Shown piece by piece: positions 1-64,000 of a DNA stretch of 64,000 nt; position 1 is the first letter of the stretch; every line of letters starts with the position of its first letter. Origin of the DNA: Lachnospiraceae bacterium. GTDB taxonomy: Bacteria > Bacillota > Clostridia > Lachnospirales > Lachnospiraceae. Made by a program: the position numbers and the translations under genes. The notes beneath the pieces are model-generated. The model ran no database searches. It was not told the DNA's origin and saw only the letters and a list, made by a program, of their open reading frames with translations. The stretch spans positions 39,834 to 103,833 of the forward strand of contig JAEERY010000072.1 of NCBI GenBank assembly GCA_016286035.1, given 5' to 3'.

Positions 1-1107
1 GATCTTTAATCTTCTTGCCTGTGCATCGCCAAGATTTGAGCAGCTTCCTACTTCAAAGTACTTTTTCTGTCTGGGACTCCATGCCTCTACATCACATGAT
101 TTAACCTTAAGATCAGCAAGATCTCCTGAACAGCACTCAAGTGTTCTGACAGGAATATCAAGTGAACGGAACAGATCAACGGTATTCTGCCACAGTTTGT
201 CATACCATATCTTAGACTCCTCGGGCTTACAGATAACGACCATCTCCTGTTTCTCAAACTGATGTATTCTGTATACACCACGCTCCTCGAGTCCGTGAGC
301 ACCCTTTTCTTTTCTAAAGCAAGGTGAATAACTTGTGAGTGTAAGAGGAAGCTGTTCCTCGGGAATGATCTGATCGATGAATTTACCGATCATACTGTGC
401 TCACTGGTACCGATAAGATAGAGATCTTCACCTTCGATCTTATACATCATGGCTTCCATCTCTGCAAAACTCATAACTCCGGTAACAACATTGCTTCTGA
501 TCATAAAAGGAGGAACACAGTATGTGAATCCCCTGTTTATCATAAAATCCCTTGCATAAGCGATAACTGCGGAATGCAATCTTGCAATATCACCCATAAG
601 ATAATAGAATCCGTTTCCGGCAACTCTTCTTGCTGCATCAAGATCTATTCCGTTAAAGCTTTCCATGATATCCGTATGATAAGGAATCTCAAAATCAGGA
701 ACTACCGGCTCGCCGAACTTTTCGATCTCAACATTAAAAGTATCATCCTTACCTATCGGTACGGAAGGATCTATGATATTCGGGATCACCATCATTATCT
801 TGGTGATCTTTTCCTGTAATTCTTCTTCCATAGGCTCAAGCTCAGCGAGTCTTGCAGCAAGTTCTGCTACTTTCTTCTTTACAGCCTCAGCTTCTTCCTT
901 TTTTCCCTGAGCCATAAGAGCACCGATCTCTTTAGAGATCTTGTTCCTTGAACTTCTGAGCTCGTCTGCCTCGGCTTTTGCTGCTCTTGACTGCTTATCA
1001 AGCTCGATAACCTCATCAACAAGCTCCAGCTTACTGTCCTGGAACTTCTTTTTGATATTTTCCTTTACTGCTTCGGGATTTTCTCTTAAAAATTTGATGT
1101 CAATCAT
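1..1107 (-). CDS. serS: Serine--tRNA ligase, C-terminus cut by the window edge
   Basis: Charges tRNA-Ser with serine in the cytoplasm (class II synthetase). The start ATG at 1107 follows an AGAGGT ribosome site, and 369 codons run in frame to base 1 without a stop, so the last part of the catalytic domain lies outside the window. The N-terminal residues, about 1-110, form the lysine/glutamate-rich helical arm that holds tRNA. The class II core shows the motif 2 region (FRKEKGAHG...RIHQFEK) and the TSEH serine-binding motif. Family length is about 425 residues, so roughly 55 are missing. It lies 12 bases after the HD-GYP gene, on the same strand, and could be read from the same transcript. Confidence 0.97.
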   Translation of the reverse strand, partial: MIDIKFLRENPEAVKENIKKKFQDSKLELVDEVIELDKQSRAAKAEADELRSSRNKISKEIGALMAQGKKEEAEAVKKKVAELAARLAELEPMEEELQEKITKIMMVIPNIIDPSVPIGKDDTFNVEIEKFGEPVVPDFEIPYHTDIMESFNGIDLDAARRVAGNGFYYLMGDIARLHSAVIAYARDFMINRGFTYCVPPFMIRSNVVTGVMSFAEMEAMMYKIEGEDLYLIGTSEHSMIGKFIDQIIPEEQLPLTLTSYSPCFRKEKGAHGLEERGVYRIHQFEKQEMVVICKPEESKIWYDKLWQNTVDLFRSLDIPVRTLECCSGDLADLKVKSCDVEAWSPRQKKYFEVGSCSNLGDAQARRLKI

Positions 1108-1119
1108 GTCTGCACCTCT

Positions 1120-2172
1120 TTAATCTATTACTTTATCTATAAATATATTCGTATATTCAAGAAGATCTCTGACGAGAATACCTTCGACTATCCTTCCCTG
1201 TCTGTCTGCTATTAGCTGTAAAACAGGTCTTTCCGGGAATCCTTTGTTCTGTCTGATAACGACAGCCATCTCACCTGTATTGATGATGACTTTTACTCCC
1301 GAAGGATATACTGCAATAAAATCAAGCAATGTGTCAACCACATCCGCATCATATTTTATTCCCTTATATGCTTTCAGGTATTCAACTGCCTCATGAACCC
1401 TTTTTCTCTCATGTCCTATTCCGCAGATGGATTCATCAAAGAAATCACATGCCGATACAATCCTTGTGGTCTTCATGATATCTGGATTGTGAAGCGGATA
1501 TCCTTCACCGTCAATCGTTTCATGATGCATGAGAATGATCTCTTTACTGGTCTTTGACAGCCATTCTTCATGCTGGATCGCACTGTAACCGTAGATTGGA
1601 TGCTTTAAATACTCTTCTTTTTCAAGCATACCGGCTTCCATCATATCGGTATCTATGTAATCAACCGTTACATATCTTAAACCAAGATCGTGCAAAAGAC
1701 ATCCGATACCCATATCATGTATAAGATCATCCGTGATCTTCATTTTGATGGCAACCAGAGTGGAAATAGTACATGTACTTATGCAGTGTTCGTAAAGATC
1801 TGCGCTTCTTTCCCTGATATCATATATCTGCTGAGTCACATTGTCATCATTTATGACATTTGTGATTATCTTATCGGCAGCCTCCGCAATCTCTGTCATA
1901 TCCTGGCTTTTGTTGTACATATGCTTGGATATGATATCTTTTACCTTTTCTTTGCACTTTTTTCCGACTTCTTCACGGATAATGAGCTTTGTCTGAGCAT
2001 CAAGCTCATTGTCTCTTACAAAAACCTCTTTTATTCCAAGTTCTTCTAGTCTCGGAATATAGGCGACCTTAAGTAAAGTACCCTCTGCAAGTATCTCCTT
2101 GTAATCAGGGGTTACTATAGACCTAGCCAGTATCTCACTTCCGGTTATCTGATCAATCTTTACTAATCTCAA
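1120..2172 (-). CDS. HD-GYP domain phosphodiesterase (probable c-di-GMP hydrolase)
   Basis: A 350-residue protein with an uncharacterised N-terminal half and a complete HD-GYP domain. The metal-binding HD pair is at residues 161-162 (LLHDLG), HP at 191-192, and the HHExxDGxGYP signature at 216-226. HD-GYP enzymes of this form usually linearise cyclic di-GMP, so activity is a fair inference. No transmembrane segment or receiver domain is seen. The start is TTG at 2172, overlapping the stop of the upstream gene by four bases (TTGA). An AGGA lies directly against it, so translation probably depends on coupling. It is last in the parA-parB-DUF4446 run before serS. Its pairing with two GGDEF proteins elsewhere in the window suggests active c-di-GMP signalling. 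Confidence 0.9.
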   Translation of the reverse strand: MRLVKIDQITGSEILARSIVTPDYKEILAEGTLLKVAYIPRLEELGIKEVFVRDNELDAQTKLIIREEVGKKCKEKVKDIISKHMYNKSQDMTEIAEAADKIITNVINDDNVTQQIYDIRERSADLYEHCISTCTISTLVAIKMKITDDLIHDMGIGCLLHDLGLRYVTVDYIDTDMMEAGMLEKEEYLKHPIYGYSAIQHEEWLSKTSKEIILMHHETIDGEGYPLHNPDIMKTTRIVSACDFFDESICGIGHERKRVHEAVEYLKAYKGIKYDADVVDTLLDFIAVYPSGVKVIINTGEMAVVIRQNKGFPERPVLQLIADRQGRIVEGILVRDLLEYTNIFIDKVID

Positions 2173-2681
2173 TCCTGTGTACCAATCGCTTTTTCAAGGG
2201 CAATTCTTTCTTCACTGCCCAGTTCCAGTTCACATCTGCCTTCATATATCTCTTTTGTATATGTATAGCATCCATCAGAAGTATGTACCGAATTCAGAAT
2301 GAATCCGTTGTTTTCCTCATCAAGTAGTGCGAGAGAGAAGCTTAACATGCCTCCCATCTGCTGATATGCATCATATTTTACAATGCCGATCTTTTGAAAT
2401 GTTCTTGTAAGCACTCTGAAGATCTGTCTGATATCTGAACGATTCGCATTTACCACTTTTTTGATCTTGTTATTGTCTTCAAAAAGCTTGGCTATCGCAT
2501 CTTCAAGACTTTCAGCACTGCTTCCCTTCATAAATTTGGCATATTTTCTCTGAAGTCTGATTTCTCTGTAAATAAATATGCCTAACAGAATTATCAAAAC
2601 TATTACAATAATGAACAGAGCTATTATCAGGTAGCCTATATCTACACCCAACCCCATTCTCGTCAATACATCACTGGTCAT
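2169..2681 (-). CDS. DUF4446 family membrane protein
   Basis: A 170-residue protein with one N-terminal membrane helix at about residues 16-38, then a charged cytoplasmic part with a short helical stretch and a compact C-terminal domain. The sequence resembles the DUF4446 family, which is often found beside parB in clostridia; its biochemical role is not known. The ATG at 2681 is 12 bases after the parB stop, preceded by an AGGT-type ribosome site. Its stop overlaps the start of the HD-GYP gene, so the two are likely translationally coupled. Placement in the partition operon suggests a role linked to chromosome segregation or the cell envelope, but that is inference from position only. Confidence 0.8.
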   Translation of the reverse strand: MTSDVLTRMGLGVDIGYLIIALFIIVIVLIILLGIFIYREIRLQRKYAKFMKGSSAESLEDAIAKLFEDNNKIKKVVNANRSDIRQIFRVLTRTFQKIGIVKYDAYQQMGGMLSFSLALLDEENNGFILNSVHTSDGCYTYTKEIYEGRCELELGSEERIALEKAIGTQD

Positions 2682-2693
2682 TATATTTACCTG

Positions 2694-3575
2694 CTATCTC
2701 TTTATTAACTCTACGATCCTGTCTAAATCTTCATGACTGTAAAACTCGATCTCTACTTTACCGGATCCTTCTCCGCCTTTAGACAGTATTGAAACCTTTG
2801 TTCCAAGTATAAGTTTTAACTGTTCCTCAAGATTTGAATAAACAACCTGCAGAGAATCATTGATCTTTTTCTTCTGTTTTGCGGGTTTATTAAGGCTCTT
2901 TATATATTTCTCAACATCTCTGACACTCATCTTTTCATCAAAGATCTTCTCAGCGATCTCTACCTGCTCGGTAGGATTCTCTATAGAGATTATCGCTCTC
3001 GCATGACCTGTCGAAAGCTTTCCGTCAACGATCATCTGCTGAACTTCCTCGGTAAGCTTAAGTAATCTGAGTGAGTTGGTAATAGTCGTTCTGTTCTTTG
3101 AAACCTTCTCAGCGACCTCATCCTGCTTTAAGTTAAACTCATCAAGGAGTCTCTTATAAGCCATGGCTTCTTCAATGGGATTGAGATCTTCACGCTGAAT
3201 GTTTTCAATTATTGATATCTCAACGATCTCCTGCTCGGTAAATTTCCTTATAATAACAGGAATCTCTTTGAGTCCGGCGATCTTGCAGGCTCTCCATCTT
3301 CTCTCACCTGCGATTATCTCATAATATCCGTCCCTGTCCTGAACAAGAATGGGCTGTAAGAGTCCTACCTGTTTGATCGAATCAGCCAGTTCTATGAGAG
3401 CATCCTCATCAAATACCTTTCTTGGCTGATCTCTGTTAGGCTCAACAAGATTGATATCAACCACCGAATCCGGTGTCTGAGCTTTGTCTTTTTTCTGTTT
3501 ATTGTCCGGAGTATCCAATACATTACTCGGTATTAAACTGTCCAGTCCTTTTCCTAATCCCTTCTTAGCTGCCAT
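2694..3575 (-). CDS. parB: Chromosome-partitioning protein ParB (Spo0J)
   Basis: A CTP-dependent DNA clamp that loads at parS and spreads along the origin region, working with ParA and recruiting SMC. At 293 residues it has normal family length. The CTP-binding GERRWRACK motif is at residues 90-98, the ENIQRED-NPIEEA segment at 124-137, and the parS-reading helix-turn-helix at about 151-174; the C-terminal part would dimerise. It is 21 bases after parA with an AAGGAA ribosome site, in one operon. Two parS sequences lie upstream of parA in the same window (4527-4592), which gives this protein an evident local target. Confidence 0.97.
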   Translation of the reverse strand: MAAKKGLGKGLDSLIPSNVLDTPDNKQKKDKAQTPDSVVDINLVEPNRDQPRKVFDEDALIELADSIKQVGLLQPILVQDRDGYYEIIAGERRWRACKIAGLKEIPVIIRKFTEQEIVEISIIENIQREDLNPIEEAMAYKRLLDEFNLKQDEVAEKVSKNRTTITNSLRLLKLTEEVQQMIVDGKLSTGHARAIISIENPTEQVEIAEKIFDEKMSVRDVEKYIKSLNKPAKQKKKINDSLQVVYSNLEEQLKLILGTKVSILSKGGEGSGKVEIEFYSHEDLDRIVELIKR

Positions 3576-3596
3576 TTTCTAAGTTCCTTTCTTGAA

Positions 3597-4358
3597 CTAT
3601 TGATTGTTGATGATCTCTTTTGCAAGATTTCTGTAGCTTTCCGCTCCGGAAGACTTTGGATCGTACATACATATAGGCATTCCGTAACTCGGTGCCTCGG
3701 CCAGTCTTATATTTCTCGGAATAAGTGTATCAAACACTTTCTGATGGAAATTCTCTTTAACATTATCTACGACCTGGGCTGAAAGGTTTGTTCTGGAATC
3801 ATACATAGTAAACACAACACCTTCCATTGCAAGTCTGGGATTAAGTCTTTCTTTTACCAGATTTACGGTATGTATCAGCTGACTGAGACCTTCAAGCGCA
3901 TAATACTCACACTGGATCGGTACAAGAACTGTATTTGCGGTTGTCATGGCATTAACCGTAAGCATGCTGAGAGACGGAGGACAGTCTATAAATATATAAT
4001 CATATTTATCAATGACCCAGTCTATCTCATTCTTTAATATGTATTCTTTCTTATCTACACCGATAAGTTCTATCTCAGCTGCAGCAAGATTAACATTTGA
4101 CGGAATAACAGATACGTTCTCAATGACATCTTTTATTATACATTCACCGACAGAGCACTCACCGAGGATTAGTTCGTACACAGTATTTTCTATATTGTTC
4201 TTATCAACGCCAAGTCCGCTGGTCGTATTTCCCTGTGGATCCATGTCGATCACAAGTACTTTTTTGCCAAGTTCAGCCAGGGAAGCGGACAGATTTATCG
4301 AAGTTGTGGTCTTTCCGACTCCGCCTTTCTGATTGGCGATTGCTATAACTCTACCCAT
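3597..4358 (-). CDS. parA: Chromosome-partitioning ATPase ParA (Soj)
   Basis: A Walker-type ATPase that binds DNA as an ATP dimer, drives origin segregation with ParB and, in Bacillus, also controls DnaA. The deviant Walker A motif KGGVGKTT is at residues 11-18, and the IDCPPS switch region is in the middle of the protein. At 253 residues it is a complete small chromosomal ParA without an N-terminal HTH, as expected for Soj. The ATG at 4358 follows a GGAG ribosome site. An ATTATA on the plus strand at 4396-4401 could be its -10 box (TATAAT on the minus strand), but no convincing -35 accompanies it. It is the first gene of the parA-parB-DUF4446-HD-GYP group. Confidence 0.97.
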   Translation of the reverse strand: MGRVIAIANQKGGVGKTTTSINLSASLAELGKKVLVIDMDPQGNTTSGLGVDKNNIENTVYELILGECSVGECIIKDVIENVSVIPSNVNLAAAEIELIGVDKKEYILKNEIDWVIDKYDYIFIDCPPSLSMLTVNAMTTANTVLVPIQCEYYALEGLSQLIHTVNLVKERLNPRLAMEGVVFTMYDSRTNLSAQVVDNVKENFHQKVFDTLIPRNIRLAEAPSYGMPICMYDPKSSGAESYRNLAKEIINNQ

Positions 4359-4526
4359 TTATTTATAATCTCCATTCTAATATGCTATGTCACTGATTAT
4401 AACATTATCTTTTTTTATAATCCATAAAGTAGAGTGTGAAATAATAACCAAAAAATGTTTCACAATTTCTCTATTTTTCTATATAAAAATGTTTCACAGA
4501 CTATTGACCAAAATATAGTGGTCACA

Positions 4527-4542
4527 TGTTTCATGTGAAACA
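4527..4542. promoter_or_regulatory. parS site 1 (one base from the perfect palindrome)
   Basis: TGTTTCATGTGAAACA matches the Firmicutes parS consensus (TGTTNCACGTGAAACA) at 15 of 16 positions; the central ACGT is ATGT. Such variants are known to bind ParB. It is exactly 50 bases from the second site. Confidence 0.9.
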
Positions 4543-4576
4543 TTATATTGTGTAACCATGTATGGGTCCTGAACCA

Positions 4577-4592
4577 TGTTTCACGTGAAACA
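4577..4592. promoter_or_regulatory. parS site 2 (perfect palindrome)
   Basis: TGTTTCACGTGAAACA is an exact parS palindrome. It lies six bases beyond the stop codon of the NarL-type regulator gene, and the parB gene is 1 kb away. Confidence 0.95.
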
Positions 4593-4598
4593 TTTATT

Positions 4599-5237
4599 CT
4601 AGATCCTAGTTATATTATTCTTTATTGCAAAGACCGCAGCCTGAGTACGATCATTTACTTCAAGTTTTTCAAATATATGAGACAGATGATTCTTGACTGT
4701 TCTTTCACTTATGTTTATTGCTTTTGCAATATCCATGTTCTTCATTCCCGAAGAAACCATTGCAAGAAGTTCCATTTCTCTGCTCGTAAGAAGCTTGATC
4801 TTATCTTTATCTGTATCTCTGTTTATAAGATAATTATTCAGATAAGGTAAAAGCTCTGGCTGGATGTAATCTTTTCCGGCATTTACTTCATATATTGCCC
4901 TGTACAGTTCATCATAATGAATTGTTTTTAGAAGATATCCATCAGTTTTTAAATCGACAGCTTTTACAAGATATTCTATCTCGTTGTGCATCGTTAGCAA
5001 TATTACTTTTATATCGATCTTTTTCTTTCTGATGAACTCCAGTATTTTAATACCGTCTTTATCCGGCATATTTATATCTAAAAGAATAATATCGATATCA
5101 TGATTACGGACACCATAAATAAACTCCGTTTCCGAAGCCGCTTCACAAACAACCCTAAGGTTTTTGTCCTTTTCAATAAGAGCTTTCAGACCTTCACGAA
5201 ATAACACGTGATCGTCCATAATCATAATATTGATCAT
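4599..5237 (-). CDS. NarL/LuxR-type response regulator (orphan)
   Basis: A 212-residue DNA-binding response regulator. The receiver domain, residues 1-120, has the acidic pair D8-D9, phospho-acceptor D54 in LLDINMP, T82 and K104. A LuxR-type helix-turn-helix spans about 150-208 (LTSREMELLAMV...ISERTVKNHL). All receiver catalytic residues are present, so it should be phosphorylated, but no histidine kinase is adjacent. Its ATG at 5237 overlaps the rsmG stop by four bases (ATGA), so it is translated with the rsmG operon, and its stop sits next to parS. The usual gene between rsmG and parA in Bacillus is noc/parB-like, so a regulator here is not the common arrangement. Target genes are unknown. 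Confidence 0.88.
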   Translation of the reverse strand: MINIMIMDDHVLFREGLKALIEKDKNLRVVCEAASETEFIYGVRNHDIDIILLDINMPDKDGIKILEFIRKKKIDIKVILLTMHNEIEYLVKAVDLKTDGYLLKTIHYDELYRAIYEVNAGKDYIQPELLPYLNNYLINRDTDKDKIKLLTSREMELLAMVSSGMKNMDIAKAINISERTVKNHLSHIFEKLEVNDRTQAAVFAIKNNITRI

Positions 5238-5947
5238 CTTAAAGGTTCCTTTGCAGGAGTTCCTGCTTTACGGGGATACTTTTTCGGTGTGCAACTTATC
5301 TTATCTATGATTATAAATGTTCTGTTGTTTCCATCCAAGTCAAAATCTATTCTTTTTTGAAAAGATCCGCCCATTATCTTTATGGCATGATCCGCATCCT
5401 TTATTTCATCGGTCGCTTTTTCTGATTTATAAGAAACAAATGATCCGTTTATCTTTACAAAAGGAATACAAAGTTCTGAAAGTGTACTTAAATTTGCAAC
5501 TGCACGGGATACGCAAAGATCATACATTTCTCTGTGTTTTGTTTCTTTTGCAATATCTTCGGCTCTTCCGTGAACGGTATAAATATCTTTAAGAGTTAAT
5601 TCACTTATTACCTCATTAAGAAAGTTAAGTCTTTTATTTAATGAATCAAGTAATGTCACATGAATATCCGGAAACATGATCTTTATCGGTATACCAGGAA
5701 AACCAGCTCCGGTGCCAACATCAATTATAGAAGATACCTTAGACATGTCATAAGCCTTGATTATCGAAACTGAATCGAGAAAATGTTTTACGAATACTTC
5801 TTTGTACTCTGTTATAGTAGTAAGGTTTATCTTCTCATTCCATTCGATCAGCATTTCATAATATCTATCAAACGAAGAAAGCTGAGCATCTGACGGTTCA
5901 AATCCATATGCAGTTAACTGTTCCTTAAAAAACTCATTTTCTTTCAT
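5234..5947 (-). CDS. rsmG: 16S rRNA (guanine527-N7)-methyltransferase RsmG (GidB)
   Basis: Methylates N7 of G527 in the 530 loop of 16S rRNA using S-adenosylmethionine. At 237 residues it is the usual length. The glycine-rich SAM loop DVGTGAGFPGIP is at about residues 76-87, followed by the conserved LLDSLNKRLNFL strand-helix. It starts seven bases after the mazG stop and overlaps the downstream regulator, so it lies inside the rpmH-to-regulator operon. In other bacteria loss of RsmG gives low-level streptomycin resistance. Confidence 0.96.
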   Translation of the reverse strand: MKENEFFKEQLTAYGFEPSDAQLSSFDRYYEMLIEWNEKINLTTITEYKEVFVKHFLDSVSIIKAYDMSKVSSIIDVGTGAGFPGIPIKIMFPDIHVTLLDSLNKRLNFLNEVISELTLKDIYTVHGRAEDIAKETKHREMYDLCVSRAVANLSTLSELCIPFVKINGSFVSYKSEKATDEIKDADHAIKIMGGSFQKRIDFDLDGNNRTFIIIDKISCTPKKYPRKAGTPAKEPLR

Positions 5948-5954
5948 TGTACTA

Positions 5955-6431
5955 TTAATGCTTAAAACCTTTTCTATCCTGAGCTTTACCTATCAGATCC
6001 TTTGATTCTTTCATTGCATCTTCCAAATATGCAACCTGCCATTCCTTACCGGCTTTTTCCTGTTTCTTTATATCTTCCCATGCTTTATGTCTTTCTTCAT
6101 CGGAAGCAAATTCAACTCCGCTGAATACGTGTGGGTGACGCCTTATCATTTTTTCATTTATTGTTGCCGCCACATCATCAAATGTGAAAAGGCCCTCTTC
6201 CTGAGCGATAACAGCATGAAACATGACTTGAAGCAAAAGATCGCCGAGTTCTTCTTTAAGATTATCAGCATCTCCGGTCTTATCAAGTATGTTTATACCG
6301 CAAATAACTTCAGAAGCCTCTTCAATACATGCAGCTTTTAGACTTTCATGAGTCTGTATCTTATCCCAAGGACATCCGTTTTCAGATCTTAATTTTTCTA
6401 CGATCTCTTTTAATCTTTCTATTTCTGACAT
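5955..6431 (-). CDS. mazG: MazG family nucleoside triphosphate pyrophosphohydrolase
   Basis: A 158-residue single-domain MazG enzyme, which removes pyrophosphate from non-canonical or excess nucleoside triphosphates. The metal-binding EExxE motif lies in the CIEEASEV stretch and the ExxD part in EELGDLLLQ, and the substrate-binding NGCPWDKIQTH segment is intact near residue 18. E. coli MazG has two such domains; single-domain forms are common in clostridia. An AGGT ribosome site precedes the ATG. Insertion of mazG between mnmG and rsmG differs from the Bacillus order and places a pool-cleaning enzyme inside the tRNA/rRNA modification operon. Confidence 0.92.
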   Translation of the reverse strand: MSEIERLKEIVEKLRSENGCPWDKIQTHESLKAACIEEASEVICGINILDKTGDADNLKEELGDLLLQVMFHAVIAQEEGLFTFDDVAATINEKMIRRHPHVFSGVEFASDEERHKAWEDIKKQEKAGKEWQVAYLEDAMKESKDLIGKAQDRKGFKH

Positions 6432-6436
6432 ATGAT

Positions 6437-8383
6437 CTACCTTTGTCTATCAGGATATTTGGAACTCAAATAAACCAACAAAACCGATATGTCCGCCGGT
6501 GAGACTCCCGATATTCTCGAAGCCTGTCCCACATTTACCGGAGCAAACATCTTTAACTTCTGCCTAGCTTCTTTTCGAAGACTGTTAACATCATCATAAT
6601 CGATATCCACAGGTATCTTTTTACTCTCCATCTTTTTAAAGCTGTTTACCTGTGAGATCTGTCTCTTTATATATCCTTCGTATTTTATCTCTATCTCAAC
6701 CTGTTCAATAACTTCTTTCGGAAGATCTTTTCTGTTATCATCAATCTCGGCAAGAGAGAAATAATCAAATTCAGGTCTGCACATAAGTTCCGCAAGTGAA
6801 CATCCTGTTCTTAAAGCCGGTGAACCATGTTTTTCCATAAACTCACCGATTCTAGAATTAGCCCCGACTATCGTTGTCTTTAATCTTTCGATCTCTGATG
6901 ATATCATTTCTTCTTTTTTCAGAAGTTGTTCATACTGTTTATCACTGATCAAACCTATCTCATAGCCTTTTTTTCTTAAACGCAGATCTGCATTGTCCTG
7001 TCTTAAAAGCAGTCTGTATTCAGCTCTTGATGTCATCATTCTGTACGGTTCGAAGCTTTCCTTTGTAACAAGATCATCTATGAGTACTCCGATATAACCT
7101 TCGGATCTGTCAATGATAAGGGGTTCTTTTCCTTTTATCTGCATTGCTGCATTTATACCGGCGATAAGTCCCTGTGCCGCTGCTTCCTCATATCCGCTGC
7201 TTCCGTTAAACTGTCCGCCTGCAAAAAGACCCTTAACTTTCTTGAATTCCAAAGTGGGATACAACTGCATTGCATCAATACAGTCATATTCGATGGCATA
7301 TGCGTTTCTTACAATCTTGCAGTTTTCAAGTCCCGATACTGTTCTGTACATCGCAAGCTGAACGTCTTCTGGAAGAGAAGAGCTCATGCCACCGACATAC
7401 ATTTCATTTGTGTGTAATCCTTCAGGTTCAATAAATACCTGATGTTTATCTTTTTCGGGAAACTTTACTACTTTATCCTCTATTGAAGGACAGTATCTTG
7501 GACCTGTTCCTTCGATAACTCCCGCATATATGGGTGATCTGTCAAGATTAGCCCTGATTATCTTATGTGTTTCTTCATTAGTATATGTAAGAAAACATGG
7601 AACCTGATCTATCTGAACACTTTCCGGATCTGTAGAAAATGAAAAAGGAATGATCCTCTCATCTCCGTACTGAGGTACCATCTTTGAAAAATCGATAGTC
7701 CTCTTATCCATTCTTGCAGGGGTTCCTGTCTTAAATCTTCTTAGTTCTATTCCAAGTTTTTTTATTGAATCAGGTAGAGAATTTGCAGGTTGAAGACCGT
7801 TTGGTCCTGTATATGTTATCGCTTCACCGCAAAGACATCTTGCTCTAAGATATGTTCCAGTACAAAGAACAACAGCTTTGCATTCATAAACCGCACCTGT
7901 GTATATCTTTACTCCACCAATAACAGGATCAGAGGTTTTTTTATACTCGCTTACATTGTTTTGCTCATCAAGATGCTCTATATCCTCAACAGTTAGAAGA
8001 TCAGTTACTTCTCCCTGCTTGATAGTCAGATGATCCTGATTTTCCAAAACCTTTCTCATAGCTCTGGTGTATTCTGCTTTATCGGCCTGTGCTCTGAGTG
8101 AATGAACGGCAGGACCTTTTGAAACATTAAGCATCTTTGACTGAATAAAGGTCTTGTCTATATTTTTTCCCATTTCTCCGCCAAGAGCATCAACTTCTCT
8201 TACAAGATGTCCCTTTGAGCTTCCTCCGACATTCGGATTACAGGGCATGAGAGCAATACTGTCAACACTGACAGTAAATATAACTGTTTCCAAACCGAGG
8301 CGTGCGCATGCTAAGGCTGCTTCACAACCTGCATGACCTGCACCAACTACACATACATCTACTTTTTCTCTTATCCTGCTCAT
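6437..8383 (-). CDS. mnmG: tRNA uridine-34 5-carboxymethylaminomethyl modification enzyme MnmG (GidA)
   Basis: FAD-dependent partner of MnmE; together they build the cmnm5 side chain on the wobble uridine of several tRNAs. At 648 residues it is slightly longer than the E. coli protein. The N-terminal dinucleotide-binding motif [12 protein letters not shown] starts at residue 12, the conserved [23 protein letters not shown] region follows, and the C-terminal helical MnmE-binding domain is complete. Its ATG directly abuts the mnmE stop codon (TAA at 8384-8386 on the minus strand), a sign of tight coupling between the two partners. Confidence 0.97.
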
Positions 8384-9772
8384 TTACTTACCCATACAGA
8401 ACTTGGCAAATATCTCATTTACCAGATCTTCACTTATCTCCTCACCAATAATATTTCCAAGTGAAGTATAAGCACTCATCATATCAATTGTCAGAAAATC
8501 CTCAGGCATGCCATCATCTAAGCTTCTTTTTACAAGTCTTAAACTCTCAACTGCTTCATGGATCTTCTCTTTATGTCTTAGATTTGTTATAAGTATCTCA
8601 TTATTTGAGAATATATTATTGGTGAATACAAATCTCTTCACCATATCCTCAAATCCCTCTAAACCTATATGTTCCTTTGCCGATATCTTTATGATATCAA
8701 TATTTTCTTCATCAGAAAACTCGGATAATACCTCTTCTTCAGATATAAAAGGCTCAAGATCACTCTTATTGTATATGATTATCACATTTTTATTTCTTAT
8801 AAGATCTACTATATGTTGATCATTTTCATCAAGTTTTGACGATGAATCCACAACATATAGTATAAGATCAGCATCATCAATATAATTCTTTGATATCTCA
8901 ACACCGATCTTTTCAACTTCATCTTTTGCTGTTCTTATACCGGCAGTATCTACAAGATTTAAACTGATATCACCAATCCTGACATGCTGTTCAAGCGCAT
9001 CTCTTGTGGTTCCTGCTATATCCGTTACTATAGCTTTTTCCTTACCAAGAAGCATATTTAAAAATGAAGACTTGCCTGCATTAGGTTTACCTGTTATTAC
9101 AGTAAGTATACCTTCTTTTACTATCTGGCCATCCGCAGCTGATTCTTCCATTTTTTCAAGTTCTTTAAGTATCGGATCTATCTTTTCATAGAGTTTTTCA
9201 CTGTATCCTTCAAGACTGATATGTTCAGGATCATCCAAAGCTGATTCAATAAAAGCTGTCTCATGAAGTAAAGTATCTCTGAACAGACTTATCTTTTTAT
9301 ATATATCACCTTTAAGCTGTTTGACAGATGCTTTAAGAGCCATATCATTATCAGCACTTATCACATCCATGATAGCTTCGGCTCTTGTCAGATCTATCCT
9401 TCCGTTCAAAAAAGCTCTTTTTGTGAATTCTCCCGGAAGAGCAAGCCTTGCACCGTTTTGTATTACAATATCGAGTATTTTTTTTGTAATAAGGATTCCA
9501 CCATGACAGTTTATCTCAACTGTATCTTCGGTTGTATAGCTTCTTGGAGATTTCATAATATTCAGTATGACTTCATCTATGATTTCTTCGTTTGAAACGA
9601 TAAAACCATAATGAATAGTATGACTTTCATAATCAAAAACGCTCTTTTTATCGGCACTCTTAAATATTTTGTCAGCAATAGAAAAAGCGTCAGGACCACT
9701 GACGCGGATAATCGATATACCAGATTCACTTAATCCTGTTGCAATAGCTGCAATGGTTTCAACACTGTTCAT
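8384..9772 (-). CDS. mnmE: tRNA modification GTPase MnmE (TrmE)
   Basis: GTPase that works with MnmG on tRNA wobble uridines. The N-terminal formyl-tetrahydrofolate-binding domain starts at VETIAAIATG. The inserted G domain has GKPNAGKSS (G1), DIAGTTRD (G2), DTAG (G3) and NKSD (G4), and the protein ends in the catalytic FCMGK tail (C-x-GK). I place the start at 9772 rather than the in-frame ATG at 9811: the latter lies in the loop of an intercistronic hairpin with no usable spacing, while 9772 has an AAGAAGG site and gives 462 residues, the usual length. Confidence 0.96.
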   Translation of the reverse strand: MNSVETIAAIATGLSESGISIIRVSGPDAFSIADKIFKSADKKSVFDYESHTIHYGFIVSNEEIIDEVILNIMKSPRSYTTEDTVEINCHGGILITKKILDIVIQNGARLALPGEFTKRAFLNGRIDLTRAEAIMDVISADNDMALKASVKQLKGDIYKKISLFRDTLLHETAFIESALDDPEHISLEGYSEKLYEKIDPILKELEKMEESAADGQIVKEGILTVITGKPNAGKSSFLNMLLGKEKAIVTDIAGTTRDALEQHVRIGDISLNLVDTAGIRTAKDEVEKIGVEISKNYIDDADLILYVVDSSSKLDENDQHIVDLIRNKNVIIIYNKSDLEPFISEEEVLSEFSDEENIDIIKISAKEHIGLEGFEDMVKRFVFTNNIFSNNEILITNLRHKEKIHEAVESLRLVKRSLDDGMPEDFLTIDMMSAYTSLGNIIGEEISEDLVNEIFAKFCMGK

Positions 9773-9794
9773 CTGAAAAATCCTTCTTATAAGT

Positions 9795-9820
9795 AAGAGG
9801 AGGATTTTCATCCTCCTCTT
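9795..9820 (-). other. Intercistronic hairpin between jag and mnmE
   Basis: A perfect 10-bp stem (AAGAGGAGGA / TCCTCCTCTT) with a six-base loop lies between the jag stop and the mnmE start. No U-run follows it on the minus strand, so it is not a standard terminator. The 5' arm contains AGGAGG, which would pair with 16S rRNA if the stem opened. A role in transcript processing or in setting the jag:mnmE ratio is possible. Confidence 0.6.
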
Positions 9821-9827
9821 AAATAAC

Positions 9828-10451
9828 TTATTTCTTCATTGTAACAACTACATGTCTGAACGGTTCATCACCTTCACTGTGAGTTGTAACAAATTTGTCA
9901 TTCTGAAGAGCTGAATGGATTATCCTTCTTTCATAAGGATTCATAGGTTCAAGAGAAACGCTTCTCTTTGTTCTTTTAACCTTGAATGCAATATTCTTTG
10001 CAAGATTTTCAAGTGTATCCTGTCTTCTCTTCCTGTAGTTTTCGGTATCAACCTTAACTCTGATGTAATCTTCTTCACCTTTGTTTACAACTAAAGATGT
10101 AAGATACTGGAGTGAATCAAGAGTCTGACCTCTCTTACCTATAAGGACTCCCATATCATCTCCTGAAAGATCGATAACCATTTCCTTGTTCTCTGAATCA
10201 TATTCAACATTGATAACAACGACCATATTCATAGCTGCAAATACTTCATTCAAAAATGCTTTTGCATTATCTATGATCGAAGATTTGATCCTTGCCTTGA
10301 TGATAGCATCCTTGGATCCTATACCTAAGAATCCAGCAGATCCTTCATTTACAACTTCGTACTCAAGTTTATCACTTGTAACACCAAGTTCCTTGCAAGC
10401 TTCAGTGATCGCATCATCCAATGTTTTTGCACTAAATTCTTTATAGTCCAT
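9828..10451 (-). CDS. jag: RNA-binding protein Jag/KhpB (SpoIIIJ-associated)
   Basis: A 207-residue RNA-binding protein of the Jag family. The N-terminal Jag-N domain covers about residues 1-52. It is followed by a type II KH domain with the GxxG loop in VLIGKRGQTLDSLQ and a C-terminal R3H domain carrying the RxxxH motif (ERRIIHS). In Gram-positive bacteria KhpB pairs with KhpA and influences cell elongation and division transcripts. It lies 24 bases after yidC, the conserved neighbour from which it takes its name. It ends just before an intercistronic hairpin. Confidence 0.95.
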   Translation of the reverse strand: MDYKEFSAKTLDDAITEACKELGVTSDKLEYEVVNEGSAGFLGIGSKDAIIKARIKSSIIDNAKAFLNEVFAAMNMVVVINVEYDSENKEMVIDLSGDDMGVLIGKRGQTLDSLQYLTSLVVNKGEEDYIRVKVDTENYRKRRQDTLENLAKNIAFKVKRTKRSVSLEPMNPYERRIIHSALQNDKFVTTHSEGDEPFRHVVVTMKK

Positions 10452-10475
10452 ATTTTTCCCCTACTTTAACATTTC

Positions 10476-11762
10476 CTACTTATTATTTCGTTCGTTATAT
10501 TGCTTTACCAGATTGGCTTTTTCTGCAAGACTTCCGGGCTTAGCATTATTTCTGCTGCTTTCAGATCTTGACAGTGCTTCTTCCTTCTGCTTTTGAGACA
10601 TATTTGAATTAACGCCGATATTCTTTGTGTTAATCGTTGCCTTACTATTAAGCTGACTTACATATTCTTTCTTCTTAGCCATTTTTTCTTTGGCTTTTTC
10701 TTTGTTCTTCTCAACAATCTCATCAAAATCAATCTTATCAAGATGCTTATTGATGATAACCTGCTGAACACATCTGATAACCGCACCTGCTATCCAGTAG
10801 ATACCCATACCTACAGGAAGTGTGAGGCAGAATACTGCTGACATGATAGGCATCGTTGTATTCATTGCCTTCATTGACTGAGCCATGGTGTCATTTTCAT
10901 TTGCCTGATCTTTTGATGAAGCCTGAGGCATTAATTTTGTATTAAGCCACTGAGTAGCGCCTGCAAGAAGAGGTACAAGTATAGCACCGATGATCAGTAA
11001 CCAGTTTCTCTCAGCAAATGCTGTCTTAATTGTAAATGAAGGTGAATTACTTACATTCAAACCAAGGAAATTGTTATAAACTTCAAGCTGACTATAGGTT
11101 TTATCTATAATAGAAGATAAACCTGAAAACTTTTCTTTTAAACTTACCCAGTCAGCCGAAGATGCTCTGTTTAAGCAATCGATGTAAGTATTAGTAATAT
11201 ACTCCTTGTTTCCGCTTGTAAACAGTTCGTTTGCAAACTGCTTTGAATACATTGAAGAATTTGTAAGATTCTTTAAAAACTCTGAAGCTAAATCTTTCTG
11301 TTCATAAAGTCTGTTAACCAGATCACTAAATACGTTTTTTACCATCGGTACATATGCGGGAATCGCATATATAACACGATAAAGAGCAAAAAGTATAGGC
11401 ATCTGAATAAGCAACTGAACACAGCTTCCCGAAGGAGATACACCATACTTGGCATATACTTCCTGTGTTTCAAGATTCATTGCCTGCATTGATTCATTAT
11501 CTTTTTTGCCTTCGTATTTTTTCTGTATCGCTTTGAGTTCGGGACTCATTTTAGCAGACAGCTTTGAAAACTTCTGCTGCTTAATAGTCAAAGGAAGAAG
11601 TAACATGTAAATGACTATGGTAAACAATATAATAGCAAGACCTATATTCGGTATACCTATCTTATCAAGAAAAATGAATATCCAGTTCATCAGATATCCA
11701 AGTATCTTAGCAATGGGACCAAGTATAGCTCCGTTATATTTTGTTAACAGCATCACTGTCAT
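10476..11762 (-). CDS. yidC: Membrane protein insertase YidC (OxaA/SpoIIIJ)
   Basis: Inserts and folds membrane proteins, alone or with SecYEG. At 428 residues it is longer than Bacillus SpoIIIJ (about 260) because a hydrophilic segment of about 100 residues is inserted between the third and fourth helices. Helices lie at about 18-33, 40-60, 115-135, 253-275 and 310-340, and a basic C-terminal tail can contact the ribosome. No lipobox is visible. The position of the groove arginine of SpoIIIJ (R73) appears to be Tyr52 ([13 protein letters not shown]). The start at 11762 overlaps the yidD stop by four bases (ATGA). Confidence 0.95.
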
Positions 11763-12010
11763 ACATTACTCCTCTTTAAAATCTTCCTATTTGATTTATC
11801 ATCGGGAACCGGATCATATCCTCCCTTTGATAAAGGATTACATCTGCATATTCTCCATGCAGCCATCATACCTCCTTTAAATGCACCATATCTTTCTATA
11901 GCTTCAAGTCCGTATACGGAACATGAAGGATAATAAGGACATTTGGTACTTTTCATCGGAGAAATATATTTCTGATAGAGTTTTATCATATGAATAAACA
12001 GTTTCTTCAT
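11759..12010 (-). CDS. yidD: Membrane protein insertion efficiency factor YidD
   Basis: An 83-residue protein with the family's three conserved cysteines and pattern ([44 protein letters not shown]). It is thought to be a small amphipathic membrane-associated factor that aids YidC-mediated insertion. It lies between rnpA and yidC as in most bacteria, with a 9-base gap after rnpA and a four-base overlap with yidC. Confidence 0.96.
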
Positions 12011-12019
12011 ATTAATATA

Positions 12020-12361
12020 TTATTCTTCAATTAAAATATCCTGAAGTTTTGCAAGATGTAAAAGCGCGCTTTCAATTTCCCAATATGTACACTTGGAAGC
12101 GCAGGGTTTAACTACGACTACAATATCCAAACCACTATTGAATACCTTTTCATGTAGTCTGTAACTTTCTCGGACAAGTCTGGTCATATGATGTCTGACC
12201 ACACTGTTTCCTACTTTTTTACTTACCGATATACCCAGACGGTTAATAGTGAGATCATTTCCTATCTTATACATAACAAGATACTTGTTTGCTTTTATTG
12301 TGCCTTCACTGTAAACATGTCTGAAATCGATATTACTCTTTAAACTCTCTGTTTTTTTCAT
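12020..12361 (-). CDS. rnpA: Ribonuclease P protein component
   Basis: Protein subunit of RNase P, which with the RNA subunit removes the 5' leader of tRNA precursors. It has 113 residues, the usual length. The RNA-binding signature is present as KKVGNSVVRHHMTRLVRES, a variant of the common RNR motif with His at the second and third positions. It follows rpmH after a hairpin terminator or attenuator that would lower its expression relative to the ribosomal protein gene. Confidence 0.96.
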   Translation of the reverse strand: MKKTESLKSNIDFRHVYSEGTIKANKYLVMYKIGNDLTINRLGISVSKKVGNSVVRHHMTRLVRESYRLHEKVFNSGLDIVVVVKPCASKCTYWEIESALLHLAKLQDILIEE

Positions 12362-12392
12362 ATTTCTTCTTTTATATCAAAATAAGAAATAA

Positions 12393-12412
12393 AGGCCACA
12401 TAATTGCGGCCT
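12393..12412 (-). terminator. Hairpin terminator/attenuator between rpmH and rnpA
   Basis: On the minus strand AGGCCGCA-ATTA-TGTGGCCT forms an 8-bp stem with one G-U pair and a four-base loop, followed by TTATTTCTT. The 5' arm overlaps the rpmH stop codon (12411-12413). The U-run is interrupted, so partial read-through into rnpA is expected. Confidence 0.75.
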
Positions 12413-12545
12413 AAGCTGATAATTTCTTTCTTCCTTTTGCTCTTCTGGAAGCTAAAACTTTTCTTCCACCGGGAGTACTCATTCTGGAACGGAAACCATG
12501 AACCTTAGAACGCTGTCTCTTCTTAGGCTGGAATGTCATTTTCAT
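12411..12545 (-). CDS. rpmH: 50S ribosomal protein L34
   Basis: A 44-residue, strongly basic ribosomal protein, too short for most ORF listings. The sequence starts [20 protein letters not shown] and ends [11 protein letters not shown], matching the highly conserved L34 pattern. The ATG at 12545 follows an AAAGGAGGTG ribosome site, and a near-consensus sigma-A promoter lies about 45 bases upstream. L34 binds 23S rRNA in the large subunit. As in nearly all bacteria it is the first gene of the rpmH-rnpA-yidD-yidC operon next to the origin. Confidence 0.98.
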
Positions 12546-12586
12546 ATATCAACACCTCCTTTTCTTAATAGGAAACAATCGTAACA

Positions 12587-12615
12587 ATTATATTAGAAGA
12601 TAAGTCTATCGTCAA
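12587..12615 (-). promoter_or_regulatory. Sigma-A promoter of the rpmH operon
   Basis: Read on the minus strand: TTGACG (12615-12610), a 17-base spacer, then TATAAT (12592-12587). Both boxes are near or at consensus with ideal spacing. It drives the whole leftward operon from rpmH. Confidence 0.85.
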
Positions 12616-12763
12616 GTAAAGAAAATGCTTTATTTTCGGGAAGAATTACATAATTTAATTTTATTTGAATGTTGAAAACTATATATAGTAAATAAAAATA
12701 ATTTTCCACCACAATATCTAGATATCCACAAAAAAAAGTGAATAACCACTTATTAACATAATA

Positions 12764-12772
12764 TTATCCACA
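12764..12772 (+). promoter_or_regulatory. DnaA box (exact)
   Basis: TTATCCACA, the consensus DnaA-binding 9-mer, lies in the rpmH-dnaA gap. Confidence 0.85.
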
Positions 12773-12851
12773 TTTTGCGAATAACTTGTGGAAAAGTATG
12801 TTTATAAATTTTTAATAAATTGAAAGAAAGCCTTATTTTTAGGGAATTTTC

Positions 12852-12860
12852 TTATCCACA
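12852..12860 (+). promoter_or_regulatory. DnaA box (exact)
   Basis: TTATCCACA. It pairs with the next box 13 bases downstream in the same orientation. Confidence 0.85.
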
Positions 12861-12864
12861 AAAA

Positions 12865-12873
12865 TTATCCACA
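12865..12873 (+). promoter_or_regulatory. DnaA box (exact)
   Basis: TTATCCACA, followed by a weaker ATATTCACA that could extend the DnaA array toward the AT-rich stretch at about 12880-12935. Confidence 0.85.
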
Positions 12874-12957
12874 TATTCACAATAATAATTATTTGCCTTT
12901 AAATATAAATAAATATTTACTCACTTTACATAATATTTATGTGGATTAATAATAAAT

Positions 12958-12991
12958 TTGAAATTTTATATATTTTAGAGTAATATATAAT
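12958..12991 (+). promoter_or_regulatory. dnaA: Probable dnaA promoter
   Basis: TTGAAA (12958-12963) is 17 bases from TAATAT (12981-12986); an overlapping perfect TATAAT lies at 12986-12991. Transcription would start near 12993-12998, giving a short leader before the GGGGTAAAAG ribosome site of dnaA. The nearby DnaA boxes suggest autoregulation. Confidence 0.6.
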
Positions 12992-13025
12992 AGATTGTTT
13001 TTATATTTTTATCATGGGGTAAAAG

Positions 13026-14378
13026 ATGCATCAGATTGAAGAAAAATGGGAAGAAATCAAAGAATATATCATGACGGAATATTCTCTTAATCCTGTTTCA
13101 TACAAAACATGGATACTTCCTTTGAAATTCCAGGAAATAAAGGATAATACCGTATATATTCTTATTCCGACAGAGAATTCACAGACATTAAAATACCTTG
13201 ATACCAAGTATAAAAAAGTATTTCAGGTAGCTATAGCTGAAATGTTCAATGAATCCTTCGATGTTCAGTTTGTCCTTGACAATAACAGAGAAGAAAACGA
13301 TGAATTTACTGATTTAACTGAAAATATAAACTATAAAAACGCAAATCTTAATCCTAAATACAAATTTGAGACATTTGTAATAGGAAGTAACAATAAGATC
13401 GCTCACTCTGCTGCTCTTGCAGTTGCAGAATCTCCCGGAGAAATTTACAACCCTCTATATATATATGGAGGTGCAGGACTGGGTAAGACACATCTTATGC
13501 ATTCCATCGGACATTTTACTCTTGAAAGTAAACCCGATACAAAAGTTATATATGTAACAAGTGAAGATTTTACCAATGATGTTATTGAATCTATAAGAAG
13601 CGGTAATCAGTCTACCATATCAAAAATGAGAGACCGTTACAGGACCGCTGATGTCCTTATGGTCGATGATATCCAGTTTATTATAGGTAAAGATGCAACA
13701 CAGGAAGAATTTTTTAATACTTTCAATACATTACATCTTGCCGGAAAACAGATAATACTCTCTTCTGATAAACCTCCAAAAGAACTTGAAACTCTTGATG
13801 AAAGATTCAAATCAAGATTCGGTATGGGTCTTATAGTTGATATTCAGGCACCTGACTATGAAACAAGAATGGCTATCTTAAGACAGTTAGCTGAAAATAA
13901 TTCTAAAAAGATAGATGATGATATAATAAAATACATAGCCGAAAACGTTAAATCAAATATAAGAGAGCTTGAAGGCGCATTTAATCAGATAATAAATATA
14001 TCAAGAATAGTAAATACTGATCATATTACTCTTGAAACTGCTGAAAATGCTCTTAAGAACATTGTTAATCATAATCAAAACGAGCTTATAACTCCTGATG
14101 TTATATTAAATGCGGTTTGTGAAGAATATGGTGTAAGCACTGAAGATATAAGATCTACAAGAAGAAACCAGGAAATAGTTACACCAAGACATGTATTTAT
14201 GTATCTTTGCAGACAGATCATCGATATGACTTACGAAGATATAGCAAAGTTTCTTATGAAAAAGGATCATACTACTGTAATTCACGGATACAGAAAAGTT
14301 AAGGAAGACATAATTAAAGATCCTGAATATGCAGCAAGGATAAATCTTATAAAGAACAAGATAAATCCACAAAACTGA
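13026..14378 (+). CDS. dnaA: Chromosomal replication initiator DnaA
   Basis: An AAA+ initiator that binds DnaA boxes and opens oriC. It has 450 residues. Domain I covers about 1-85 and is followed by a short, poorly conserved linker. The AAA+ core has Walker A GGAGLGKTH at 148-156 and Walker B LMVDDIQF at 211-218. Domain IV carries the DnaA-box-reading signature DHTTVIHGYRK at 414-424. It is the first gene of the rightward operon. DnaA boxes lie on both sides of it, so it sits within a bipartite origin as in Bacillus. Confidence 0.98.
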   Translation: MHQIEEKWEEIKEYIMTEYSLNPVSYKTWILPLKFQEIKDNTVYILIPTENSQTLKYLDTKYKKVFQVAIAEMFNESFDVQFVLDNNREENDEFTDLTENINYKNANLNPKYKFETFVIGSNNKIAHSAALAVAESPGEIYNPLYIYGGAGLGKTHLMHSIGHFTLESKPDTKVIYVTSEDFTNDVIESIRSGNQSTISKMRDRYRTADVLMVDDIQFIIGKDATQEEFFNTFNTLHLAGKQIILSSDKPPKELETLDERFKSRFGMGLIVDIQAPDYETRMAILRQLAENNSKKIDDDIIKYIAENVKSNIRELEGAFNQIINISRIVNTDHITLETAENALKNIVNHNQNELITPDVILNAVCEEYGVSTEDIRSTRRNQEIVTPRHVFMYLCRQIIDMTYEDIAKFLMKKDHTTVIHGYRKVKEDIIKDPEYAARINLIKNKINPQN

Positions 14379-14624
14379 TGTGAAATATATGTAAATAATG
14401 TGTGGATAATATTTTTTACAAAATCATCGTTTATTTGCCTTGTTAATAACTTACGTATTATCAACATACAAATATCCTTAAATCCACATACTTAATTTTT
14501 TAAGTAACATCTTAAAATAAGCAAAAATAAGGGTTTTCCACTTATTTACATCCCTTAATAATAATACTTTTAAAATATTAAATAATATATATCATTAGCC
14601 TTTACGGCCGGAAAGGATCACAAA
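14379..14624. other. oriC, part 2: dnaA-dnaN region with unwinding element
   Basis: This 246-base AT-rich gap holds one exact DnaA box on the minus strand (14401-14409), weaker boxes (AAATCCACA at 14480-14488, TTTTCCACT at 14534-14542), a small CCC-containing spacer, then TAATAATAATAC at 14556-14567 and an almost pure A/T tract to about 14600. The order box, short GC spacer, TAA/TAG trios, AT tract is that of the Bacillus basal unwinding system, so strand opening probably starts here. The dnaN ribosome site (GGAAAGGATC) ends the region. Confidence 0.7.
14401..14409 (-). promoter_or_regulatory. DnaA box (exact, minus strand)
   Basis: TGTGGATAA is the reverse complement of TTATCCACA and lies 22 bases after the dnaA stop. 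Confidence 0.8.
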
Positions 14625-15734
14625 ATGAAAATATTATGTCAAAAATCTGATTTGTTAAATGGTCTTTCAATAGTATCTAAAGCAGTACCTAACAAAACAA
14701 CAATGTCAATACTTGAATGTATCCTTGTTGATTCAACTAACGGAAATATCAAACTTACAGCAAATGACATGGAACTTGGTATAGAAACCGTTATAGAAGG
14801 TCAGATAATAGAAAAAGGAATCATAGCTATTGATGCTAAGATACTTCTTGATATAGTAAGAAAGCTTCCTGACAGTGTAGTTAAGTTGGAAACTGATGAT
14901 GATAACAAGGCTTATATAACATGTGAAAAAGCTAAATTTACTATAATGGGTAAATCTGGTGAAGATTTTTCTTATCTTCCTCAGGTTAAAAAGCAGAATC
15001 CTCTCATTATTTCACAGTTTTCTCTTAAAGAGATAATAAGACAGACTATATTTTCTATTGATGAAAATGACAGTAATAAGATCATGGGTGGTGAGCTTTT
15101 TGAGATAAAGGATAATAAACTTCGTGTTATATCACTTGATGGTCACAGAATTTCTATAAGAAATATAGAATTGAAGAATGAATATAATGATCAGAAGGTT
15201 ATTATACCTGGAAAAACACTCAATGAGATAAGCAAGATACTTAGCGGAAGCAGTGAAGATGATGTAAATATATTCTTTACCGATAAGCATGTTATATTCG
15301 AATTTGATGAGACTACTGTTATATCTCGTCTTATTGAGGGTGAATATTTCAAAGTTGACCAGATGCTCAACAATAATTACGAAACAAAAGTATCTATAAA
15401 TAAAAAGGAACTTTACAATTGTATAGACAGAGCTACTCTTCTTGTTAAGGAAGGTGATAAAAAACCTATCATTGTAAGTATAGATGATGAGAAGTTAGAG
15501 CTTAAGATAAGTTCAACCTTAGGAAGCATGGATGAAGTTATAGACATAAAGAAAGAAGGAAAGAGTCTTATGATAGGCTTCAATCCTAAGTTTGTTATTG
15601 ATGCACTTAAAGTAATAGATGATGAATTTATAGATATATATATGTTTAACTCAAAAGCTCCCTGCTTCATAAAGGATGAAAAAGAAAGCTACATATATCT
15701 GGTACTTCCGGTTAATTTCAATAGTGTAGGATGA
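14625..15734 (+). CDS. dnaN: DNA polymerase III sliding clamp (beta subunit)
   Basis: Ring-shaped clamp that tethers DNA polymerase III and recruits repair and mismatch factors. It has 369 residues, the usual length, with the three-domain clamp pattern and a typical start (MKILCQKSDLLNGLSIVSKAVPNKTTMSILECIL). The C-terminal LVLPV segment that lines the partner pocket is present. It lies directly after the AT-rich unwinding element and six bases before yaaA, in the conserved dnaA-dnaN-yaaA-recF-gyrB-gyrA order. Confidence 0.97.
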   Translation: MKILCQKSDLLNGLSIVSKAVPNKTTMSILECILVDSTNGNIKLTANDMELGIETVIEGQIIEKGIIAIDAKILLDIVRKLPDSVVKLETDDDNKAYITCEKAKFTIMGKSGEDFSYLPQVKKQNPLIISQFSLKEIIRQTIFSIDENDSNKIMGGELFEIKDNKLRVISLDGHRISIRNIELKNEYNDQKVIIPGKTLNEISKILSGSSEDDVNIFFTDKHVIFEFDETTVISRLIEGEYFKVDQMLNNNYETKVSINKKELYNCIDRATLLVKEGDKKPIIVSIDDEKLELKISSTLGSMDEVIDIKKEGKSLMIGFNPKFVIDALKVIDDEFIDIYMFNSKAPCFIKDEKESYIYLVLPVNFNSVG

Positions 15735-15740
15735 TCATTA

Positions 15741-15953
15741 ATGGAATATTCTATAAAACTAAGAGAAGATTATATTAAACTTGGACAGGCTCTTAAGGCT
15801 GCAGGTCTTGTTGATTCCGGAGTTGATGCAAAATTTATAATAAACGACGGTTATGTAAAAGTTAACGGATCTGTTGAAAAACAGCGTGGAAAAAAGCTTT
15901 ATAGCGGTGATGTTGTTGAATATAAAGATGATCTTATAAAGATCGAGCAATAG
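15741..15953 (+). CDS. yaaA: S4-domain RNA-binding protein YaaA
   Basis: A 70-residue protein that is almost entirely an S4 RNA-binding domain (LGQALKAAGLVDSGVDAKFII...GYVKVNGSVEKQRGKKLYSGDVVEY). It is always placed between dnaN and recF in Firmicutes. Its molecular role is not settled; ribosome or RNA binding is expected. It ends three bases before recF, so the two are probably translationally coupled. Confidence 0.93.
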   Translation: MEYSIKLREDYIKLGQALKAAGLVDSGVDAKFIINDGYVKVNGSVEKQRGKKLYSGDVVEYKDDLIKIEQ

Positions 15954-15956
15954 ATA

Positions 15957-17057
15957 ATGATTATTAAATCTCTTGAATTAAGTGATTACCGTAATTATGA
16001 ATCTCTTTTATTAAACCTTGATAAAGGGACAAATATACTTTACGGAGATAATGCCCAGGGTAAGACAAATATACTTGAAGCAATATATATGTCTGCTACT
16101 ACAAAATCTCATAAATTAAGTAAAGATAAAGAGATAATAAGATTTGGTAAACAGGAAGCTCATATAAGAACCATCGTTGAAAAAGATGATATTGAGACCA
16201 GGATAGACATGCATCTTAGGAGCAGTAAATCCAAAGGTATAGCAATAGATGGTATAAAAATAAAAAAAGCGGCTGAATTACTCGGTATTATTAAGATAGT
16301 ATTCTTCTCTCCTGAAGATCTTAGCATTATAAAAAACGGTCCTGCGGAAAGAAGAAGATTTATTGATATTGAATTGTGTCAGCTAGACAGCTTCTATCTT
16401 TATAACCTAAATAATTACAATAAGATAGTAAATCAGAGAAATAATCTTTTAAAGAACCTGTTTGTTAATCCTGAGCTAAAAGATACTTTAAGCATATGGG
16501 ATAAACAGCTTATATCATACGGAAGTAAGATAATAGAGAGAAGAAAGCAATTTATAGATCAGTTAAACGACATAATATACTCTATTCATAAAAATCTTTC
16601 CGGTGATAAAGAAGAACTTAAGCTTATATATGAACCTAATTGTGATATTGACAGATATGAAGAGGAACTTATGAACAGTCATGATAAGGATATAAGACTT
16701 AAAATGACTACGATAGGTCCTCACAGAGATGACATATCTTTCAATGTAAAAAGTGAAAGTACCAACGGTATTGAGATAGATATCAGAAAATACGGATCCC
16801 AGGGACAACAGCGTACCGCTGCTCTCTCACTCAAGCTTTCTGAAATAGAACTTGTAAAGAAGATAACAAAGGATACTCCTATTTTGCTGCTGGATGATGT
16901 ATTGTCAGAACTTGACAGTAACAGACAGAACTTTCTATTGAACAGCATAGGAAATATACAGACTATCATAACCTGTACAGGTCTTGATGAATTTGTAAAC
17001 AACAGATTTGAAATAAATAAGACGTTCAGAGTCACAAACGGAAGTATATCAGAATAA
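15957..17057 (+). CDS. recF: DNA replication and repair protein RecF
   Basis: SMC-like ATPase that helps load RecA at gaps. It has 366 residues. Walker A is GDNAQGKTN near residue 31, the ABC-type signature lies in YGSQGQQRTAALSLKLSE, and Walker B is in LLLDDVLSELD. It is followed by gyrB after 37 bases that contain only its AAGGAAGG ribosome site. Confidence 0.97.
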   Translation: MIIKSLELSDYRNYESLLLNLDKGTNILYGDNAQGKTNILEAIYMSATTKSHKLSKDKEIIRFGKQEAHIRTIVEKDDIETRIDMHLRSSKSKGIAIDGIKIKKAAELLGIIKIVFFSPEDLSIIKNGPAERRRFIDIELCQLDSFYLYNLNNYNKIVNQRNNLLKNLFVNPELKDTLSIWDKQLISYGSKIIERRKQFIDQLNDIIYSIHKNLSGDKEELKLIYEPNCDIDRYEEELMNSHDKDIRLKMTTIGPHRDDISFNVKSESTNGIEIDIRKYGSQGQQRTAALSLKLSEIELVKKITKDTPILLLDDVLSELDSNRQNFLLNSIGNIQTIITCTGLDEFVNNRFEINKTFRVTNGSISE

Positions 17058-17076
17058 TCCAATTATAAATAAATGA

Positions 17077-19041
<1,965 letters not shown>

Positions 19042-19056
19042 AGACCGAAAGGTACA

Positions 19057-21567
19057 ATGATGGAAGATAGGATTTTTGACAAAATTAAACATGTAGACTT
19101 AAAAAAGACCATGGAGACGTCTTATATAGACTACGCCATGAGTGTAATCGCATCAAGAGCACTTCCTGATGTAAGAGATGGTCTAAAACCGGTTCAGAGA
19201 AGAGTACTTTACTCTATGATCGAACTTAATAACACTCCCGACAAACCGCACAGAAAGAGTGCACGTATAGTCGGTGATACGATGGGTAAATACCATCCTC
19301 ACGGTGATAGTTCGATCTACGGAGCTTTGGTAAACATGGCTCAGGACTGGTCTTTCAGATATCCTTTAGTAGACGGACACGGTAACTTTGGTTCGGTTGA
19401 CGGTGACGGAGCTGCCGCAATGCGTTATACCGAAGCAAGATTATCAAAGATATCAATGGAGCTTATTTCCGATATAAACAAGGATACCGTTGATTTTGTT
19501 CCAAACTTTGATGAAACCGAAAAAGAACCAACCATACTTCCGAGCCGTTATCCGAATCTTTTGGTAAACGGTACCACCGGTATAGCGGTAGGTATGGCAA
19601 CAAATATACCTCCTCACAATCTCCGTGAGGTCATAAGTGCTGTCGTAAAGATCATTGACAACAAGGTTGAGGAGGACAGAGCAACCGAGATAGATGAGAT
19701 ACTTCCGCTTGTAAAAGCACCCGATTTTCCCACAGGCGGCGTGATAATAGGAACCCGCGCTGTTGAAGAAGCATATAGAACAGGTCGTGGAAAGATAAGG
19801 GTAAGAGGTGTTACAAGCATCGAAACTCTTCCTAACGGCAAGAATCAGATAATAATCACCGAACTTCCCTATATGGTCAATAAAGCAAGACTTATAGAGA
19901 AGATCGCCGAACTTCATAAAGATAAAAAGATTGACGGAATAACAGATCTTCGTGATGAATCCGACAGAGACGGAATGCGTGTTGTAATAGAACTTCGTAA
20001 GGATGTTAATGCCAATATAGTTCTCAACACACTTTATAAGCATACCCAGCTTCAAGATACGTTTGGCGTTATAATGCTCGCTCTTGCGAACAATCAGCCA
20101 AAAGTAATGAATCTTCTTGATATGCTTGTTTATTATCTGAAGCATCAGGAGGATGTTGTTACAAGAAGAACAAAATTCGATCTTCAGAAAGCCGAAGAGA
20201 GAGACCATATCTTGCAGGGTCTGCTTATCGCTCTTGATAATATCGATGAAGTCATTCAGATAATGCGTTCTTCAAAGACAACTCAGGAAGCAAAAGACAG
20301 GTTGATGGAGAGATTCGGACTTACCGATATCCAGGCAGAAGCTATCGCAAATATGCGTTTAAGAGCTTTGACAGGTCTTGAAAGAGAAAAGATCGAAAAT
20401 GAGCATGCCGAACTCATAAAGAAGATAGCTGAGTTAAAGGCTATCCTTGCTGATGAGAAGCTTCTTTTGGGTGTTATAAAGACAGAGATTCAGGAGATCG
20501 CTGATAAATACGGTGATGACAGAAGGACACAGATCGGATTTGATGAATATGATATCACAATGGAAGATCTTATCCCCAATGAAAATGTTGTCATCACGAT
20601 GTCAAACCTTGGTTATATCAAGAGAATGACCGTTGATAATTTCCATGCGCAACACAGAGGCGGCAAGGGAATAAAGGGTATGACCACTATAGAAGATGAT
20701 TATATTGAAGATCTTCTTATGACAAATACCCACAATCATGTGATGTTCTTCACAAATCACGGTCGTGTATACAGACTCAAGGTTTATGAGATACCGGAAG
20801 CAAGCCGTACTGCGAGAGGAACAGCAATAATAAATCTTCTCCAGCTCAATCCCGGAGAGAAGATATCCGCTGTAATACCTGTTACCACTTATGATGAAGA
20901 TCATAATCTCATGATGGTAACCAGAAACGGTACAGTTAAGAAGACACCGGTAACAGAATATGCAAATATCAGAAAGAACGGACTTATTGCGATTGGTCTG
21001 CGTGATGATGATGAACTGATCGAAGTTAAGACGACTACAGCTGAATCAGAGATATTCCTGGTGACAAAATACGGAATGTGCATAAGATTCAAAGAAACCG
21101 ATGTAAGAAGAACCGGCAGAAGCGCTATGGGTGTTATCGGTATGAATCTTACTGACGGTGATGAGATAGTTGGAATGCAGCTTGATCATCAGGGTGATTC
21201 ACTTCTTATCGTATCTGAAAAAGGTATGGGAAAGAGGACAGTTCTCGATGAATTCCATGTACAGAAACGTGGCGGTAAGGGAGTTAAATGCTACAAGATC
21301 ACGGAAAAGACAGGATATGTTGTTGGAGTGAAAGCCGTAACCGATGAACATGAGATCATGATGATCACTACGGAAGGTATAATAATCCAGATACCGATGA
21401 AGGATGTTAATACTTACGGCAGGATAACCTCAGGTGTCAAACTGATAAATCTTGATAATGATGTGATCTTGGCAAAGATAGCCAAAGTCAGAGAAAAGAT
21501 ATCTGAAGACGGTGAAGTCGAAGCGATAGATTACGAAACGACAGAAGAAACCACCGAAGAACAATAA
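19057..21567 (+). CDS. gyrA: DNA gyrase subunit A
   Basis: DNA cleavage and wrapping subunit of gyrase. It has 836 residues. The catalytic tyrosine is Tyr124 in [11 protein letters not shown], and the C-terminal beta-pinwheel contains the GyrA-box-like segment [11 protein letters not shown], with a second related repeat ([11 protein letters not shown]). The quinolone-resistance region reads [13 protein letters not shown]: Ser85 matches E. coli Ser83, but Gly89 stands where E. coli has Asp87. The first of two adjacent ATG codons is used here; either could start. A strong terminator follows at 21579-21617. Confidence 0.98.
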
Positions 21568-21578
21568 CAGATTACAAT

Positions 21579-21617
21579 AAAACGCAGATCAATGCATGAG
21601 TTTTGATCTGCGTTTTT
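21579..21617 (+). terminator. Intrinsic terminator of the dnaA-gyrA operon
   Basis: A perfect 14-bp stem, AAAACGCAGATCAA (21579-21592) with TTGATCTGCGTTTT (21603-21616), has a 10-base loop and a run of five T. It ends only 12 bases before the dgt start, so dgt depends on read-through or on an unseen promoter inside gyrA. Confidence 0.9.
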
Positions 21618-21629
21618 AAGGATAGGAAT

Positions 21630-23042
21630 ATGAATTGGGATCAATTACTTTGCAGTGACAGGATCAGAACAATTACAAAGAGTACAACCTCAAGCGATCT
21701 AAGGACTGAGTTTGAAAAAGATTATCACAGGATAATTGGAAGTGCGGCGTTTCGAAGACTGCAGGATAAGACTCAGGTATTTCCTCTTGATAAAAGTGAT
21801 TTTATAAGAACGAGACTTACTCATTCTTTGGAAGTGAGCTCTTTTGCCAGATCACTGGGACAAAATGTCGGAGAGAAGATGATTGCTGAAAATATAGATC
21901 CTGATTTTGGAATACAGCAAAGGGAAGATATCTGTGCAATACTGCAATGTGCCGGTCTGATACATGATATCGGTAATCCTCCGTTTGGTCATTTCGGTGA
22001 AACAGCAATTCAGGACTGGTTCAAAGAAAACCTAAGTAAACTCACATTTAAAGGAAAACCCGTAGAATCGTTTCTTTCTGAGCAGATGAAGCAGGATTTC
22101 TACAATTTTGAAGGAAACACGCAGGCATTAAGAGTAGTTAGCAAGCTGCATTTTCTTGTAGATGAGCATGGAATGAACCTTACAAAGGCTCTTCTTGCGA
22201 CTATCATTAAATATCCTGTTTCTTCACTTGATATTGATAAAAAAAGTGGTAATATTAAGACGAAAAAAATGGGTTATCTCTATGCGGAAAAGGATATATT
22301 CGATGATATCCAGGAAAGTGTTGGTACCAACGGCTCAAGACATCCGTTGACTTATCTTTTGGAAGCAGCAGATGATATAGCATATAAAACCGCAGATATT
22401 GAAGATTCCGTAAAGAAGGGTTGTATCACATATAATCAGCTGGTGGAAGAGCTTAAATCTTTGGAAATATACAAGGATGAAAACAGTTTTTATCATAAAA
22501 CAATAGACACACTTGAGCATAAGTATAAAAAGGCTGTCAAAAATAGCATTGAAAGACCTGATATATATGCAGTTCAAAACTGGGTGATAAGCATACAGGG
22601 ACAGATGCTGCTTGCCGCATCAGACAGTTTTATAAATAATTATCGTGATATAATGGACGGAACATATCGTTTTGATCTGTTTTACAAAACCGAAGAAGAA
22701 GATATCATGGATACACTCGGTGATATTGCATACAGATATTCATTTACTTCAATGCCGATATACAAGCTTGAGATCGCGGCAGACACGATATTTAATTTTT
22801 TACTGGACAGATTTGTCAAAGCCATTATAAATTTCGACACAGATGAAAAGATGAGTGTTGTCGGTACAAGAATGGTTGCTCTTATATCTGATGATTACAG
22901 AAGGATTTACAAGGTATTTTCTGAAGGAAAGAGTGAAGAAGAAAAGCTGTATTTAAGACTTGTTCTTGCGACTGATTATATATGCGGCATGACGGACAGT
23001 TTTGCAAAAAACCTGTATCAGGAACTGAACGGGATAGTGTAG
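21630..23042 (+). CDS. dgt: Deoxyguanosinetriphosphate triphosphohydrolase-like protein (dNTPase)
   Basis: HD-superfamily dNTPase that cleaves dNTPs to nucleoside and triphosphate. Start is ATG at 21630 with an AAGGATAGGA ribosome site; an in-frame TTG at 21603 lies inside the terminator stem and was rejected. The 470-residue protein has the dgt N-terminal pattern (FEKDYHRIIGSAAFRRLQDKTQVFP), the first metal His in TRLTHSLEVS, and the HD pair in LIHDIGNPPFGHFGE. A nucleotide-pool enzyme next to the replication operon fits the presence of mazG on the other side of the origin. Confidence 0.92.
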   Translation: MNWDQLLCSDRIRTITKSTTSSDLRTEFEKDYHRIIGSAAFRRLQDKTQVFPLDKSDFIRTRLTHSLEVSSFARSLGQNVGEKMIAENIDPDFGIQQREDICAILQCAGLIHDIGNPPFGHFGETAIQDWFKENLSKLTFKGKPVESFLSEQMKQDFYNFEGNTQALRVVSKLHFLVDEHGMNLTKALLATIIKYPVSSLDIDKKSGNIKTKKMGYLYAEKDIFDDIQESVGTNGSRHPLTYLLEAADDIAYKTADIEDSVKKGCITYNQLVEELKSLEIYKDENSFYHKTIDTLEHKYKKAVKNSIERPDIYAVQNWVISIQGQMLLAASDSFINNYRDIMDGTYRFDLFYKTEEEDIMDTLGDIAYRYSFTSMPIYKLEIAADTIFNFLLDRFVKAIINFDTDEKMSVVGTRMVALISDDYRRIYKVFSEGKSEEEKLYLRLVLATDYICGMTDSFAKNLYQELNGIV

Positions 23043-23057
23043 AAAAGAGGAGATATT

Positions 23058-24281
23058 ATGGAATCGTATATGATCCTGAAAGATTTGGCTATAATAGTTA
23101 TTGCAGCCAAGTTTTTTGGTATTGTTGCACGTAAATGTAAGGCACCGCAGGTTGTGGGTGAGATAATAGCCGGATTACTCATAGGACCTTGTTTTTTAAA
23201 TGTTGTTGTTCAGTCAGATTTTTTGACTAAAATGGCAGAGATTGGTGTTATCCTGCTTATGTTTTCTGCAGGACTTGAGACAGATCTTAAAGAAATGAAA
23301 AAAACAGGACTGGCCGCTTTTTTTGTGGCACTTGCCGGTGTTTTTGTGGCACTTGCCGGTGGAACCGTCTACTATTTGTGTTATTACGGATGGTCAGCGG
23401 TTGGAACTGAACAGTTTTACAGGGCAGTTTTTATCGGATGTATCATGACGGCGACAAGTGTGAGCATCACTGTACAGTCGCTTAAGGAACTGGGAAAACT
23501 AAAAGGTAAAGTTGGAACAACAATAATAAGTGCTGCGATAATAGATGATGTTATCGGAATCATAGTCCTGACATTTGTTATTGGTTTTAAAAACCCCGAT
23601 TCAAAACCTGTCAGTGTTATCATATCGACGATTCTTTTCTTTGTATTTGCAATAGTTGTCGGATTTATTTCATATAAAGTGTTTAAATGGTTCGATAACA
23701 GGTATCCGCATACCAGAAGAATACCCATTGCAGGTCTGGCATATTGTTTTGCCATGGCATTTATAGCTGAATATTTCTTTGGAATCGCAGATATTACTGG
23801 AGCTTATCTTGCAGGTATCATACTATGTTCCATAAGGGATTCGGAATATATAGCAGAGAAGATGGATATAAATTCATACATGCTTTTTGGACCCATATTT
23901 TTTGCCAGTATCGGACTTAAAACAAATATCGAAAATATTAATATGGATATATTCCTGTTCTCTATCGGATTTGTTATAGTTGCTCTTTTATGTAAGATCA
24001 TAGGATGCGGAGCTGTTGCCAAAGTATGTAAATTTAATCTTAATGATTCGGCTAAGATCGGTGTAGGCATGATGACCAGAGGTGAGGTGGCTCTTATCGT
24101 ATCTCAGAAAGGTTTATCGGTCGGACTTATGGATCCCGTATATTTCACATCGGTCATACTGTTGATCATAGTCTCTTCTATATCAACACCGATCATATTA
24201 AAGATGCTTTACAGCAAAGATGGAGAGAGCAACAGAGATCATGCGGCATTCCTGTACAAGAAAGAAAGAGAAGATGACTAG
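23058..24281 (+). CDS. Cation:proton antiporter (CPA2 family, Kef/NapA-like)
   Basis: A 407-residue polytopic membrane protein with about 12 helices and the CPA2 pattern: QVVGEIIAGLLIGP near the N-terminus, TATSVSITVQSLKELGKL in the core helix before the ion-binding region, and AIIDDVIGIIVL with the conserved acidic pair. No C-terminal TrkA-N domain is attached, so regulation differs from KefB/KefC. It probably exchanges Na+ or K+ for protons. A 21-bp tandem duplication (23320-23361) repeats FVALAG within one predicted helix. The stop overlaps the start of the following lysozyme gene. Confidence 0.88.
   Translation: MESYMILKDLAIIVIAAKFFGIVARKCKAPQVVGEIIAGLLIGPCFLNVVVQSDFLTKMAEIGVILLMFSAGLETDLKEMKKTGLAAFFVALAGVFVALAGGTVYYLCYYGWSAVGTEQFYRAVFIGCIMTATSVSITVQSLKELGKLKGKVGTTIISAAIIDDVIGIIVLTFVIGFKNPDSKPVSVIISTILFFVFAIVVGFISYKVFKWFDNRYPHTRRIPIAGLAYCFAMAFIAEYFFGIADITGAYLAGIILCSIRDSEYIAEKMDINSYMLFGPIFFASIGLKTNIENINMDIFLFSIGFVIVALLCKIIGCGAVAKVCKFNLNDSAKIGVGMMTRGEVALIVSQKGLSVGLMDPVYFTSVILLIIVSSISTPIILKMLYSKDGESNRDHAAFLYKKEREDD
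23320..23361 (+). repeat. 21-bp perfect tandem duplication inside the antiporter gene
   Basis: Two exact adjacent copies of the unit TTTTTGTGGCACTTGCCGGTG lie at 23320-23340 and 23341-23361. The reading frame is kept, adding seven residues to a predicted membrane helix. Confidence 0.92.
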
Positions 24282-25428
24282 AGATACAGAATTTGACAAC
24301 GACCTTATACATGAAAAAAGAAGAATTGCCAGAAAAAGACGCAGAAACAGGCTTATAGCGTTTTATCTTTTGGCGCTTCTTTTAATCATATCCATATCAT
24401 TCAATGCCATGCTGTATTATGAAAAGATTAGACAGAAGGCACAGATCGATGAACTTACCGTGGAAAGAGATGAGCTCATCGCTGATATGAACAGTAATTA
24501 TATAACAAATGAAGCAGCAAACCAGCTAGTTGCGGAAGCCATAAACAGTGCCGAACAGGGAAAATCCGATGAAGGACGTCAGAAATTAAAAGATGAGATC
24601 CTTGATATGTTCGAGCAGGGTGACGGTGTTCTCACAGTACTTGAAAATGTATATGCCGAAAAGATAGTTGTTCCCGATTCATCAGGATATTATTTCTATG
24701 ATGTTGACGAAACTCTTGCAAAGCATGATCTTGATCCCGAGTGTTTTGAATACCCCGTTGTAAATGAAGAGACAGGGGAAACAGAAGGCGATGTTGATTA
24801 TGTAGGCGACGGAGTCACTGTAAAAAAAGGTGTTGATGTTTCAAAGTTCCAGGGTGATATAGACTGGGAAAAAGTCAAAAAAGACGGTATGGAATTTGCT
24901 CTTATCAGATGTGGATACAGAGGATATGAGACCGGAAAGATCGTCGAAGACGAGAAATTTGAGGATAATATCAAAGCCTGTAATGAGATCGGTATTGATG
25001 CAGGCGTATATTTCTTTACTGAAGCAAAAACGGTTGCAGAAGGAAAAGAAGAAGCAGATTTTGTTATAGATCTTTTGAAAGAATATGAAGTTGAAATACA
25101 GCTTCCGATAGTCATAGACGTTGAACAGTCATCAAATCCTTCAAAAAGCAGAACAAAGAGTCTTACTCCGGAAGAAAGAACAGATATAGTTATCGCTTTT
25201 TGTGAAAGGGTAAAAGAAGCAGGATACGAGCCGATGATATATGGCAATCTCAAGAGCCATATGCGAATGACTGACATATACAAACTTGAGGAGTATCGTA
25301 AATGGTTTGCATACTACAGAACCCCTTTACGTTATCCTTATAAATTCGATATCTGGCAGTATACTTCAGCAGGAAGTGTAAACGGCATAAAGGGAGAAGT
25401 AGATATAAACTTGATGATTGAGCGATAA
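24274..25428 (+). CDS. Membrane-anchored GH25 lysozyme (muramidase)
   Basis: A 384-residue type II membrane protein. It has a basic N-terminus (KRRIARKRRRNR), one membrane helix at about residues 28-48, a coiled or helical linker, then a GH25 N-acetylmuramidase domain from about residue 185. The domain shows GVDVSKFQGDIDWEKVK, the catalytic acidic pair in IVIDVEQ, and the closing DIWQYTSAG...GEVDINL strand. It cleaves the MurNAc-GlcNAc bond of peptidoglycan. I start it at 24274, where ATGACTAG overlaps the antiporter stop. No phage genes surround it, so it is a housekeeping wall enzyme. Confidence 0.9.
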   Translation: MTRDTEFDNDLIHEKRRIARKRRRNRLIAFYLLALLLIISISFNAMLYYEKIRQKAQIDELTVERDELIADMNSNYITNEAANQLVAEAINSAEQGKSDEGRQKLKDEILDMFEQGDGVLTVLENVYAEKIVVPDSSGYYFYDVDETLAKHDLDPECFEYPVVNEETGETEGDVDYVGDGVTVKKGVDVSKFQGDIDWEKVKKDGMEFALIRCGYRGYETGKIVEDEKFEDNIKACNEIGIDAGVYFFTEAKTVAEGKEEADFVIDLLKEYEVEIQLPIVIDVEQSSNPSKSRTKSLTPEERTDIVIAFCERVKEAGYEPMIYGNLKSHMRMTDIYKLEEYRKWFAYYRTPLRYPYKFDIWQYTSAGSVNGIKGEVDINLMIER

Positions 25429-25501
25429 ACCGGGAGTTAAGATATCGAATTTTTATAACTCAATTTTATGTAACAAATCCATAATAGTTTTCTTTAATAT
25501 T

Positions 25502-25527
25502 TAAAAACAATGTAAATTAACCGATAT
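25502..25527 (+). promoter_or_regulatory. Flagellar-sigma (sigma-D/FliA)-like promoter
   Basis: TAAA (25502-25505), a 14-base spacer and ACCGATAT (25520-25527) match the Gram-positive sigma-D consensus TAAA-N14/16-GCCGATAT except for one base. The predicted start would lie near 25534, about 50 bases before the GGDEF gene. Confidence 0.55.
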
Positions 25528-25584
25528 ATTTAAAGAGTATTGCAGGTAGTCCGCATATTTTAAATAAATTGGAGCATGACTTTC

Positions 25585-27015
25585 ATGAAAATGTCAGTAG
25601 AATTATTCGACAGTATTATAAATACATCTCAGGATTGTGTATTCTGGAAGGATAAAGACAGAAGGTTTTTAGGTGTCAATCAGGCCTTTCTTGATTTTTA
25701 TGGATTTAAAACGGCAGATGTTCTTATCGGAAAGACGGATGAGGATATGGGATGGCATTCCGATCCGGAACCGTATAAGCAGGATGAATTGTGCGTTCTT
25801 GCAGGCAGAAGTACATATAAAGTTCAGGGAAAATGTATCATCAGAGGCGAGGAAAGAGATATCATTGCATCAAAACGTCCCTTGTATGATGGTGAAAATA
25901 TAGTAGGTCTTGTGGGAAGTTTTGTGGATATTACGGATGTGGTACGTCGCAAGAACAATCTTGATGGTTCGCAGATTATATATGATATAAACAATCTGAG
26001 GAGATTCGATTATTTTGATAAGATAATCGATGAGATAAGTTTGGATGAGATCCTTGATCCTTTGACCGGTATACTTTCACGTGCATACTCAATCAAATTT
26101 GTTACGTCCTTAATAGCTAATAATACTCCGTTCACTTTCACAATAATCGATCTTGATAACTTTAAGTTCATAAATGATAAATTTGGTCACAGTGCAGGTG
26201 ATAAGGTGTTAAACGCAGTATCAAAGGGACTGGCTGAGTATATAGACGGTGCAGGTCTTGCCGGCAGATTTGGAGGAGATGAACTCTTACTGATAGATCT
26301 TAATAATACCAAACAGGAAAATAAGGAGATTTTCTTTAAGAATCTCTTTGATGATTCTAAGGCTTTGCGTATAAATGTGGATTTTGAAAACGGATCTTCA
26401 TTTGTTACGGGAACAGTGGGGTGTGCCACATTTCCAGATGATGCGGATAATTTTACAGATCTTTTCGGTCTTATTGACAAGATGCTTTATCTTGGTAAAA
26501 ACAGAGGAAGAAACTGTTATACGATATATGAAAAAGAGGAACATGACGATATAGAGATCAATAAGTTAGCAAAAAACGGCATATTTACCGATATGCATGA
26601 TCTGAGACTTGGTATGGAAAATGTTAACGGGTTTAGGAATAAACTTAAAGAAGTTATGCCCATGCTTAAAAACATGCTTCAGATCGAAGATCTTTATTAT
26701 GTCTTAAAAGACAATGATATGAAATCGGTTTTAGAAGATGATTTTAGTGGAGATGCTAAAGATATCTCTAAGATCATGACAGATGATATGTTCTCGGAAA
26801 GTACGTTGGAATCGGTTAAAAAGAGTTCTCCAATGTTTTATAACACACTGATGAATAACGGTTTTGAATCGGTTATGATCTCGCGAATCAGAAAGGGATC
26901 TGATATTCACGGATATCTTATATGTGCCGTAAAGAGAAGTCTTCGGATATGGCAGGAGTATGAATGTGCCATCCTCTACTTCTTATCTGAACTGCTTGCC
27001 AATGAATTCAATTAG
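25585..27015 (+). CDS. PAS-GGDEF diguanylate cyclase
   Basis: A cytoplasmic signalling protein of 476 residues. A PAS domain covers about 5-115 (FDSIINTSQDCVFWKDKDRRFLG), a GGDEF domain about 160-305, and a C-terminal region of about 150 residues that I do not recognise but which looks like a folded sensory or GAF-type domain. The active-site loop reads RFGGDEL at about 228-234, a tolerated variant of GGDEF. The RxxD inhibitory site is absent, so the enzyme should not be feedback-inhibited by c-di-GMP. Start 25585 has GGAG ten bases upstream; the in-frame ATG at 25576 is too close to it. It is a single gene with its own sigma-D-like promoter. Confidence 0.88.
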   Translation: MKMSVELFDSIINTSQDCVFWKDKDRRFLGVNQAFLDFYGFKTADVLIGKTDEDMGWHSDPEPYKQDELCVLAGRSTYKVQGKCIIRGEERDIIASKRPLYDGENIVGLVGSFVDITDVVRRKNNLDGSQIIYDINNLRRFDYFDKIIDEISLDEILDPLTGILSRAYSIKFVTSLIANNTPFTFTIIDLDNFKFINDKFGHSAGDKVLNAVSKGLAEYIDGAGLAGRFGGDELLLIDLNNTKQENKEIFFKNLFDDSKALRINVDFENGSSFVTGTVGCATFPDDADNFTDLFGLIDKMLYLGKNRGRNCYTIYEKEEHDDIEINKLAKNGIFTDMHDLRLGMENVNGFRNKLKEVMPMLKNMLQIEDLYYVLKDNDMKSVLEDDFSGDAKDISKIMTDDMFSESTLESVKKSSPMFYNTLMNNGFESVMISRIRKGSDIHGYLICAVKRSLRIWQEYECAILYFLSELLANEFN

Positions 27016-27024
27016 TGAAAGATA

Positions 27025-28899
27025 TCATTTTGCTTTTAATACAATATCGTTATCGGAATCTACAGCGTATACAACCTCTGTCTGAAACTGCACTTGTTCA
27101 TTCATTAATGGATTAAAGAGTTCTTTAGCTGTTTCTTCTGCTTCTTCTTTTTCTGCGATATAGACAAACTGGGCATGACTTTCTCTAATCTTTTCGGCTA
27201 TAGTCTCATATGTGTCTTCATTAGTATTGTATGTATCAAAAATCAAAGAAGATGGACTTACCTCTTTCTTTAAATATGGATCATAATCCGTTATCTCCCT
27301 GTTTTCATCACGGAAAACGATGATCCTCTTTCCATAGAACTGTTCATTAGATAATCTGTAGATCAAAACCCTTCCTTCATCGGTCATCGCATCTTCAAAA
27401 ACACCATTATAATAAGCTATATGTCTTTTGTATTTGTAAAGATACTCTTTTAATCCGCCGTAATCGGTAGTCAGGAAAATAAGCAGCATAAAGACAATAA
27501 CAGCTATCCTATGAAAGATCAAATTCTTTTGTTTTTTAATTCTGTCAAACAATATACCGGCTAGGAGTATCGTGCTTCCGAAAGATATGGGACAACCGTA
27601 TCTGGATATGGAATGGCACATATTATAGGTGTTCAGATACTGCTCTTCTGTCTGAAATATTGAGATATGCGCAAAAAATATGATGCCGTAACCCAAAAGA
27701 ACCGATACTGAAAGGAAAGAAAACATCTTTACCGTCTCTGTTTTATCCAAAACTTTTTTAATTCCCAAAAAGATAACAAGTATAAACAGCAGGATGATAG
27801 TCAGACCTGTCGAAGGATCCAGTGTGACATTGTGATTTGCATGCATCGGTCTAAGCCAGAATGCTTTCGTAAAAGAGATAAGCATATCTTTTGCGATGGC
27901 AGGAAGGCGATATCCGTTAGAGATAGTGTTTTTACTTGATATTGTAAGATCGGCGATTCTTTCATTGATCTTACAGAATAAAAGCCAGCTGATATAAAAA
28001 CCGGTGCTGAAAGCAAGTGAGATAAGGATTTTTATTTGTCTTCTGGCAAATAACATATAGAAGATAATGGCAAAAAGCACCCACTCTATACCGACGGATT
28101 TGGTTAAGAACAAAACGGAAGTATATAAAGCTATCTTTGCATAATAGAAGAACTCATTGGTTTTGCTTTGCTCCCATATGGTAAGAAGGAGTATACCGTA
28201 AAGGATCCCCATTGGAATATCCGTAGCGGTCGCATACCATACTAGGCCGCTGAACACACCGGGAAGCAGGATTATTGTTAATGGAAACAGAATGCATATA
28301 AAAACAGACAGAAATCTGTTCTTAAACAGATCTGACTCTTTGATCTTTCCTGCCAGGGGCATCAATAAGATATAGACCAGAACAGAATAACCGGAAAACT
28401 GAAGACTTTCAGTATATCTGCGGGGAGAGATCTGAAGAAAAAGCCACTTAAAAAGACTTGATACAGGAGGATAATCACCGTATTCCGGACATACATTGCC
28501 GAATTTAGGTGCAAACCCGTTAAGAAAATAGAACTGTTTGGCATCTCCTACCCAGAAATTGATGTCATCTGACCATACAAGCACAGTTTTTGATATAATA
28601 ACGGATATTATTGCGACAGCTGTAAAATAGCTTAAAAACACAGGATCAGCCAGTATGGTAACCGTCTCTTTTAATTTATTAGCTCTGATAAGTAATGCTG
28701 TTTGAACAATGATATAAAAAACAGCAAACACACCGATTAGCTTCATACCTCTAAAAAATGCGAGTATATAAAGAATAAGGATCAAAACACAGGTGGATAC
28801 CGGAAAAGTATCCATGATGTTTTCCTTGTATTTGGTTGCTGTTACTGCCGACATGAGAATCAGCGCAATAAATATTGTTGATATAAAAACTAAACCCAT
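27025..28899 (-). CDS. Polytopic membrane protein, GT-C glycosyltransferase-like (paralogue A)
   Basis: A 624-residue protein with a dense series of membrane helices and a C-terminal soluble domain of about 130 residues. The first large outer loop has WSDDINFWVGDAKQ and YGDYPP, resembling the acidic loop by which GT-C enzymes (ArnT/PMT type) bind lipid-linked sugar donors. The family assignment is by architecture, not by a recognised signature. The protein at 31007-32866 is a clear paralogue over the whole length, including FLFLQISP-like and SHAQFVYI-type C-terminal segments. It is in an operon with the phosphopantetheinyl transferase and GNAT genes upstream, on the minus strand against the replication direction. 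Confidence 0.72.
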   Translation of the reverse strand: MGLVFISTIFIALILMSAVTATKYKENIMDTFPVSTCVLILILYILAFFRGMKLIGVFAVFYIIVQTALLIRANKLKETVTILADPVFLSYFTAVAIISVIISKTVLVWSDDINFWVGDAKQFYFLNGFAPKFGNVCPEYGDYPPVSSLFKWLFLQISPRRYTESLQFSGYSVLVYILLMPLAGKIKESDLFKNRFLSVFICILFPLTIILLPGVFSGLVWYATATDIPMGILYGILLLTIWEQSKTNEFFYYAKIALYTSVLFLTKSVGIEWVLFAIIFYMLFARRQIKILISLAFSTGFYISWLLFCKINERIADLTISSKNTISNGYRLPAIAKDMLISFTKAFWLRPMHANHNVTLDPSTGLTIILLFILVIFLGIKKVLDKTETVKMFSFLSVSVLLGYGIIFFAHISIFQTEEQYLNTYNMCHSISRYGCPISFGSTILLAGILFDRIKKQKNLIFHRIAVIVFMLLIFLTTDYGGLKEYLYKYKRHIAYYNGVFEDAMTDEGRVLIYRLSNEQFYGKRIIVFRDENREITDYDPYLKKEVSPSSLIFDTYNTNEDTYETIAEKIRESHAQFVYIAEKEEAEETAKELFNPLMNEQVQFQTEVVYAVDSDNDIVLKAK

Positions 28900-28928
28900 G
28901 TTAGTATTTCCGTTTTATTGGTTTTTGA

Positions 28929-29573
28929 TCACTTTTTGATACTGTTTATTAATTCATCCTCTGATATGCATACTGGAGAGACTTTTTTATTGTCATCACA
29001 GTAAATTGAAAAGATATAATCTTCGGATCCAAAACTGTATAACTTATCAGAGTGTTCTTTTGAGAGCATATTTATGGTCGTTATATCGATGGTAAGACCT
29101 GTACCGAGATATTTTGTATAGGCTTCCTTTTTGGTCCAGATCTCAAAAAACTTCCGATCGGTTAAAGGGAGCTGCTCCACGTAAGATATCTCTTCGAGAT
29201 TAAAGCAGCGCTTCATAATGTTGTATTTAATGTGACGTATCCTTTCAACATCAACACCGACCCTGCCTTTATCGGTCACACTGCACAGTATCATGCCTTT
29301 TGTGTGAGAGATATTAAAATCAATATCATCATGACCGATAACATAGGGCTTTCCTTTTTCGGTCCTGTCAAAGACAAAATCTGAGAAGGGTTCTTTAGTG
29401 AGCTTGCTAAGGAGATAGCGTACCAGCAGTTCCGAATAAAGGGAAAGGAGTTTTGAATCAGTAAATTTAAGCCGTTCTATCTCTAATCGTCTGTTATCGG
29501 AGATCAGGCTCAGCAATAACTGTTCTTTATCGGAAAAATGTGAAGTTGTAACCGGTAAATAATATGTGATCAT
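28929..29573 (-). CDS. 4'-phosphopantetheinyl transferase (Sfp type)
   Basis: Transfers the phosphopantetheine arm of coenzyme A to a serine of carrier proteins. At 214 residues it has Sfp/Gsp size rather than AcpS size. The magnesium motif GVDVERI and the WTKKEAYTKYLGTGL motif are both intact. No acyl- or peptidyl-carrier gene, synthase or synthetase is in the window, so its substrate is elsewhere. It may be the organism's only or secondary PPTase. The ATG overlaps the GNAT stop by four bases (ATGA). Confidence 0.9.
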   Translation of the reverse strand: MITYYLPVTTSHFSDKEQLLLSLISDNRRLEIERLKFTDSKLLSLYSELLVRYLLSKLTKEPFSDFVFDRTEKGKPYVIGHDDIDFNISHTKGMILCSVTDKGRVGVDVERIRHIKYNIMKRCFNLEEISYVEQLPLTDRKFFEIWTKKEAYTKYLGTGLTIDITTINMLSKEHSDKLYSFGSEDYIFSIYCDDNKKVSPVCISEDELINSIKK

Positions 29574-30343
29574 ATCTGTTTTTTATCTTTTGTTGCGGAT
29601 ACAAAGAATTCACTGAAAGCAGGCATAAAACCTGATCTTATCGCGATAGTCCTTGATATGGCGTGACTTTCGCTTGTTCCGTAAAACGGAAGAGTATCCT
29701 GATCAATGAGTTTTTGTTTTAAAAGCTTTACCAGATGCACACCCAGGCCCTGACCTTCATAGCCTTCTTTGACATCTATCCCTATCTGGCGTACATATTT
29801 ACCGTCAAGACTTGCTCCTGCCATGCTTTTTATCTTCTCACCGTCTTTTAACATGACTGCGATCACATCAGGCTGAGTGGGAGAATAGCAAAGAGCCCTG
29901 TGACATACATTTGTTTCTTTCATTGCTTCTATCTGAGTTTCATCAAGCCAGATCTCGTCCCCGAATTCTTTTTCAACACCGGAACCGTTTGCAGGCAGAT
30001 AATATATGTGGGTATTAACGATCTCACGGCCGTAATCATGCATTATATAATCGATCCTTCTTAAATTGTCGAAGTTAAAGAACCATTCAGGCTTGCTGTC
30101 TTTGAATAATTCCTCACATCCTCCGAGTATCGATTCATCAGCCATTATATAGGCTTTTCCCATTATGACGATGACTCTGAAAAAAGGGTCCATCTTATCT
30201 ATGATACGACTACCTGGTAGGATCTTGGAGGGGGCAAGGAAGATACCGTTACCTATCTCGTAGGATTCCTTGCCGTTGCAGTCCAGGTATACCTGTTTCA
30301 TCATCGTATTAAGCGTATCTTTTGAAATGCGCATGTTTTCCAT
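29570..30343 (-). CDS. GNAT family N-acetyltransferase
   Basis: A 257-residue protein with an N-terminal region of about 150 residues that is not recognised and a C-terminal GNAT domain. The acetyl-CoA loop motif is in DVKEGYEGQGLGVHLVKLL, and the closing strand region is RSGFMPAFSEFFVS. Start 30343 has GGAG ten bases upstream; the slightly earlier TTG at 30349 lacks such spacing. The substrate is unknown. It is first in a minus-strand operon with the PPTase and GT-C-like protein. Confidence 0.82.
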   Translation of the reverse strand: MENMRISKDTLNTMMKQVYLDCNGKESYEIGNGIFLAPSKILPGSRIIDKMDPFFRVIVIMGKAYIMADESILGGCEELFKDSKPEWFFNFDNLRRIDYIMHDYGREIVNTHIYYLPANGSGVEKEFGDEIWLDETQIEAMKETNVCHRALCYSPTQPDVIAVMLKDGEKIKSMAGASLDGKYVRQIGIDVKEGYEGQGLGVHLVKLLKQKLIDQDTLPFYGTSESHAISRTIAIRSGFMPAFSEFFVSATKDKKQI

Positions 30344-30447
30344 GATCAAATATCTCCATAGCTGTTATCCTCAATATTTTATATCCTTTTATATTCTACA
30401 ACAAGTGATATGATATTGATATAACGTATAAGTAATGGGGATTAAAC

Positions 30448-30933
30448 ATGGAAAACAGGTATTTTCAAAAGGCATTGTCAAATTTCACAACGGATTTTGC
30501 TGTGGGAGGGACAATAAGAGCTCTCGCTGACAAGGGTTTGAATGTAAATGAGATATATGAAAGACTTGATTACCCGGTTTCAAAAGATACGGTGGCAAAG
30601 CTTGTCTGGGCCCATTATCTGGATAATGCCACGATTAGTCTTAGCGATCCTAAAGGAATAGCTTCAAAACAGGCCGTGACTTATGAAAAAACACAGGATG
30701 AATATGGACGAATCAGTTATAAACAGGTTAAAAGATCGATAGAACTTACAGGGGAATATCTACCCTGTGACTTTGGAAAACAGATATATAAAGACAAAGA
30801 AGCATTTATAAAAAAGCTTGAGATCTTAGATGCAAGAGACAGAGATTACATCCTTGGACTTCCCTGGCCGCTTGAGACTGTATGGCATAAAGACGATGAT
30901 CGTATACGTCGTATCATACAATCTTCCAACTGA
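30448..30933 (+). CDS. Conserved hypothetical protein
   Basis: A 161-residue soluble protein that I do not recognise. The N-terminal part (FTTDFAVGGTIRALADKGLNVNEIYERLDYPVSKDTVAKLVWAHYLD) looks helical, with a possible helix-turn-helix at about residues 32-55. The C-terminal half is mixed and ends with LGLPWPLETVWHKDDDRIRRII. Codon use and a GGGG ribosome site suggest a real gene. It is transcribed divergently from the GNAT operon and lies directly before paralogue B, with which it may be co-transcribed. Confidence 0.75.
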   Translation: MENRYFQKALSNFTTDFAVGGTIRALADKGLNVNEIYERLDYPVSKDTVAKLVWAHYLDNATISLSDPKGIASKQAVTYEKTQDEYGRISYKQVKRSIELTGEYLPCDFGKQIYKDKEAFIKKLEILDARDRDYILGLPWPLETVWHKDDDRIRRIIQSSN

Positions 30934-31006
30934 AGATACAAAACAAGCCTGACATATGATAAAATTGGTATGTTTGACTCATAGATAAGAATATTTTAGG
31001 TGTGAC

Positions 31007-32866
31007 ATGACATTGATACTTGTTTTTTTCGCGCTTTTGCTTTTATCGGCGCGTATGTCAAATAAATATAAAGAGAACATAGCCGATACTCTGTCGGTTT
31101 CTGCATCGATCCTTATATTGCTTTTATACTGCCTTGCTTTTTTCAGAGGCTTAAAACTGATAGGGATCGTATCTTTTATCTATATTCTTGCTGAAATAGT
31201 CTGTGTTATCAGATCAAAGAGATATAAAGAAACATTTATATGTCTTAACTCCGTGATACTGATATGTTTTGTATTGACCGCTGTATCGGTGACGATACTT
31301 ACTTCAAAAGAGATATTTACCTGGTGGGATGATATCAATTTCTGGTCATCGGATGCAAAACAGATCTTTTTCATGAACGGTTTTCCCGGAAAGTACGGAA
31401 ATGTCTCGCCTGAATTCGGAGACTATCCGCCGGTTACATCTTTGTTTAAGTGGCTTTTTTTACAGATCAGTCCCGATTCCTATAACGAGAGTTTCCAGTT
31501 TGCTGGTTATTTCACTTTAAATATGATCTTTTTAATGCCGCTTGTCGGTCATATAGACAGGCTTTTTGATAAGTCAAAAACAAAGTTTTCTTTTGTGATA
31601 AAGATCATATTTTTTGCGACTGTGATCATGTTACCCGGCGTGTTTAACGGCATCATATTCTACGGAACACCTGCAGATATCACCATGGGTATCATATACG
31701 GGACTCTGCTTTTGGCCATATGGGAACAGGAAGGCCACGATAAAGTATTTTATTATACAAGAATAGCTGTCTATACCTCAGTTTTATTTCTAACAAAATC
31801 GGTTGGTTTTGAATGGGCGCTGTTTGCACTGATATTCTATCTTGTTGTTGCAAAGAAGGAAAAGGCGATAATTGTATCTGCTGTTATAAGTGCAGGCTTT
31901 TATGGAAGCTGGCTTGTATTCTGTCTTATGAACAGAAGAGTTGCCAAGCTTACGGGAGCAGGTATAAAGATGGCAAGTTCGGGATATTCTGTTCCCGATA
32001 ATGCAGCAGACAAGATGCATTATTTCTTAAGCGGATTTCTGACTATGCCCATGCATGCCGACAGGAATATAACTTTGGATCTTTCTTCCGTAGCGGCGGT
32101 TTTGATCATTTTTGTCCTGATAGGTATCATAGCGTTTTTAAAACTGCTTGATTCAAAAGAAACAGTAAAACTTACGGTTTTTTTGGTGGTTACCGGATTG
32201 ACTGCGTATGGTATCATATTTTTGGCGCATATATCGATATTTCAGACCGAGGAACAGTATCTTGACGCATATGCGATGGCAGTCTCAATAGCCAGATACT
32301 GTTTTCCGTTCACAATGGGAAGTACCATGCTTCTGACAGGCATTTTGCTTGACAGGATTAAAGCCGTAAAAAACAGGAAAGTGATAAACAGGGCGGTCAT
32401 TATATTAGTGGCAGGTGTGCTCATCACTACCGATTATACGGGTATATATCGTCATCTATTCGGATATAGGAATAATATATCGGATGATAAAGCCGTAATA
32501 GATGATATGGTAGGGGATGACGGCAGAAAGCTGATAGAAACCGTTTCGGATAAGAAATACTGGGGAAAGAGGATACTTATCATAAGAGACGGACATGAAT
32601 ATCACTGGGTCCATGATGCATATATAAGCAGAGAAGCAAGCCCCGTAGCCATGGTCTATGACGGATATCTGACAGAATCCGATACTCCTGAGATGATAAG
32701 TGACAGAGTCCGTTCAAGTCATGCACACTTCGTTTTTATCGAGGATGATACATATACTGCGGCATCTTTGTTTGAGCCGTTGATGGAATCCGGACAGGAG
32801 TATATATCCGGGAAAGTTTACAGAGTAACTGATACCGATCAGGGTATACGCCTTTTGGCGGATTAA
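31007..32866 (+). CDS. Polytopic membrane protein, GT-C glycosyltransferase-like (paralogue B)
   Basis: A 619-residue paralogue of the 27025-28899 product, in the opposite orientation. It shares the KYKENIADTL N-terminal helix pattern, the WWDDINFWSSDAKQ outer-loop motif, YPPVTSLFKWLFLQISP, the THISIFQTEEQYLDAY-like segment and the SSHAHFVFIEDD C-terminal domain. It is followed by the GT2-GtrA gene after only 21 bases to its chosen start. Such a pair commonly makes a polyprenyl-linked sugar donor (GT2) and uses it on the outer face (GT-C), so this protein probably glycosylates a wall polymer or lipid. The exact sugar and acceptor cannot be read from sequence. Confidence 0.72.
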   Translation: MTLILVFFALLLLSARMSNKYKENIADTLSVSASILILLLYCLAFFRGLKLIGIVSFIYILAEIVCVIRSKRYKETFICLNSVILICFVLTAVSVTILTSKEIFTWWDDINFWSSDAKQIFFMNGFPGKYGNVSPEFGDYPPVTSLFKWLFLQISPDSYNESFQFAGYFTLNMIFLMPLVGHIDRLFDKSKTKFSFVIKIIFFATVIMLPGVFNGIIFYGTPADITMGIIYGTLLLAIWEQEGHDKVFYYTRIAVYTSVLFLTKSVGFEWALFALIFYLVVAKKEKAIIVSAVISAGFYGSWLVFCLMNRRVAKLTGAGIKMASSGYSVPDNAADKMHYFLSGFLTMPMHADRNITLDLSSVAAVLIIFVLIGIIAFLKLLDSKETVKLTVFLVVTGLTAYGIIFLAHISIFQTEEQYLDAYAMAVSIARYCFPFTMGSTMLLTGILLDRIKAVKNRKVINRAVIILVAGVLITTDYTGIYRHLFGYRNNISDDKAVIDDMVGDDGRKLIETVSDKKYWGKRILIIRDGHEYHWVHDAYISREASPVAMVYDGYLTESDTPEMISDRVRSSHAHFVFIEDDTYTAASLFEPLMESGQEYISGKVYRVTDTDQGIRLLAD

Positions 32867-32887
32867 AAGATATACATGAGGGGAAAT

Positions 32888-33946
32888 ATGGATAAAACAG
32901 TCCCTATAGTCATCCCGGCATACGAACCGGATGAAAAACTTATAGGTTTGGTTGATAAACTGAATGAAGCAGGCTTAAGTCCGATAATAGTCGTTGATGA
33001 CGGGTCAGATAAAAAAATTTACGGTTCAGTCTTTGAAGAAGTAAGAAAACGCGGCGCAGTTGTACTTACTCATGCTGTCAATATGGGCAAGGGAAGAGGA
33101 CTTAAGACCGCTTTCAATTACTGTTTGAACGAATATCCCGATATTTGCGGAGTGGTGACTGCCGATTCTGACGGACAGCACAGTGCGACTGATATCAAAA
33201 GATGTAAAGAAGCACTTATAAATGACACAGAATCCCTGATTTTGGGAGTACGTGATTTTAATATGGACGGGATACCTGCCAGATCTGTCTTTGGAAACAA
33301 GGCAACAAGCAGAGTCATGAAGCTTCTTACCGGAATATCAATAAGCGATACACAGACCGGTTTAAGAGGGATATCTGGAAATTTCATGAAAACTCTTTTA
33401 ACGGAAAAAGGGGAAAGATACGAATTCGAGACCAACATGCTGCTTTTGGCCAAGGAACTGGATATAAATATCAAAGAGGTATCTATAGAGACCATATATC
33501 TTGAAGACAACAAGTCAAGTCATTTTAATCCGATAAAGGATTCCCTAAAGATATATGTGGTATTTTTCAGATTCCTGATGTCATCCTTGTCATCAAGCGT
33601 GGTGGATATGGTATTGTTTTACATATTCTGCTCACTGACAAGAAATATACAGTTTTCGCTTGGATATATCATGATATCGACTATCTGTGCCAGAGTGCTG
33701 TCAGCCATATACAATTTCCTGATAAATTATCAGGTTGTTTTCAAGGGAAAAGGCAGCAGGGCAAAAGCAGCCGTAAAATATCTTATACTTGCGGTGGTCA
33801 TAATGCTTTTAAGCGGAGTGCTTGTAAGCGGGGGACACAGGATATTCCCGGGTCTGCCCGAGATTATCGTCAAGATACCTGTAGACTGCTTACTGTTCTT
33901 ATTAAGTTTTTATATCCAGAGAGAAATAGTATACAAAAAGGATTGA
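32888..33946 (+). CDS. GT2 polyprenyl-phosphate sugar synthase fused to a GtrA domain
   Basis: A 352-residue fusion. Residues 1-225 form a GT2 domain (PIVIPAYEPDEKL, VVDDGSDKK, TADSDGQHS with the metal-binding Asp residues, and SDTQTGLRGI), resembling dolichyl-phosphate mannose or glucose synthases. Residues 230-350 form a four-helix GtrA/DPMS domain (FRFLMSSLSSSVVDMVLFY...LINYQVVFKG). The combination makes and possibly flips a polyprenyl-phosphate sugar. I start at 32888 because GAGGGG lies six bases upstream; the earlier in-frame ATG (32876) overlaps that site. The product is the probable donor for the neighbouring GT-C-like protein. Confidence 0.87.
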   Translation: MDKTVPIVIPAYEPDEKLIGLVDKLNEAGLSPIIVVDDGSDKKIYGSVFEEVRKRGAVVLTHAVNMGKGRGLKTAFNYCLNEYPDICGVVTADSDGQHSATDIKRCKEALINDTESLILGVRDFNMDGIPARSVFGNKATSRVMKLLTGISISDTQTGLRGISGNFMKTLLTEKGERYEFETNMLLLAKELDINIKEVSIETIYLEDNKSSHFNPIKDSLKIYVVFFRFLMSSLSSSVVDMVLFYIFCSLTRNIQFSLGYIMISTICARVLSAIYNFLINYQVVFKGKGSRAKAAVKYLILAVVIMLLSGVLVSGGHRIFPGLPEIIVKIPVDCLLFLLSFYIQREIVYKKD

Positions 33947-34017
33947 ACACATGATATGATTACTATGTGTGCGCTTTTTTAACACATAGTCTGAAAGACC
34001 GGTGGTTTTTTAAAGAA

Positions 34018-35415
34018 ATGAAGGGTAAAAAGGTACTAACAGGGATAGTTGTTTTTCTGCTTGTCATAGCAGCGGTTTATGTAGGCGGGATGGCTTTTTT
34101 TGCGTCTCACTATACATACGGGACCACTATCGGCGGGAAAGATTTCAGTTTTAAGAGTAAGAACAGGGTATATTCGGAATATCCTTCCGTTCCGGTAGAT
34201 TTCGTTCTTATACTTGCCGGAAGAGATGAAAAGAACCTTGATATAGACGCTAAATCGATATCGTCAAGTGCTGAGTATGACTTAAGCAGACTTGACAGGT
34301 ATAACGGAAACATTTTAGAAGGTTTCGGCTGGATAGAAAAAAACTGTCACAGCAATGTCATAGATGTGATAGCGGATATCAGCTTTGATGAAGAGAAGTT
34401 AAGCGAGATCATAAGCGGGTCGGTTCTTTGTGACAAAGCCACAAGGAAAGAACCACAGAATGCCTATATCGGAGAATATGATCAAAAGACCGGAAAGTTT
34501 GAGATAAAAGAGGGCGATCCCGGTAATGTGCTGCTTGTAGATCAGACGGTAAAGGTTATCGGTGAAGCTCTTAAGGGAGTAAATATCGGGACCGGCAGTA
34601 TACAAATTGATCTTAACGAATATGACTGCTACAAGAAGTCGATCATGTCCGTTGACAATATCAAACTCAATATTGAATGTGAAAAAGCAAGCAACATCGT
34701 GAATTCAAAGATCACATACGACTGGTACGGTAACTGGGATGTACTGGATTCTTCAGTGATCAAGGACTGGATAATAATAGATGATAATAAAGTGAGTATC
34801 GATGAAGATAAAGTCAGGAGCTATGTGGAAAGAAGTGCCAGATATTTTGATACTTACGAAAAAGAGTTGAGATTCAGAACGACTTCGGGAAATATAAAGA
34901 ATATAAAGCGAGGAAAATATGGTTGGGAGACTGATGTTGAGACTGAGATAAAAGAACTTATCGAATGTCTTAATAAAGGCGGCGATCAGATAAAGGAACC
35001 CGTTCATCTGCATGAGGCTTATGCCAAGGGCAGTGATGATATCGGAAATTCGTACGTTGAGATAGATCTGAGCAATCAGCATATGTATCTGTATATAAAC
35101 GGAAAATGCGTACTCGACAGTGATTTTGTTTCCGGAAATGTTTCGGCCGGACACAATACTCCCGGAGGAGTATACGGTGTTACTTATAAATCAAGAAATA
35201 CTATCCTAAGAGGTCCGGGTTATGAATCGTTTGTATATTACTGGATGCCGTATAACGGCGGAGTCGGTATGCATGATGCCACCTGGAGAAATAAGTTCGG
35301 CGGAGAGATCTATAAGACATCCGGCTCACACGGATGTATAAATCTGCCTCTTAGCGTGGCCAAAGATCTGTATGAGTATGTAGAAGCAGGTTTCCCTGTT
35401 GTCAGTTATTGGTAG
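34018..35415 (+). CDS. L,D-transpeptidase (YkuD family), membrane-anchored
   Basis: A 465-residue envelope protein. It has a short basic N-terminus, one membrane helix at about residues 7-29, a long extracytoplasmic region similar to peptidoglycan-binding modules that precede clostridial YkuD domains, and a C-terminal YkuD domain. The active site is SHGCINL with Cys440 and His438, and HNTPGGVYGV precedes it. It forms 3-3 cross-links or attaches proteins to peptidoglycan. Start 34018 removes a stretch (33967-34017) that falls in a hairpin; GGTGG lies 12 bases upstream. It fits the wall-related theme of this region. Confidence 0.88.
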   Translation: MKGKKVLTGIVVFLLVIAAVYVGGMAFFASHYTYGTTIGGKDFSFKSKNRVYSEYPSVPVDFVLILAGRDEKNLDIDAKSISSSAEYDLSRLDRYNGNILEGFGWIEKNCHSNVIDVIADISFDEEKLSEIISGSVLCDKATRKEPQNAYIGEYDQKTGKFEIKEGDPGNVLLVDQTVKVIGEALKGVNIGTGSIQIDLNEYDCYKKSIMSVDNIKLNIECEKASNIVNSKITYDWYGNWDVLDSSVIKDWIIIDDNKVSIDEDKVRSYVERSARYFDTYEKELRFRTTSGNIKNIKRGKYGWETDVETEIKELIECLNKGGDQIKEPVHLHEAYAKGSDDIGNSYVEIDLSNQHMYLYINGKCVLDSDFVSGNVSAGHNTPGGVYGVTYKSRNTILRGPGYESFVYYWMPYNGGVGMHDATWRNKFGGEIYKTSGSHGCINLPLSVAKDLYEYVEAGFPVVSYW

Positions 35416-35424
35416 GAAGTATAT

Positions 35425-36699
35425 ATGTATGAACAGCTAACGGCGCTGTATAATTCAAACGAGTATCCCATGCACATGCCGGGACACAAGAGACAAACAG
35501 GTTTTTGTCAGCCTTTCGATGCGGTAAAGATCGATATAACGGAAATACCCGGATATGATGATCTCTATTCACCTGATGGGATCATTAAAGAGGCATTGGA
35601 CAGGGCGTCAGCACTGTATGATACGAAGGATACATTTTTTCTGGTAAACGGAAGTACCGTAGGTATACTGACTGCCGTATATGCTTTAACAAGGCAGCAC
35701 GGCAGGATATTAATGGCAAGAAACTGTCATAAATCGGTTTATCACGCCGCAGAGTTAAGGGAACTTAGCATAGAGTATATCGTTCCTGAGTTTAATGCCG
35801 GTATATATGATGCGATAGATCCGAAAGCTGTTGAACACATGCTGTCGTCAAACAGATATGATGCTGTCGTTATAACTTCTCCGACATACGAAGGTATCGT
35901 ATCAGATATTGAGAAAATAGCAGATATATGTCACGGTTCTGATACACCGCTTATTGTGGATGAAGCTCACGGAGCTCATTTTGGTTTTCATGAGAGATTT
36001 CCGCAAAGTGCCGTAAAATATGCGGATATCGTTATCCAGAGTACGCATAAGACACTTCCGACGCTTACACAGACCGGTCTTTTGCATATAGGAAAAAGGG
36101 CTCTTGACAGCATAAGTCGTAAAGAGGTGTTAAAGTACCTTCAGATGTTTCAGACAAGCTCGCCTTCTTATGTACTCATGTGCAGTATAGACAGCTGTAT
36201 AAAAAGGATAGAGGAAAGCGGCGATAATCTCTGGAAGGATTTCTTTATCTATAGGGATGAGTTTGATAAGAGTATTAAAGATATGCGTTATCTTAAGCTC
36301 ATAAAGACTGACGATCCCTGCAAGATTATCATCTCTACAAAAGACAGCAGTATATATGCGACTAAACTGGCAGATATTCTTTTGAATGAATATCATATCC
36401 AGCTTGAGATGGCATCGGCCGCTTATATAGTAGCGATCGTTACATGCTGTGATACGAAAGAAGGCTTTGGAAGATTTGAAAAGGCACTGCTTGATATAGA
36501 TAAAAGACTTACGGACAATAAAAAGCATGATGGGGAAACAGACAGATATAAGTATCTGTTACACACAAAAGCGCAGGATAATATATATATATATCCTCCC
36601 GGGATACCCATTGTGGCCAAAGGTGAGTCAATAGATGAAAAGGCGCTTGATACCATCGCATTGTATGAAGCGGCGGGACTTAAGATCAGAGGTTTATAG
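35425..36699 (+). CDS. Orn/Lys/Arg decarboxylase family PLP enzyme (YaaO-like)
   Basis: A PLP-dependent fold-type I decarboxylase of 424 residues. It has the MPGHKRQ N-terminal motif, VDEAHGAHF with the PLP-binding Asp, and the Schiff-base Lys209 in STHKTLPTLTQ. The C-terminal domain is short compared with the 700-residue inducible decarboxylases, as in Bacillus YaaO/SpeA-type enzymes. Substrate choice (Lys, Arg or Orn) cannot be decided. It is first in a yaaO-kinase-yaaR-holB-ricT-yabB run that matches the Bacillus order. Confidence 0.87.
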   Translation: MYEQLTALYNSNEYPMHMPGHKRQTGFCQPFDAVKIDITEIPGYDDLYSPDGIIKEALDRASALYDTKDTFFLVNGSTVGILTAVYALTRQHGRILMARNCHKSVYHAAELRELSIEYIVPEFNAGIYDAIDPKAVEHMLSSNRYDAVVITSPTYEGIVSDIEKIADICHGSDTPLIVDEAHGAHFGFHERFPQSAVKYADIVIQSTHKTLPTLTQTGLLHIGKRALDSISRKEVLKYLQMFQTSSPSYVLMCSIDSCIKRIEESGDNLWKDFFIYRDEFDKSIKDMRYLKLIKTDDPCKIIISTKDSSIYATKLADILLNEYHIQLEMASAAYIVAIVTCCDTKEGFGRFEKALLDIDKRLTDNKKHDGETDRYKYLLHTKAQDNIYIYPPGIPIVAKGESIDEKALDTIALYEAAGLKIRGL

Positions 36700-36708
36700 A
36701 TTGGTGAT

Positions 36709-37305
36709 ATGGGAAAGATATTTTATGTAATGGGGAAGAGTTCCTCGGGTAAGGATACGATATATAAGAGGGTCATGAGGGACAAGAGTCTTGGATTAAG
36801 CAAGATAGTACCCTATACGACAAGACCCATACGTGAGGGAGAAAAAGAGGGTGTTCAGTATCATTTCACTGATAAAGCCGGCTTTGATAAGCTTTTTAAA
36901 GCAGGCAAAGTGATAGAACACAGGACTTACGATACGTTTTACGGAGAGTGGAAGTATTTTACCGTTGATGACGGAGATATAGATCTTAACAAGAATAATT
37001 ATCTTATCATCGGGACTCCCGAGTCATACATGGCGACCAAGAAATACTTCGGAGAGTCGAATGTTTTGCCGATATTAATTAATGTAGACGACGGTGTCAG
37101 ACTTCAGAGAGCCTTAAACAGGGAACGCAAGCAGGAAACTCCCAAATATGAGGAGATGTGTCGAAGATTTCTGGCTGATGCCGAGGATTTTGGTGAAGAA
37201 AAGCTTAAAGAGTGCAAAATAGAAAAAAGATTTGAAAACGAGGACCTGGATAAGTGTTTGGAACAGGTCATAGGATATATAAAACGGAACATGACAGATC
37301 ACTGA
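36709..37305 (+). CDS. Guanylate kinase-like nucleotide kinase
   Basis: A 198-residue protein with the guanylate kinase pattern: P-loop MGKSSSGKDTIYK near residue 8, VPYTTRPIREGEKEGVQYHF for GMP binding, and a LID region. Gmk would phosphorylate GMP to GDP. In Bacillus the same position, between yaaO and yaaQ/yaaR, is taken by thymidylate kinase (tmk), but this sequence has GMP-kinase rather than tmk motifs. It could be a second, divergent Gmk; the main gmk normally lies next to rpoZ/dapH-type genes. Confidence 0.83.
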   Translation: MGKIFYVMGKSSSGKDTIYKRVMRDKSLGLSKIVPYTTRPIREGEKEGVQYHFTDKAGFDKLFKAGKVIEHRTYDTFYGEWKYFTVDDGDIDLNKNNYLIIGTPESYMATKKYFGESNVLPILINVDDGVRLQRALNRERKQETPKYEEMCRRFLADAEDFGEEKLKECKIEKRFENEDLDKCLEQVIGYIKRNMTDH

Positions 37306-37325
37306 CTTAATAAAGGAGATCAGGG

Positions 37326-37766
37326 ATGGATATCAAGGTCAATTCCATTATGCCCACCCAGCAGGTTGAGCAGACAAATACCCAGCAGCAGGTAAACGGA
37401 GATTTTAAGTTTACACTGGCAAGTCACATTGAAGAAGCCGGTCTTCAGGAGCGGCTTACTTCCATGATGGAAGAGATCACAATGCAGGGAGATAAGCTGT
37501 CCAAACACAGGGATATCAGGGATATGAAAAGATATCGCAGCCTGATAAAGGATTTCATGAACGAGATAGTCAGCAGATCTCATGAATTTTCAAGAGAGAA
37601 TTTCCTTGATCGACGCGGAAGACACCGTGTATATGGTATAATAAGATTGGTCGATGAAAATCTCGATGAACTGGCAAAAGAACTGATGAAGGATGAGCAG
37701 GATAACTTAGCGATCCTCGGAAAGATCGGTGAGATCAGAGGATTGTTACTTGATATTTTGACATAA
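37326..37766 (+). CDS. yaaR: YaaR family protein (DUF327)
   Basis: A 146-residue helical soluble protein of the YaaR/DUF327 family. It shares the family pattern [49 protein letters not shown]. Its function is unknown. It is always near holB in Firmicutes, here 19 bases before it. A strong AAAGGAG ribosome site precedes the start. Confidence 0.88.
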
Positions 37767-37785
37767 GAAAGGTAGGTGGATCCAT

Positions 37786-38787
37786 ATGCCCAGATTTTCA
37801 GACATCATAGGACAGGAAATGATAAAGGAGCATCTTATCAATGCCGTTAATACGGGCAATGTATCTCATGCCTATATCATTAACGGTGAAAGATTCTCCG
37901 GAAAAGAATATATAGCGAAAGTCTTTGCAATGGCTCTTCAGTGTGAGAACAGAGACGGTGCAGATCCCTGCGGCGAATGTCATGCTTGCAAGCAGGCGCT
38001 CAGTGCAAATCAGCCCGATATCATACATCTTACTCACGAAAAGCCGAATGTGATCACGGTTGATGATATCAGAGAACAGATAAACAGTGATATAGTGATC
38101 AAACCGTATGCCTGTGACAGAAAGATATATATCATCAATGAAGCCGAAAAGATGAATGTTCAGGCTCAGAATGCACTCCTTAAGACTCTTGAGGAACCGC
38201 CGGAGTATGCCGTTATCATCATTTTAACGACAAACGTTGATGCACTGCTTCCGACTATTCTTAGCAGATGTGTTGTTCTTAACATGAAACCGGTTGAGGA
38301 CAGTCTTGTAAAAGAGTTTTTGATGAAGTATGTCCAGGTTCCGGATTATAAGGCAGAGGTATGTGCGGCTTTTGCAAGGGGAAATATCGGAAAAGCCAAG
38401 ATCCTGGCAAGCAGCGAGGAATTTGACAAGATAAAAACGGAAGCCATCGCTCTGCTCAAACATATAGACGAGATGAATATCAATGACATATCAAAGACTA
38501 TCAAGCAGATGAATGAATACAAGCTTGAGATCAATGATTTTCTTGATATACTTGCCATATGGTACAGGGATGCGTTAATGTTTAAGGCGACCGCAGATGC
38601 TAACAATCTTATCTTCAGAGATGAGATAAGATTCATAAAGCAGACAGCGTCAAGAAGCACATACGAAGGCCTTGAGATAATACTTAAGGCTTTGGATAAG
38701 GCAAAATCAAGATTGTCGGCAAATGTAAGCTTCGATCTGACAATGGAGCTGCTCTTACTGACGATAAAAGAGAATTCAAATTTATAA
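37786..38787 (+). CDS. holB: DNA polymerase III delta' subunit
   Basis: Clamp-loader subunit of 333 residues. The degenerate P-loop is INGERFSGKEYIAKV. The four-cysteine zinc knot is in CENRDGADPCGECHACKQ, and the SRC sensor motif follows in LPTILSRCVVLNMKPV. It loads DnaN onto DNA with the tau and delta subunits. Its place between yaaR and ricT is conserved in Firmicutes. Confidence 0.95.
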   Translation: MPRFSDIIGQEMIKEHLINAVNTGNVSHAYIINGERFSGKEYIAKVFAMALQCENRDGADPCGECHACKQALSANQPDIIHLTHEKPNVITVDDIREQINSDIVIKPYACDRKIYIINEAEKMNVQAQNALLKTLEEPPEYAVIIILTTNVDALLPTILSRCVVLNMKPVEDSLVKEFLMKYVQVPDYKAEVCAAFARGNIGKAKILASSEEFDKIKTEAIALLKHIDEMNINDISKTIKQMNEYKLEINDFLDILAIWYRDALMFKATADANNLIFRDEIRFIKQTASRSTYEGLEIILKALDKAKSRLSANVSFDLTMELLLLTIKENSNL

Positions 38788-38802
38788 ATGTGAGGTTCAT
38801 AG

Positions 38803-39714
38803 ATGAAAAAAGTAATAGGTGTAAGATTCAGGACAGCAGGCAAGGTGTATTTTTTTGATCCGCTCGATCTGGATATCAAAAAAGGCAGTCACGTTATTGT
38901 TGAGACCGCCAGAGGTATCGAGTACGGAACTGTTGTCGGTGATATCAGGGAGGTAGAGGATGACAAGGTGGTCGCTCCTCTTAAACCGGTTCTTCGTGTA
39001 GCTACAGCCAAAGATGACGAGCAGGAGAAGAAGAACAAGGAAAAGGAGAAAGACGCATTTAAGATATGTCTTGAAAAGATAAAGAAACATGAGCTTGAGA
39101 TGAAGCTCATAGATGCGGAATACACATTTGACAATAACAAGGTGCTGTTCTACTTTACGGCGGACGGTCGAGTAGACTTCAGAGAACTGGTAAAAGATCT
39201 CGCGAGTGTGTTCAAGACCCGTATCGAGTTAAGACAGATAGGTGTAAGAGACGAGACCAAGATAAGAGGCGGTATCGGTATATGCGGAAGACCGCTGTGC
39301 TGTCATACTCATCAGTCGGATTTTATCCCGGTTTCGATCAAAATGGCCAAGGAGCAGAATCTGAGCCTTAATCCTACCAAGATCTCGGGCGTATGCGGAA
39401 GACTCATGTGCTGTTTAAAGCATGAGGAGGATACTTACGAGGAGATCAATAAAAGACTTCCCAATCCCGGTGATTTTGTTACAACTCCCGACGGATTAAA
39501 AGGTGAGGTTCACAGCGTAAATGTATTAAGAGAACTGGTAAAAGTCATCGTTGAGATCAATGATGAAAAGGAGATCCAGGAGTTCAAAGCCGGAGATCTT
39601 AAGTTCAAGAAGAGATTCAAGAAAGACAAAGAGAAGCTTCAGCTGTCAAAGGAAGAGATGAGAGAACTCGAGAAGCTGGAGAAACAGGATAAAACACAGG
39701 GTGTTGATGACTAA
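38803..39714 (+). CDS. ricT: RicT/YaaT, PSP1 C-terminal domain protein
   Basis: A 303-residue PSP1-domain protein. The cysteine-rich region GGIGICGRPLCC...ISGVCGRLMCCLKHEEDTYEE is the signature that binds Fe-S clusters with RicA and RicF in Bacillus, where the complex activates RNase Y cleavage of certain polycistronic mRNAs. The C-terminal tail is highly charged. Its stop overlaps the following methyltransferase start by eight bases (ATGACTAA). Confidence 0.94.
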   Translation: MKKVIGVRFRTAGKVYFFDPLDLDIKKGSHVIVETARGIEYGTVVGDIREVEDDKVVAPLKPVLRVATAKDDEQEKKNKEKEKDAFKICLEKIKKHELEMKLIDAEYTFDNNKVLFYFTADGRVDFRELVKDLASVFKTRIELRQIGVRDETKIRGGIGICGRPLCCHTHQSDFIPVSIKMAKEQNLSLNPTKISGVCGRLMCCLKHEEDTYEEINKRLPNPGDFVTTPDGLKGEVHSVNVLRELVKVIVEINDEKEIQEFKAGDLKFKKRFKKDKEKLQLSKEEMRELEKLEKQDKTQGVDD

Positions 39715-40447
39715 CGGACTTATAAAAGAAAATGAAAGAATAGACGACCTGCAACGTAATGGATACAAGATCATCCAGGACCCTTGCAGGTTCTGTTTTG
39801 GTATGGATGCGGTTCTTTTATCCGGATTTGCAAGAGCAAATAAAGGAGATAAGGTTCTGGATCTCGGTACGGGAACAGGGATCATACCGATCTTAATGGA
39901 GGCCAAAACAGATGCCGCACATCTTACTGGACTTGAGATTCAGGAAGAAAGTGCGGATATGGCACGAAGGAGTGTTATGCTCAACGGTCTTGAAGATAAG
40001 ATAGATATTGTTACCGGAGATATAAAAAATGCTGCCTCAATTTTTGGAAAGAGCAGCATGGATGTGGTCACGTCAAACCCCCCGTATATGATAGGCCAGC
40101 ACGGACTTAAAAATCCGCACAGCGAGAAAGCGATCGCCAGACATGAAGTTTGCTGCACACTTGAAGATGTTGTCAGTGCGGCTGCAGCGTTGTTAAAACC
40201 CGGCGGTAATTTCTTTATGGTTCACAGACCGTTCAGACTGGCAGAGATCATGACGGTCTTAAGCGCATATAAGTTGGAGCCAAAGCGCATGAGACTGGTA
40301 TATCCGTTTGTTGACAAAGAGCCCAACATGGTTTTAATTGAAGCCAACAGAGGCGGAAAATCAAGACTTACGGTTGAAAAACCGCTTATCGTATATAAGG
40401 AGCAGGGAGTGTACACGGACGAGATATACGATGTATACGGATATTGA
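39707..40447 (+). CDS. tRNA1(Val) adenine-37 N6-methyltransferase family (YabB/TrmN6)
   Basis: A 246-residue SAM-dependent methyltransferase. It has the GTGTGIIPILM SAM loop, the DVVTSNPPYM catalytic NPPY motif of N6-adenine methylases, and the KNPHSEKAIARHE conserved motif. Its likely target is A37 of a tRNA. Start 39707 overlaps the ricT stop; upstream GTG and TTG codons are in frame, but the ATG has the best spaced site (AGGGTG). It converges on rsmI, with only four bases between the stops. Confidence 0.92.
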   Translation: MTNGLIKENERIDDLQRNGYKIIQDPCRFCFGMDAVLLSGFARANKGDKVLDLGTGTGIIPILMEAKTDAAHLTGLEIQEESADMARRSVMLNGLEDKIDIVTGDIKNAASIFGKSSMDVVTSNPPYMIGQHGLKNPHSEKAIARHEVCCTLEDVVSAAAALLKPGGNFFMVHRPFRLAEIMTVLSAYKLEPKRMRLVYPFVDKEPNMVLIEANRGGKSRLTVEKPLIVYKEQGVYTDEIYDVYGY

Positions 40448-40451
40448 TATC

Positions 40452-41288
40452 CTATAACAGAGCATTGTAGATATCTCTTTTTGACACGCCTCTGTCTTTC
40501 GCGACCAGTTTCATTGCTTCTTTTTTATCTATACCCTGATCTTCATAGATCTTCATATGATCTTCTATAGACATTTCGGCAAAGCCTGACTGCTTTTCCT
40601 CATCCTGTTTTTTAAATGATTTGCCCTCGATAACAAGCACGTATTCTCCACGGGGATCATTTTCCTCATAATATGACATTGCCCCGGCTATAGTAGTGGG
40701 CATTACGGATTCAAACTTCTTTGTAAGCTCTCTGCAAAGTGTTATCCTGCGGTCCTGTAAAGTATCGAACAGCTCCTTTAGAGTGCCCTTAAGATGATGG
40801 GGAGCCTCATAGATTATGATGGTGCGGCTCTCGTTTTTCAGTTCTTCAAGGATTCTTTTTCTTTCTTTTTTATCAGCCGGCAGAAATGCTTCAAAACAGA
40901 ATCTCCTTGTGGGCAGACCCGAAAGTGTAAGGGCTGTGATAAGCGCACAGGGACCCGGAAGCGAGGTGACGGTGATGCCTTCATCCATGCACATTCTGAC
41001 AAGGACTTCGCCGGGATCCGATATGGCGGGGGTTCCCGCATCGGTTATAAGAGCGATATTAATCCCTTCTTTCAGCTTTCCGATCAGTGTTTTTGCTTTA
41101 TCCACCTTATTGTATTCATGATAGCTGGTCATGGGTGTATTGATATTAAAATGATTTAAGAGCTTTATGCTGTTTCTTGTGTCTTCGGCCGCTATCAGAT
41201 CGACATCCCTAAGAGTCTCGATGATCCTTGGAGACATATCATTCAGATTGCCTATGGGGGTAGCACACAGATAAAGAATTCCTGCCAT
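40452..41288 (-). CDS. rsmI: 16S rRNA (cytidine1402-2'-O)-methyltransferase RsmI
   Basis: A 278-residue SAM-dependent enzyme of the RsmI/tetrapyrrole methylase family, which adds a 2'-O-methyl to C1402 of 16S rRNA. The N-terminal LYLCATPIGNLNDMSPRIIETL and central VTSLPGPCALITALTLSGLPTRRFCFEAFLP signatures are present. The C-terminal KKEAMKLVAKDRGVSKRDIYNAL segment is the usual RsmI tail. It points against the yabB gene in the order known from Bacillus, but in the opposite orientation. Confidence 0.96.
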   Translation of the reverse strand: MAGILYLCATPIGNLNDMSPRIIETLRDVDLIAAEDTRNSIKLLNHFNINTPMTSYHEYNKVDKAKTLIGKLKEGINIALITDAGTPAISDPGEVLVRMCMDEGITVTSLPGPCALITALTLSGLPTRRFCFEAFLPADKKERKRILEELKNESRTIIIYEAPHHLKGTLKELFDTLQDRRITLCRELTKKFESVMPTTIAGAMSYYEENDPRGEYVLVIEGKSFKKQDEEKQSGFAEMSIEDHMKIYEDQGIDKKEAMKLVAKDRGVSKRDIYNALL

Positions 41289-41393
41289 GTATTTTTCCTT
41301 TAAAAGATTAGAAATATGTTTTAATTATTATACTCTGAAGAAAAATCAAACTCAACCTGAAGGGGCATGTGCTCGGACACCTAAAAATTATTT

Positions 41394-41432
41394 TGCATTT
41401 CGTGCACGAATTTCTGCATTTCGTGCACAAAT
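41394..41432. promoter_or_regulatory. Tandem palindromic operator-like repeats
   Basis: TGCATTTCGTGCACGAAT (41394-41411) and TGCATTTCGTGCACAAAT (41415-41432) differ at one base and start 21 bases apart. The core TTCGTGCACGAA (41399-41410) is a perfect 12-bp palindrome. Two helix turns of spacing and a position about 40-80 bases upstream of the predicted start site suggest an activator dimer pair. Confidence 0.6.
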
Positions 41433-41458
41433 CCACATTTTTTTTGAAACTTGTTATA

Positions 41459-41467
41459 TGATATACA
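41459..41467 (+). promoter_or_regulatory. Extended -10 promoter element
   Basis: TG-A-TATACA (41459-41467) is an extended -10 box. No good -35 lies at 17 bases, which fits a promoter that needs an activator at the upstream palindromes. Confidence 0.45.
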
Positions 41468-41542
41468 GTGAGAAGAGATACGATGAAAACTATTGAAGAT
41501 TAGGGTTGAAGGTTATTGGAGGAATGAAAAGGAGCTATTATA

Positions 41543-41590
41543 ATGGAGTTACAAAGGGTTACAATAAGATTTAATTGGGGGGACAGATGA
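41543..41590 (+). CDS. Possible 15-residue leader/coupling peptide
   Basis: ATG at 41543 follows AAGGAG with eight bases between, an ideal ribosome site. It encodes MELQRVTIRFNWGDR and stops at TGA 41588-41590, overlapping the ATG of the receiver gene (ATGA). It may serve only to couple translation into the receiver gene. The receiver also has its own GGGGGG site. It is too short for a functional claim. Confidence 0.4.
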   Translation: MELQRVTIRFNWGDR

Positions 41591-41964
41591 AACATATTGC
41601 AGTAGTAGACGATGATGAGATTTATGTTAAAGCGATCTGCAGGATGTTAGTTAATGAACAAAGACACGTTACCGGTATAACATCGGGTAAGAAGCTTTTG
41701 GATTATGCCGGAGTTAACGATCTTGATCTTGTTTTGCTGGACATCCGCATGACGGAAATGGACGGATTCGAGACACTGGAGCGGCTTCGCAAACAGGAAA
41801 AGGAATCCGGAAAGGATATCGGAGTTCCGGTCATCCTTATTACAGGTGAAGAAAACCGCGAACTTGAGCAGAAAGGATATGATCTGGGAGCATCGGATTA
41901 TATCCGCAAGCCTGTAGAGCCATCCTTTTTAAAGGAAAGGATAAGTAACATACTTAATGTTTAG
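41587..41964 (+). CDS. Stand-alone CheY-like receiver protein
   Basis: A 125-residue protein consisting of one receiver domain. The acidic residues are in AVVDDDEIYV, the phospho-acceptor Asp is in LVLLDIRMTEMDG, Thr is in ILITGEE, and Lys is in DYIRKPVEPS. There is no output domain, so it probably acts by protein contact, for example on a kinase, a motor or a sensory hub. Start 41587 is preceded by GGGGGG; an in-frame TTG at 41575 is less likely. The gene is monocistronic, ending in a bidirectional terminator shared with the opposing kinase gene. Confidence 0.85.
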   Translation: MKHIAVVDDDEIYVKAICRMLVNEQRHVTGITSGKKLLDYAGVNDLDLVLLDIRMTEMDGFETLERLRKQEKESGKDIGVPVILITGEENRELEQKGYDLGASDYIRKPVEPSFLKERISNILNV

Positions 41965-41970
41965 ATTGAA

Positions 41971-41994
41971 AAAACCGGCATAATTGCCGGTTTT
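41971..41994. terminator. Bidirectional terminator between receiver and kinase genes
   Basis: AAAACCGGCA-TAAT-TGCCGGTTTT is a perfect 10-bp hairpin with A- and T-rich flanks on both strands. It serves the converging receiver and kinase genes and overlaps the kinase stop codon by two bases. Confidence 0.85.
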
Positions 41995-43402
41995 ATTCGT
42001 TTTCTGTTGTATCGGGATAAAGGAGAACCGATGCCGTGAAAACACCGTCCTGGAAAGTAAAGGAGGAAGTTCCGTGATAATGTAAGGATATGTTTTTTAC
42101 GGATTCTATTCCTATACCGTTTCCGGAATGCTTCTTTGATCTAAATACCTCTCCGTGCTGTTCCGGCATGATCTCATAGCTGTTGCTTATAATAAGTGAC
42201 AGGCATTCGCCTGAGAAACTGCTGCGGACACGGATGAAGCGACCTGTTTCTTTTTTTATCGTTGCCTCTATGGCGTTTTCCAATAGATTTCCGAAAAGAA
42301 CGGAAAGCTCTATCCTGTCTATCGAGATATCCTCGGGAATATTGCATATCACATCAAAATCAACTTCCGAATTCTTTGTACGGTTAAAGTAATAGAACAG
42401 GATCGAATTTACGGTATCGTTTTCACAGAAACGCAAAGGCTGGATGGAATACTGCTGTTCATATCTTGCGATCAGATCATCAAGAGTTTCCATATCGCCT
42501 GTTTCACGTATTATCTTAAGAATGTTTACATGATGACGAAGATCATGTCTTGTTCTTCGTGTTTCTTCTATCTGTCTGTTAAGACTGTCATACTGCACTT
42601 CTCTCATTGAGAAGGACTGGTTTTCTGCCTGAAGCCTTAAATATTTTTCCTGTGTTGAAACAAGGTTTAAGATGGTCCTGTATATGAGGACCGATCCTAT
42701 GTCGACTAAAACTATATAACCCGTATCCAAGGGATCCATGGCTTTTTGCAAAGCACTTCTGTCTCCAAAATAGAAATGATATACCCAGATGATATAAAAC
42801 AGCGCGGGGATGAGCCACAGTGAGAGCCACATGTGTGATATCTCCTGAGCATGCTCGGTTAATGAAAGACCAAGGCTGTCATTATCGGCCGGACAGACTG
42901 CTTTATATACAAAAAGATACAGAAGTGGTAACATTATGACTTCCACAAACATCAAAAAAATGGTATATGTAAAATGATAACGAAGCAGAGCCTCATTGGG
43001 AAAGAACCTGCTTTCAATAAATTTAGAGATGATTATCGCCATATTTGCGAAGTTGGTCATACTGAAAACAACAAAGATCAGTTTTCCAGGATGATCCTTT
43101 ATCGCAAGGAATATCAGGCCTATCTGAAGGAACGAAATCAGTACATCACCGGCTGCATTTGGAATCGCATAAAAACTCATTCGAATAACAGATAGCGAGC
43201 ATATCAGAATATTTGCTATAATAAAGAAAACACAATTAACCTTTCGCGAAAACCTTAAGTGGTTGCGGAAGGTATATATCACAAACAATATGTACGGAAC
43301 GGTATTAACGATCACGTAAAAGATCGATTCCGATAATGAAAACGGATTATCTACAGGTGTCATAGGAAAATCATATCGTAAAAACATGGAGGACGCAAGC
43401 AT
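41993..43402 (-). CDS. GHKL sensor histidine kinase (LytS/AgrC-like)
   Basis: Up to 469 residues with about six or seven N-terminal membrane helices and a short coiled linker. The phosphorylation helix contains RHDLRHHVNIL, and the GHKL ATPase domain has NLLENAIEA and GNGIGIESVKNI. This is the class that pairs with LytTR regulators in agr/com-type peptide quorum sensing and similar systems. The regulator gene starts immediately on the opposite strand. None of the three candidate starts (43402, 43387, 43363) has a good ribosome site, and the shortest would leave 39 bases for divergent promoters. Neither a signal peptide precursor nor a transporter gene is next to it. Confidence 0.85.
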   Translation of the reverse strand: MLASSMFLRYDFPMTPVDNPFSLSESIFYVIVNTVPYILFVIYTFRNHLRFSRKVNCVFFIIANILICSLSVIRMSFYAIPNAAGDVLISFLQIGLIFLAIKDHPGKLIFVVFSMTNFANMAIIISKFIESRFFPNEALLRYHFTYTIFLMFVEVIMLPLLYLFVYKAVCPADNDSLGLSLTEHAQEISHMWLSLWLIPALFYIIWVYHFYFGDRSALQKAMDPLDTGYIVLVDIGSVLIYRTILNLVSTQEKYLRLQAENQSFSMREVQYDSLNRQIEETRRTRHDLRHHVNILKIIRETGDMETLDDLIARYEQQYSIQPLRFCENDTVNSILFYYFNRTKNSEVDFDVICNIPEDISIDRIELSVLFGNLLENAIEATIKKETGRFIRVRSSFSGECLSLIISNSYEIMPEQHGEVFRSKKHSGNGIGIESVKNISLHYHGTSSFTFQDGVFTASVLLYPDTTENE

Positions 43403-44101
43403 ATGCGCGTAGCTATTTGTGATGATGAAAGAACCGATGCGGCTAAAATTGAATTCGCTCTGGCAGATCTTACGCAGGATATGACGATAGATTATTATGC
43501 CAGCGGTAAAGAGCTTTTAGATAATTTAACAAATGTTCAGCCTTATGACTGCATCTTCATGGATATATATATGAATGAAGAAAACGGTATGGACATTGCC
43601 CGCCAGGTCAGGGAGATAACGCCTGAGACAGAGATAATCTTCAGTACCTCAAGCCGTGACTTTGCTGTTGACGCATTCCGCGTGCGAGCGGCAGATTATC
43701 TGGTAAAGCCTTACAGTGAGCTTGATATCGTCAAAGCGATAGCCAGGGTAAAATTAAACACCGAGGCAAAAAAACCTGTTGTGCTGCGTGCCACCGGTGA
43801 GATGCATGCATTTGTTCCCGACAAGGTCATCAGGATCGAGAGTGAAAAGCATTATACGAAGATAACCATGAAAGACGGAAAGATCAATCGTGTACATATG
43901 AACTTTTCCGAGGTCATAGATCAGTTCGGAGAGAATTTCATTGAGATAAAACGTGGACTTGCAGTGAATATGCAGGCCATAAAGCGAATACAGGGCGGCG
44001 CGGTCATTCTTTCGGACGGTGAAAGCCATGTGCTCTCGCGCGGAAGAAAAGATGAGTTCATCGAACTTTATACAAAGTATGTGACAGAACATCAGAGTTA
44101 G
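43403..44101 (+). CDS. LytTR-family response regulator (AgrA/VirR-like)
   Basis: A 232-residue regulator. The receiver domain, residues 1-120, has CDDE, phospho-acceptor Asp in CIFMDIYM, and Lys in YLVKPYSE. The LytTR DNA-binding domain follows at about 130-230 (VIRIESEKHYTKITM...FIEIKRGLAVNMQAIKRI). It has a GGAGGA ribosome site nine bases upstream, which lies inside the 5' part of the divergent kinase ORF. It is the probable partner of that kinase. The membrane-anchored nuclease gene follows seven bases later and may be its target or co-transcribed effector. Confidence 0.9.
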   Translation: MRVAICDDERTDAAKIEFALADLTQDMTIDYYASGKELLDNLTNVQPYDCIFMDIYMNEENGMDIARQVREITPETEIIFSTSSRDFAVDAFRVRAADYLVKPYSELDIVKAIARVKLNTEAKKPVVLRATGEMHAFVPDKVIRIESEKHYTKITMKDGKINRVHMNFSEVIDQFGENFIEIKRGLAVNMQAIKRIQGGAVILSDGESHVLSRGRKDEFIELYTKYVTEHQS

Positions 44102-44108
44102 AAGACAT

Positions 44109-44543
44109 ATGGTCAAATACCTTATTATATTGCTTTTGGTGATCATTATCCTGCTTGTAATGGTCATTATCATAAAAAACAGACATCCGAAACCTCTTCT
44201 AATGGATGAGATGGAAGGGCACGATTTTGAGTACTACTGTGCCGATATCCTTAATGAGATGGGATTTGTGGATGTAGAAGTTACAAAAGGCAGCGGTGAT
44301 TTCGGAGTTGATATACTCGCGGAGAAGGATGGTGTGAGTTATGCATTTCAGTGCAAATGCTATGACAAACCCATAGGAGTAAAAGCGATACAGGAAGTAT
44401 ATGCGGGAAAAGACTACTATGACAGAATGGTCGGTGTGGTCATGACGAATCAGTATTTTACCCAGCCTGCTGTCGATATGGCAAAGAAACTCAATGTCAT
44501 GCTGTGGGACAGGGATTATATAACAAAGGGAAGCGATGAGTAG
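44109..44543 (+). CDS. Membrane-anchored Mrr-like restriction endonuclease-fold protein
   Basis: A 144-residue protein with one N-terminal membrane helix (residues 4-24, rich in Ile/Leu/Val), then an Mrr_cat-type nuclease domain. The PD-(D/E)XK active site is visible: the motif II Asp in GDFGVDILA and the QCK of AFQCKCYDK, with the helix Glu near GHDFEYYCADIL. Mrr-type domains cut modified DNA or act in DNA processing. No methylase or specificity gene is present, so it is not a standard restriction system. It lies between the LytTR regulator and the thioesterase, the stop overlapping the latter by eight bases (ATGAGTAG). Confidence 0.85.
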   Translation: MVKYLIILLLVIIILLVMVIIIKNRHPKPLLMDEMEGHDFEYYCADILNEMGFVDVEVTKGSGDFGVDILAEKDGVSYAFQCKCYDKPIGVKAIQEVYAGKDYYDRMVGVVMTNQYFTQPAVDMAKKLNVMLWDRDYITKGSDE

Positions 44544-44964
44544 TTTTAAGGATAACGACAATATAAAAAATGCGGTGGTAGCGTTTCTTGAACAGAGCGA
44601 TTATATCAGGATGCTTGATATAGAACTGCTTGAACTGGATAAAGAACATGCAAAGGGACGTATGCCGTTTGCAAAGAAACTTACCAATCCTTACGGTACG
44701 ATGCACGGAGGAAGTCTTTATTCCCTGGCTGATACGATAGCAGGTACACTTGCCAATATGTCAGGATATGCCGTGACCACTATAGAAGGAAATCTGCATT
44801 TCTTGGAACCTGCTCACAAGACAAGTTATATATACTGTGAAGCAAAGTTAAAAAGAGGCGGTTCTCATATCATTACCGTAGACGTGGAACTCACCGATGA
44901 TGACGGAAAGCTTTTAGACTGCGGATGCTATACATTTTTCAGGACAGACTATGAGTTTACCTGA
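44536..44964 (+). CDS. PaaI-type hotdog-fold thioesterase
   Basis: A 142-residue hotdog thioesterase. It has the signature NPYGTMHGGSLYSLADTIAGT, typical of PaaI enzymes that hydrolyse acyl- or aryl-CoA thioesters. The gene overlaps the nuclease gene stop, so it is the third gene of the LytTR-nuclease-thioesterase group. Its native substrate is unknown. Confidence 0.88.
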   Translation: MSSFKDNDNIKNAVVAFLEQSDYIRMLDIELLELDKEHAKGRMPFAKKLTNPYGTMHGGSLYSLADTIAGTLANMSGYAVTTIEGNLHFLEPAHKTSYIYCEAKLKRGGSHIITVDVELTDDDGKLLDCGCYTFFRTDYEFT

Positions 44965-44989
44965 TTATAGATTTAAAAACATCACAATA

Positions 44990-45019
44990 TTGAGGAACCG
45001 TGGGGGTTCGTGTTATAAT
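44990..45019 (+). promoter_or_regulatory. pncB: Sigma-A promoter upstream of pncB
   Basis: TTGAGG (44990-44995), an 18-base spacer, and a perfect TATAAT (45014-45019). The start site would fall at about 45026, within the following hairpin. Confidence 0.7.
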
Positions 45020-45020
45020 T

Positions 45021-45054
45021 ACCTTTACACTGCCAAAAAGTAAAGGTTTTTTTT
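45021..45054 (+). terminator. Hairpin with T-run before pncB
   Basis: ACCTTTAC (45021-45028) pairs with GTAAAGGT (45040-45047), an 8-bp stem and 11-base loop, followed by seven T. It looks like an intrinsic terminator for the upstream thioesterase gene, but the pncB promoter lies before it, so it may be a regulator site or attenuator. Confidence 0.5.
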
Positions 45055-45071
45055 GTTGAAAGGAAGAGGTT

Positions 45072-46295
45072 ATGAAACCAATAATAGTAAGCTTACTTGA
45101 GACGGATGCATATAAGTTTTCAATGGGACAGGCAATATATCACCAGTTTTCCGAATATAAGACGACGTGGTCTTTTAAATGCAGAAACGAGGATGTGCAT
45201 TTTACTGATGAAATGATCGAAGAGATCAAAAGACAGATAAAGATGTACTGTGATCTTCGATTTAATGAGGATGAACTTGAGTATCTCCACAATATTAAAT
45301 GGATAAGAGGATCATACTGTGACTTCTTAAGACTCTGGAAACCGAGATATGATGATTTCACATTCGGAACAGATGCACCCTGCGGTCTTACGATCGAGAC
45401 AAGAGGAACATGGTTAAATACATCCATGTATGAGATCCCTACGCTTGCGATCGTAAATGAAGTGTATTTCAGGATGGCATACAACTATGATGAGCTTATG
45501 GAAAGCTTCAAAAAGAGACTTGATGCCAAAGTTGAAAGGCTCAAAAACGGAGAATTTGAACTTGGAGCATTCTCGGAGTTTGGTATGAGAAGGCGTCTTT
45601 CCGGTGAAGCGCAGGAACTTGCGGTAAAGACACTGCATGAAACAAAATATCCTTCATCAACATTTGTCGGAACTTCAAATGTTTATCTGGCAAAGAAATA
45701 CGGTATCACACCGGTCGGAACAATGGCTCATGAGTGGATCATGTGTGTCGGACAGGGTAATCATAAGCATAATCCCGCATTCTCTAACTGGTATGCACTT
45801 GATGCATGGGTAAAGGAATACGGAGTATTAAACGGAACCGCTCTTACTGATGCGATAACGACAGACTGCTTCCTTGAAGACTTCCAGCTGACATATGCAA
45901 CACTTTTCAGCGGTGTCAGACATGACAGCGGAGATCCTTTTGTATGGGGCGACAAGATGATCGAGCATTATAAGGAACTCGGTATCGATCCCAAGACAAA
46001 GACACTTCTTTTCAGTGACAGCTTGGATTTCGAACGTGCAACAAAGATAAAGAGATATTTCGAGGGCAAGGCAAAGATTGCTTTCGGTATAGGTACTTAT
46101 ATCGCAAACGATACGGACGTTGAGGCTTTGAATATAGTCATGAAGACAACAGCCTGCAACGGTATGGATGTTGCGAAGATATCGGATGTGGCAGGAAAGG
46201 GCATGTGCAAGAGTCCCGAATATGAGCATTATCTGATGCGTTGTATAAACTGGAGAATGGAACACGAGACAGGCAACAACTCTCTAAGAGTGTAG
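45072..46295 (+). CDS. pncB: Nicotinate phosphoribosyltransferase
   Basis: Joins nicotinic acid to PRPP with ATP hydrolysis, giving nicotinate mononucleotide for NAD salvage. It has 407 residues. The start LLETDAYKFSMGQAIYHQF, the FSEFGMRRRLSGEAQELA segment, GTMAHEWIM and GVRHDSGDPF are family signatures. AGGAAGAGG precedes the ATG. It has its own promoter and a hairpin that could respond to a niacin repressor; I found no clear known operator. Confidence 0.95.
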   Translation: MKPIIVSLLETDAYKFSMGQAIYHQFSEYKTTWSFKCRNEDVHFTDEMIEEIKRQIKMYCDLRFNEDELEYLHNIKWIRGSYCDFLRLWKPRYDDFTFGTDAPCGLTIETRGTWLNTSMYEIPTLAIVNEVYFRMAYNYDELMESFKKRLDAKVERLKNGEFELGAFSEFGMRRRLSGEAQELAVKTLHETKYPSSTFVGTSNVYLAKKYGITPVGTMAHEWIMCVGQGNHKHNPAFSNWYALDAWVKEYGVLNGTALTDAITTDCFLEDFQLTYATLFSGVRHDSGDPFVWGDKMIEHYKELGIDPKTKTLLFSDSLDFERATKIKRYFEGKAKIAFGIGTYIANDTDVEALNIVMKTTACNGMDVAKISDVAGKGMCKSPEYEHYLMRCINWRMEHETGNNSLRV

Positions 46296-46325
46296 TTTTC
46301 TCAATAGACGGTAGTTTTAGGGATT

Positions 46326-48269
46326 ATGAGTGAAGAAAAGAGAAAACGCAAAAGGCGTAAAAAGCGCCCGGAGAGTTTAAGATTAAAACAGAATAAAGAG
46401 GTTATTGAACTGGTTAGGAAAAAATCGGCCAGCAGACTTGCAAGAGAAAAGCAGCTTATCAGAAGAACGGCGGCTCTTGTTGCAGGGATCATTGCTCTCC
46501 TTGCGATCATCATCCTTGCGATACTTAAGCCGTTTCATAAAGCAGACGGTCTTGTCAGTGATGTCGAAGAGGTTATTGAGCAGGCAGATGAAATAGATGA
46601 ATCTGATGAAGGCGCTTTTTCCATATCGGAACAGGAAAAGGAAGCGGCATATGCACGTATAAAAGCTGTTGACGGTCTTGAACAGGCCTGGGAGGACAGC
46701 TGGCTTAAAAAGATCGATATCTCGGGAGATACCTGTGATTATCTTAAGATAGAAGACTGTGTTATCATGCAGGAAGATACCTCGAAAGTAAAGGTTGAAG
46801 GTATACTTGAGGGTATACCGGATTCCGACTCGGAGGATCTTTATCTGTTTGCTCTCAATACGTATGAGAATTCCATACCGGAGGGTTCGGAACCCGCAGA
46901 CACATATCGTATAGAAAAAACAGATCCGAAATTCGTGATGTATGCAAATCTGAATCATAAGCAGGCAGGTACAAGACTGTTTAAGAAGTTTGTTGTCGCT
47001 GCCAAGGTCGGCGGCAGATATCAGATACTCGGAACAAGCAGATATATCACCAATCCAGAAGCTATAGCAAAGGTTGATGCATATAAGAAAACATCATCGG
47101 TAAAGGGTCTGATCGTAGATCCTAACAGGCTTCACGGAAATGAGCTGGATGATCTGGGTGTCAAGCAGGGAGCATATAACATACCGCTCGGATATATAAT
47201 GGGAGGCACAACAAGCGCCAATAAATCCACGATATATTATGATTATGGCGGAAAGACCTACGCATTTAACGGACAGGCTGTTGCTGAATTCGATATAGTA
47301 TTTGGTATTCTTCAAAAGAAGGGCATTCAGGCAACGGCTGTAATCCTCAATAACAGTAACGGAGCATATCCGGAACTCATACATCCGAATGCAAGAGGTG
47401 CATCCCAGTCATGGTATTACATGTTCAACGGTTCCGATGCGGCCGGAGTCAATGCTATGGCAGCAGCGGCTACGTTCCTTGCAGAGAGATATTCCGGTGC
47501 ACACGGCATGATATCCAACTGGATAATCGCAAATGAGATCAATGCTACCAAGGAATGGAATCATTATGCAGCTGTCGATCATTACACGTATGCCGATGAG
47601 TATGCAAAAGGATTCAGGGTATTCTACAATGCGATCAAGAGCGTGAATGCAGGTGCAAAAGTATACATGCCGCTTGATCAGACATGGAACAGAAACCTGA
47701 ATAACGGAGATTATGACGGCAGAGATATACTGGACGATTTCAACTCTATCATAAAGACCAAGGGTAACATCAACTGGGATCTGGCATACCATTCATATCC
47801 GGTACCGCTTACCAATGCGGCATTCTGGAATACCGGAAGCTATGCCAAGTACACTACCCAGAGTGTGGATACACCCATGGTCAGCATGAAAAATGTCAAT
47901 ATAGTGACCGATTATATCTGCGGTTCCAATTTCTTAAAGGATGACGGGACCACAAGAGAAGTGTTCATAAGCGAGGTAGGATTTACTTCAACATCGGGAG
48001 AGGCTGTTCAGGCAGCAGCCATCGCTTATGCATATTATATATGTGAGAAGAATCCTCACATCAACGGACTTATCATAAATCATGAGACCGATGACGGTCT
48101 TCAGTTAAGCCAGGGACTGGCGGTAGGACTTAGCCATGCGAACGGTGCTCATAAGTATGCTTACGAGGTATACAAGCATCTTGATATGGCAGATTCGTTG
48201 GACTATACTAAATTTGCGCTGGATGTGATAGGCGCCAGCAGCTGGGCTGACCTTGTTAAGTACTGGTAG
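46326..48269 (+). CDS. Membrane-anchored DUF5722-like glycoside hydrolase (clan A-like)
   Basis: A 647-residue type II membrane protein. It has a very basic N-terminus (KRKRRKKRPES), one helix at about residues 49-68, an acidic linker, and a large exterior domain. The exterior part resembles DUF5722 and has a barrel pattern typical of clan GH-A: NWIIANEIN with candidate acid/base Glu404, and EVFISEVGFT with candidate nucleophile Glu550. It would act on a polysaccharide outside the cell. The assignment is from motifs and memory of family patterns, not a database comparison. It stands alone between pncB and the ABC importer. Confidence 0.72.
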   Translation: MSEEKRKRKRRKKRPESLRLKQNKEVIELVRKKSASRLAREKQLIRRTAALVAGIIALLAIIILAILKPFHKADGLVSDVEEVIEQADEIDESDEGAFSISEQEKEAAYARIKAVDGLEQAWEDSWLKKIDISGDTCDYLKIEDCVIMQEDTSKVKVEGILEGIPDSDSEDLYLFALNTYENSIPEGSEPADTYRIEKTDPKFVMYANLNHKQAGTRLFKKFVVAAKVGGRYQILGTSRYITNPEAIAKVDAYKKTSSVKGLIVDPNRLHGNELDDLGVKQGAYNIPLGYIMGGTTSANKSTIYYDYGGKTYAFNGQAVAEFDIVFGILQKKGIQATAVILNNSNGAYPELIHPNARGASQSWYYMFNGSDAAGVNAMAAAATFLAERYSGAHGMISNWIIANEINATKEWNHYAAVDHYTYADEYAKGFRVFYNAIKSVNAGAKVYMPLDQTWNRNLNNGDYDGRDILDDFNSIIKTKGNINWDLAYHSYPVPLTNAAFWNTGSYAKYTTQSVDTPMVSMKNVNIVTDYICGSNFLKDDGTTREVFISEVGFTSTSGEAVQAAAIAYAYYICEKNPHINGLIINHETDDGLQLSQGLAVGLSHANGAHKYAYEVYKHLDMADSLDYTKFALDVIGASSWADLVKYW

Positions 48270-48296
48270 GATCGCTCATTTTAAGAGGTAAAGTTT

Positions 48297-48986
48297 ATGA
48301 CAGAATGGTGGGCAGATGTAGTCGATACGTTTGCAAGATGTTTTTTAAAGGATGACAGATATCTTTTACTGTTAAAAGGTATAGGGATAACCATAAAGGT
48401 TTCTTTATTGGCGGCACTTTTGGGAATCATAATAGGATTTCTTATCGCCATATGCAATCTGTCAAACAAGAAGTTTTTAAATGTCATAGGAAAGATCTAT
48501 ACGGATGTTATAAGAGGAACACCCTCTGTAACACAGCTGATGATCATATATTTCGTTATATTTGCAACGGTAAACTGGGAGAAATGGATAATAGCCGCCA
48601 TCGCATTCGGTATCAATTCGGGTGCGTATGTTTCGGAGATAATAAGGGCAGGTATCCTTTCGATCGATAAGGGTCAGACTGAAGCAGGACGGTCTTTGGG
48701 TCTTAACGCTAAACAGACCATGATGGAGATCGTGGTACCGCAGGCTGTCAAGAATATATTCCCTGCCATGTGTAATGAGTTCATCACCCTTATAAAAGAG
48801 ACTGCCATAGTCGGATATGTAGGACTTATGGATATACAGAAGGCCGGAGATTTTATAAAGAGTGCCACATATGAAGCATTTATGCCTCTTATCGGTACGG
48901 CGATCATTTATTTTGTACTGATCAAGATCCTTACTCTTGCACTTGCAAAGTATGAGGATCATTTAAGAAAGTCGGATAACAGATAA
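48297..48986 (+). CDS. Amino-acid ABC transporter permease (His/Glu/Gln/Arg type)
   Basis: A 229-residue inner-membrane permease with about five helices. It has the HisM/GlnP-type permease loop [22 protein letters not shown], which contacts the ATPase. It begins with a short hydrophilic N-terminus. The ATPase gene follows 17 bases later. The matching binding-protein gene lies 2 kb downstream under its own promoter. Confidence 0.94.
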
Positions 48987-49003
48987 TTCAAGGAGAATTC
49001 TCT

Positions 49004-49744
49004 ATGGATGGCAAAGCAGTAATAAAGGTTAACAATCTGCATAAGAGTTTTGACGGCAAGGAGGTTCTTGCCGGAATAACAGAAGAGATAGATGAGGGTG
49101 AAGTGGTTGTTGTTATCGGACCGTCAGGTTCCGGAAAGAGCACGTTTTTAAGATGCCTAAATCTTTTGGAGACTCCGGATGACGGAGAAGTGATAATAGA
49201 CGGTGAGCAGATCAATCTTCCTAAGGTTGATGTAAACCTTGTAAGACAAAAGATGGGTATGGTATTCCAACATTTTAATCTGTTTCCTCATCTTACGGTC
49301 ATGCAGAATATTACTCTGGCACCGGTTAAACTGGGAAAGATGACACAGGAACAGGCAAAGGAAAAAGCAATGGAACTGCTCAATATCGTCGGACTTGCTG
49401 AAAAGGCTGACGCATATCCGGGTTCACTTTCGGGAGGACAGAAACAGCGTATAGCCATAGCAAGGTCATTGGCGATGGAACCCGAGATCATGCTTTTTGA
49501 TGAGCCGACATCTGCACTTGATCCTGAAATGGTAGGTGAAGTTTTGGATGTTATGAAGAACCTCGCAAAAAGCGGCATGACGATGGTAGTAGTTACTCAT
49601 GAGATGGGCTTTGCAAAAGAGGTTGGAACCAGACTTTTATTTATTGATGAGGGAAAGGTACTTGAAAGCGGAGAACCAAAAGAGGTCTTTGACAATCCAA
49701 AGCAGGAAAGAACAAAGGTATTCTTAAGCAAGGTATTGATATAG
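49004..49744 (+). CDS. Amino-acid ABC transporter ATP-binding protein (GlnQ/HisP type)
   Basis: A 246-residue ABC ATPase. Walker A is GPSGSGKST, the signature is LSGGQKQR, and Walker B is [14 protein letters not shown]. It energises the polar amino-acid permease immediately upstream. GGAG precedes the ATG, and a terminator follows at 49758-49794. The exact amino acid cannot be decided from the sequence. Confidence 0.96.
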
Positions 49745-49757
49745 CATATATGTTATG

Positions 49758-49794
49758 GGCAATGAATTGTATCGACCGGTTCATTGCCTTTTTT
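49758..49794 (+). terminator. Intrinsic terminator after the ABC ATPase gene
   Basis: GGCAATGAA (49758-49766) pairs with TTCATTGCC (49780-49788), a 9-bp stem and 13-base loop, followed by six T. Confidence 0.85.
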
Positions 49795-49831
49795 ATGCAG
49801 GTTTTTTGATCAAAAAAGAGAATAGGATCTG

Positions 49832-50836
49832 ATGACTGAAAACAGTAAAAAAAGAAGAAAAAACAAAATAATAACAAGAATGATGATATTCTTATGTTTT
49901 TCGGTAATCATACTCTTGGTGGTGCTGATCGTTTTTATTCTTAAAGATACAGGCGGTGAAGAACATATACAGGCTGTATACGAAGATATACCCATGCAGG
50001 ACAATGAAAGCGAGGATATTAAGCAGGGTCCCAGACAGGTGATCTGGAAAGAAAACTATCCTGTACTGGATTCAACAAGAACCTTAAAAGAGAATGAAGC
50101 AATAAGATCTTCCTACGATGAGACAATGGAAAGATATGAACAGGCTAAGAAGATAATCGAAGAAAACAATATTGATTTTTTTGATATAAAGATCACGGTT
50201 CTTGGAGACAGTCTTACAGATGGAATGGGACTTGAAGATTATGAAAAAGCAGAGTATAACTGGCCTTCTCAGCTTCAGAGGATTCTAGGATGTAAAGAAG
50301 TAGTAAATATGGGAATAATAGGATCGACTGTAGAGAACTTAAAAGACAGGGATCCAATGTATCTAAGATGGAAAAATATTCCGGATGACAGTGACATTAT
50401 TATTGTGATGGGTGGAACAAACGATGCATTAAATCAGGAGTTTTATGATATTGGATCTCCTGAAGAAAGAGCTGAAAACACTTTCTGCGGCGATCTGTCA
50501 GAAATGCTAAGAGGCATTAGATCAACATATCAGACTGAGGATCATTATTGCAAACTGATCTACATCAATCCACCGATGTCAGGAATAAGTGCGGCATATC
50601 AGGCGATGCGCCCGGATGAGTTTCTGGAACAGAAAGAATATGCACAGGCCATAAATGAGATAGCTGTCAGTGAAGGATTTGAAGTCATAGATCTGTTCAA
50701 TAATAATATTTTAAATTCGTGTGACGGTGATACATACGAAAAACTCTATAATATAGATGGATTGCATTTTAATAAAGACGGGTACACGATGATGGCCAAT
50801 TATATTGCGAGTCAAATAATTTTACGAATTGAGTGA
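49832..50836 (+). CDS. Membrane-anchored SGNH/GDSL hydrolase
   Basis: A 334-residue type II membrane protein. It has a basic start (KKRRKNKIITR), one helix at about residues 13-34, a linker, and an SGNH esterase domain. Block I is VLGDSLTDG, block III is GGTNDA, and block V is DGLHFN, giving the Ser-Asp-His catalytic set and the Gly and Asn oxyanion residues. It probably removes acyl groups from wall sugars or polymers. It interrupts the importer genes, with terminators on both sides, so it is its own transcription unit. Confidence 0.88.
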   Translation: MTENSKKRRKNKIITRMMIFLCFSVIILLVVLIVFILKDTGGEEHIQAVYEDIPMQDNESEDIKQGPRQVIWKENYPVLDSTRTLKENEAIRSSYDETMERYEQAKKIIEENNIDFFDIKITVLGDSLTDGMGLEDYEKAEYNWPSQLQRILGCKEVVNMGIIGSTVENLKDRDPMYLRWKNIPDDSDIIIVMGGTNDALNQEFYDIGSPEERAENTFCGDLSEMLRGIRSTYQTEDHYCKLIYINPPMSGISAAYQAMRPDEFLEQKEYAQAINEIAVSEGFEVIDLFNNNILNSCDGDTYEKLYNIDGLHFNKDGYTMMANYIASQIILRIE

Positions 50837-50936
50837 TTTGTGTATCAGATGTATTACACTTCGTTTGATAATATATATTCACTGAAGGACATGGAATCGC
50901 ATGAATACTATTGAAGGTAATGTGTGTACGCACAGG

Positions 50937-50971
50937 AAATAGCCCGGGAATTGCCACCCGGGCTATTTTCT
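50937..50971 (+). terminator. Intrinsic terminator after the SGNH hydrolase gene
   Basis: AAATAGCCCGGG (50937-50948) pairs with CCCGGGCTATTT (50957-50968) over 12 bp, with an eight-base loop and a short T-rich tail. Being symmetrical, it may act in both directions. Confidence 0.85.
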
Positions 50972-50981
50972 GTTTAAAAAC

Positions 50982-51009
50982 TTGACATAATTTTATAATT
51001 TGCTAAACT
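50982..51009 (+). promoter_or_regulatory. Sigma-A promoter of the binding-protein gene
   Basis: A perfect TTGACA (50982-50987), a 16-base spacer and TAAACT (51004-51009). An intervening TATAAT at 50994-50999 is too close to that -35 to be used with it. Confidence 0.65.
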
Positions 51010-51084
51010 ACTGTTTATCTTTATTGGTTCTACCTTATAAAGACAGAAAGTATGGGAAAAACAAAACAGAAAGAGGAGAAGATC

Positions 51085-51837
51085 ATGAAAAAGTTAGTTT
51101 CATTAATGCTTTTAACGGCAATGATGGTTGTCATGTTGACAGGATGTGGCGCTTCCAAAGCATCATCAGCAGTCAAATTTGGTACCAATGCAGAATTCCC
51201 GCCATTTGAGTATGTTACCGCAGCCGGCGTTATAGGTGAGTACGACGGTATCGATATGGCGATCGTAAAAGAATTCGGCGCACAGACAGGAATGGATGTT
51301 TCTATTGAAAACATGGAATTCGATTCACTTCTCATCGCTCTTGAGAACGGACAGGTTGATGCTGTTATCTCAGGAATGACCATAACAGAGGAGAGAGCTA
51401 AGTCAGTAGATTTCTCAGTTCCTTATTACACAGCAACACAGGTTATGATCGTTGATCAGAATTCTGACATTAAGAGTGCTGCTGACATGGCAGGCAAGAA
51501 GATAGTTGTTATCCAGGGATACACAGGCGAACTTTGCGTACAGGATCTCGGATATGATTATGAGGCTTTCAAGAAGGGTACAGAAGCCATCCTTGAACTT
51601 AATAACGGAAAATGTGATGTAGTTGTTATTGATTCTGCTACAGCTCAGAAGTATGTTAAGGACAATCCGAACTTAAAGATAGTTGAGGATCCCAGTGCAT
51701 TTGAAGCAGAAGAGTATGGTATAGCAGTTAAGAAGGGTAACACAGAGCTTCTTAACAAGATCAATACTTGTATTGAAAAAATGCTCGCAGACGGAACTAT
51801 TTCTGAGTGGAGCGTAAGCTATTCAGAAGCTGAATAG
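51085..51837 (+). CDS. Amino-acid ABC transporter substrate-binding lipoprotein
   Basis: A 250-residue lipoprotein. The signal peptide starts MKKLVSLMLLTAMMVVMLTG and the lipobox is LTGC, so Cys21 would carry the lipid. The mature protein has the family-3 solute-binding fold (FGTNAEFPPFEYV, DVSIENMEFDSLLIALENGQVDAVISGMTITEERAKSVDFSVPYY). GAGGAG precedes the ATG at 51085; the in-frame ATG at 51052 has no such site. It probably serves the permease/ATPase pair at 48297-49744, although the SGNH gene separates them. Having its own promoter would allow the excess of binding protein usual for such systems. Confidence 0.93.
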   Translation: MKKLVSLMLLTAMMVVMLTGCGASKASSAVKFGTNAEFPPFEYVTAAGVIGEYDGIDMAIVKEFGAQTGMDVSIENMEFDSLLIALENGQVDAVISGMTITEERAKSVDFSVPYYTATQVMIVDQNSDIKSAADMAGKKIVVIQGYTGELCVQDLGYDYEAFKKGTEAILELNNGKCDVVVIDSATAQKYVKDNPNLKIVEDPSAFEAEEYGIAVKKGNTELLNKINTCIEKMLADGTISEWSVSYSEAE

Positions 51838-51873
51838 TAATTTCTGTCCGAATATCGGATATAGAATTTATCA

Positions 51874-51915
51874 GACAACCGGTAGTCATATTTGATGAAC
51901 CGGTTGTCTTTTTTT
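51874..51915 (+). terminator. Intrinsic terminator after the binding-protein gene
   Basis: GACAACCGGT (51874-51883) pairs with ACCGGTTGTC (51899-51908) over 10 bp, with a 15-base loop, followed by seven T. Confidence 0.88.
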
Positions 51916-51928
51916 AACGAAAAAACTA

Positions 51929-51937
51929 TGATAGAAT
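51929..51937 (+). promoter_or_regulatory. metG: Possible extended -10 promoter for metG
   Basis: TG-A-TAGAAT directly follows the terminator. No strong -35 is seen. A small hairpin (TGTGCC/GGCACA) lies in the leader. No T-box-like specifier or conserved T-box sequence was recognised. Confidence 0.4.
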
Positions 51938-51999
51938 AAACAATGTGCCCTTTGGCACATCCAAAAATGAACAATAATCCAAATGAAAGGCCATATATT

Positions 52000-53976
52000 A
52001 TGAACAGAGGAAAATACTATTTAACTACAGCTATCGCATATACATCCGGAAAGCCGCATATAGGCAACTCTTATGAGATAGTCATGGCGGATGCCATCGC
52101 CAGATACAAGAGACAGCAGGGTTATGATGTTTTCTTCCAGACCGGAACCGATGAGCATGGTCAGAAAATAGAAGAAAAGGCTAAGGCGGCAGGTATAACA
52201 CCCAAAGAGTTTGTTGATAACGTATCGAATATTATCAAGGATATCTGCAAGATACTCAATATCTCATATGATAAGTTCATAAGAACAACGGATGCCGATC
52301 ATGAGAAGCAGGTTCAGAAGATGTTCAAGCGTTTCTATGATCAGGGTGATATCTATAAAGGATCTTATAAAGGCATGTACTGTACTCCCTGTGAATCATT
52401 CTGGACAGAGAGTCAGCTTGTTGACGGAAAGTGTCCCGACTGCGGACGTGAAGTCACACCAGCCGAGGAAGAGGCGTATTTCTTTAAGATGAGTAAATAT
52501 GCCGACAGGCTTATAGACTATATAAACACACATCCGGAATTCATACAGCCGGTTTCAAGAAAGAATGAGATGATGAACAATTTCCTTCTTCCCGGTCTGC
52601 AGGATCTTTGTGTGTCAAGAACAAGCTTTAAATGGGGTATCCCTGTAGATTTTGATGATAAGCATGTCGTATATGTATGGCTTGATGCTCTTTCAAACTA
52701 TATAACCGGTATTGGATATGATGCCGAGGGTAACAGCACCGAGCAGTATAAGAAGCTATGGCCTGCCGATCTTCATCTTATCGGAAAGGATATCATCAGA
52801 TTCCATACAATTTACTGGCCTATTTTCCTTATGGCACTGGGAGAGCCGCTTCCTAAGCAGGTATTCGGACATCCCTGGCTGTTACAGGGCGGAGAAAAGA
52901 TGAGTAAATCCCGCGGAAATGTTATATATGCGGATGATCTTGCGGATATGTTCGGTGTGGATGCCGTAAGATACTTTGTGCTTCATGAGATGCCTTATGA
53001 GAATGACGGAACCATCACATGGGATCTTGTTGTTGAGAGATTTAATTCCGATCTTGCAAATATCATCGGAAATCTTGTGAACAGGACCATTTCAATGAGT
53101 AACAAGTATTTTGGCGGTGTAGTAACAAAGACAGGAGTTTTAGAAGCAGTTGATGATGATCTTAAAGCTGTTGTCTGCGCGGCAAGAGACAAGGCCAATG
53201 AGCGCATGGATGATATGCATGTCGCTGATGCATTGAGTGAAGTTCTTGCTCTTTTCAGAAGATGCAATAAATATATAGATGAAACAGAACCGTGGGTACT
53301 AGCCAAGGATGAGGCAAAGAAAGACCGTCTTGCAGAGGTAATGTACAACCTTACCGAATCTATATGCATAGGCGCAAATCTTCTTATTCCTTATATGCCT
53401 GAAACAGCAGGCAGGATCCTTGAACAGATGAACGCAAAGGAGAGGGATTTTGATGACCTTGACAAATACGGTCTTTACGAGTCCGGTACAAAGGTAACCG
53501 ATAAGCCCGAGATTCTATTTGCGAGACTTGACCTTAAGGAAGTTATGGCAAAGGTAGAAGAGATCCAGGCTGCCCAGAGAGCTGAATATGAACGTGAAAA
53601 CGGTATTGTTGCCGAGGCGGAAGAGGAAGTAATTGATATAGAGAAGAAGCCTGAGATCACATATGATGATTTTGCAAAGCTTCAGTTCAGAGTAGGCAAG
53701 ATCATAAAGTGTGAAGAAGTGCCCAAGTCAAAGAAGCTTCTCTGTTCACAGGTAAAGATCGGAAGCGAAGTTAAGCAGATCGTATCCGGCATCAAGCAGT
53801 ATTATTCTGCTGAAGAGATGGTCGGGAAGAAGGTAATGGTCCTTACGAACCTTAAACCTGCGACTTTAGCCGGTGTTGTATCTGAGGGAATGCTCCTTTG
53901 TGCAGAGGATGCAGAGGGTAATCTTGCGCTTCTTGCACCTGAAAAAGATATGCCTTCCGGTGCAGAGATCTGCTGA
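52000..53976 (+). CDS. metG: Methionine--tRNA ligase
   Basis: Class I synthetase charging initiator and elongator tRNA-Met. It has 658 residues. The HIGH motif is HIGN in SGKPHIGNSYE, KMSKS is in GEKMSKSRGNV at about residue 300, and a zinc knot is formed by CTPCESFW...CPDCG. A C-terminal OB-fold tRNA-binding domain (about residues 555-658) ends the protein and serves for dimerisation. I start at 52000, where GAAAGG lies upstream; the earlier in-frame ATG at 51943 falls in the leader hairpin. The stop overlaps the next gene start by one base. Confidence 0.96.
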   Translation: MNRGKYYLTTAIAYTSGKPHIGNSYEIVMADAIARYKRQQGYDVFFQTGTDEHGQKIEEKAKAAGITPKEFVDNVSNIIKDICKILNISYDKFIRTTDADHEKQVQKMFKRFYDQGDIYKGSYKGMYCTPCESFWTESQLVDGKCPDCGREVTPAEEEAYFFKMSKYADRLIDYINTHPEFIQPVSRKNEMMNNFLLPGLQDLCVSRTSFKWGIPVDFDDKHVVYVWLDALSNYITGIGYDAEGNSTEQYKKLWPADLHLIGKDIIRFHTIYWPIFLMALGEPLPKQVFGHPWLLQGGEKMSKSRGNVIYADDLADMFGVDAVRYFVLHEMPYENDGTITWDLVVERFNSDLANIIGNLVNRTISMSNKYFGGVVTKTGVLEAVDDDLKAVVCAARDKANERMDDMHVADALSEVLALFRRCNKYIDETEPWVLAKDEAKKDRLAEVMYNLTESICIGANLLIPYMPETAGRILEQMNAKERDFDDLDKYGLYESGTKVTDKPEILFARLDLKEVMAKVEEIQAAQRAEYERENGIVAEAEEEVIDIEKKPEITYDDFAKLQFRVGKIIKCEEVPKSKKLLCSQVKIGSEVKQIVSGIKQYYSAEEMVGKKVMVLTNLKPATLAGVVSEGMLLCAEDAEGNLALLAPEKDMPSGAEIC

Positions 53977-54476
53977 TGAAGGCGTCAATGAAGGACGGAA
54001 CTCTTTATGATATTGTTCCGTGTGCCAAAGACAGATGGTTTGAAGCAACAGAGCTTGCGTTCAGAGTCTTTATGAAATATGAAGCAAAAGAGTACGGGCA
54101 GAAGGGAATAGACAGTTTTGCCGAATTCCTGACAAGCCCGTCTCTTGAAAAAGTCTTTAAAGCAGGCAAATATATAGTATACGTGGCAATACTGAATGAT
54201 GAGATAATAGGCGTTACTTCGATAAGGAGCGGCAATCATCTTTCTTTACTGTTCGTGAATGATGCTTTTCACAGACAGGGTATTGCGACCAAACTTATAC
54301 AGACAGCCAAAGAACACCTGCTTAAAGAAACAGATTATAAGACGCTTACCGTTCATTCTTCGCCGTATGGCATTCCTTTTTATGAAAAAACAGGGTTTAA
54401 GGCAACTGATGTACAGCTTACGGGAAGCGACGGCATCATATATACTCCCATGGAATTAGATTTATGTAGTTTTTAA
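53976..54476 (+). CDS. GNAT family N-acetyltransferase
   Basis: A 166-residue acetyltransferase. The acetyl-CoA binding motif is FHRQGIATKLIQTAKEHL, with a YEKTGFKAT C-terminal segment. ATG 53976 overlaps the metG stop (TGATG); another ATG at 53988 is possible. The substrate is unknown. It is translationally coupled to metG, which may reflect convenience of expression rather than function. Confidence 0.85.
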   Translation: MKASMKDGTLYDIVPCAKDRWFEATELAFRVFMKYEAKEYGQKGIDSFAEFLTSPSLEKVFKAGKYIVYVAILNDEIIGVTSIRSGNHLSLLFVNDAFHRQGIATKLIQTAKEHLLKETDYKTLTVHSSPYGIPFYEKTGFKATDVQLTGSDGIIYTPMELDLCSF

Positions 54477-54486
54477 AACTATGTTG

Positions 54487-54516
54487 TTGACATATGCCGA
54501 CTAAGTCATGTAATAT
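54487..54516 (+). promoter_or_regulatory. Promoter of degV
   Basis: A perfect TTGACA (54487-54492), an 18-base spacer and TAATAT (54511-54516). An overlapping TATAAT at 54514-54519 would give a 21-base spacer. Confidence 0.6.
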
Positions 54517-54549
54517 AATAAAAGTTGTGCATAAACGGAGATATATAAG

Positions 54550-55404
54550 ATGGAAAAGATAAGAATAATAACAGATTCGGCATCGGATATACCAAATAAT
54601 GACAAGGTACCGGCCAATCTTACCATATTACCGCTGACAATACGATTCGGAGAAGAGGAATTCCAGGACGGAGTGACTATCACGAACAAGGAGTTTTACG
54701 ATAAACTCACCGGCGGAGATATACTTCCGAAGACAAGTCAGGTAACTCCTTTTGCTTTTGAGGAGGAGATACAGAAAGCTCTGGATAACGGAGAGAAGGT
54801 TATCATCATAACGTTATCGAGCGGTTTGTCAGGGACATATCAGAGTGCTTGTATCGCAGCATCAAATTTTGATAAAGACGTTACCGTTATTGACAGTTTC
54901 ATGGCTACGGTATCAGAGCAGATCCTTGTGGATTATGCATTGAAACTTGTTGACAGCGGCATGGAATATGATAAGATAGTTGAGACGCTCGAGGCTGACA
55001 AGAAGAAGATAAAGCTTGTTGGACCGCTTGATACTTTGGAGTATTTAAAGAAAGGCGGAAGAATATCTGCAGCAGCAGCAGTATTCGGAAGTGCTCTTTC
55101 TATCAAACCCGTTATCACACTTGTTGACGGTAAGGTTGAGGTAGCTACAAAAGCCAGAGGAAGAAAGAATGCGGTTGAGTCTACTCTTAAGATCTTAAGA
55201 GAGAGTGAGACCGGAGTGGATCTTGAGAAGCCCGTTGCCATAGGTTATTCGGGAAATGAAAAAGATATGTTAAATATCTTTGTGGAGAGCAGTAAAACAA
55301 ACGGAAACATCAGTCTTGAAAACTGGAAGGTCGTAAGTATTGGATCTACGATCGGCACATACACAGGTCCGGATTCTATAATACTCGGATACTTTGAAAA
55401 ATAA
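54550..55404 (+). CDS. DegV family fatty-acid-binding protein
   Basis: A 284-residue member of the DegV (EDD fold) family. It has ITDSASDIP, TSQVTP and LSSGLSGTYQSA, which line the fatty-acid pocket in known structures. Homologues (FakB) present fatty acids to the kinase FakA. No fakA is in the window. GGAG precedes the ATG. The aromatic leader ORF begins 18 bases after its stop, so the aromatic operon is either transcribed with it or starts inside its 3' end. Confidence 0.93.
   Translation: MEKIRIITDSASDIPNNDKVPANLTILPLTIRFGEEEFQDGVTITNKEFYDKLTGGDILPKTSQVTPFAFEEEIQKALDNGEKVIIITLSSGLSGTYQSACIAASNFDKDVTVIDSFMATVSEQILVDYALKLVDSGMEYDKIVETLEADKKKIKLVGPLDTLEYLKKGGRISAAAAVFGSALSIKPVITLVDGKVEVATKARGRKNAVESTLKILRESETGVDLEKPVAIGYSGNEKDMLNIFVESSKTNGNISLENWKVVSIGSTIGTYTGPDSIILGYFEK
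55377..55382 (+). promoter_or_regulatory. Possible -10 box for the aromatic leader transcript
   Basis: A perfect TATAAT lies inside the degV 3' end. A start near 55389 would put the leader ATG 34 bases downstream. The matching -35 region (GGCACA at 55354-55359) is poor, so this is only suggestive. Confidence 0.35.
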
Positions 55405-55422
55405 TCCTAGGTGATAAAGATC

Positions 55423-55539
55423 ATGAACAGACTCATAAAAAAAGTCACAAGTTCATATTTTTACTTTAGCCAGGCTTGCTTTTGGGCAAGCTTTTTTGGG
55501 TTTTACTTTTATTATGACAGAATAAACCAGGCCGGCTAA
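55423..55539 (+). CDS. Aromatic-rich leader peptide (38 residues)
   Basis: ATG at 55423 has AGGTGA eight bases upstream. The peptide starts MNRLIKKVTSS, and residues 12-31 read YFYFSQACFWASFFGFYFYY: seven Phe, five Tyr and one Trp. It ends DRINQAG and TAA at 55537. The run of codons for exactly the three end products of the downstream pheA-aroC-aroQ-aroA-tyrA-aroF operon makes a sensing leader far more likely than a functional small protein. A hydrophobic membrane microprotein is the alternative. It is in a different frame from pheA. Confidence 0.75.
   Translation: MNRLIKKVTSSYFYFSQACFWASFFGFYFYYDRINQAG
55472..55497 (+). terminator. Terminator-like hairpin inside the leader ORF
   Basis: AGGCTTGC (55472-55479) and GCAAGCTT (55486-55493) pair over 8 bp (one G-T), with a six-base loop, and the T-run extends to 55497. 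It would form only if no ribosome translates the leader, so it may stop transcription when translation initiation fails. Confidence 0.5.
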
Positions 55540-55561
55540 AGTGTAGGGGATCAGATTGAAT

Positions 55562-55598
55562 GGGCTCTATCCTATGCCGGATAGGGCCCTTAATTTTT
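55562..55598 (+). terminator. Attenuator terminator before pheA
   Basis: GGGCTCTATCC (55562-55572) pairs with GGATAGGGCCC (55579-55589), 11 bp with one G-U and a six-base loop, followed by TTAATTTTT. It lies between the leader ORF and pheA and is the segment 3:4 stem of the proposed attenuator. Confidence 0.8.
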
Positions 55599-55618
55599 AT
55601 AAGGCAGTGAGGAGTTTT

Positions 55619-56455
55619 ATGAAGATAGTTTATAGCGGGATTGAGGGGTCATTTGCATCTATTGCTGCGGAAAAGATATTTCCCGGTGAACAGATGGTTA
55701 CATGCAAGAGCTTTTCGGAAGCATATGAAAAAGTAAAAGACGGTTCTTGTGATGCAGCTGTTCTCCCGATAGAGAACAGTTATGCGGGAGAAGTCGGTCA
55801 GGTCACGGACCTTATGTATGAAGGTGATCTTATAGTGAGCGGCGTTTATCCTTTAAGGGTATCTCAGAATCTTCTCGGAATACCGGGAAGTGAGATATCA
55901 GACATAAAAAAAGTAATAAGTCATCCGCAGGCTCTTGAACAGTGCATGGATTACATAGATGAGCACGGGATATTGATAGAACAGTCAACAAATACCGCAA
56001 GAGCAGCATTGGAGGTTTCCAATCTGTCAGATAAGAGCGTCGGTGCGATAGCAAGTAAGAAGACCGCGAGTCTTTATGGACTTAACGTATTGCAGTCAGA
56101 CATCAATAAAGATAAGATGAACACTACCAGATTTGCGGTGTTTTCTAAAGATGAGATCGATCAGTGCAATAAGAATCTGCATGATGCATGTATAATGATA
56201 TTTACCGTTAGACATGAGGCCGGAGCACTAGCAAAAGCCATAGGTATCATAGGAGATCACAGATTCAACATGAGAGTGATAAGAAGCCGCAGGATAAAAG
56301 GAGTTCAATGGCAGTACTATTTCTATATCGAACTGGAAGGCAGAATGCGTTCAGTAGAAGGAAGTGGTATTATAGATGAGATGAAAAGATACTGTGAATC
56401 TGTAAGACTGGTCGGTTCATACTATGCACAGGAACCGGTTATTGAGGAGGATTGA
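55619..56455 (+). CDS. pheA: Prephenate dehydratase
   Basis: Converts prephenate to phenylpyruvate, the Phe branch. It has 278 residues: a dehydratase domain (YSGIEGSFASIAAEKIF, LPIENSYAGEVGQV, ISHPQALEQC, and catalytic NTTRFAVFS) and a C-terminal ACT regulatory domain from about residue 195. No chorismate mutase domain is attached, so the mutase must be elsewhere. GTGAGGAG precedes the ATG at 55619. The in-frame TTG at 55556 lies in front of the attenuator stem and was rejected. First structural gene of the operon. Confidence 0.95.
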   Translation: MKIVYSGIEGSFASIAAEKIFPGEQMVTCKSFSEAYEKVKDGSCDAAVLPIENSYAGEVGQVTDLMYEGDLIVSGVYPLRVSQNLLGIPGSEISDIKKVISHPQALEQCMDYIDEHGILIEQSTNTARAALEVSNLSDKSVGAIASKKTASLYGLNVLQSDINKDKMNTTRFAVFSKDEIDQCNKNLHDACIMIFTVRHEAGALAKAIGIIGDHRFNMRVIRSRRIKGVQWQYYFYIELEGRMRSVEGSGIIDEMKRYCESVRLVGSYYAQEPVIEED

Positions 56456-56463
56456 GACGATCT

Positions 56464-57558
56464 ATGAAGAATACATTTGGTCAGTCACTGACAGTCACAT
56501 TGTTCGGAGAAAGTCACGGACCATATATCGGGGCGGTATTGGATGGACTTGCTCCCGGTCTTGATATAGATGATGAATTTATAAAACATCAGCTGGATCT
56601 TAGAAGGCCTGCAGGTAAGATATCAACAAAGAGAGTGGAGCAGGATGAGTATATAATAGCCAGCGGTGCATTTAACGGAAAGACTACGGGTACGCCTTTA
56701 AGCATACTTATCCCCAACAGTGTTCAAAAGAGTGCTGATTATGAGAATGCTCCCAGAATAGCGCGTCCCGGACATGCCGATTATACTGCGAATGAGAAAT
56801 ATCATGGTTTTGAGGATTTCAGAGGAGGCGGACATTTCAGCGGCAGGATCACTGCTGCAGTTGTGGCTGCAGGAGCGGTGGTAATACCCGCACTGAACAA
56901 AAAAGGAATCATGATCGGTACTCACATAAAAAGCTGTGGCGGAATATCCGACAGGGATTTTGAAGATTATTCCAAAGATATAGAATGCCTTTCCAAAACG
57001 AATTTTCCGGTACTTGATGAAAAGAAAGCTGCTGATATAAGAGAGATGATGGAAGAGACAGCAGCTAAAGGAGACAGTGTAGGCGGAGTGCTTGAGACTG
57101 TTATAACCGGAATGCCCACGGGAGTCGGGGAACCATGGTTTGATACGGTTGAAGGCATACTGTCACATGCATTGTACAGTATTCCCGCGATCAAAGGAGT
57201 TCAGTTTGGTGACGCATTTGACATGGTTGATAGAAAAGGCAGTGAATACAACGATGCATTCCGCATGGAAGGTGATAAAGTCATAACACTGACCAATCAT
57301 AACGGAGGGATCAACGGAGGCATAACAAACGGAATGCCGATCCTGATAAGATGTGCGGTTAAACCCACTCCTTCCATATACAAGAAACAGGAATCGATAG
57401 AACTGAATTCAAGAAAAGACGCCGATCTTCAGATCGTTGGAAGGCATGATCCTGCCATAATACACAGAGCACGCATCGTGGTTGACAGCATGAGTGCACT
57501 TGCGTTATATGATATGCTGGCAGTTCGCTATGGAACGGACTGGTTTTTGAAAGGATAA
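56464..57558 (+). CDS. aroC: Chorismate synthase
   Basis: Makes chorismate from EPSP using reduced FMN. It has 364 residues. The signatures are GESHGPYIGAVLDG, RRPAGKISTKRVEQDE, RPGHADYTANEKYHGFEDFRGGGHFSGR and GGINGGITNGMPI. The ATG at 56464 is 13 bases after GAGGAGG; an in-frame TTG at 56452 is too close to it. The pheA stop lies between them. Confidence 0.96.
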   Translation: MKNTFGQSLTVTLFGESHGPYIGAVLDGLAPGLDIDDEFIKHQLDLRRPAGKISTKRVEQDEYIIASGAFNGKTTGTPLSILIPNSVQKSADYENAPRIARPGHADYTANEKYHGFEDFRGGGHFSGRITAAVVAAGAVVIPALNKKGIMIGTHIKSCGGISDRDFEDYSKDIECLSKTNFPVLDEKKAADIREMMEETAAKGDSVGGVLETVITGMPTGVGEPWFDTVEGILSHALYSIPAIKGVQFGDAFDMVDRKGSEYNDAFRMEGDKVITLTNHNGGINGGITNGMPILIRCAVKPTPSIYKKQESIELNSRKDADLQIVGRHDPAIIHRARIVVDSMSALALYDMLAVRYGTDWFLKG

Positions 57559-57561
57559 GAA

Positions 57562-57996
57562 ATGAAGATAAGAGTTATCAACGGAGCAAATATAAATATG
57601 CTCGGTATCAGAGAACCGGAAATATACGGCAGCACAACATACAGTGATCTTGTTGAAATGATAAAGGCACATGCAAAAAAAACCGGTATAGAGATCGAAG
57701 TGATGCAGAGTAACCATGAAGGAGATCTCGTGGATATGATACAGGATTGCTACGGAAAGATAGACGGGATAGTCATAAATCCCGGTGCCTATACTCATAC
57801 AAGTATTGCTATACTTGATGCGGTGAAAGCCGTGTCGGTTCCGACTGTTGAGGTTCATATCTCTGATCCGGACACACGTGATGAATTCAGAAAGATAAGC
57901 TTCATCAGAGCTGCATGCGTAAAGACGATAAAGGGACACGGACTTAACGGATATCTTGAAGCAATCGATTTTCTAAAGTCCCAGGCAGATGCCTGA
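57562..57996 (+). CDS. aroQ: 3-dehydroquinate dehydratase, type II
   Basis: Dehydrates 3-dehydroquinate to 3-dehydroshikimate. It has 144 residues, the type II dodecameric form. The signatures are NGANINMLGIREPEIYG with the catalytic Tyr, SNHEGDLVD and INPGAYTHTSIAI. It lies three bases after aroC and overlaps the longest reading of aroA by eight bases. Confidence 0.96.
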   Translation: MKIRVINGANINMLGIREPEIYGSTTYSDLVEMIKAHAKKTGIEIEVMQSNHEGDLVDMIQDCYGKIDGIVINPGAYTHTSIAILDAVKAVSVPTVEVHISDPDTRDEFRKISFIRAACVKTIKGHGLNGYLEAIDFLKSQADA

Positions 57997-58015
57997 CAGA
58001 AAGAGAGATATTAAG

Positions 58016-59224
58016 ATGATCGTTACCATCAAACCATCAAAAGCATCAGGTAAGATACAGGCACCTCCGTCTAAGAGCATGGCTCACAGGATGCTTATCT
58101 GTGCCGCCCTGGCAAAAGGGATAAGCAGGATCGAAAATGTGGCATATTCCGAGGATATACTGGCAACTTTGGATTGTATAGAAGCAATGGGAGCCCAGGT
58201 TAAAAAAGAAGATGACACAGTTACCGTAACCGGTATAGGAGATCAGAAGATATCTTCACCTGTGGAGTTTAAGTGTCGCGAGAGCGGCAGTACGCTGAGA
58301 TTTTTTATCGGTATTGCAATGGCTGTTTCTAATGAATCCTCATTTTACGGAAGCGAAAAACTACTTTCCAGACCGTTATCGGTGTATGAGGATATATGTG
58401 ACAGGCAGGGGATAGAATTCTTAACCGGAGATCATATACATATAAAAGGGATGTTGAAACCCGGAGACTTTGAGGTTGCCGGCAATATCAGTAGCCAGTT
58501 TATAAGCGGCCTCTTATTTGCACTGCCGCTTCTTGAAAAGGACAGTCATATAATATTTACAACAGCGATAGAAAGTGCATCATATATACAGCTTACACTT
58601 GAAGCTCTGTCTTTATTCGGTGTTAAGGCCTCATGGCTTGATGAGAAGACTCTGTTTGTAGAGGGAGGACAGACTTACAAAAGCAGAGAAGTCATAGTTG
58701 AAGGTGACTATTCAAATGCGGCGTTCCTTGATGTTTTCAATACGATCGGAGGAAATGTTGCTGTAAACGGACTTAAAGAAGACAGCGGTCAGGGAGATAA
58801 GGTCTATAAAAAGTTCTATGAAAGACTTGTTGCAGGTCACTGCAAGATAGATATATCTGATTGTCCGGATCTTGGTCCCGTACTCATGGTTGTTGCGGCT
58901 GCCAATCACGGAGCAACATTTACGGGAACGGCAAGACTTAAGATAAAGGAAAGTGACAGGGGACACGTCATGTGTGACCTTTTGTCTGACTTTGGAACAG
59001 ATACCGTATACGAGGACGATAAAATAGAGGTAAAAGAGGGTGTTCTAAAAAAACCCGATAAAGCAGTCGACGGTCATAACGATCACAGGATAGTTATGGC
59101 AGCAGCATCTCTTTTATCGATCACAGGCGGATGCTTAAGCGGTTATGAAGCCGTAAGAAAGAGTTTTCCCGATTATTTTGATGTTATAAAACAGCTTGGT
59201 ATAGATATTGAATACAATGCTTAA
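58016..59224 (+). CDS. aroA: 3-phosphoshikimate 1-carboxyvinyltransferase (EPSP synthase)
   Basis: Adds enolpyruvate from PEP to shikimate-3-phosphate. It has 402 residues from the ATG at 58016 (preceded by AGAGAG) and the IQAPPSKSMAHRMLICAALA, RESGSTLRFFIGIAM and DHRIVMAAASL motifs. An earlier ATG (57989) would overlap aroQ and add nine residues. The residue pattern near SGSTLRF has Ser after the Arg-Glu pair, and the glyphosate class is not decided here. Confidence 0.96.
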   Translation: MIVTIKPSKASGKIQAPPSKSMAHRMLICAALAKGISRIENVAYSEDILATLDCIEAMGAQVKKEDDTVTVTGIGDQKISSPVEFKCRESGSTLRFFIGIAMAVSNESSFYGSEKLLSRPLSVYEDICDRQGIEFLTGDHIHIKGMLKPGDFEVAGNISSQFISGLLFALPLLEKDSHIIFTTAIESASYIQLTLEALSLFGVKASWLDEKTLFVEGGQTYKSREVIVEGDYSNAAFLDVFNTIGGNVAVNGLKEDSGQGDKVYKKFYERLVAGHCKIDISDCPDLGPVLMVVAAANHGATFTGTARLKIKESDRGHVMCDLLSDFGTDTVYEDDKIEVKEGVLKKPDKAVDGHNDHRIVMAAASLLSITGGCLSGYEAVRKSFPDYFDVIKQLGIDIEYNA

Positions 59225-59235
59225 GGAGAAGATCT

Positions 59236-60090
59236 ATGGAATGGATCAATAAGAAAAACATACTTATTGTCGGACTCGGACTCATGGGCGGAAGTTATGC
59301 AATGGCTCTTAAGAGACTGGGATACAGGGTATTTGCTATAGATATAGACGGCGAATCCATAAAGTATGCAATTGATAATAATCTTATAGATGACGGGAGT
59401 ATAAAAGCCGATCCTAATCTTATAAGTAATGCGGATGCCGTGATATTTGCACTGTATCCGAAGACATTCACAACGTGGATAGAAGAGAACCAGAAGTTTC
59501 TTAAGCCGGGAATATTCATTACGGATGTGACCGGCGTTAAAGAATGCATAGTATATAAAATCCAGGATATCTTAAGAAAAGATGTTGAATTCATAGCATC
59601 GCATCCGATGGCGGGAAGAGAAGTATCGGGTGTGCAAAACAGCAGCGATATGATATTCAGGGATGCCAATTACATTGTGGTCCCCACAGACAAAAACACT
59701 CCTGAAGCCATAGAATGGTGCATGATGTTAGGAAGGATACTTGGATTCAGAAAAATATCGGTGCTTTCACCTGCTGAGCATGATAAGATGATCGCATATG
59801 TATCGCAGCTTACTCACTGCATAGCGATATCACTCATGACGGGAACCGATCTGGAACATGTGGAGAACTTCACGGGAGATTCTTTTCGTGATCTTACCAG
59901 GATCGCCAGGATAAACGAAAATATGTGGAGTGAGCTGTTTTTGATGAACAAGGACACATTGATAGACCAGATGGACCGGTTTATTGACGAGCTCACACAG
60001 ATAAAAAAACTCATAGCAGATGAGGATACCGAAGGGTTAAAGGAAAAGATGCGTCTTTCAACAAAGAGAAGGATGCGATTTGACAGATAG
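59236..60090 (+). CDS. tyrA: Prephenate dehydrogenase
   Basis: Oxidative decarboxylation of prephenate to 4-hydroxyphenylpyruvate, the Tyr branch. It has 284 residues. The NAD(P) motif is VGLGLMGGSYAMAL, and the catalytic His lies in IASHPMAGREVSG. No ACT domain is attached. The stop overlaps the longest reading of the next gene. AAGGAGAAG precedes the ATG. Confidence 0.94.
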   Translation: MEWINKKNILIVGLGLMGGSYAMALKRLGYRVFAIDIDGESIKYAIDNNLIDDGSIKADPNLISNADAVIFALYPKTFTTWIEENQKFLKPGIFITDVTGVKECIVYKIQDILRKDVEFIASHPMAGREVSGVQNSSDMIFRDANYIVVPTDKNTPEAIEWCMMLGRILGFRKISVLSPAEHDKMIAYVSQLTHCIAISLMTGTDLEHVENFTGDSFRDLTRIARINENMWSELFLMNKDTLIDQMDRFIDELTQIKKLIADEDTEGLKEKMRLSTKRRMRFDR

Positions 60091-60112
60091 ATTATGTTTG
60101 AGGAGAATCATT

Positions 60113-61141
60113 ATGAATATGGAATTTGAAAAAAAGCTGGCATTACCCATAGAAGTCAAGGAGTCATATGCACTTTCATGGGAAATGGAGCAGAATATAG
60201 GTGCAAAAAGAAGACAGATCGAGGATATATTTGAGGGAAAGAGCGATAAGATTTTGCTCATTATAGGCCCCTGTTCTGCAGACAATGAGGAAAGTGTAAT
60301 TGACTATATTTCAAGACTCTGCCCCCTTCAGGAAAAGGTGCAGGATAAGATTCTAATAGTCCCTAGAATATATACCAACAAGCCGAGAACAAACGGCGGC
60401 GGATACAAGGGAATGCTTCATCAGCCCGATCCAACCGGAAAATCCGATCTGTTCAAGGGGCTTATCGCAACCAGACATATGCATATGAGGGCTGTCAGCG
60501 AGACAGGATTTGCCTGTGCGGATGAGATGCTCTATCCCGAAAACTATCAGTATCTTGATGATCTTTTAGCATATGTCGCAGTCGGAGCCAGATCTGTTGA
60601 AGATCAGCAGCACAGACTTACAGCAAGCGGTATAGATGTTCCTGTGGGTATGAAGAATCCTACCAGCGGAGATTATTCCGTAATGATGAATGCGATATTC
60701 GCAGCACAATCAGGACATACATTCATATACAGAGGATGGGAGGTTCATTCAAAGGGAAATCCGCATACACATGCCATTTTAAGAGGTTATACCAATAAGC
60801 ACGGTCAGTCACAGCCCAATTATCATTATGAGGATCTGGAGAGATTGTGTGATACATATGAAGGAATGGATCTTGTTAATCCCGCTGTTATCATTGATAC
60901 AAACCATGCAAATTCAAACAAGAATCCTTTTGAACAGCCCAGGATAATAAATGAGGTATTAAACTCTGCAAGACATGACAAGAGGGTAAAGGCCATTGTA
61001 AAGGGATTTATGGTAGAGAGTTATATTGAGGACGGATGTCAGAAGGTTGGCGGAGGAGTATACGGCCAGTCGATCACAGATCCATGTCTGGGATGGGAAA
61101 AGACTGAAAAGCTTATCCTTGATATCGCTGACTATATATAA
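60113..61141 (+). CDS. aroF: 3-deoxy-7-phosphoheptulonate synthase (DAHP synthase), AroF/G/H class
   Basis: First step of the shikimate pathway: PEP plus erythrose-4-phosphate to DAHP. It has 342 residues from the ATG at 60113, which has GAGGAG upstream. The class I signatures are IGPCSADNEESVIDY, PRTNGGGYKGMLHQPDPTGK and RGGSGDYSVMMNA-like PTSGDYSVMMNAI, and HANSNKNPFEQP. The symbol is chosen for family only; the feedback amino acid is not decided. It is the last gene of the operon. The pathway genes aroB, aroE and aroK are not in the window. Confidence 0.94.
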   Translation: MNMEFEKKLALPIEVKESYALSWEMEQNIGAKRRQIEDIFEGKSDKILLIIGPCSADNEESVIDYISRLCPLQEKVQDKILIVPRIYTNKPRTNGGGYKGMLHQPDPTGKSDLFKGLIATRHMHMRAVSETGFACADEMLYPENYQYLDDLLAYVAVGARSVEDQQHRLTASGIDVPVGMKNPTSGDYSVMMNAIFAAQSGHTFIYRGWEVHSKGNPHTHAILRGYTNKHGQSQPNYHYEDLERLCDTYEGMDLVNPAVIIDTNHANSNKNPFEQPRIINEVLNSARHDKRVKAIVKGFMVESYIEDGCQKVGGGVYGQSITDPCLGWEKTEKLILDIADYI

Positions 61142-61180
61142 AATATTTATAAATCTTTGATCGTTATGCGTTCATACAGG

Positions 61181-61209
61181 TTGATGATAGTGTCAAAAAA
61201 TATTATAAT
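61181..61209 (+). promoter_or_regulatory. Sigma-A promoter of the DUF624-GGDEF unit
   Basis: TTGATG (61181-61186), a 17-base spacer and a perfect TATAAT (61204-61209). Start expected near 61216. Confidence 0.75.
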
Positions 61210-61252
61210 AACCTGGTATTTTGGATATAGATATAAAAAGAGGTAACAAGCA

Positions 61253-61978
61253 GTGTTAGATAGGATGTTCAATTACGAAAACCCCGTATGGCAGTTTATG
61301 GGCAGGATCGCAGATATTATGATCCTTAATGCGATGGCGCTCATATTTTCCATTCCGATAATAACTATCGGGGCATCTTGGACTGCATTGTATTACTGTA
61401 CGGTTAAGATCGTAAGAGGCGAGGATACCTATGTATGGAAGGAATTCTGGGTATCATTCAAGAGTAATTTCAAACAGGCCACGATCATATGGCTCATACT
61501 CATACCTTTCCTTGTCATACTGTCGATAGATGTGCTAATGTGGTTTAATGACCCGACTCTTTTGCCGAAAGCTTTAAAGGTCACAACGATCATTGTCATA
61601 TGTATAGTACTTGCGGTTACGATATATGTATTTCCGATATTGTCACATTTTGAGAACACTACAAGAAACACGTTAAAAAATGCGTTTCTTGTTGCGATGA
61701 TAAATATACCTTATACCATATACTTTATCATCATATTGCTGATACCTATCGTTATCGTGTATATTGATATCAGATTTATGATGTTTGATATGCTGGCAGG
61801 TATTTCAGCACCTGCATTGCTCGCATCTTTTGGCTGGAGTAAAATATTCAAAAAGCTTGAGCCAAAACCGGATCCAGAAGAGGAAGCAGAAGTTTCGGAT
61901 GAGGATTCCATCGTTAAGGAAGCAGAAAAAGAGATGATGCTGACAGGTGCAGCGCAGACTACCGATAAAGACAATTAA
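61253..61978 (+). CDS. DUF624 (YesL-like) membrane protein
   Basis: A 241-residue polytopic membrane protein with about five helices and a charged, acidic C-terminal tail. The pattern WQFMGRIADIMILNAMALIFSIPIITIGASWTALYY is typical of DUF624/YesL proteins, often found beside sugar ABC transporters. The start is GTG at 61253 with AGAGGT seven bases upstream. The function is unknown. The next gene begins 25 bases after its stop. Confidence 0.85.
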   Translation: MLDRMFNYENPVWQFMGRIADIMILNAMALIFSIPIITIGASWTALYYCTVKIVRGEDTYVWKEFWVSFKSNFKQATIIWLILIPFLVILSIDVLMWFNDPTLLPKALKVTTIIVICIVLAVTIYVFPILSHFENTTRNTLKNAFLVAMINIPYTIYFIIILLIPIVIVYIDIRFMMFDMLAGISAPALLASFGWSKIFKKLEPKPDPEEEAEVSDEDSIVKEAEKEMMLTGAAQTTDKDN

Positions 61979-62003
61979 TAATATTATTGGGGAGTATTAT
62001 CAA

Positions 62004-63569
62004 TTGAATTCGCAGATCGCTAAAAACAGGGACCTAAAAAAGACATGGATGGGTATGCCGTCAAGGAGTACCATACTTGTTATTTTGGTGCTTGTTTTTT
62101 TAGTTGTTGTGATAGAGGTCACATTATCAAGGTTTTCCATAGCATCCTTAAGTGAAGCGAAAAAAGAGACACAGGAGATCATAAGCGGGGATACGGAGAA
62201 AAAAGCAAGCGAACTGTCACTGGTTATGAATGATATGAAAAATGCGGGTACGGTTGCGGCTAGTTTTCTTTCACAGAAGGATGATGATATCTTTGACAGA
62301 TACTATCTTGATATTGTGGCTGATAATAATTTCAATACCTATGCGGTGGCACTGGTCAACACCGAAGGAAAAGGTATATGTTCACTTAATGAAGATGATA
62401 TAGATATCTCCGGAAGTGATTATTTCTCTGCATCGACGAAGACTTATTTCTCGTTTACCAATGATGATCTTCTTGATTCGAAAACAGCTCTTACCTGTGT
62501 GATCCCTATCTTTAAGGACGATGAGCCTTTTGCGTATCTTATTCAGTATATCGATATAAAGATTCTGGAAAACTATATCCCCATTGAAGGAGGCAACAGG
62601 GACAATTCCGTACTTATCATAAATTCACAGGGAGACAGAGTATACTCGACGGGTCGTCCGTGGATAATCGTTGGAAGCAATCTGTATGATACGCTTTCAG
62701 AGCTTACGATCGAAGATATGCAGATCGATAAGATCAGAGCCAATGTGGAGAACAGACAGAAGCAGAAATTTGTAGCATCCAATGGGAAAAACAACTGTCT
62801 TTTAGTTACAGTACCTGCCGGAGAAACGGACTGGACTTTAGTTGATATGGTAGATATAGACAGCTACGTAAACGGAATGATTTTAAGTAAGAGCAGCGGT
62901 GATACCGCTCTTGCGAAAAGACTTGCATTCTTTACGATCCTGGCAGTCGGTATATTTGCCGCTATCTTTATACGATACAGGTATAACGATGCAAAGACCA
63001 GCAAGGATCTCGAGAATAAGGCAGATTCCGATCTTCTTACCGGTCTTAACAATAAGATCACAACAGAAAGAAAGATCGATGAATGCTTAACAAATGAAAA
63101 TGATACTCATCATATGATGCTTCTGTTTGATATTGATAACTTTAAAAAGATTAATGACACAATGGGACATGCATTCGGAGACCTTGTTTTAAAGACGCTC
63201 GGCGAACAGCTGAGTCAGGAGTTCAGAAAGACCGATATACTCGGAAGACTCGGAGGAGACGAATTCGTTATACTTTTAAGGGATATAAAAACAGAAGATG
63301 TTATAAAAATGGAGGCCGACAAGATACTTAATTTCTTTAAGAGTTTTAAAGTCGGTGACTATGTTAAGTATTCGGCTACAGCAAGCATTGGAGTAGCCAT
63401 GTATCCTGATGACGGAAAGAACTTTGAGGAATTGTACAAAGCAGCCGACAATGCTTTATACGAAGCCAAGAAACAGGGAAAGAACAGGCTGATCTATTAT
63501 AATAAGGACATGGCTGACAATATTGAAAAACGCGATAAAGAAGCCAAGGATCATCCGGGTTTAAGATAA
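62004..63569 (+). CDS. dCache-like sensor diguanylate cyclase
   Basis: A 521-residue membrane sensor. It has a helix at about residues 22-39, an extracytoplasmic region of about 260 residues that looks like a Cache sensor (SASTKTYFSFTNDDLLDSKTALTCVIPIF), a second helix at about 306-326, and a GGDEF domain. The active motif GGDEF is at 417-421, and the RxxD inhibitory site (R408, D411) stands five residues before it, so product feedback is expected. The start is TTG at 62004 with GGGGAG nine bases upstream; the GTG at 61947 overlaps the preceding gene. It probably makes c-di-GMP in response to a small ligand. Confidence 0.85.
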   Translation: MNSQIAKNRDLKKTWMGMPSRSTILVILVLVFLVVVIEVTLSRFSIASLSEAKKETQEIISGDTEKKASELSLVMNDMKNAGTVAASFLSQKDDDIFDRYYLDIVADNNFNTYAVALVNTEGKGICSLNEDDIDISGSDYFSASTKTYFSFTNDDLLDSKTALTCVIPIFKDDEPFAYLIQYIDIKILENYIPIEGGNRDNSVLIINSQGDRVYSTGRPWIIVGSNLYDTLSELTIEDMQIDKIRANVENRQKQKFVASNGKNNCLLVTVPAGETDWTLVDMVDIDSYVNGMILSKSSGDTALAKRLAFFTILAVGIFAAIFIRYRYNDAKTSKDLENKADSDLLTGLNNKITTERKIDECLTNENDTHHMMLLFDIDNFKKINDTMGHAFGDLVLKTLGEQLSQEFRKTDILGRLGGDEFVILLRDIKTEDVIKMEADKILNFFKSFKVGDYVKYSATASIGVAMYPDDGKNFEELYKAADNALYEAKKQGKNRLIYYNKDMADNIEKRDKEAKDHPGLR

Positions 63570-63584
63570 TAAAAAATACTAGTG

Positions 63585-63637
63585 GCAATCTGTATAAATA
63601 TTTATGAGAATATTTGGCAGGTTGCCTATTTTTTTGT
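63585..63637 (+). terminator. Terminator after the Cache-GGDEF gene
   Basis: GGCAATCTG (63585-63593) pairs with CAGGTTGCC (63619-63627), 9 bp with one G-U. An inner AAATATT/AATATTT stem extends it, and TATTTTTTT follows. Confidence 0.85.
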
Positions 63638-63701
63638 ATTTTATATTTTTGTATACTGTAAAAAGGTAAATGAACAAAATCTATTCAGGAGGACATTTAT
63701 A

Positions 63702-64000
63702 ATGGCAAGTTTATCTTTAACAAATATCTGCAAGAGATATCCTAACGGTTTCGAAGCTGTTAAAGACTTCAACCTTGAGATAGCAGATAAAGAATTTATC
63801 ATTTTCGTAGGACCTTCAGGATGTGGTAAGTCTACTACACTTCGTATGATCGCCGGCTTGGAAGATATTTCTTCAGGTGAGTTGAAGATCGGTGACAGAG
63901 TGGTTAACGACGTAGAGCCTAAGGACAGAGATATCGCGATGGTATTCCAGAACTACGCTCTGTATCCACACATGACTGTTTATGATAACATGGCATTTGG
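63702..64000 (+). CDS. Sugar ABC transporter ATP-binding protein (UgpC/MsmX family), N-terminus only
   Basis: The first 99 codons of an ABC ATPase of the carbohydrate (CUT1) type; the gene continues beyond the window. Walker A is [13 protein letters not shown] near residue 38, and the Q-loop is in [19 protein letters not shown] is nine bases upstream of the ATG at 63702. Multipurpose ATPases of this group (MsmX) often serve several sugar importers. Its close DUF624 neighbour fits that association. Confidence 0.93.

What the first reader, a model, noticed from the sequence alone, without database searches (positions are those of the whole stretch)
55405..55618. A 38-codon Phe/Tyr/Trp-rich leader peptide and alternative hairpins control the shikimate/Phe/Tyr operon
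Seen: an ORF at 55423-55539 with a well-spaced AGGTGA site encodes 13 aromatic residues among residues 12-31, then an 11-bp terminator (55562-55598) directly before pheA. Segments 55464-55475 and 55531-55541 pair; segment 2 can also pair with 55570-55580 and so break the terminator. The stop codon lies in segment 2, the classical attenuator geometry. Known: E. coli pheL and trpL work this way, while Firmicutes more often use T-box or TRAP control. Inference: one peptide senses all three aromatic amino acids for six genes, which would be an unusual multi-amino-acid attenuator in a clostridium.
Basis: partly seen in the sequence, partly recalled or inferred. Interest (0 to 1): 0.88.

Follow-up and report, generated by a model that had tools for sequence, protein, structure and literature searches.

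The report
Phe/Tyr leader-peptide switch in Lachnospiraceae
In front of a six-gene cluster for making phenylalanine and tyrosine in a Lachnospiraceae bacterium lies a 38-codon reading frame packed with Phe and Tyr codons, followed by RNA stretches predicted to form alternative hairpins, and this arrangement, kept in relatives, likely lets a slowed ribosome switch the genes on when these amino acids run short.

Summary
ORF 55423-55539 (13 F/Y/W in residues 12-31), the 1:2 and 2:3 pairings and the terminator before pheA are as described. Four relatives (three of the same genus, one of another) keep the peptide core, the terminator and the alternative stems. With a model ribosome blocking the RNA, the antiterminator forms when it sits on the first aromatic run and not when it sits on the stop codon, in all five. 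A trpL/pheL-type attenuator is by far the best reading. It is not a single oddity: 23 of 41 close pheA loci (14 of 26 genomes outside the genus) carry an aromatic leader, in several dissimilar sequences; the automatic scan alone finds 18 of 41, and 0 of 96 distant loci. The 'senses all three' claim is weak: Trp occurs in 6 of 23 leaders, and trp genes of this genome follow a T-box-like element with TGG at the specifier place. Unexpected is a second terminator-like hairpin inside the leader ORF (55472-55493) whose T run is Phe codons; such hairpins recur in leaders of dissimilar sequence and may hold RNA polymerase until the ribosome arrives. Expression, pausing and starvation response are untested.

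The parts
54487..54516 (+). sigma-70-like promoter (TTGACA-18-TAATAT) before degV; the best candidate that would reach the leader
   Evidence: consensus scan only, 10 of 12; other + strand matches in that scan lie inside degV (54599, 54950) or inside the leader (55514)
54550..55404 (+). degV-family gene; its stop is 18 nt before the leader ATG
   Evidence: TIGR00762/PF02645; same neighbour by eye in RGIG8044 and RUG12896
55409..55414 (+). AGGTGA, Shine-Dalgarno-like site of the leader ORF
   Evidence: sequence
55423..55539 (+). leader peptide ORF, 38 codons, 13 Phe/Tyr/Trp
55456..55467 (+). first aromatic run, codons Y12 F13 Y14 F15: the predicted sensing codons
   Evidence: invariant in the four leaders of A1; ribosome model
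55463..55475 (+). segment 1 (ACTTTAGCC + GGC)
   Evidence: pairs with 55531-55542
55472..55497 (+). in-ORF hairpin T1 (stem 55472-55493) with T run 55492-55497 made of Phe codons F24 F25
55531..55548 (+). segment 2, holding the leader stop codon 55537-55539
55565..55580 (+). segment 3 / antiterminator partner of segment 2
55562..55599 (+). terminator T2 (3:4), 11-bp stem 55562-55589 and T-rich tail
55619..56455 (+). pheA, prephenate dehydratase (Pfam PDT 175 bits; weak ACT; below the NCBIfam equivalog cut-offs)
56452..57558 (+). aroC, chorismate synthase
57562..57996 (+). aroQ, type II 3-dehydroquinate dehydratase
57989..59224 (+). aroA, EPSP synthase (TIGR01356, 265 bits, below its 287 cut-off)
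59236..60090 (+). tyrA, prephenate dehydrogenase (Pfam PDH_N and PDH_C over cut-off; NCBIfam equivalogs below theirs)
60110..61141 (+). aroF/G/H-type DAHP synthase

Best explanation
The stretch 55405-55618 holds a Phe/Tyr-rich leader ORF, RNA segments predicted to form competing folds and a terminator-like hairpin just before pheA, and most likely works as a ribosome-mediated transcription attenuator that opens the six genes when Phe-tRNA or Tyr-tRNA is short. Inferred steps: RNA polymerase would slow at the hairpin T1 inside the ORF while a ribosome starts on the leader. A ribosome slowed at Y12-F15 (or F20-W21) would cover segment 1, so segment 2 pairs with segment 3, terminator T2 cannot form and transcription goes on. 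A ribosome that reaches the stop codon would cover segment 2, so T2 forms and transcription stops. With no ribosome, 1:2 (in the window) and perhaps T1 would keep the genes off. Shown: the sequence, the complementarity, its conservation. Computed: the effect of ribosome position on the folds. Not shown: translation, co-transcription of the six genes, pausing, read-through.
For: Peptide core YFYF..ACF.A..FGFYFY invariant in four leaders and closely matched in a fifth from another genus (G301). T2: 98.2% of cells paired in five sequences, 3 of 11 pairs with changes on both sides; T1: 7 + 2 pairs, 100% and 90% paired; 1 of 500 letter shuffles reaches the pairing, and 1 of 500 the covariation score, of T1 and T2 together. 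Fixed-position duplex tests, four of the five leaders combined (nearest relative left out): 1:2 Fisher p 2e-5, 2:3 p 4e-4. Ribosome blocking with named pairs: P(2:3) 0.86-0.99 at the codons of the first aromatic run and 0.00-0.02 at the stop codon in 5 of 5 orthologues, and the same with a 3-nt longer footprint. Aromatic leader + terminator in 18 of 41 close pheA loci by script, 0 of 96 distant, 0 of 1370 shuffles; the 11 other residue groups tried reach at most 8 of 41, that one (FIL) containing Phe. All six genes are matched to shikimate/Phe/Tyr enzymes.
Against: No expression data. At equilibrium the full-length RNA folds mostly as terminator (P 0.82-1.00) whatever the ribosome does, so read-through must be kinetic. 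The window's own 2:3 duplex is not stronger than shuffles. On the MAFFT alignment, 1:2 and 2:3 beat slid partners (75% and 77% paired against at most 50% and 55%) but not letter shuffles (75 and 180 of 500). In RUG12896 and RUG12483 the ribosome-free RNA prefers 2:3 (0.98, 0.85), so 1:2 does little there; in G301 neither named stem forms without a ribosome (0.02, 0.02). In the window a stall at F24-F29, and in G301 at F26-Y34, does not favour 2:3. A cruder measure, any upstream pairing of segment 3, did not separate the states clearly in most of 22 leaders.
Confidence: 0.88

Rival explanations
1. The same attenuator, but it senses Trp as well: a true three-amino-acid sensor.
For: W21 is in the window, RGIG8044 and RUG12483; a model ribosome there gives P(2:3) 0.95 in the window. 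The cluster holds chorismate-pathway genes, chorismate being the Trp precursor.
Against: W absent in RUG12896 and G301 and in 17 of 23 leaders (one search list). Trp genes of the genome follow a T-box-like element. A ribosome short of Phe or Tyr stops before reaching W21.
Confidence: 0.2
2. A nascent-peptide arrest system (TnaC-like, recalled): the peptide itself stalls the ribosome in response to a free aromatic compound.
For: Non-aromatic residues A18, C19, A22, G26 are invariant in four leaders.
Against: A18, C19 and A22 are encoded by the arms of T1, which can explain them as RNA constraint; G26 is not. Leaders at the same place in other genera share aromatic codons but largely not peptide sequence.
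Confidence: 0.05
3. A small aromatic (membrane-type) protein of its own, followed by an ordinary terminator that separates degV from pheA.
For: Conserved at protein level; no Pfam match and no Rfam match above cut-off.
Against: Length and sequence vary between genera while position before pheA, aromatic codons and terminator stay; the ribosome-position behaviour recurs in 5 of 5.
Confidence: 0.04
4. Chance: a T-rich intergenic stretch read as Phe/Tyr codons.
For: Phe and Tyr codons are T-rich.
Against: 0 of 1370 dinucleotide shuffles and 0 of 137 reverse strands pass the scan that 18 of 41 close loci pass; the peptide is conserved.
Confidence: 0.01

Closest known systems
E. coli pheL-pheA / trpL attenuators (anatomy recalled; trp timing and the list of attenuated E. 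coli operons from passages of PMC1183508)
   Same: Short ORF with cognate codons, 1:2 / 2:3 / 3:4 alternatives, stop codon in segment 2, terminator before the first biosynthetic gene.
   Different: 38 codons with Phe and Tyr mixed, six genes including DAHP synthase and tyrA, an extra hairpin with both arms and T run inside the ORF, and a place 18 nt behind degV without a clear promoter of its own.
uORFC-13-1 motif, Acholeplasma aroF (PMC8632094, section 26 read whole, other passages seen)
   Same: uORF with Phe codon(s) before a terminator, aromatic pathway gene.
   Different: Described as coding for at least one Phe residue, aroF rather than pheA, found only in Acholeplasma and environmental sequences. 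No Rfam family matches the window or 12 leader loci above its cut-off.
Predicted His leader-peptide attenuators of Firmicutes (PMC9413887, abstract and passages seen)
   Same: Leader peptide with cognate codons, attenuator, antiterminator and terminator hairpins in Gram-positives including Peptostreptococcaceae.
   Different: Histidine, other families: six B. [quoted passage not shown]
tlrB (yxjB) leader of B. subtilis with NusG-dependent pausing (PMC6851288, passages seen)
   Same: A pause hairpin gives the ribosome time to start on a leader peptide whose stalling decides termination.
   Different: Stalling by tylosin, pause between leader ORF and gene; here T1 lies inside the ORF and pausing is only predicted.
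T-box riboswitch (RF00230)
   Same: The common Firmicutes answer to amino-acid shortage (recalled); three matches below Rfam's cut-off in this genome, before genes read by eye as thrS, trpC-trpF and ileS.
   Different: No T-box match in the window, nor in 12 leader loci, 18 leaderless close loci and 20 of the 96 distant loci.

Membership tests
Ribosome-mediated transcription attenuator (trpL/pheL/hisL type) | Short ORF with a ribosome site and codons of the operon's product | tested here: met
Ribosome-mediated transcription attenuator (trpL/pheL/hisL type) | Intrinsic terminator between leader and first gene | tested here: met
   (sequence and conservation; termination not measured)
Ribosome-mediated transcription attenuator (trpL/pheL/hisL type) | Antiterminator (2:3) alternative to the terminator | tested here: met
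   over relatives: Fisher p 4e-4, 77% against at most 55% slid but not beyond letter shuffles; window alone not significant
Ribosome-mediated transcription attenuator (trpL/pheL/hisL type) | 1:2 stem that stops 2:3 when no ribosome is present | tested here: inconclusive
   met in the window and RGIG8044 (P(1:2) 0.52 and 0.51 against P(2:3) 0.22 and 0.34); not in RUG12896 or RUG12483 (P(2:3) 0.98, 0.85); in G301 neither (0.02, 0.02)
Ribosome-mediated transcription attenuator (trpL/pheL/hisL type) | Ribosome at cognate codons frees 2:3, ribosome at stop blocks it | tested here: met
   computed, for the first aromatic run, 5 of 5 orthologues; not for every later aromatic codon
Ribosome-mediated transcription attenuator (trpL/pheL/hisL type) | Read-through rises on starvation of the cognate amino acid and needs leader translation | not testable with these tools
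   needs a reporter or RNA-seq
T-box riboswitch | Match to RF00230 | tested here: not met
Hairpin-dependent, NusG-dependent pause (for T1) | Hairpin 11-12 nt before the RNA 3' end, TTNTTT in the bubble, NusG with N81/T82 | tested here: inconclusive
   TTTTTT at 55492-55497 directly at the stem's end; the genome's NusG has R-N-T at the aligned place (B. subtilis chain recognised by recall, index counted by hand); rules from PMC12288461 passages; the script found TTNTTT after the stem in 6 of 15 hairpins; pausing unmeasured

The most novel reading that the evidence does not exclude
The hairpin inside the leader ORF, whose U-tract is the Phe codons themselves, is a translation-gated trap for RNA polymerase: it pauses or ends transcription unless a ribosome enters the first aromatic run and melts it. 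This would solve the problem of ribosome sensing in bacteria where RNA polymerase outruns the ribosome, and it would have been built from unrelated codons at least twice (AGGCTTGC..GCAAGC and GCAGTACG..CGTACTGC leaders) in pheA leaders of Lachnospiraceae.
Probability: 0.35. Interest if true: 0.75.

Novelty: new variant of a known kind. Interest (0 to 1): 0.52.

Why it matters
From general knowledge (recalled): amino-acid attenuation by leader peptides is textbook for enteric bacteria and thought rare in Firmicutes, where T-boxes and TRAP prevail and where RNA polymerase is reported to run ahead of ribosomes in B. subtilis. Here 23 of 41 close pheA loci in one branch of Lachnospiraceae carry such leaders, in several dissimilar versions, while trp genes of the window's genome follow a T-box-like element. 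If T1 proves to be a pause or terminator released by the ribosome, it gives a direct, testable answer to how a ribosome can still steer polymerase in such bacteria. It would also predict when these Lachnospiraceae make their own Phe and Tyr.

Tried and rejected
Rejected: T-box or other Rfam riboswitch at this place (none above cut-off; only weak matches judged chance). Rejected as conserved function: Trp sensing (one search list; T-box-like element at trp genes).

Led nowhere or weak: a protein-database search with the leader found one protein, identical to the RUG12483 peptide. The genome-contig scan found three relatives, the same three contigs by length as those of G008, G016 and G015. The leader profile over 396 family genomes gave one convincing new hit (G301) and ten further genomes with E 0.0015-0.008, not followed up; around G301, 1 of 60 (itself). 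A general measure of segment 3 pairing did not separate ribosome states, so I used named pairs, chosen with the segments already in mind. L048 was left out of the antiterminator tests because my typed arms were not found in it. The TTNTTT test depended on where the fold ended the stem. The distance from an aromatic codon to T1's first arm is -1 to 4 nt in 14 of 15 hairpins, but I made no null for it and aromatic codons are dense. In the window, RGIG8044 and G301 the script's best in-ORF fold adds outer pairs beyond T1. Candidate ORFs in L010 and L015 were judged unconvincing by eye and count as without leader. L158 was dropped from the survey (contig begins inside the gene). Two distant loci, L077 and L138, are cut short by contig ends. 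The distant set is the best-scoring part of the list (plus L051), not all 190 matching genomes. Literature: ten searches listed no report of an aromatic leader-peptide attenuator in Lachnospiraceae; most listed papers were seen as listings only, and the library is open-access only.

Full report
What is there. The window lies in a 3.0-Mb genome whose nearest relatives by this leader are MAGs titled Lachnospiraceae, one from water-buffalo rumen. Six genes on the + strand, pheA (55619-56455), aroC, aroQ, aroA, tyrA and an aroF/G/H-type DAHP synthase (to 61141), overlap or nearly touch and match shikimate/Phe/Tyr enzymes; co-transcription is assumed, not shown. Between degV (stop 55402-55404) and pheA sits a 38-codon ORF with 13 Phe/Tyr/Trp codons, then an 11-bp terminator.

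Relatives of the leader. A search of 20 genomes of the genus found the peptide in G008 (95% identical), G016 (78%) and G015 (64%) with E below 1e-6; three further matches had E 0.17-0.39. A profile search over 396 family genomes added G301, another genus (E 3e-11). Sixteen positions are invariant in the first four, among them YFYF and FGFYFY. W21 is Q in RUG12896, and G301 has no W. In all five the next gene is pheA; in RUG12483 it begins, by eye, with a chorismate mutase-like part, in the other four it does not.

Stems. On the five-sequence alignment A3, T2 keeps 98.2% of pairs with three pairs changed on both sides, and T1, a hairpin inside the ORF, keeps 100% (7 pairs) and 90% (2 pairs). 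The 1:2 and 2:3 stems keep 75% and 77%, against at most 50% and 55% for slid partners, though not beyond letter shuffles; the alignment is uncertain there because segment 2 has diverged. Tested without alignment, at a fixed place around the stop codon, 2:3 gives p 0.36, 0.043, 0.053, 0.002 and 0.019 and 1:2 gives 0.002, 0.002, 0.001, 0.146 and 0.062 for window, RGIG8044, RUG12896, RUG12483 and G301; combined without RGIG8044, 4e-4 and 2e-5. The RUG12483 antiterminator (17 pairs) shares little sequence with the window's (13 pairs) but its printed duplex starts at the same place, 6 nt before the stop.

Ribosome position. I folded transcripts that end just after segment 3 with a ribosome footprint (16 nt upstream to 12 nt downstream of the A-site codon's first base) held unpaired. 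In the window P(2:3) at aromatic codons is 0.94-0.95 for Y12-W21, 0.09-0.20 for F24-F29, 0.91-0.94 at Y30-Y31 and 0.00 at the stop; without a ribosome P(1:2) is 0.52 and P(2:3) 0.22 on the full pair lists (0.82 and 0.23 on shorter lists). In all five leaders the first aromatic run gives 0.86-0.99 and the stop 0.00-0.02. Without a ribosome the five differ: 2:3 is favoured in RUG12896 and RUG12483, 1:2 in the window and RGIG8044, neither in G301. Since a ribosome short of Tyr or Phe meets Y12 or F13 first, the first run is the likely sensor. At equilibrium the complete terminator always wins, so the choice must be made while the RNA is being made, as in known attenuators.

How common. Using the window's pheA, I collected 41 close loci (15 of the genus, 26 genomes elsewhere in the family) and 96 distant pheA loci (two of them cut short by contig ends). 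An automatic scan (SD-like site, ORF of 10-60 codons with at least 6 F/Y/W in 12, terminator after it) found 12 of 28 and 6 of 13 close loci and 0 of 96 distant ones; reverse strands 0 of 137, shuffles 0 of 1370; eleven other groups of residues reached at most 8 of 41. Five more were added by eye (L017, L022, L038, L039, L048), 23 of 41 in all: 9 of 15 in the genus, 14 of 26 outside. By eye they fall into a long class (window), a short class (such as SYFYFYFNNAMD), a class with VRFF, and singletons. Phe is in 23 of 23, Tyr in 22, Trp in 6 (peptides listed). The absence in distant loci is for this scan only, and leaders before some other first gene of an operon would be missed.

Trp. The same genome has three T-box matches below Rfam's cut-off, before genes that I read by eye as thrS, trpC-trpF and ileS; trpE lies about 4.6 kb after the second on the same strand and contig, the genes between not examined. 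That element has TGG at the expected specifier place, by eye. So the Trp branch likely has its own sensor.

The hairpin inside the ORF. T1 is AGGCTTGC-loop-GCAAGCTT, running into TTTTTT, the codons of F24 and F25. A hairpin + T run as strong as the observed occurs in none of 60 codon shuffles for 6 of 6 long-class leaders (L048's T run is poor); in the VRFF class, whose hairpin (GCAGTACG..CGTACTGC) has a different sequence, the fraction is 0.00-0.02 in 5 of 6 and 0.07 in the sixth; L021 0.02, L012 0.10, L020 0.08; the five short-class leaders and L017, L018, L022 lack it. In the window a ribosome at F15 or later, up to about F29, melts T1, one at Y12 or F13 does not. Two readings fit: a pause that waits for the ribosome, as described for trpL (PMC1183508) and tlrB (PMC6851288), or a terminator for transcripts without a ribosome. 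The latter would matter in RUG12896 and RUG12483, where ribosome-free RNA favours the antiterminator. Against a strict terminator: under hard Tyr starvation, a ribosome stuck at Y12 would leave T1 standing. NusG of this genome has the R-N-T that in B. subtilis recognises TTNTTT (rule from PMC12288461). I therefore favour a pause; this is inference.

Position behind degV. The leader ATG comes 18 nt after degV's stop in the window, 16 nt in RGIG8044 and 5 nt in RUG12896, where the upstream gene is degV-like by eye; in RUG12483 and G301 other sequence lies upstream. The best promoter-like site is before degV, so the attenuator may lie within a longer transcript. G301, by eye, has TTGACA-18-TAAAAT just before its leader.

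Verdict. A real, conserved Phe/Tyr leader-peptide attenuator by sequence; a new variant of a known kind, with an unusual in-ORF hairpin and an unexpectedly wide spread before pheA in this branch of Lachnospiraceae.

Noticed in passing
55619-56455: pheA here is a lone prephenate dehydratase (open frame 302 aa), while many close relatives have frames of 363-422 aa that begin, by eye, with a chorismate mutase-like part; where this genome's chorismate mutase lies was not looked for.
   Followed up: no
55402-55423: The leader sits 18 nt behind degV with no clear promoter between, so the attenuator may be internal to a degV transcript or depend on ribosomes leaving degV.
   Followed up: partly
L016, L153, L154, L156, L159, L161: Leaders of a second class sharing VRFF have a terminator-like hairpin inside the ORF (GCAGTACG..CGTACTGC type + T run).
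   Followed up: partly
L041, L042, L043, L045, L013: Short-class leaders: segment 1 (ACTTTAATA) could pair with TATTAAGT after the stop and GCGATGGA inside the ORF with the terminator arm TCCACCGC, by eye in some of them; the script's duplex test was weak for the first three (fractions 0.18-0.43) and 0.05 and 0.015 for the last two.
   Followed up: partly
L017 and L018: Antiterminators CGGACCG/CGGTCCG and CGAGCCG/CGGCTCG differ by changes on both strands between two genera.
   Followed up: no
L040, around 898-1400: In G006 of the same genus a gene that looks like trpG by eye lies upstream of pheA instead of a leader.
   Followed up: no
L068, L069, L070: T-box matches below Rfam's cut-off before genes read by eye as thrS, trpC-trpF and ileS in the window's genome.
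   Followed up: partly
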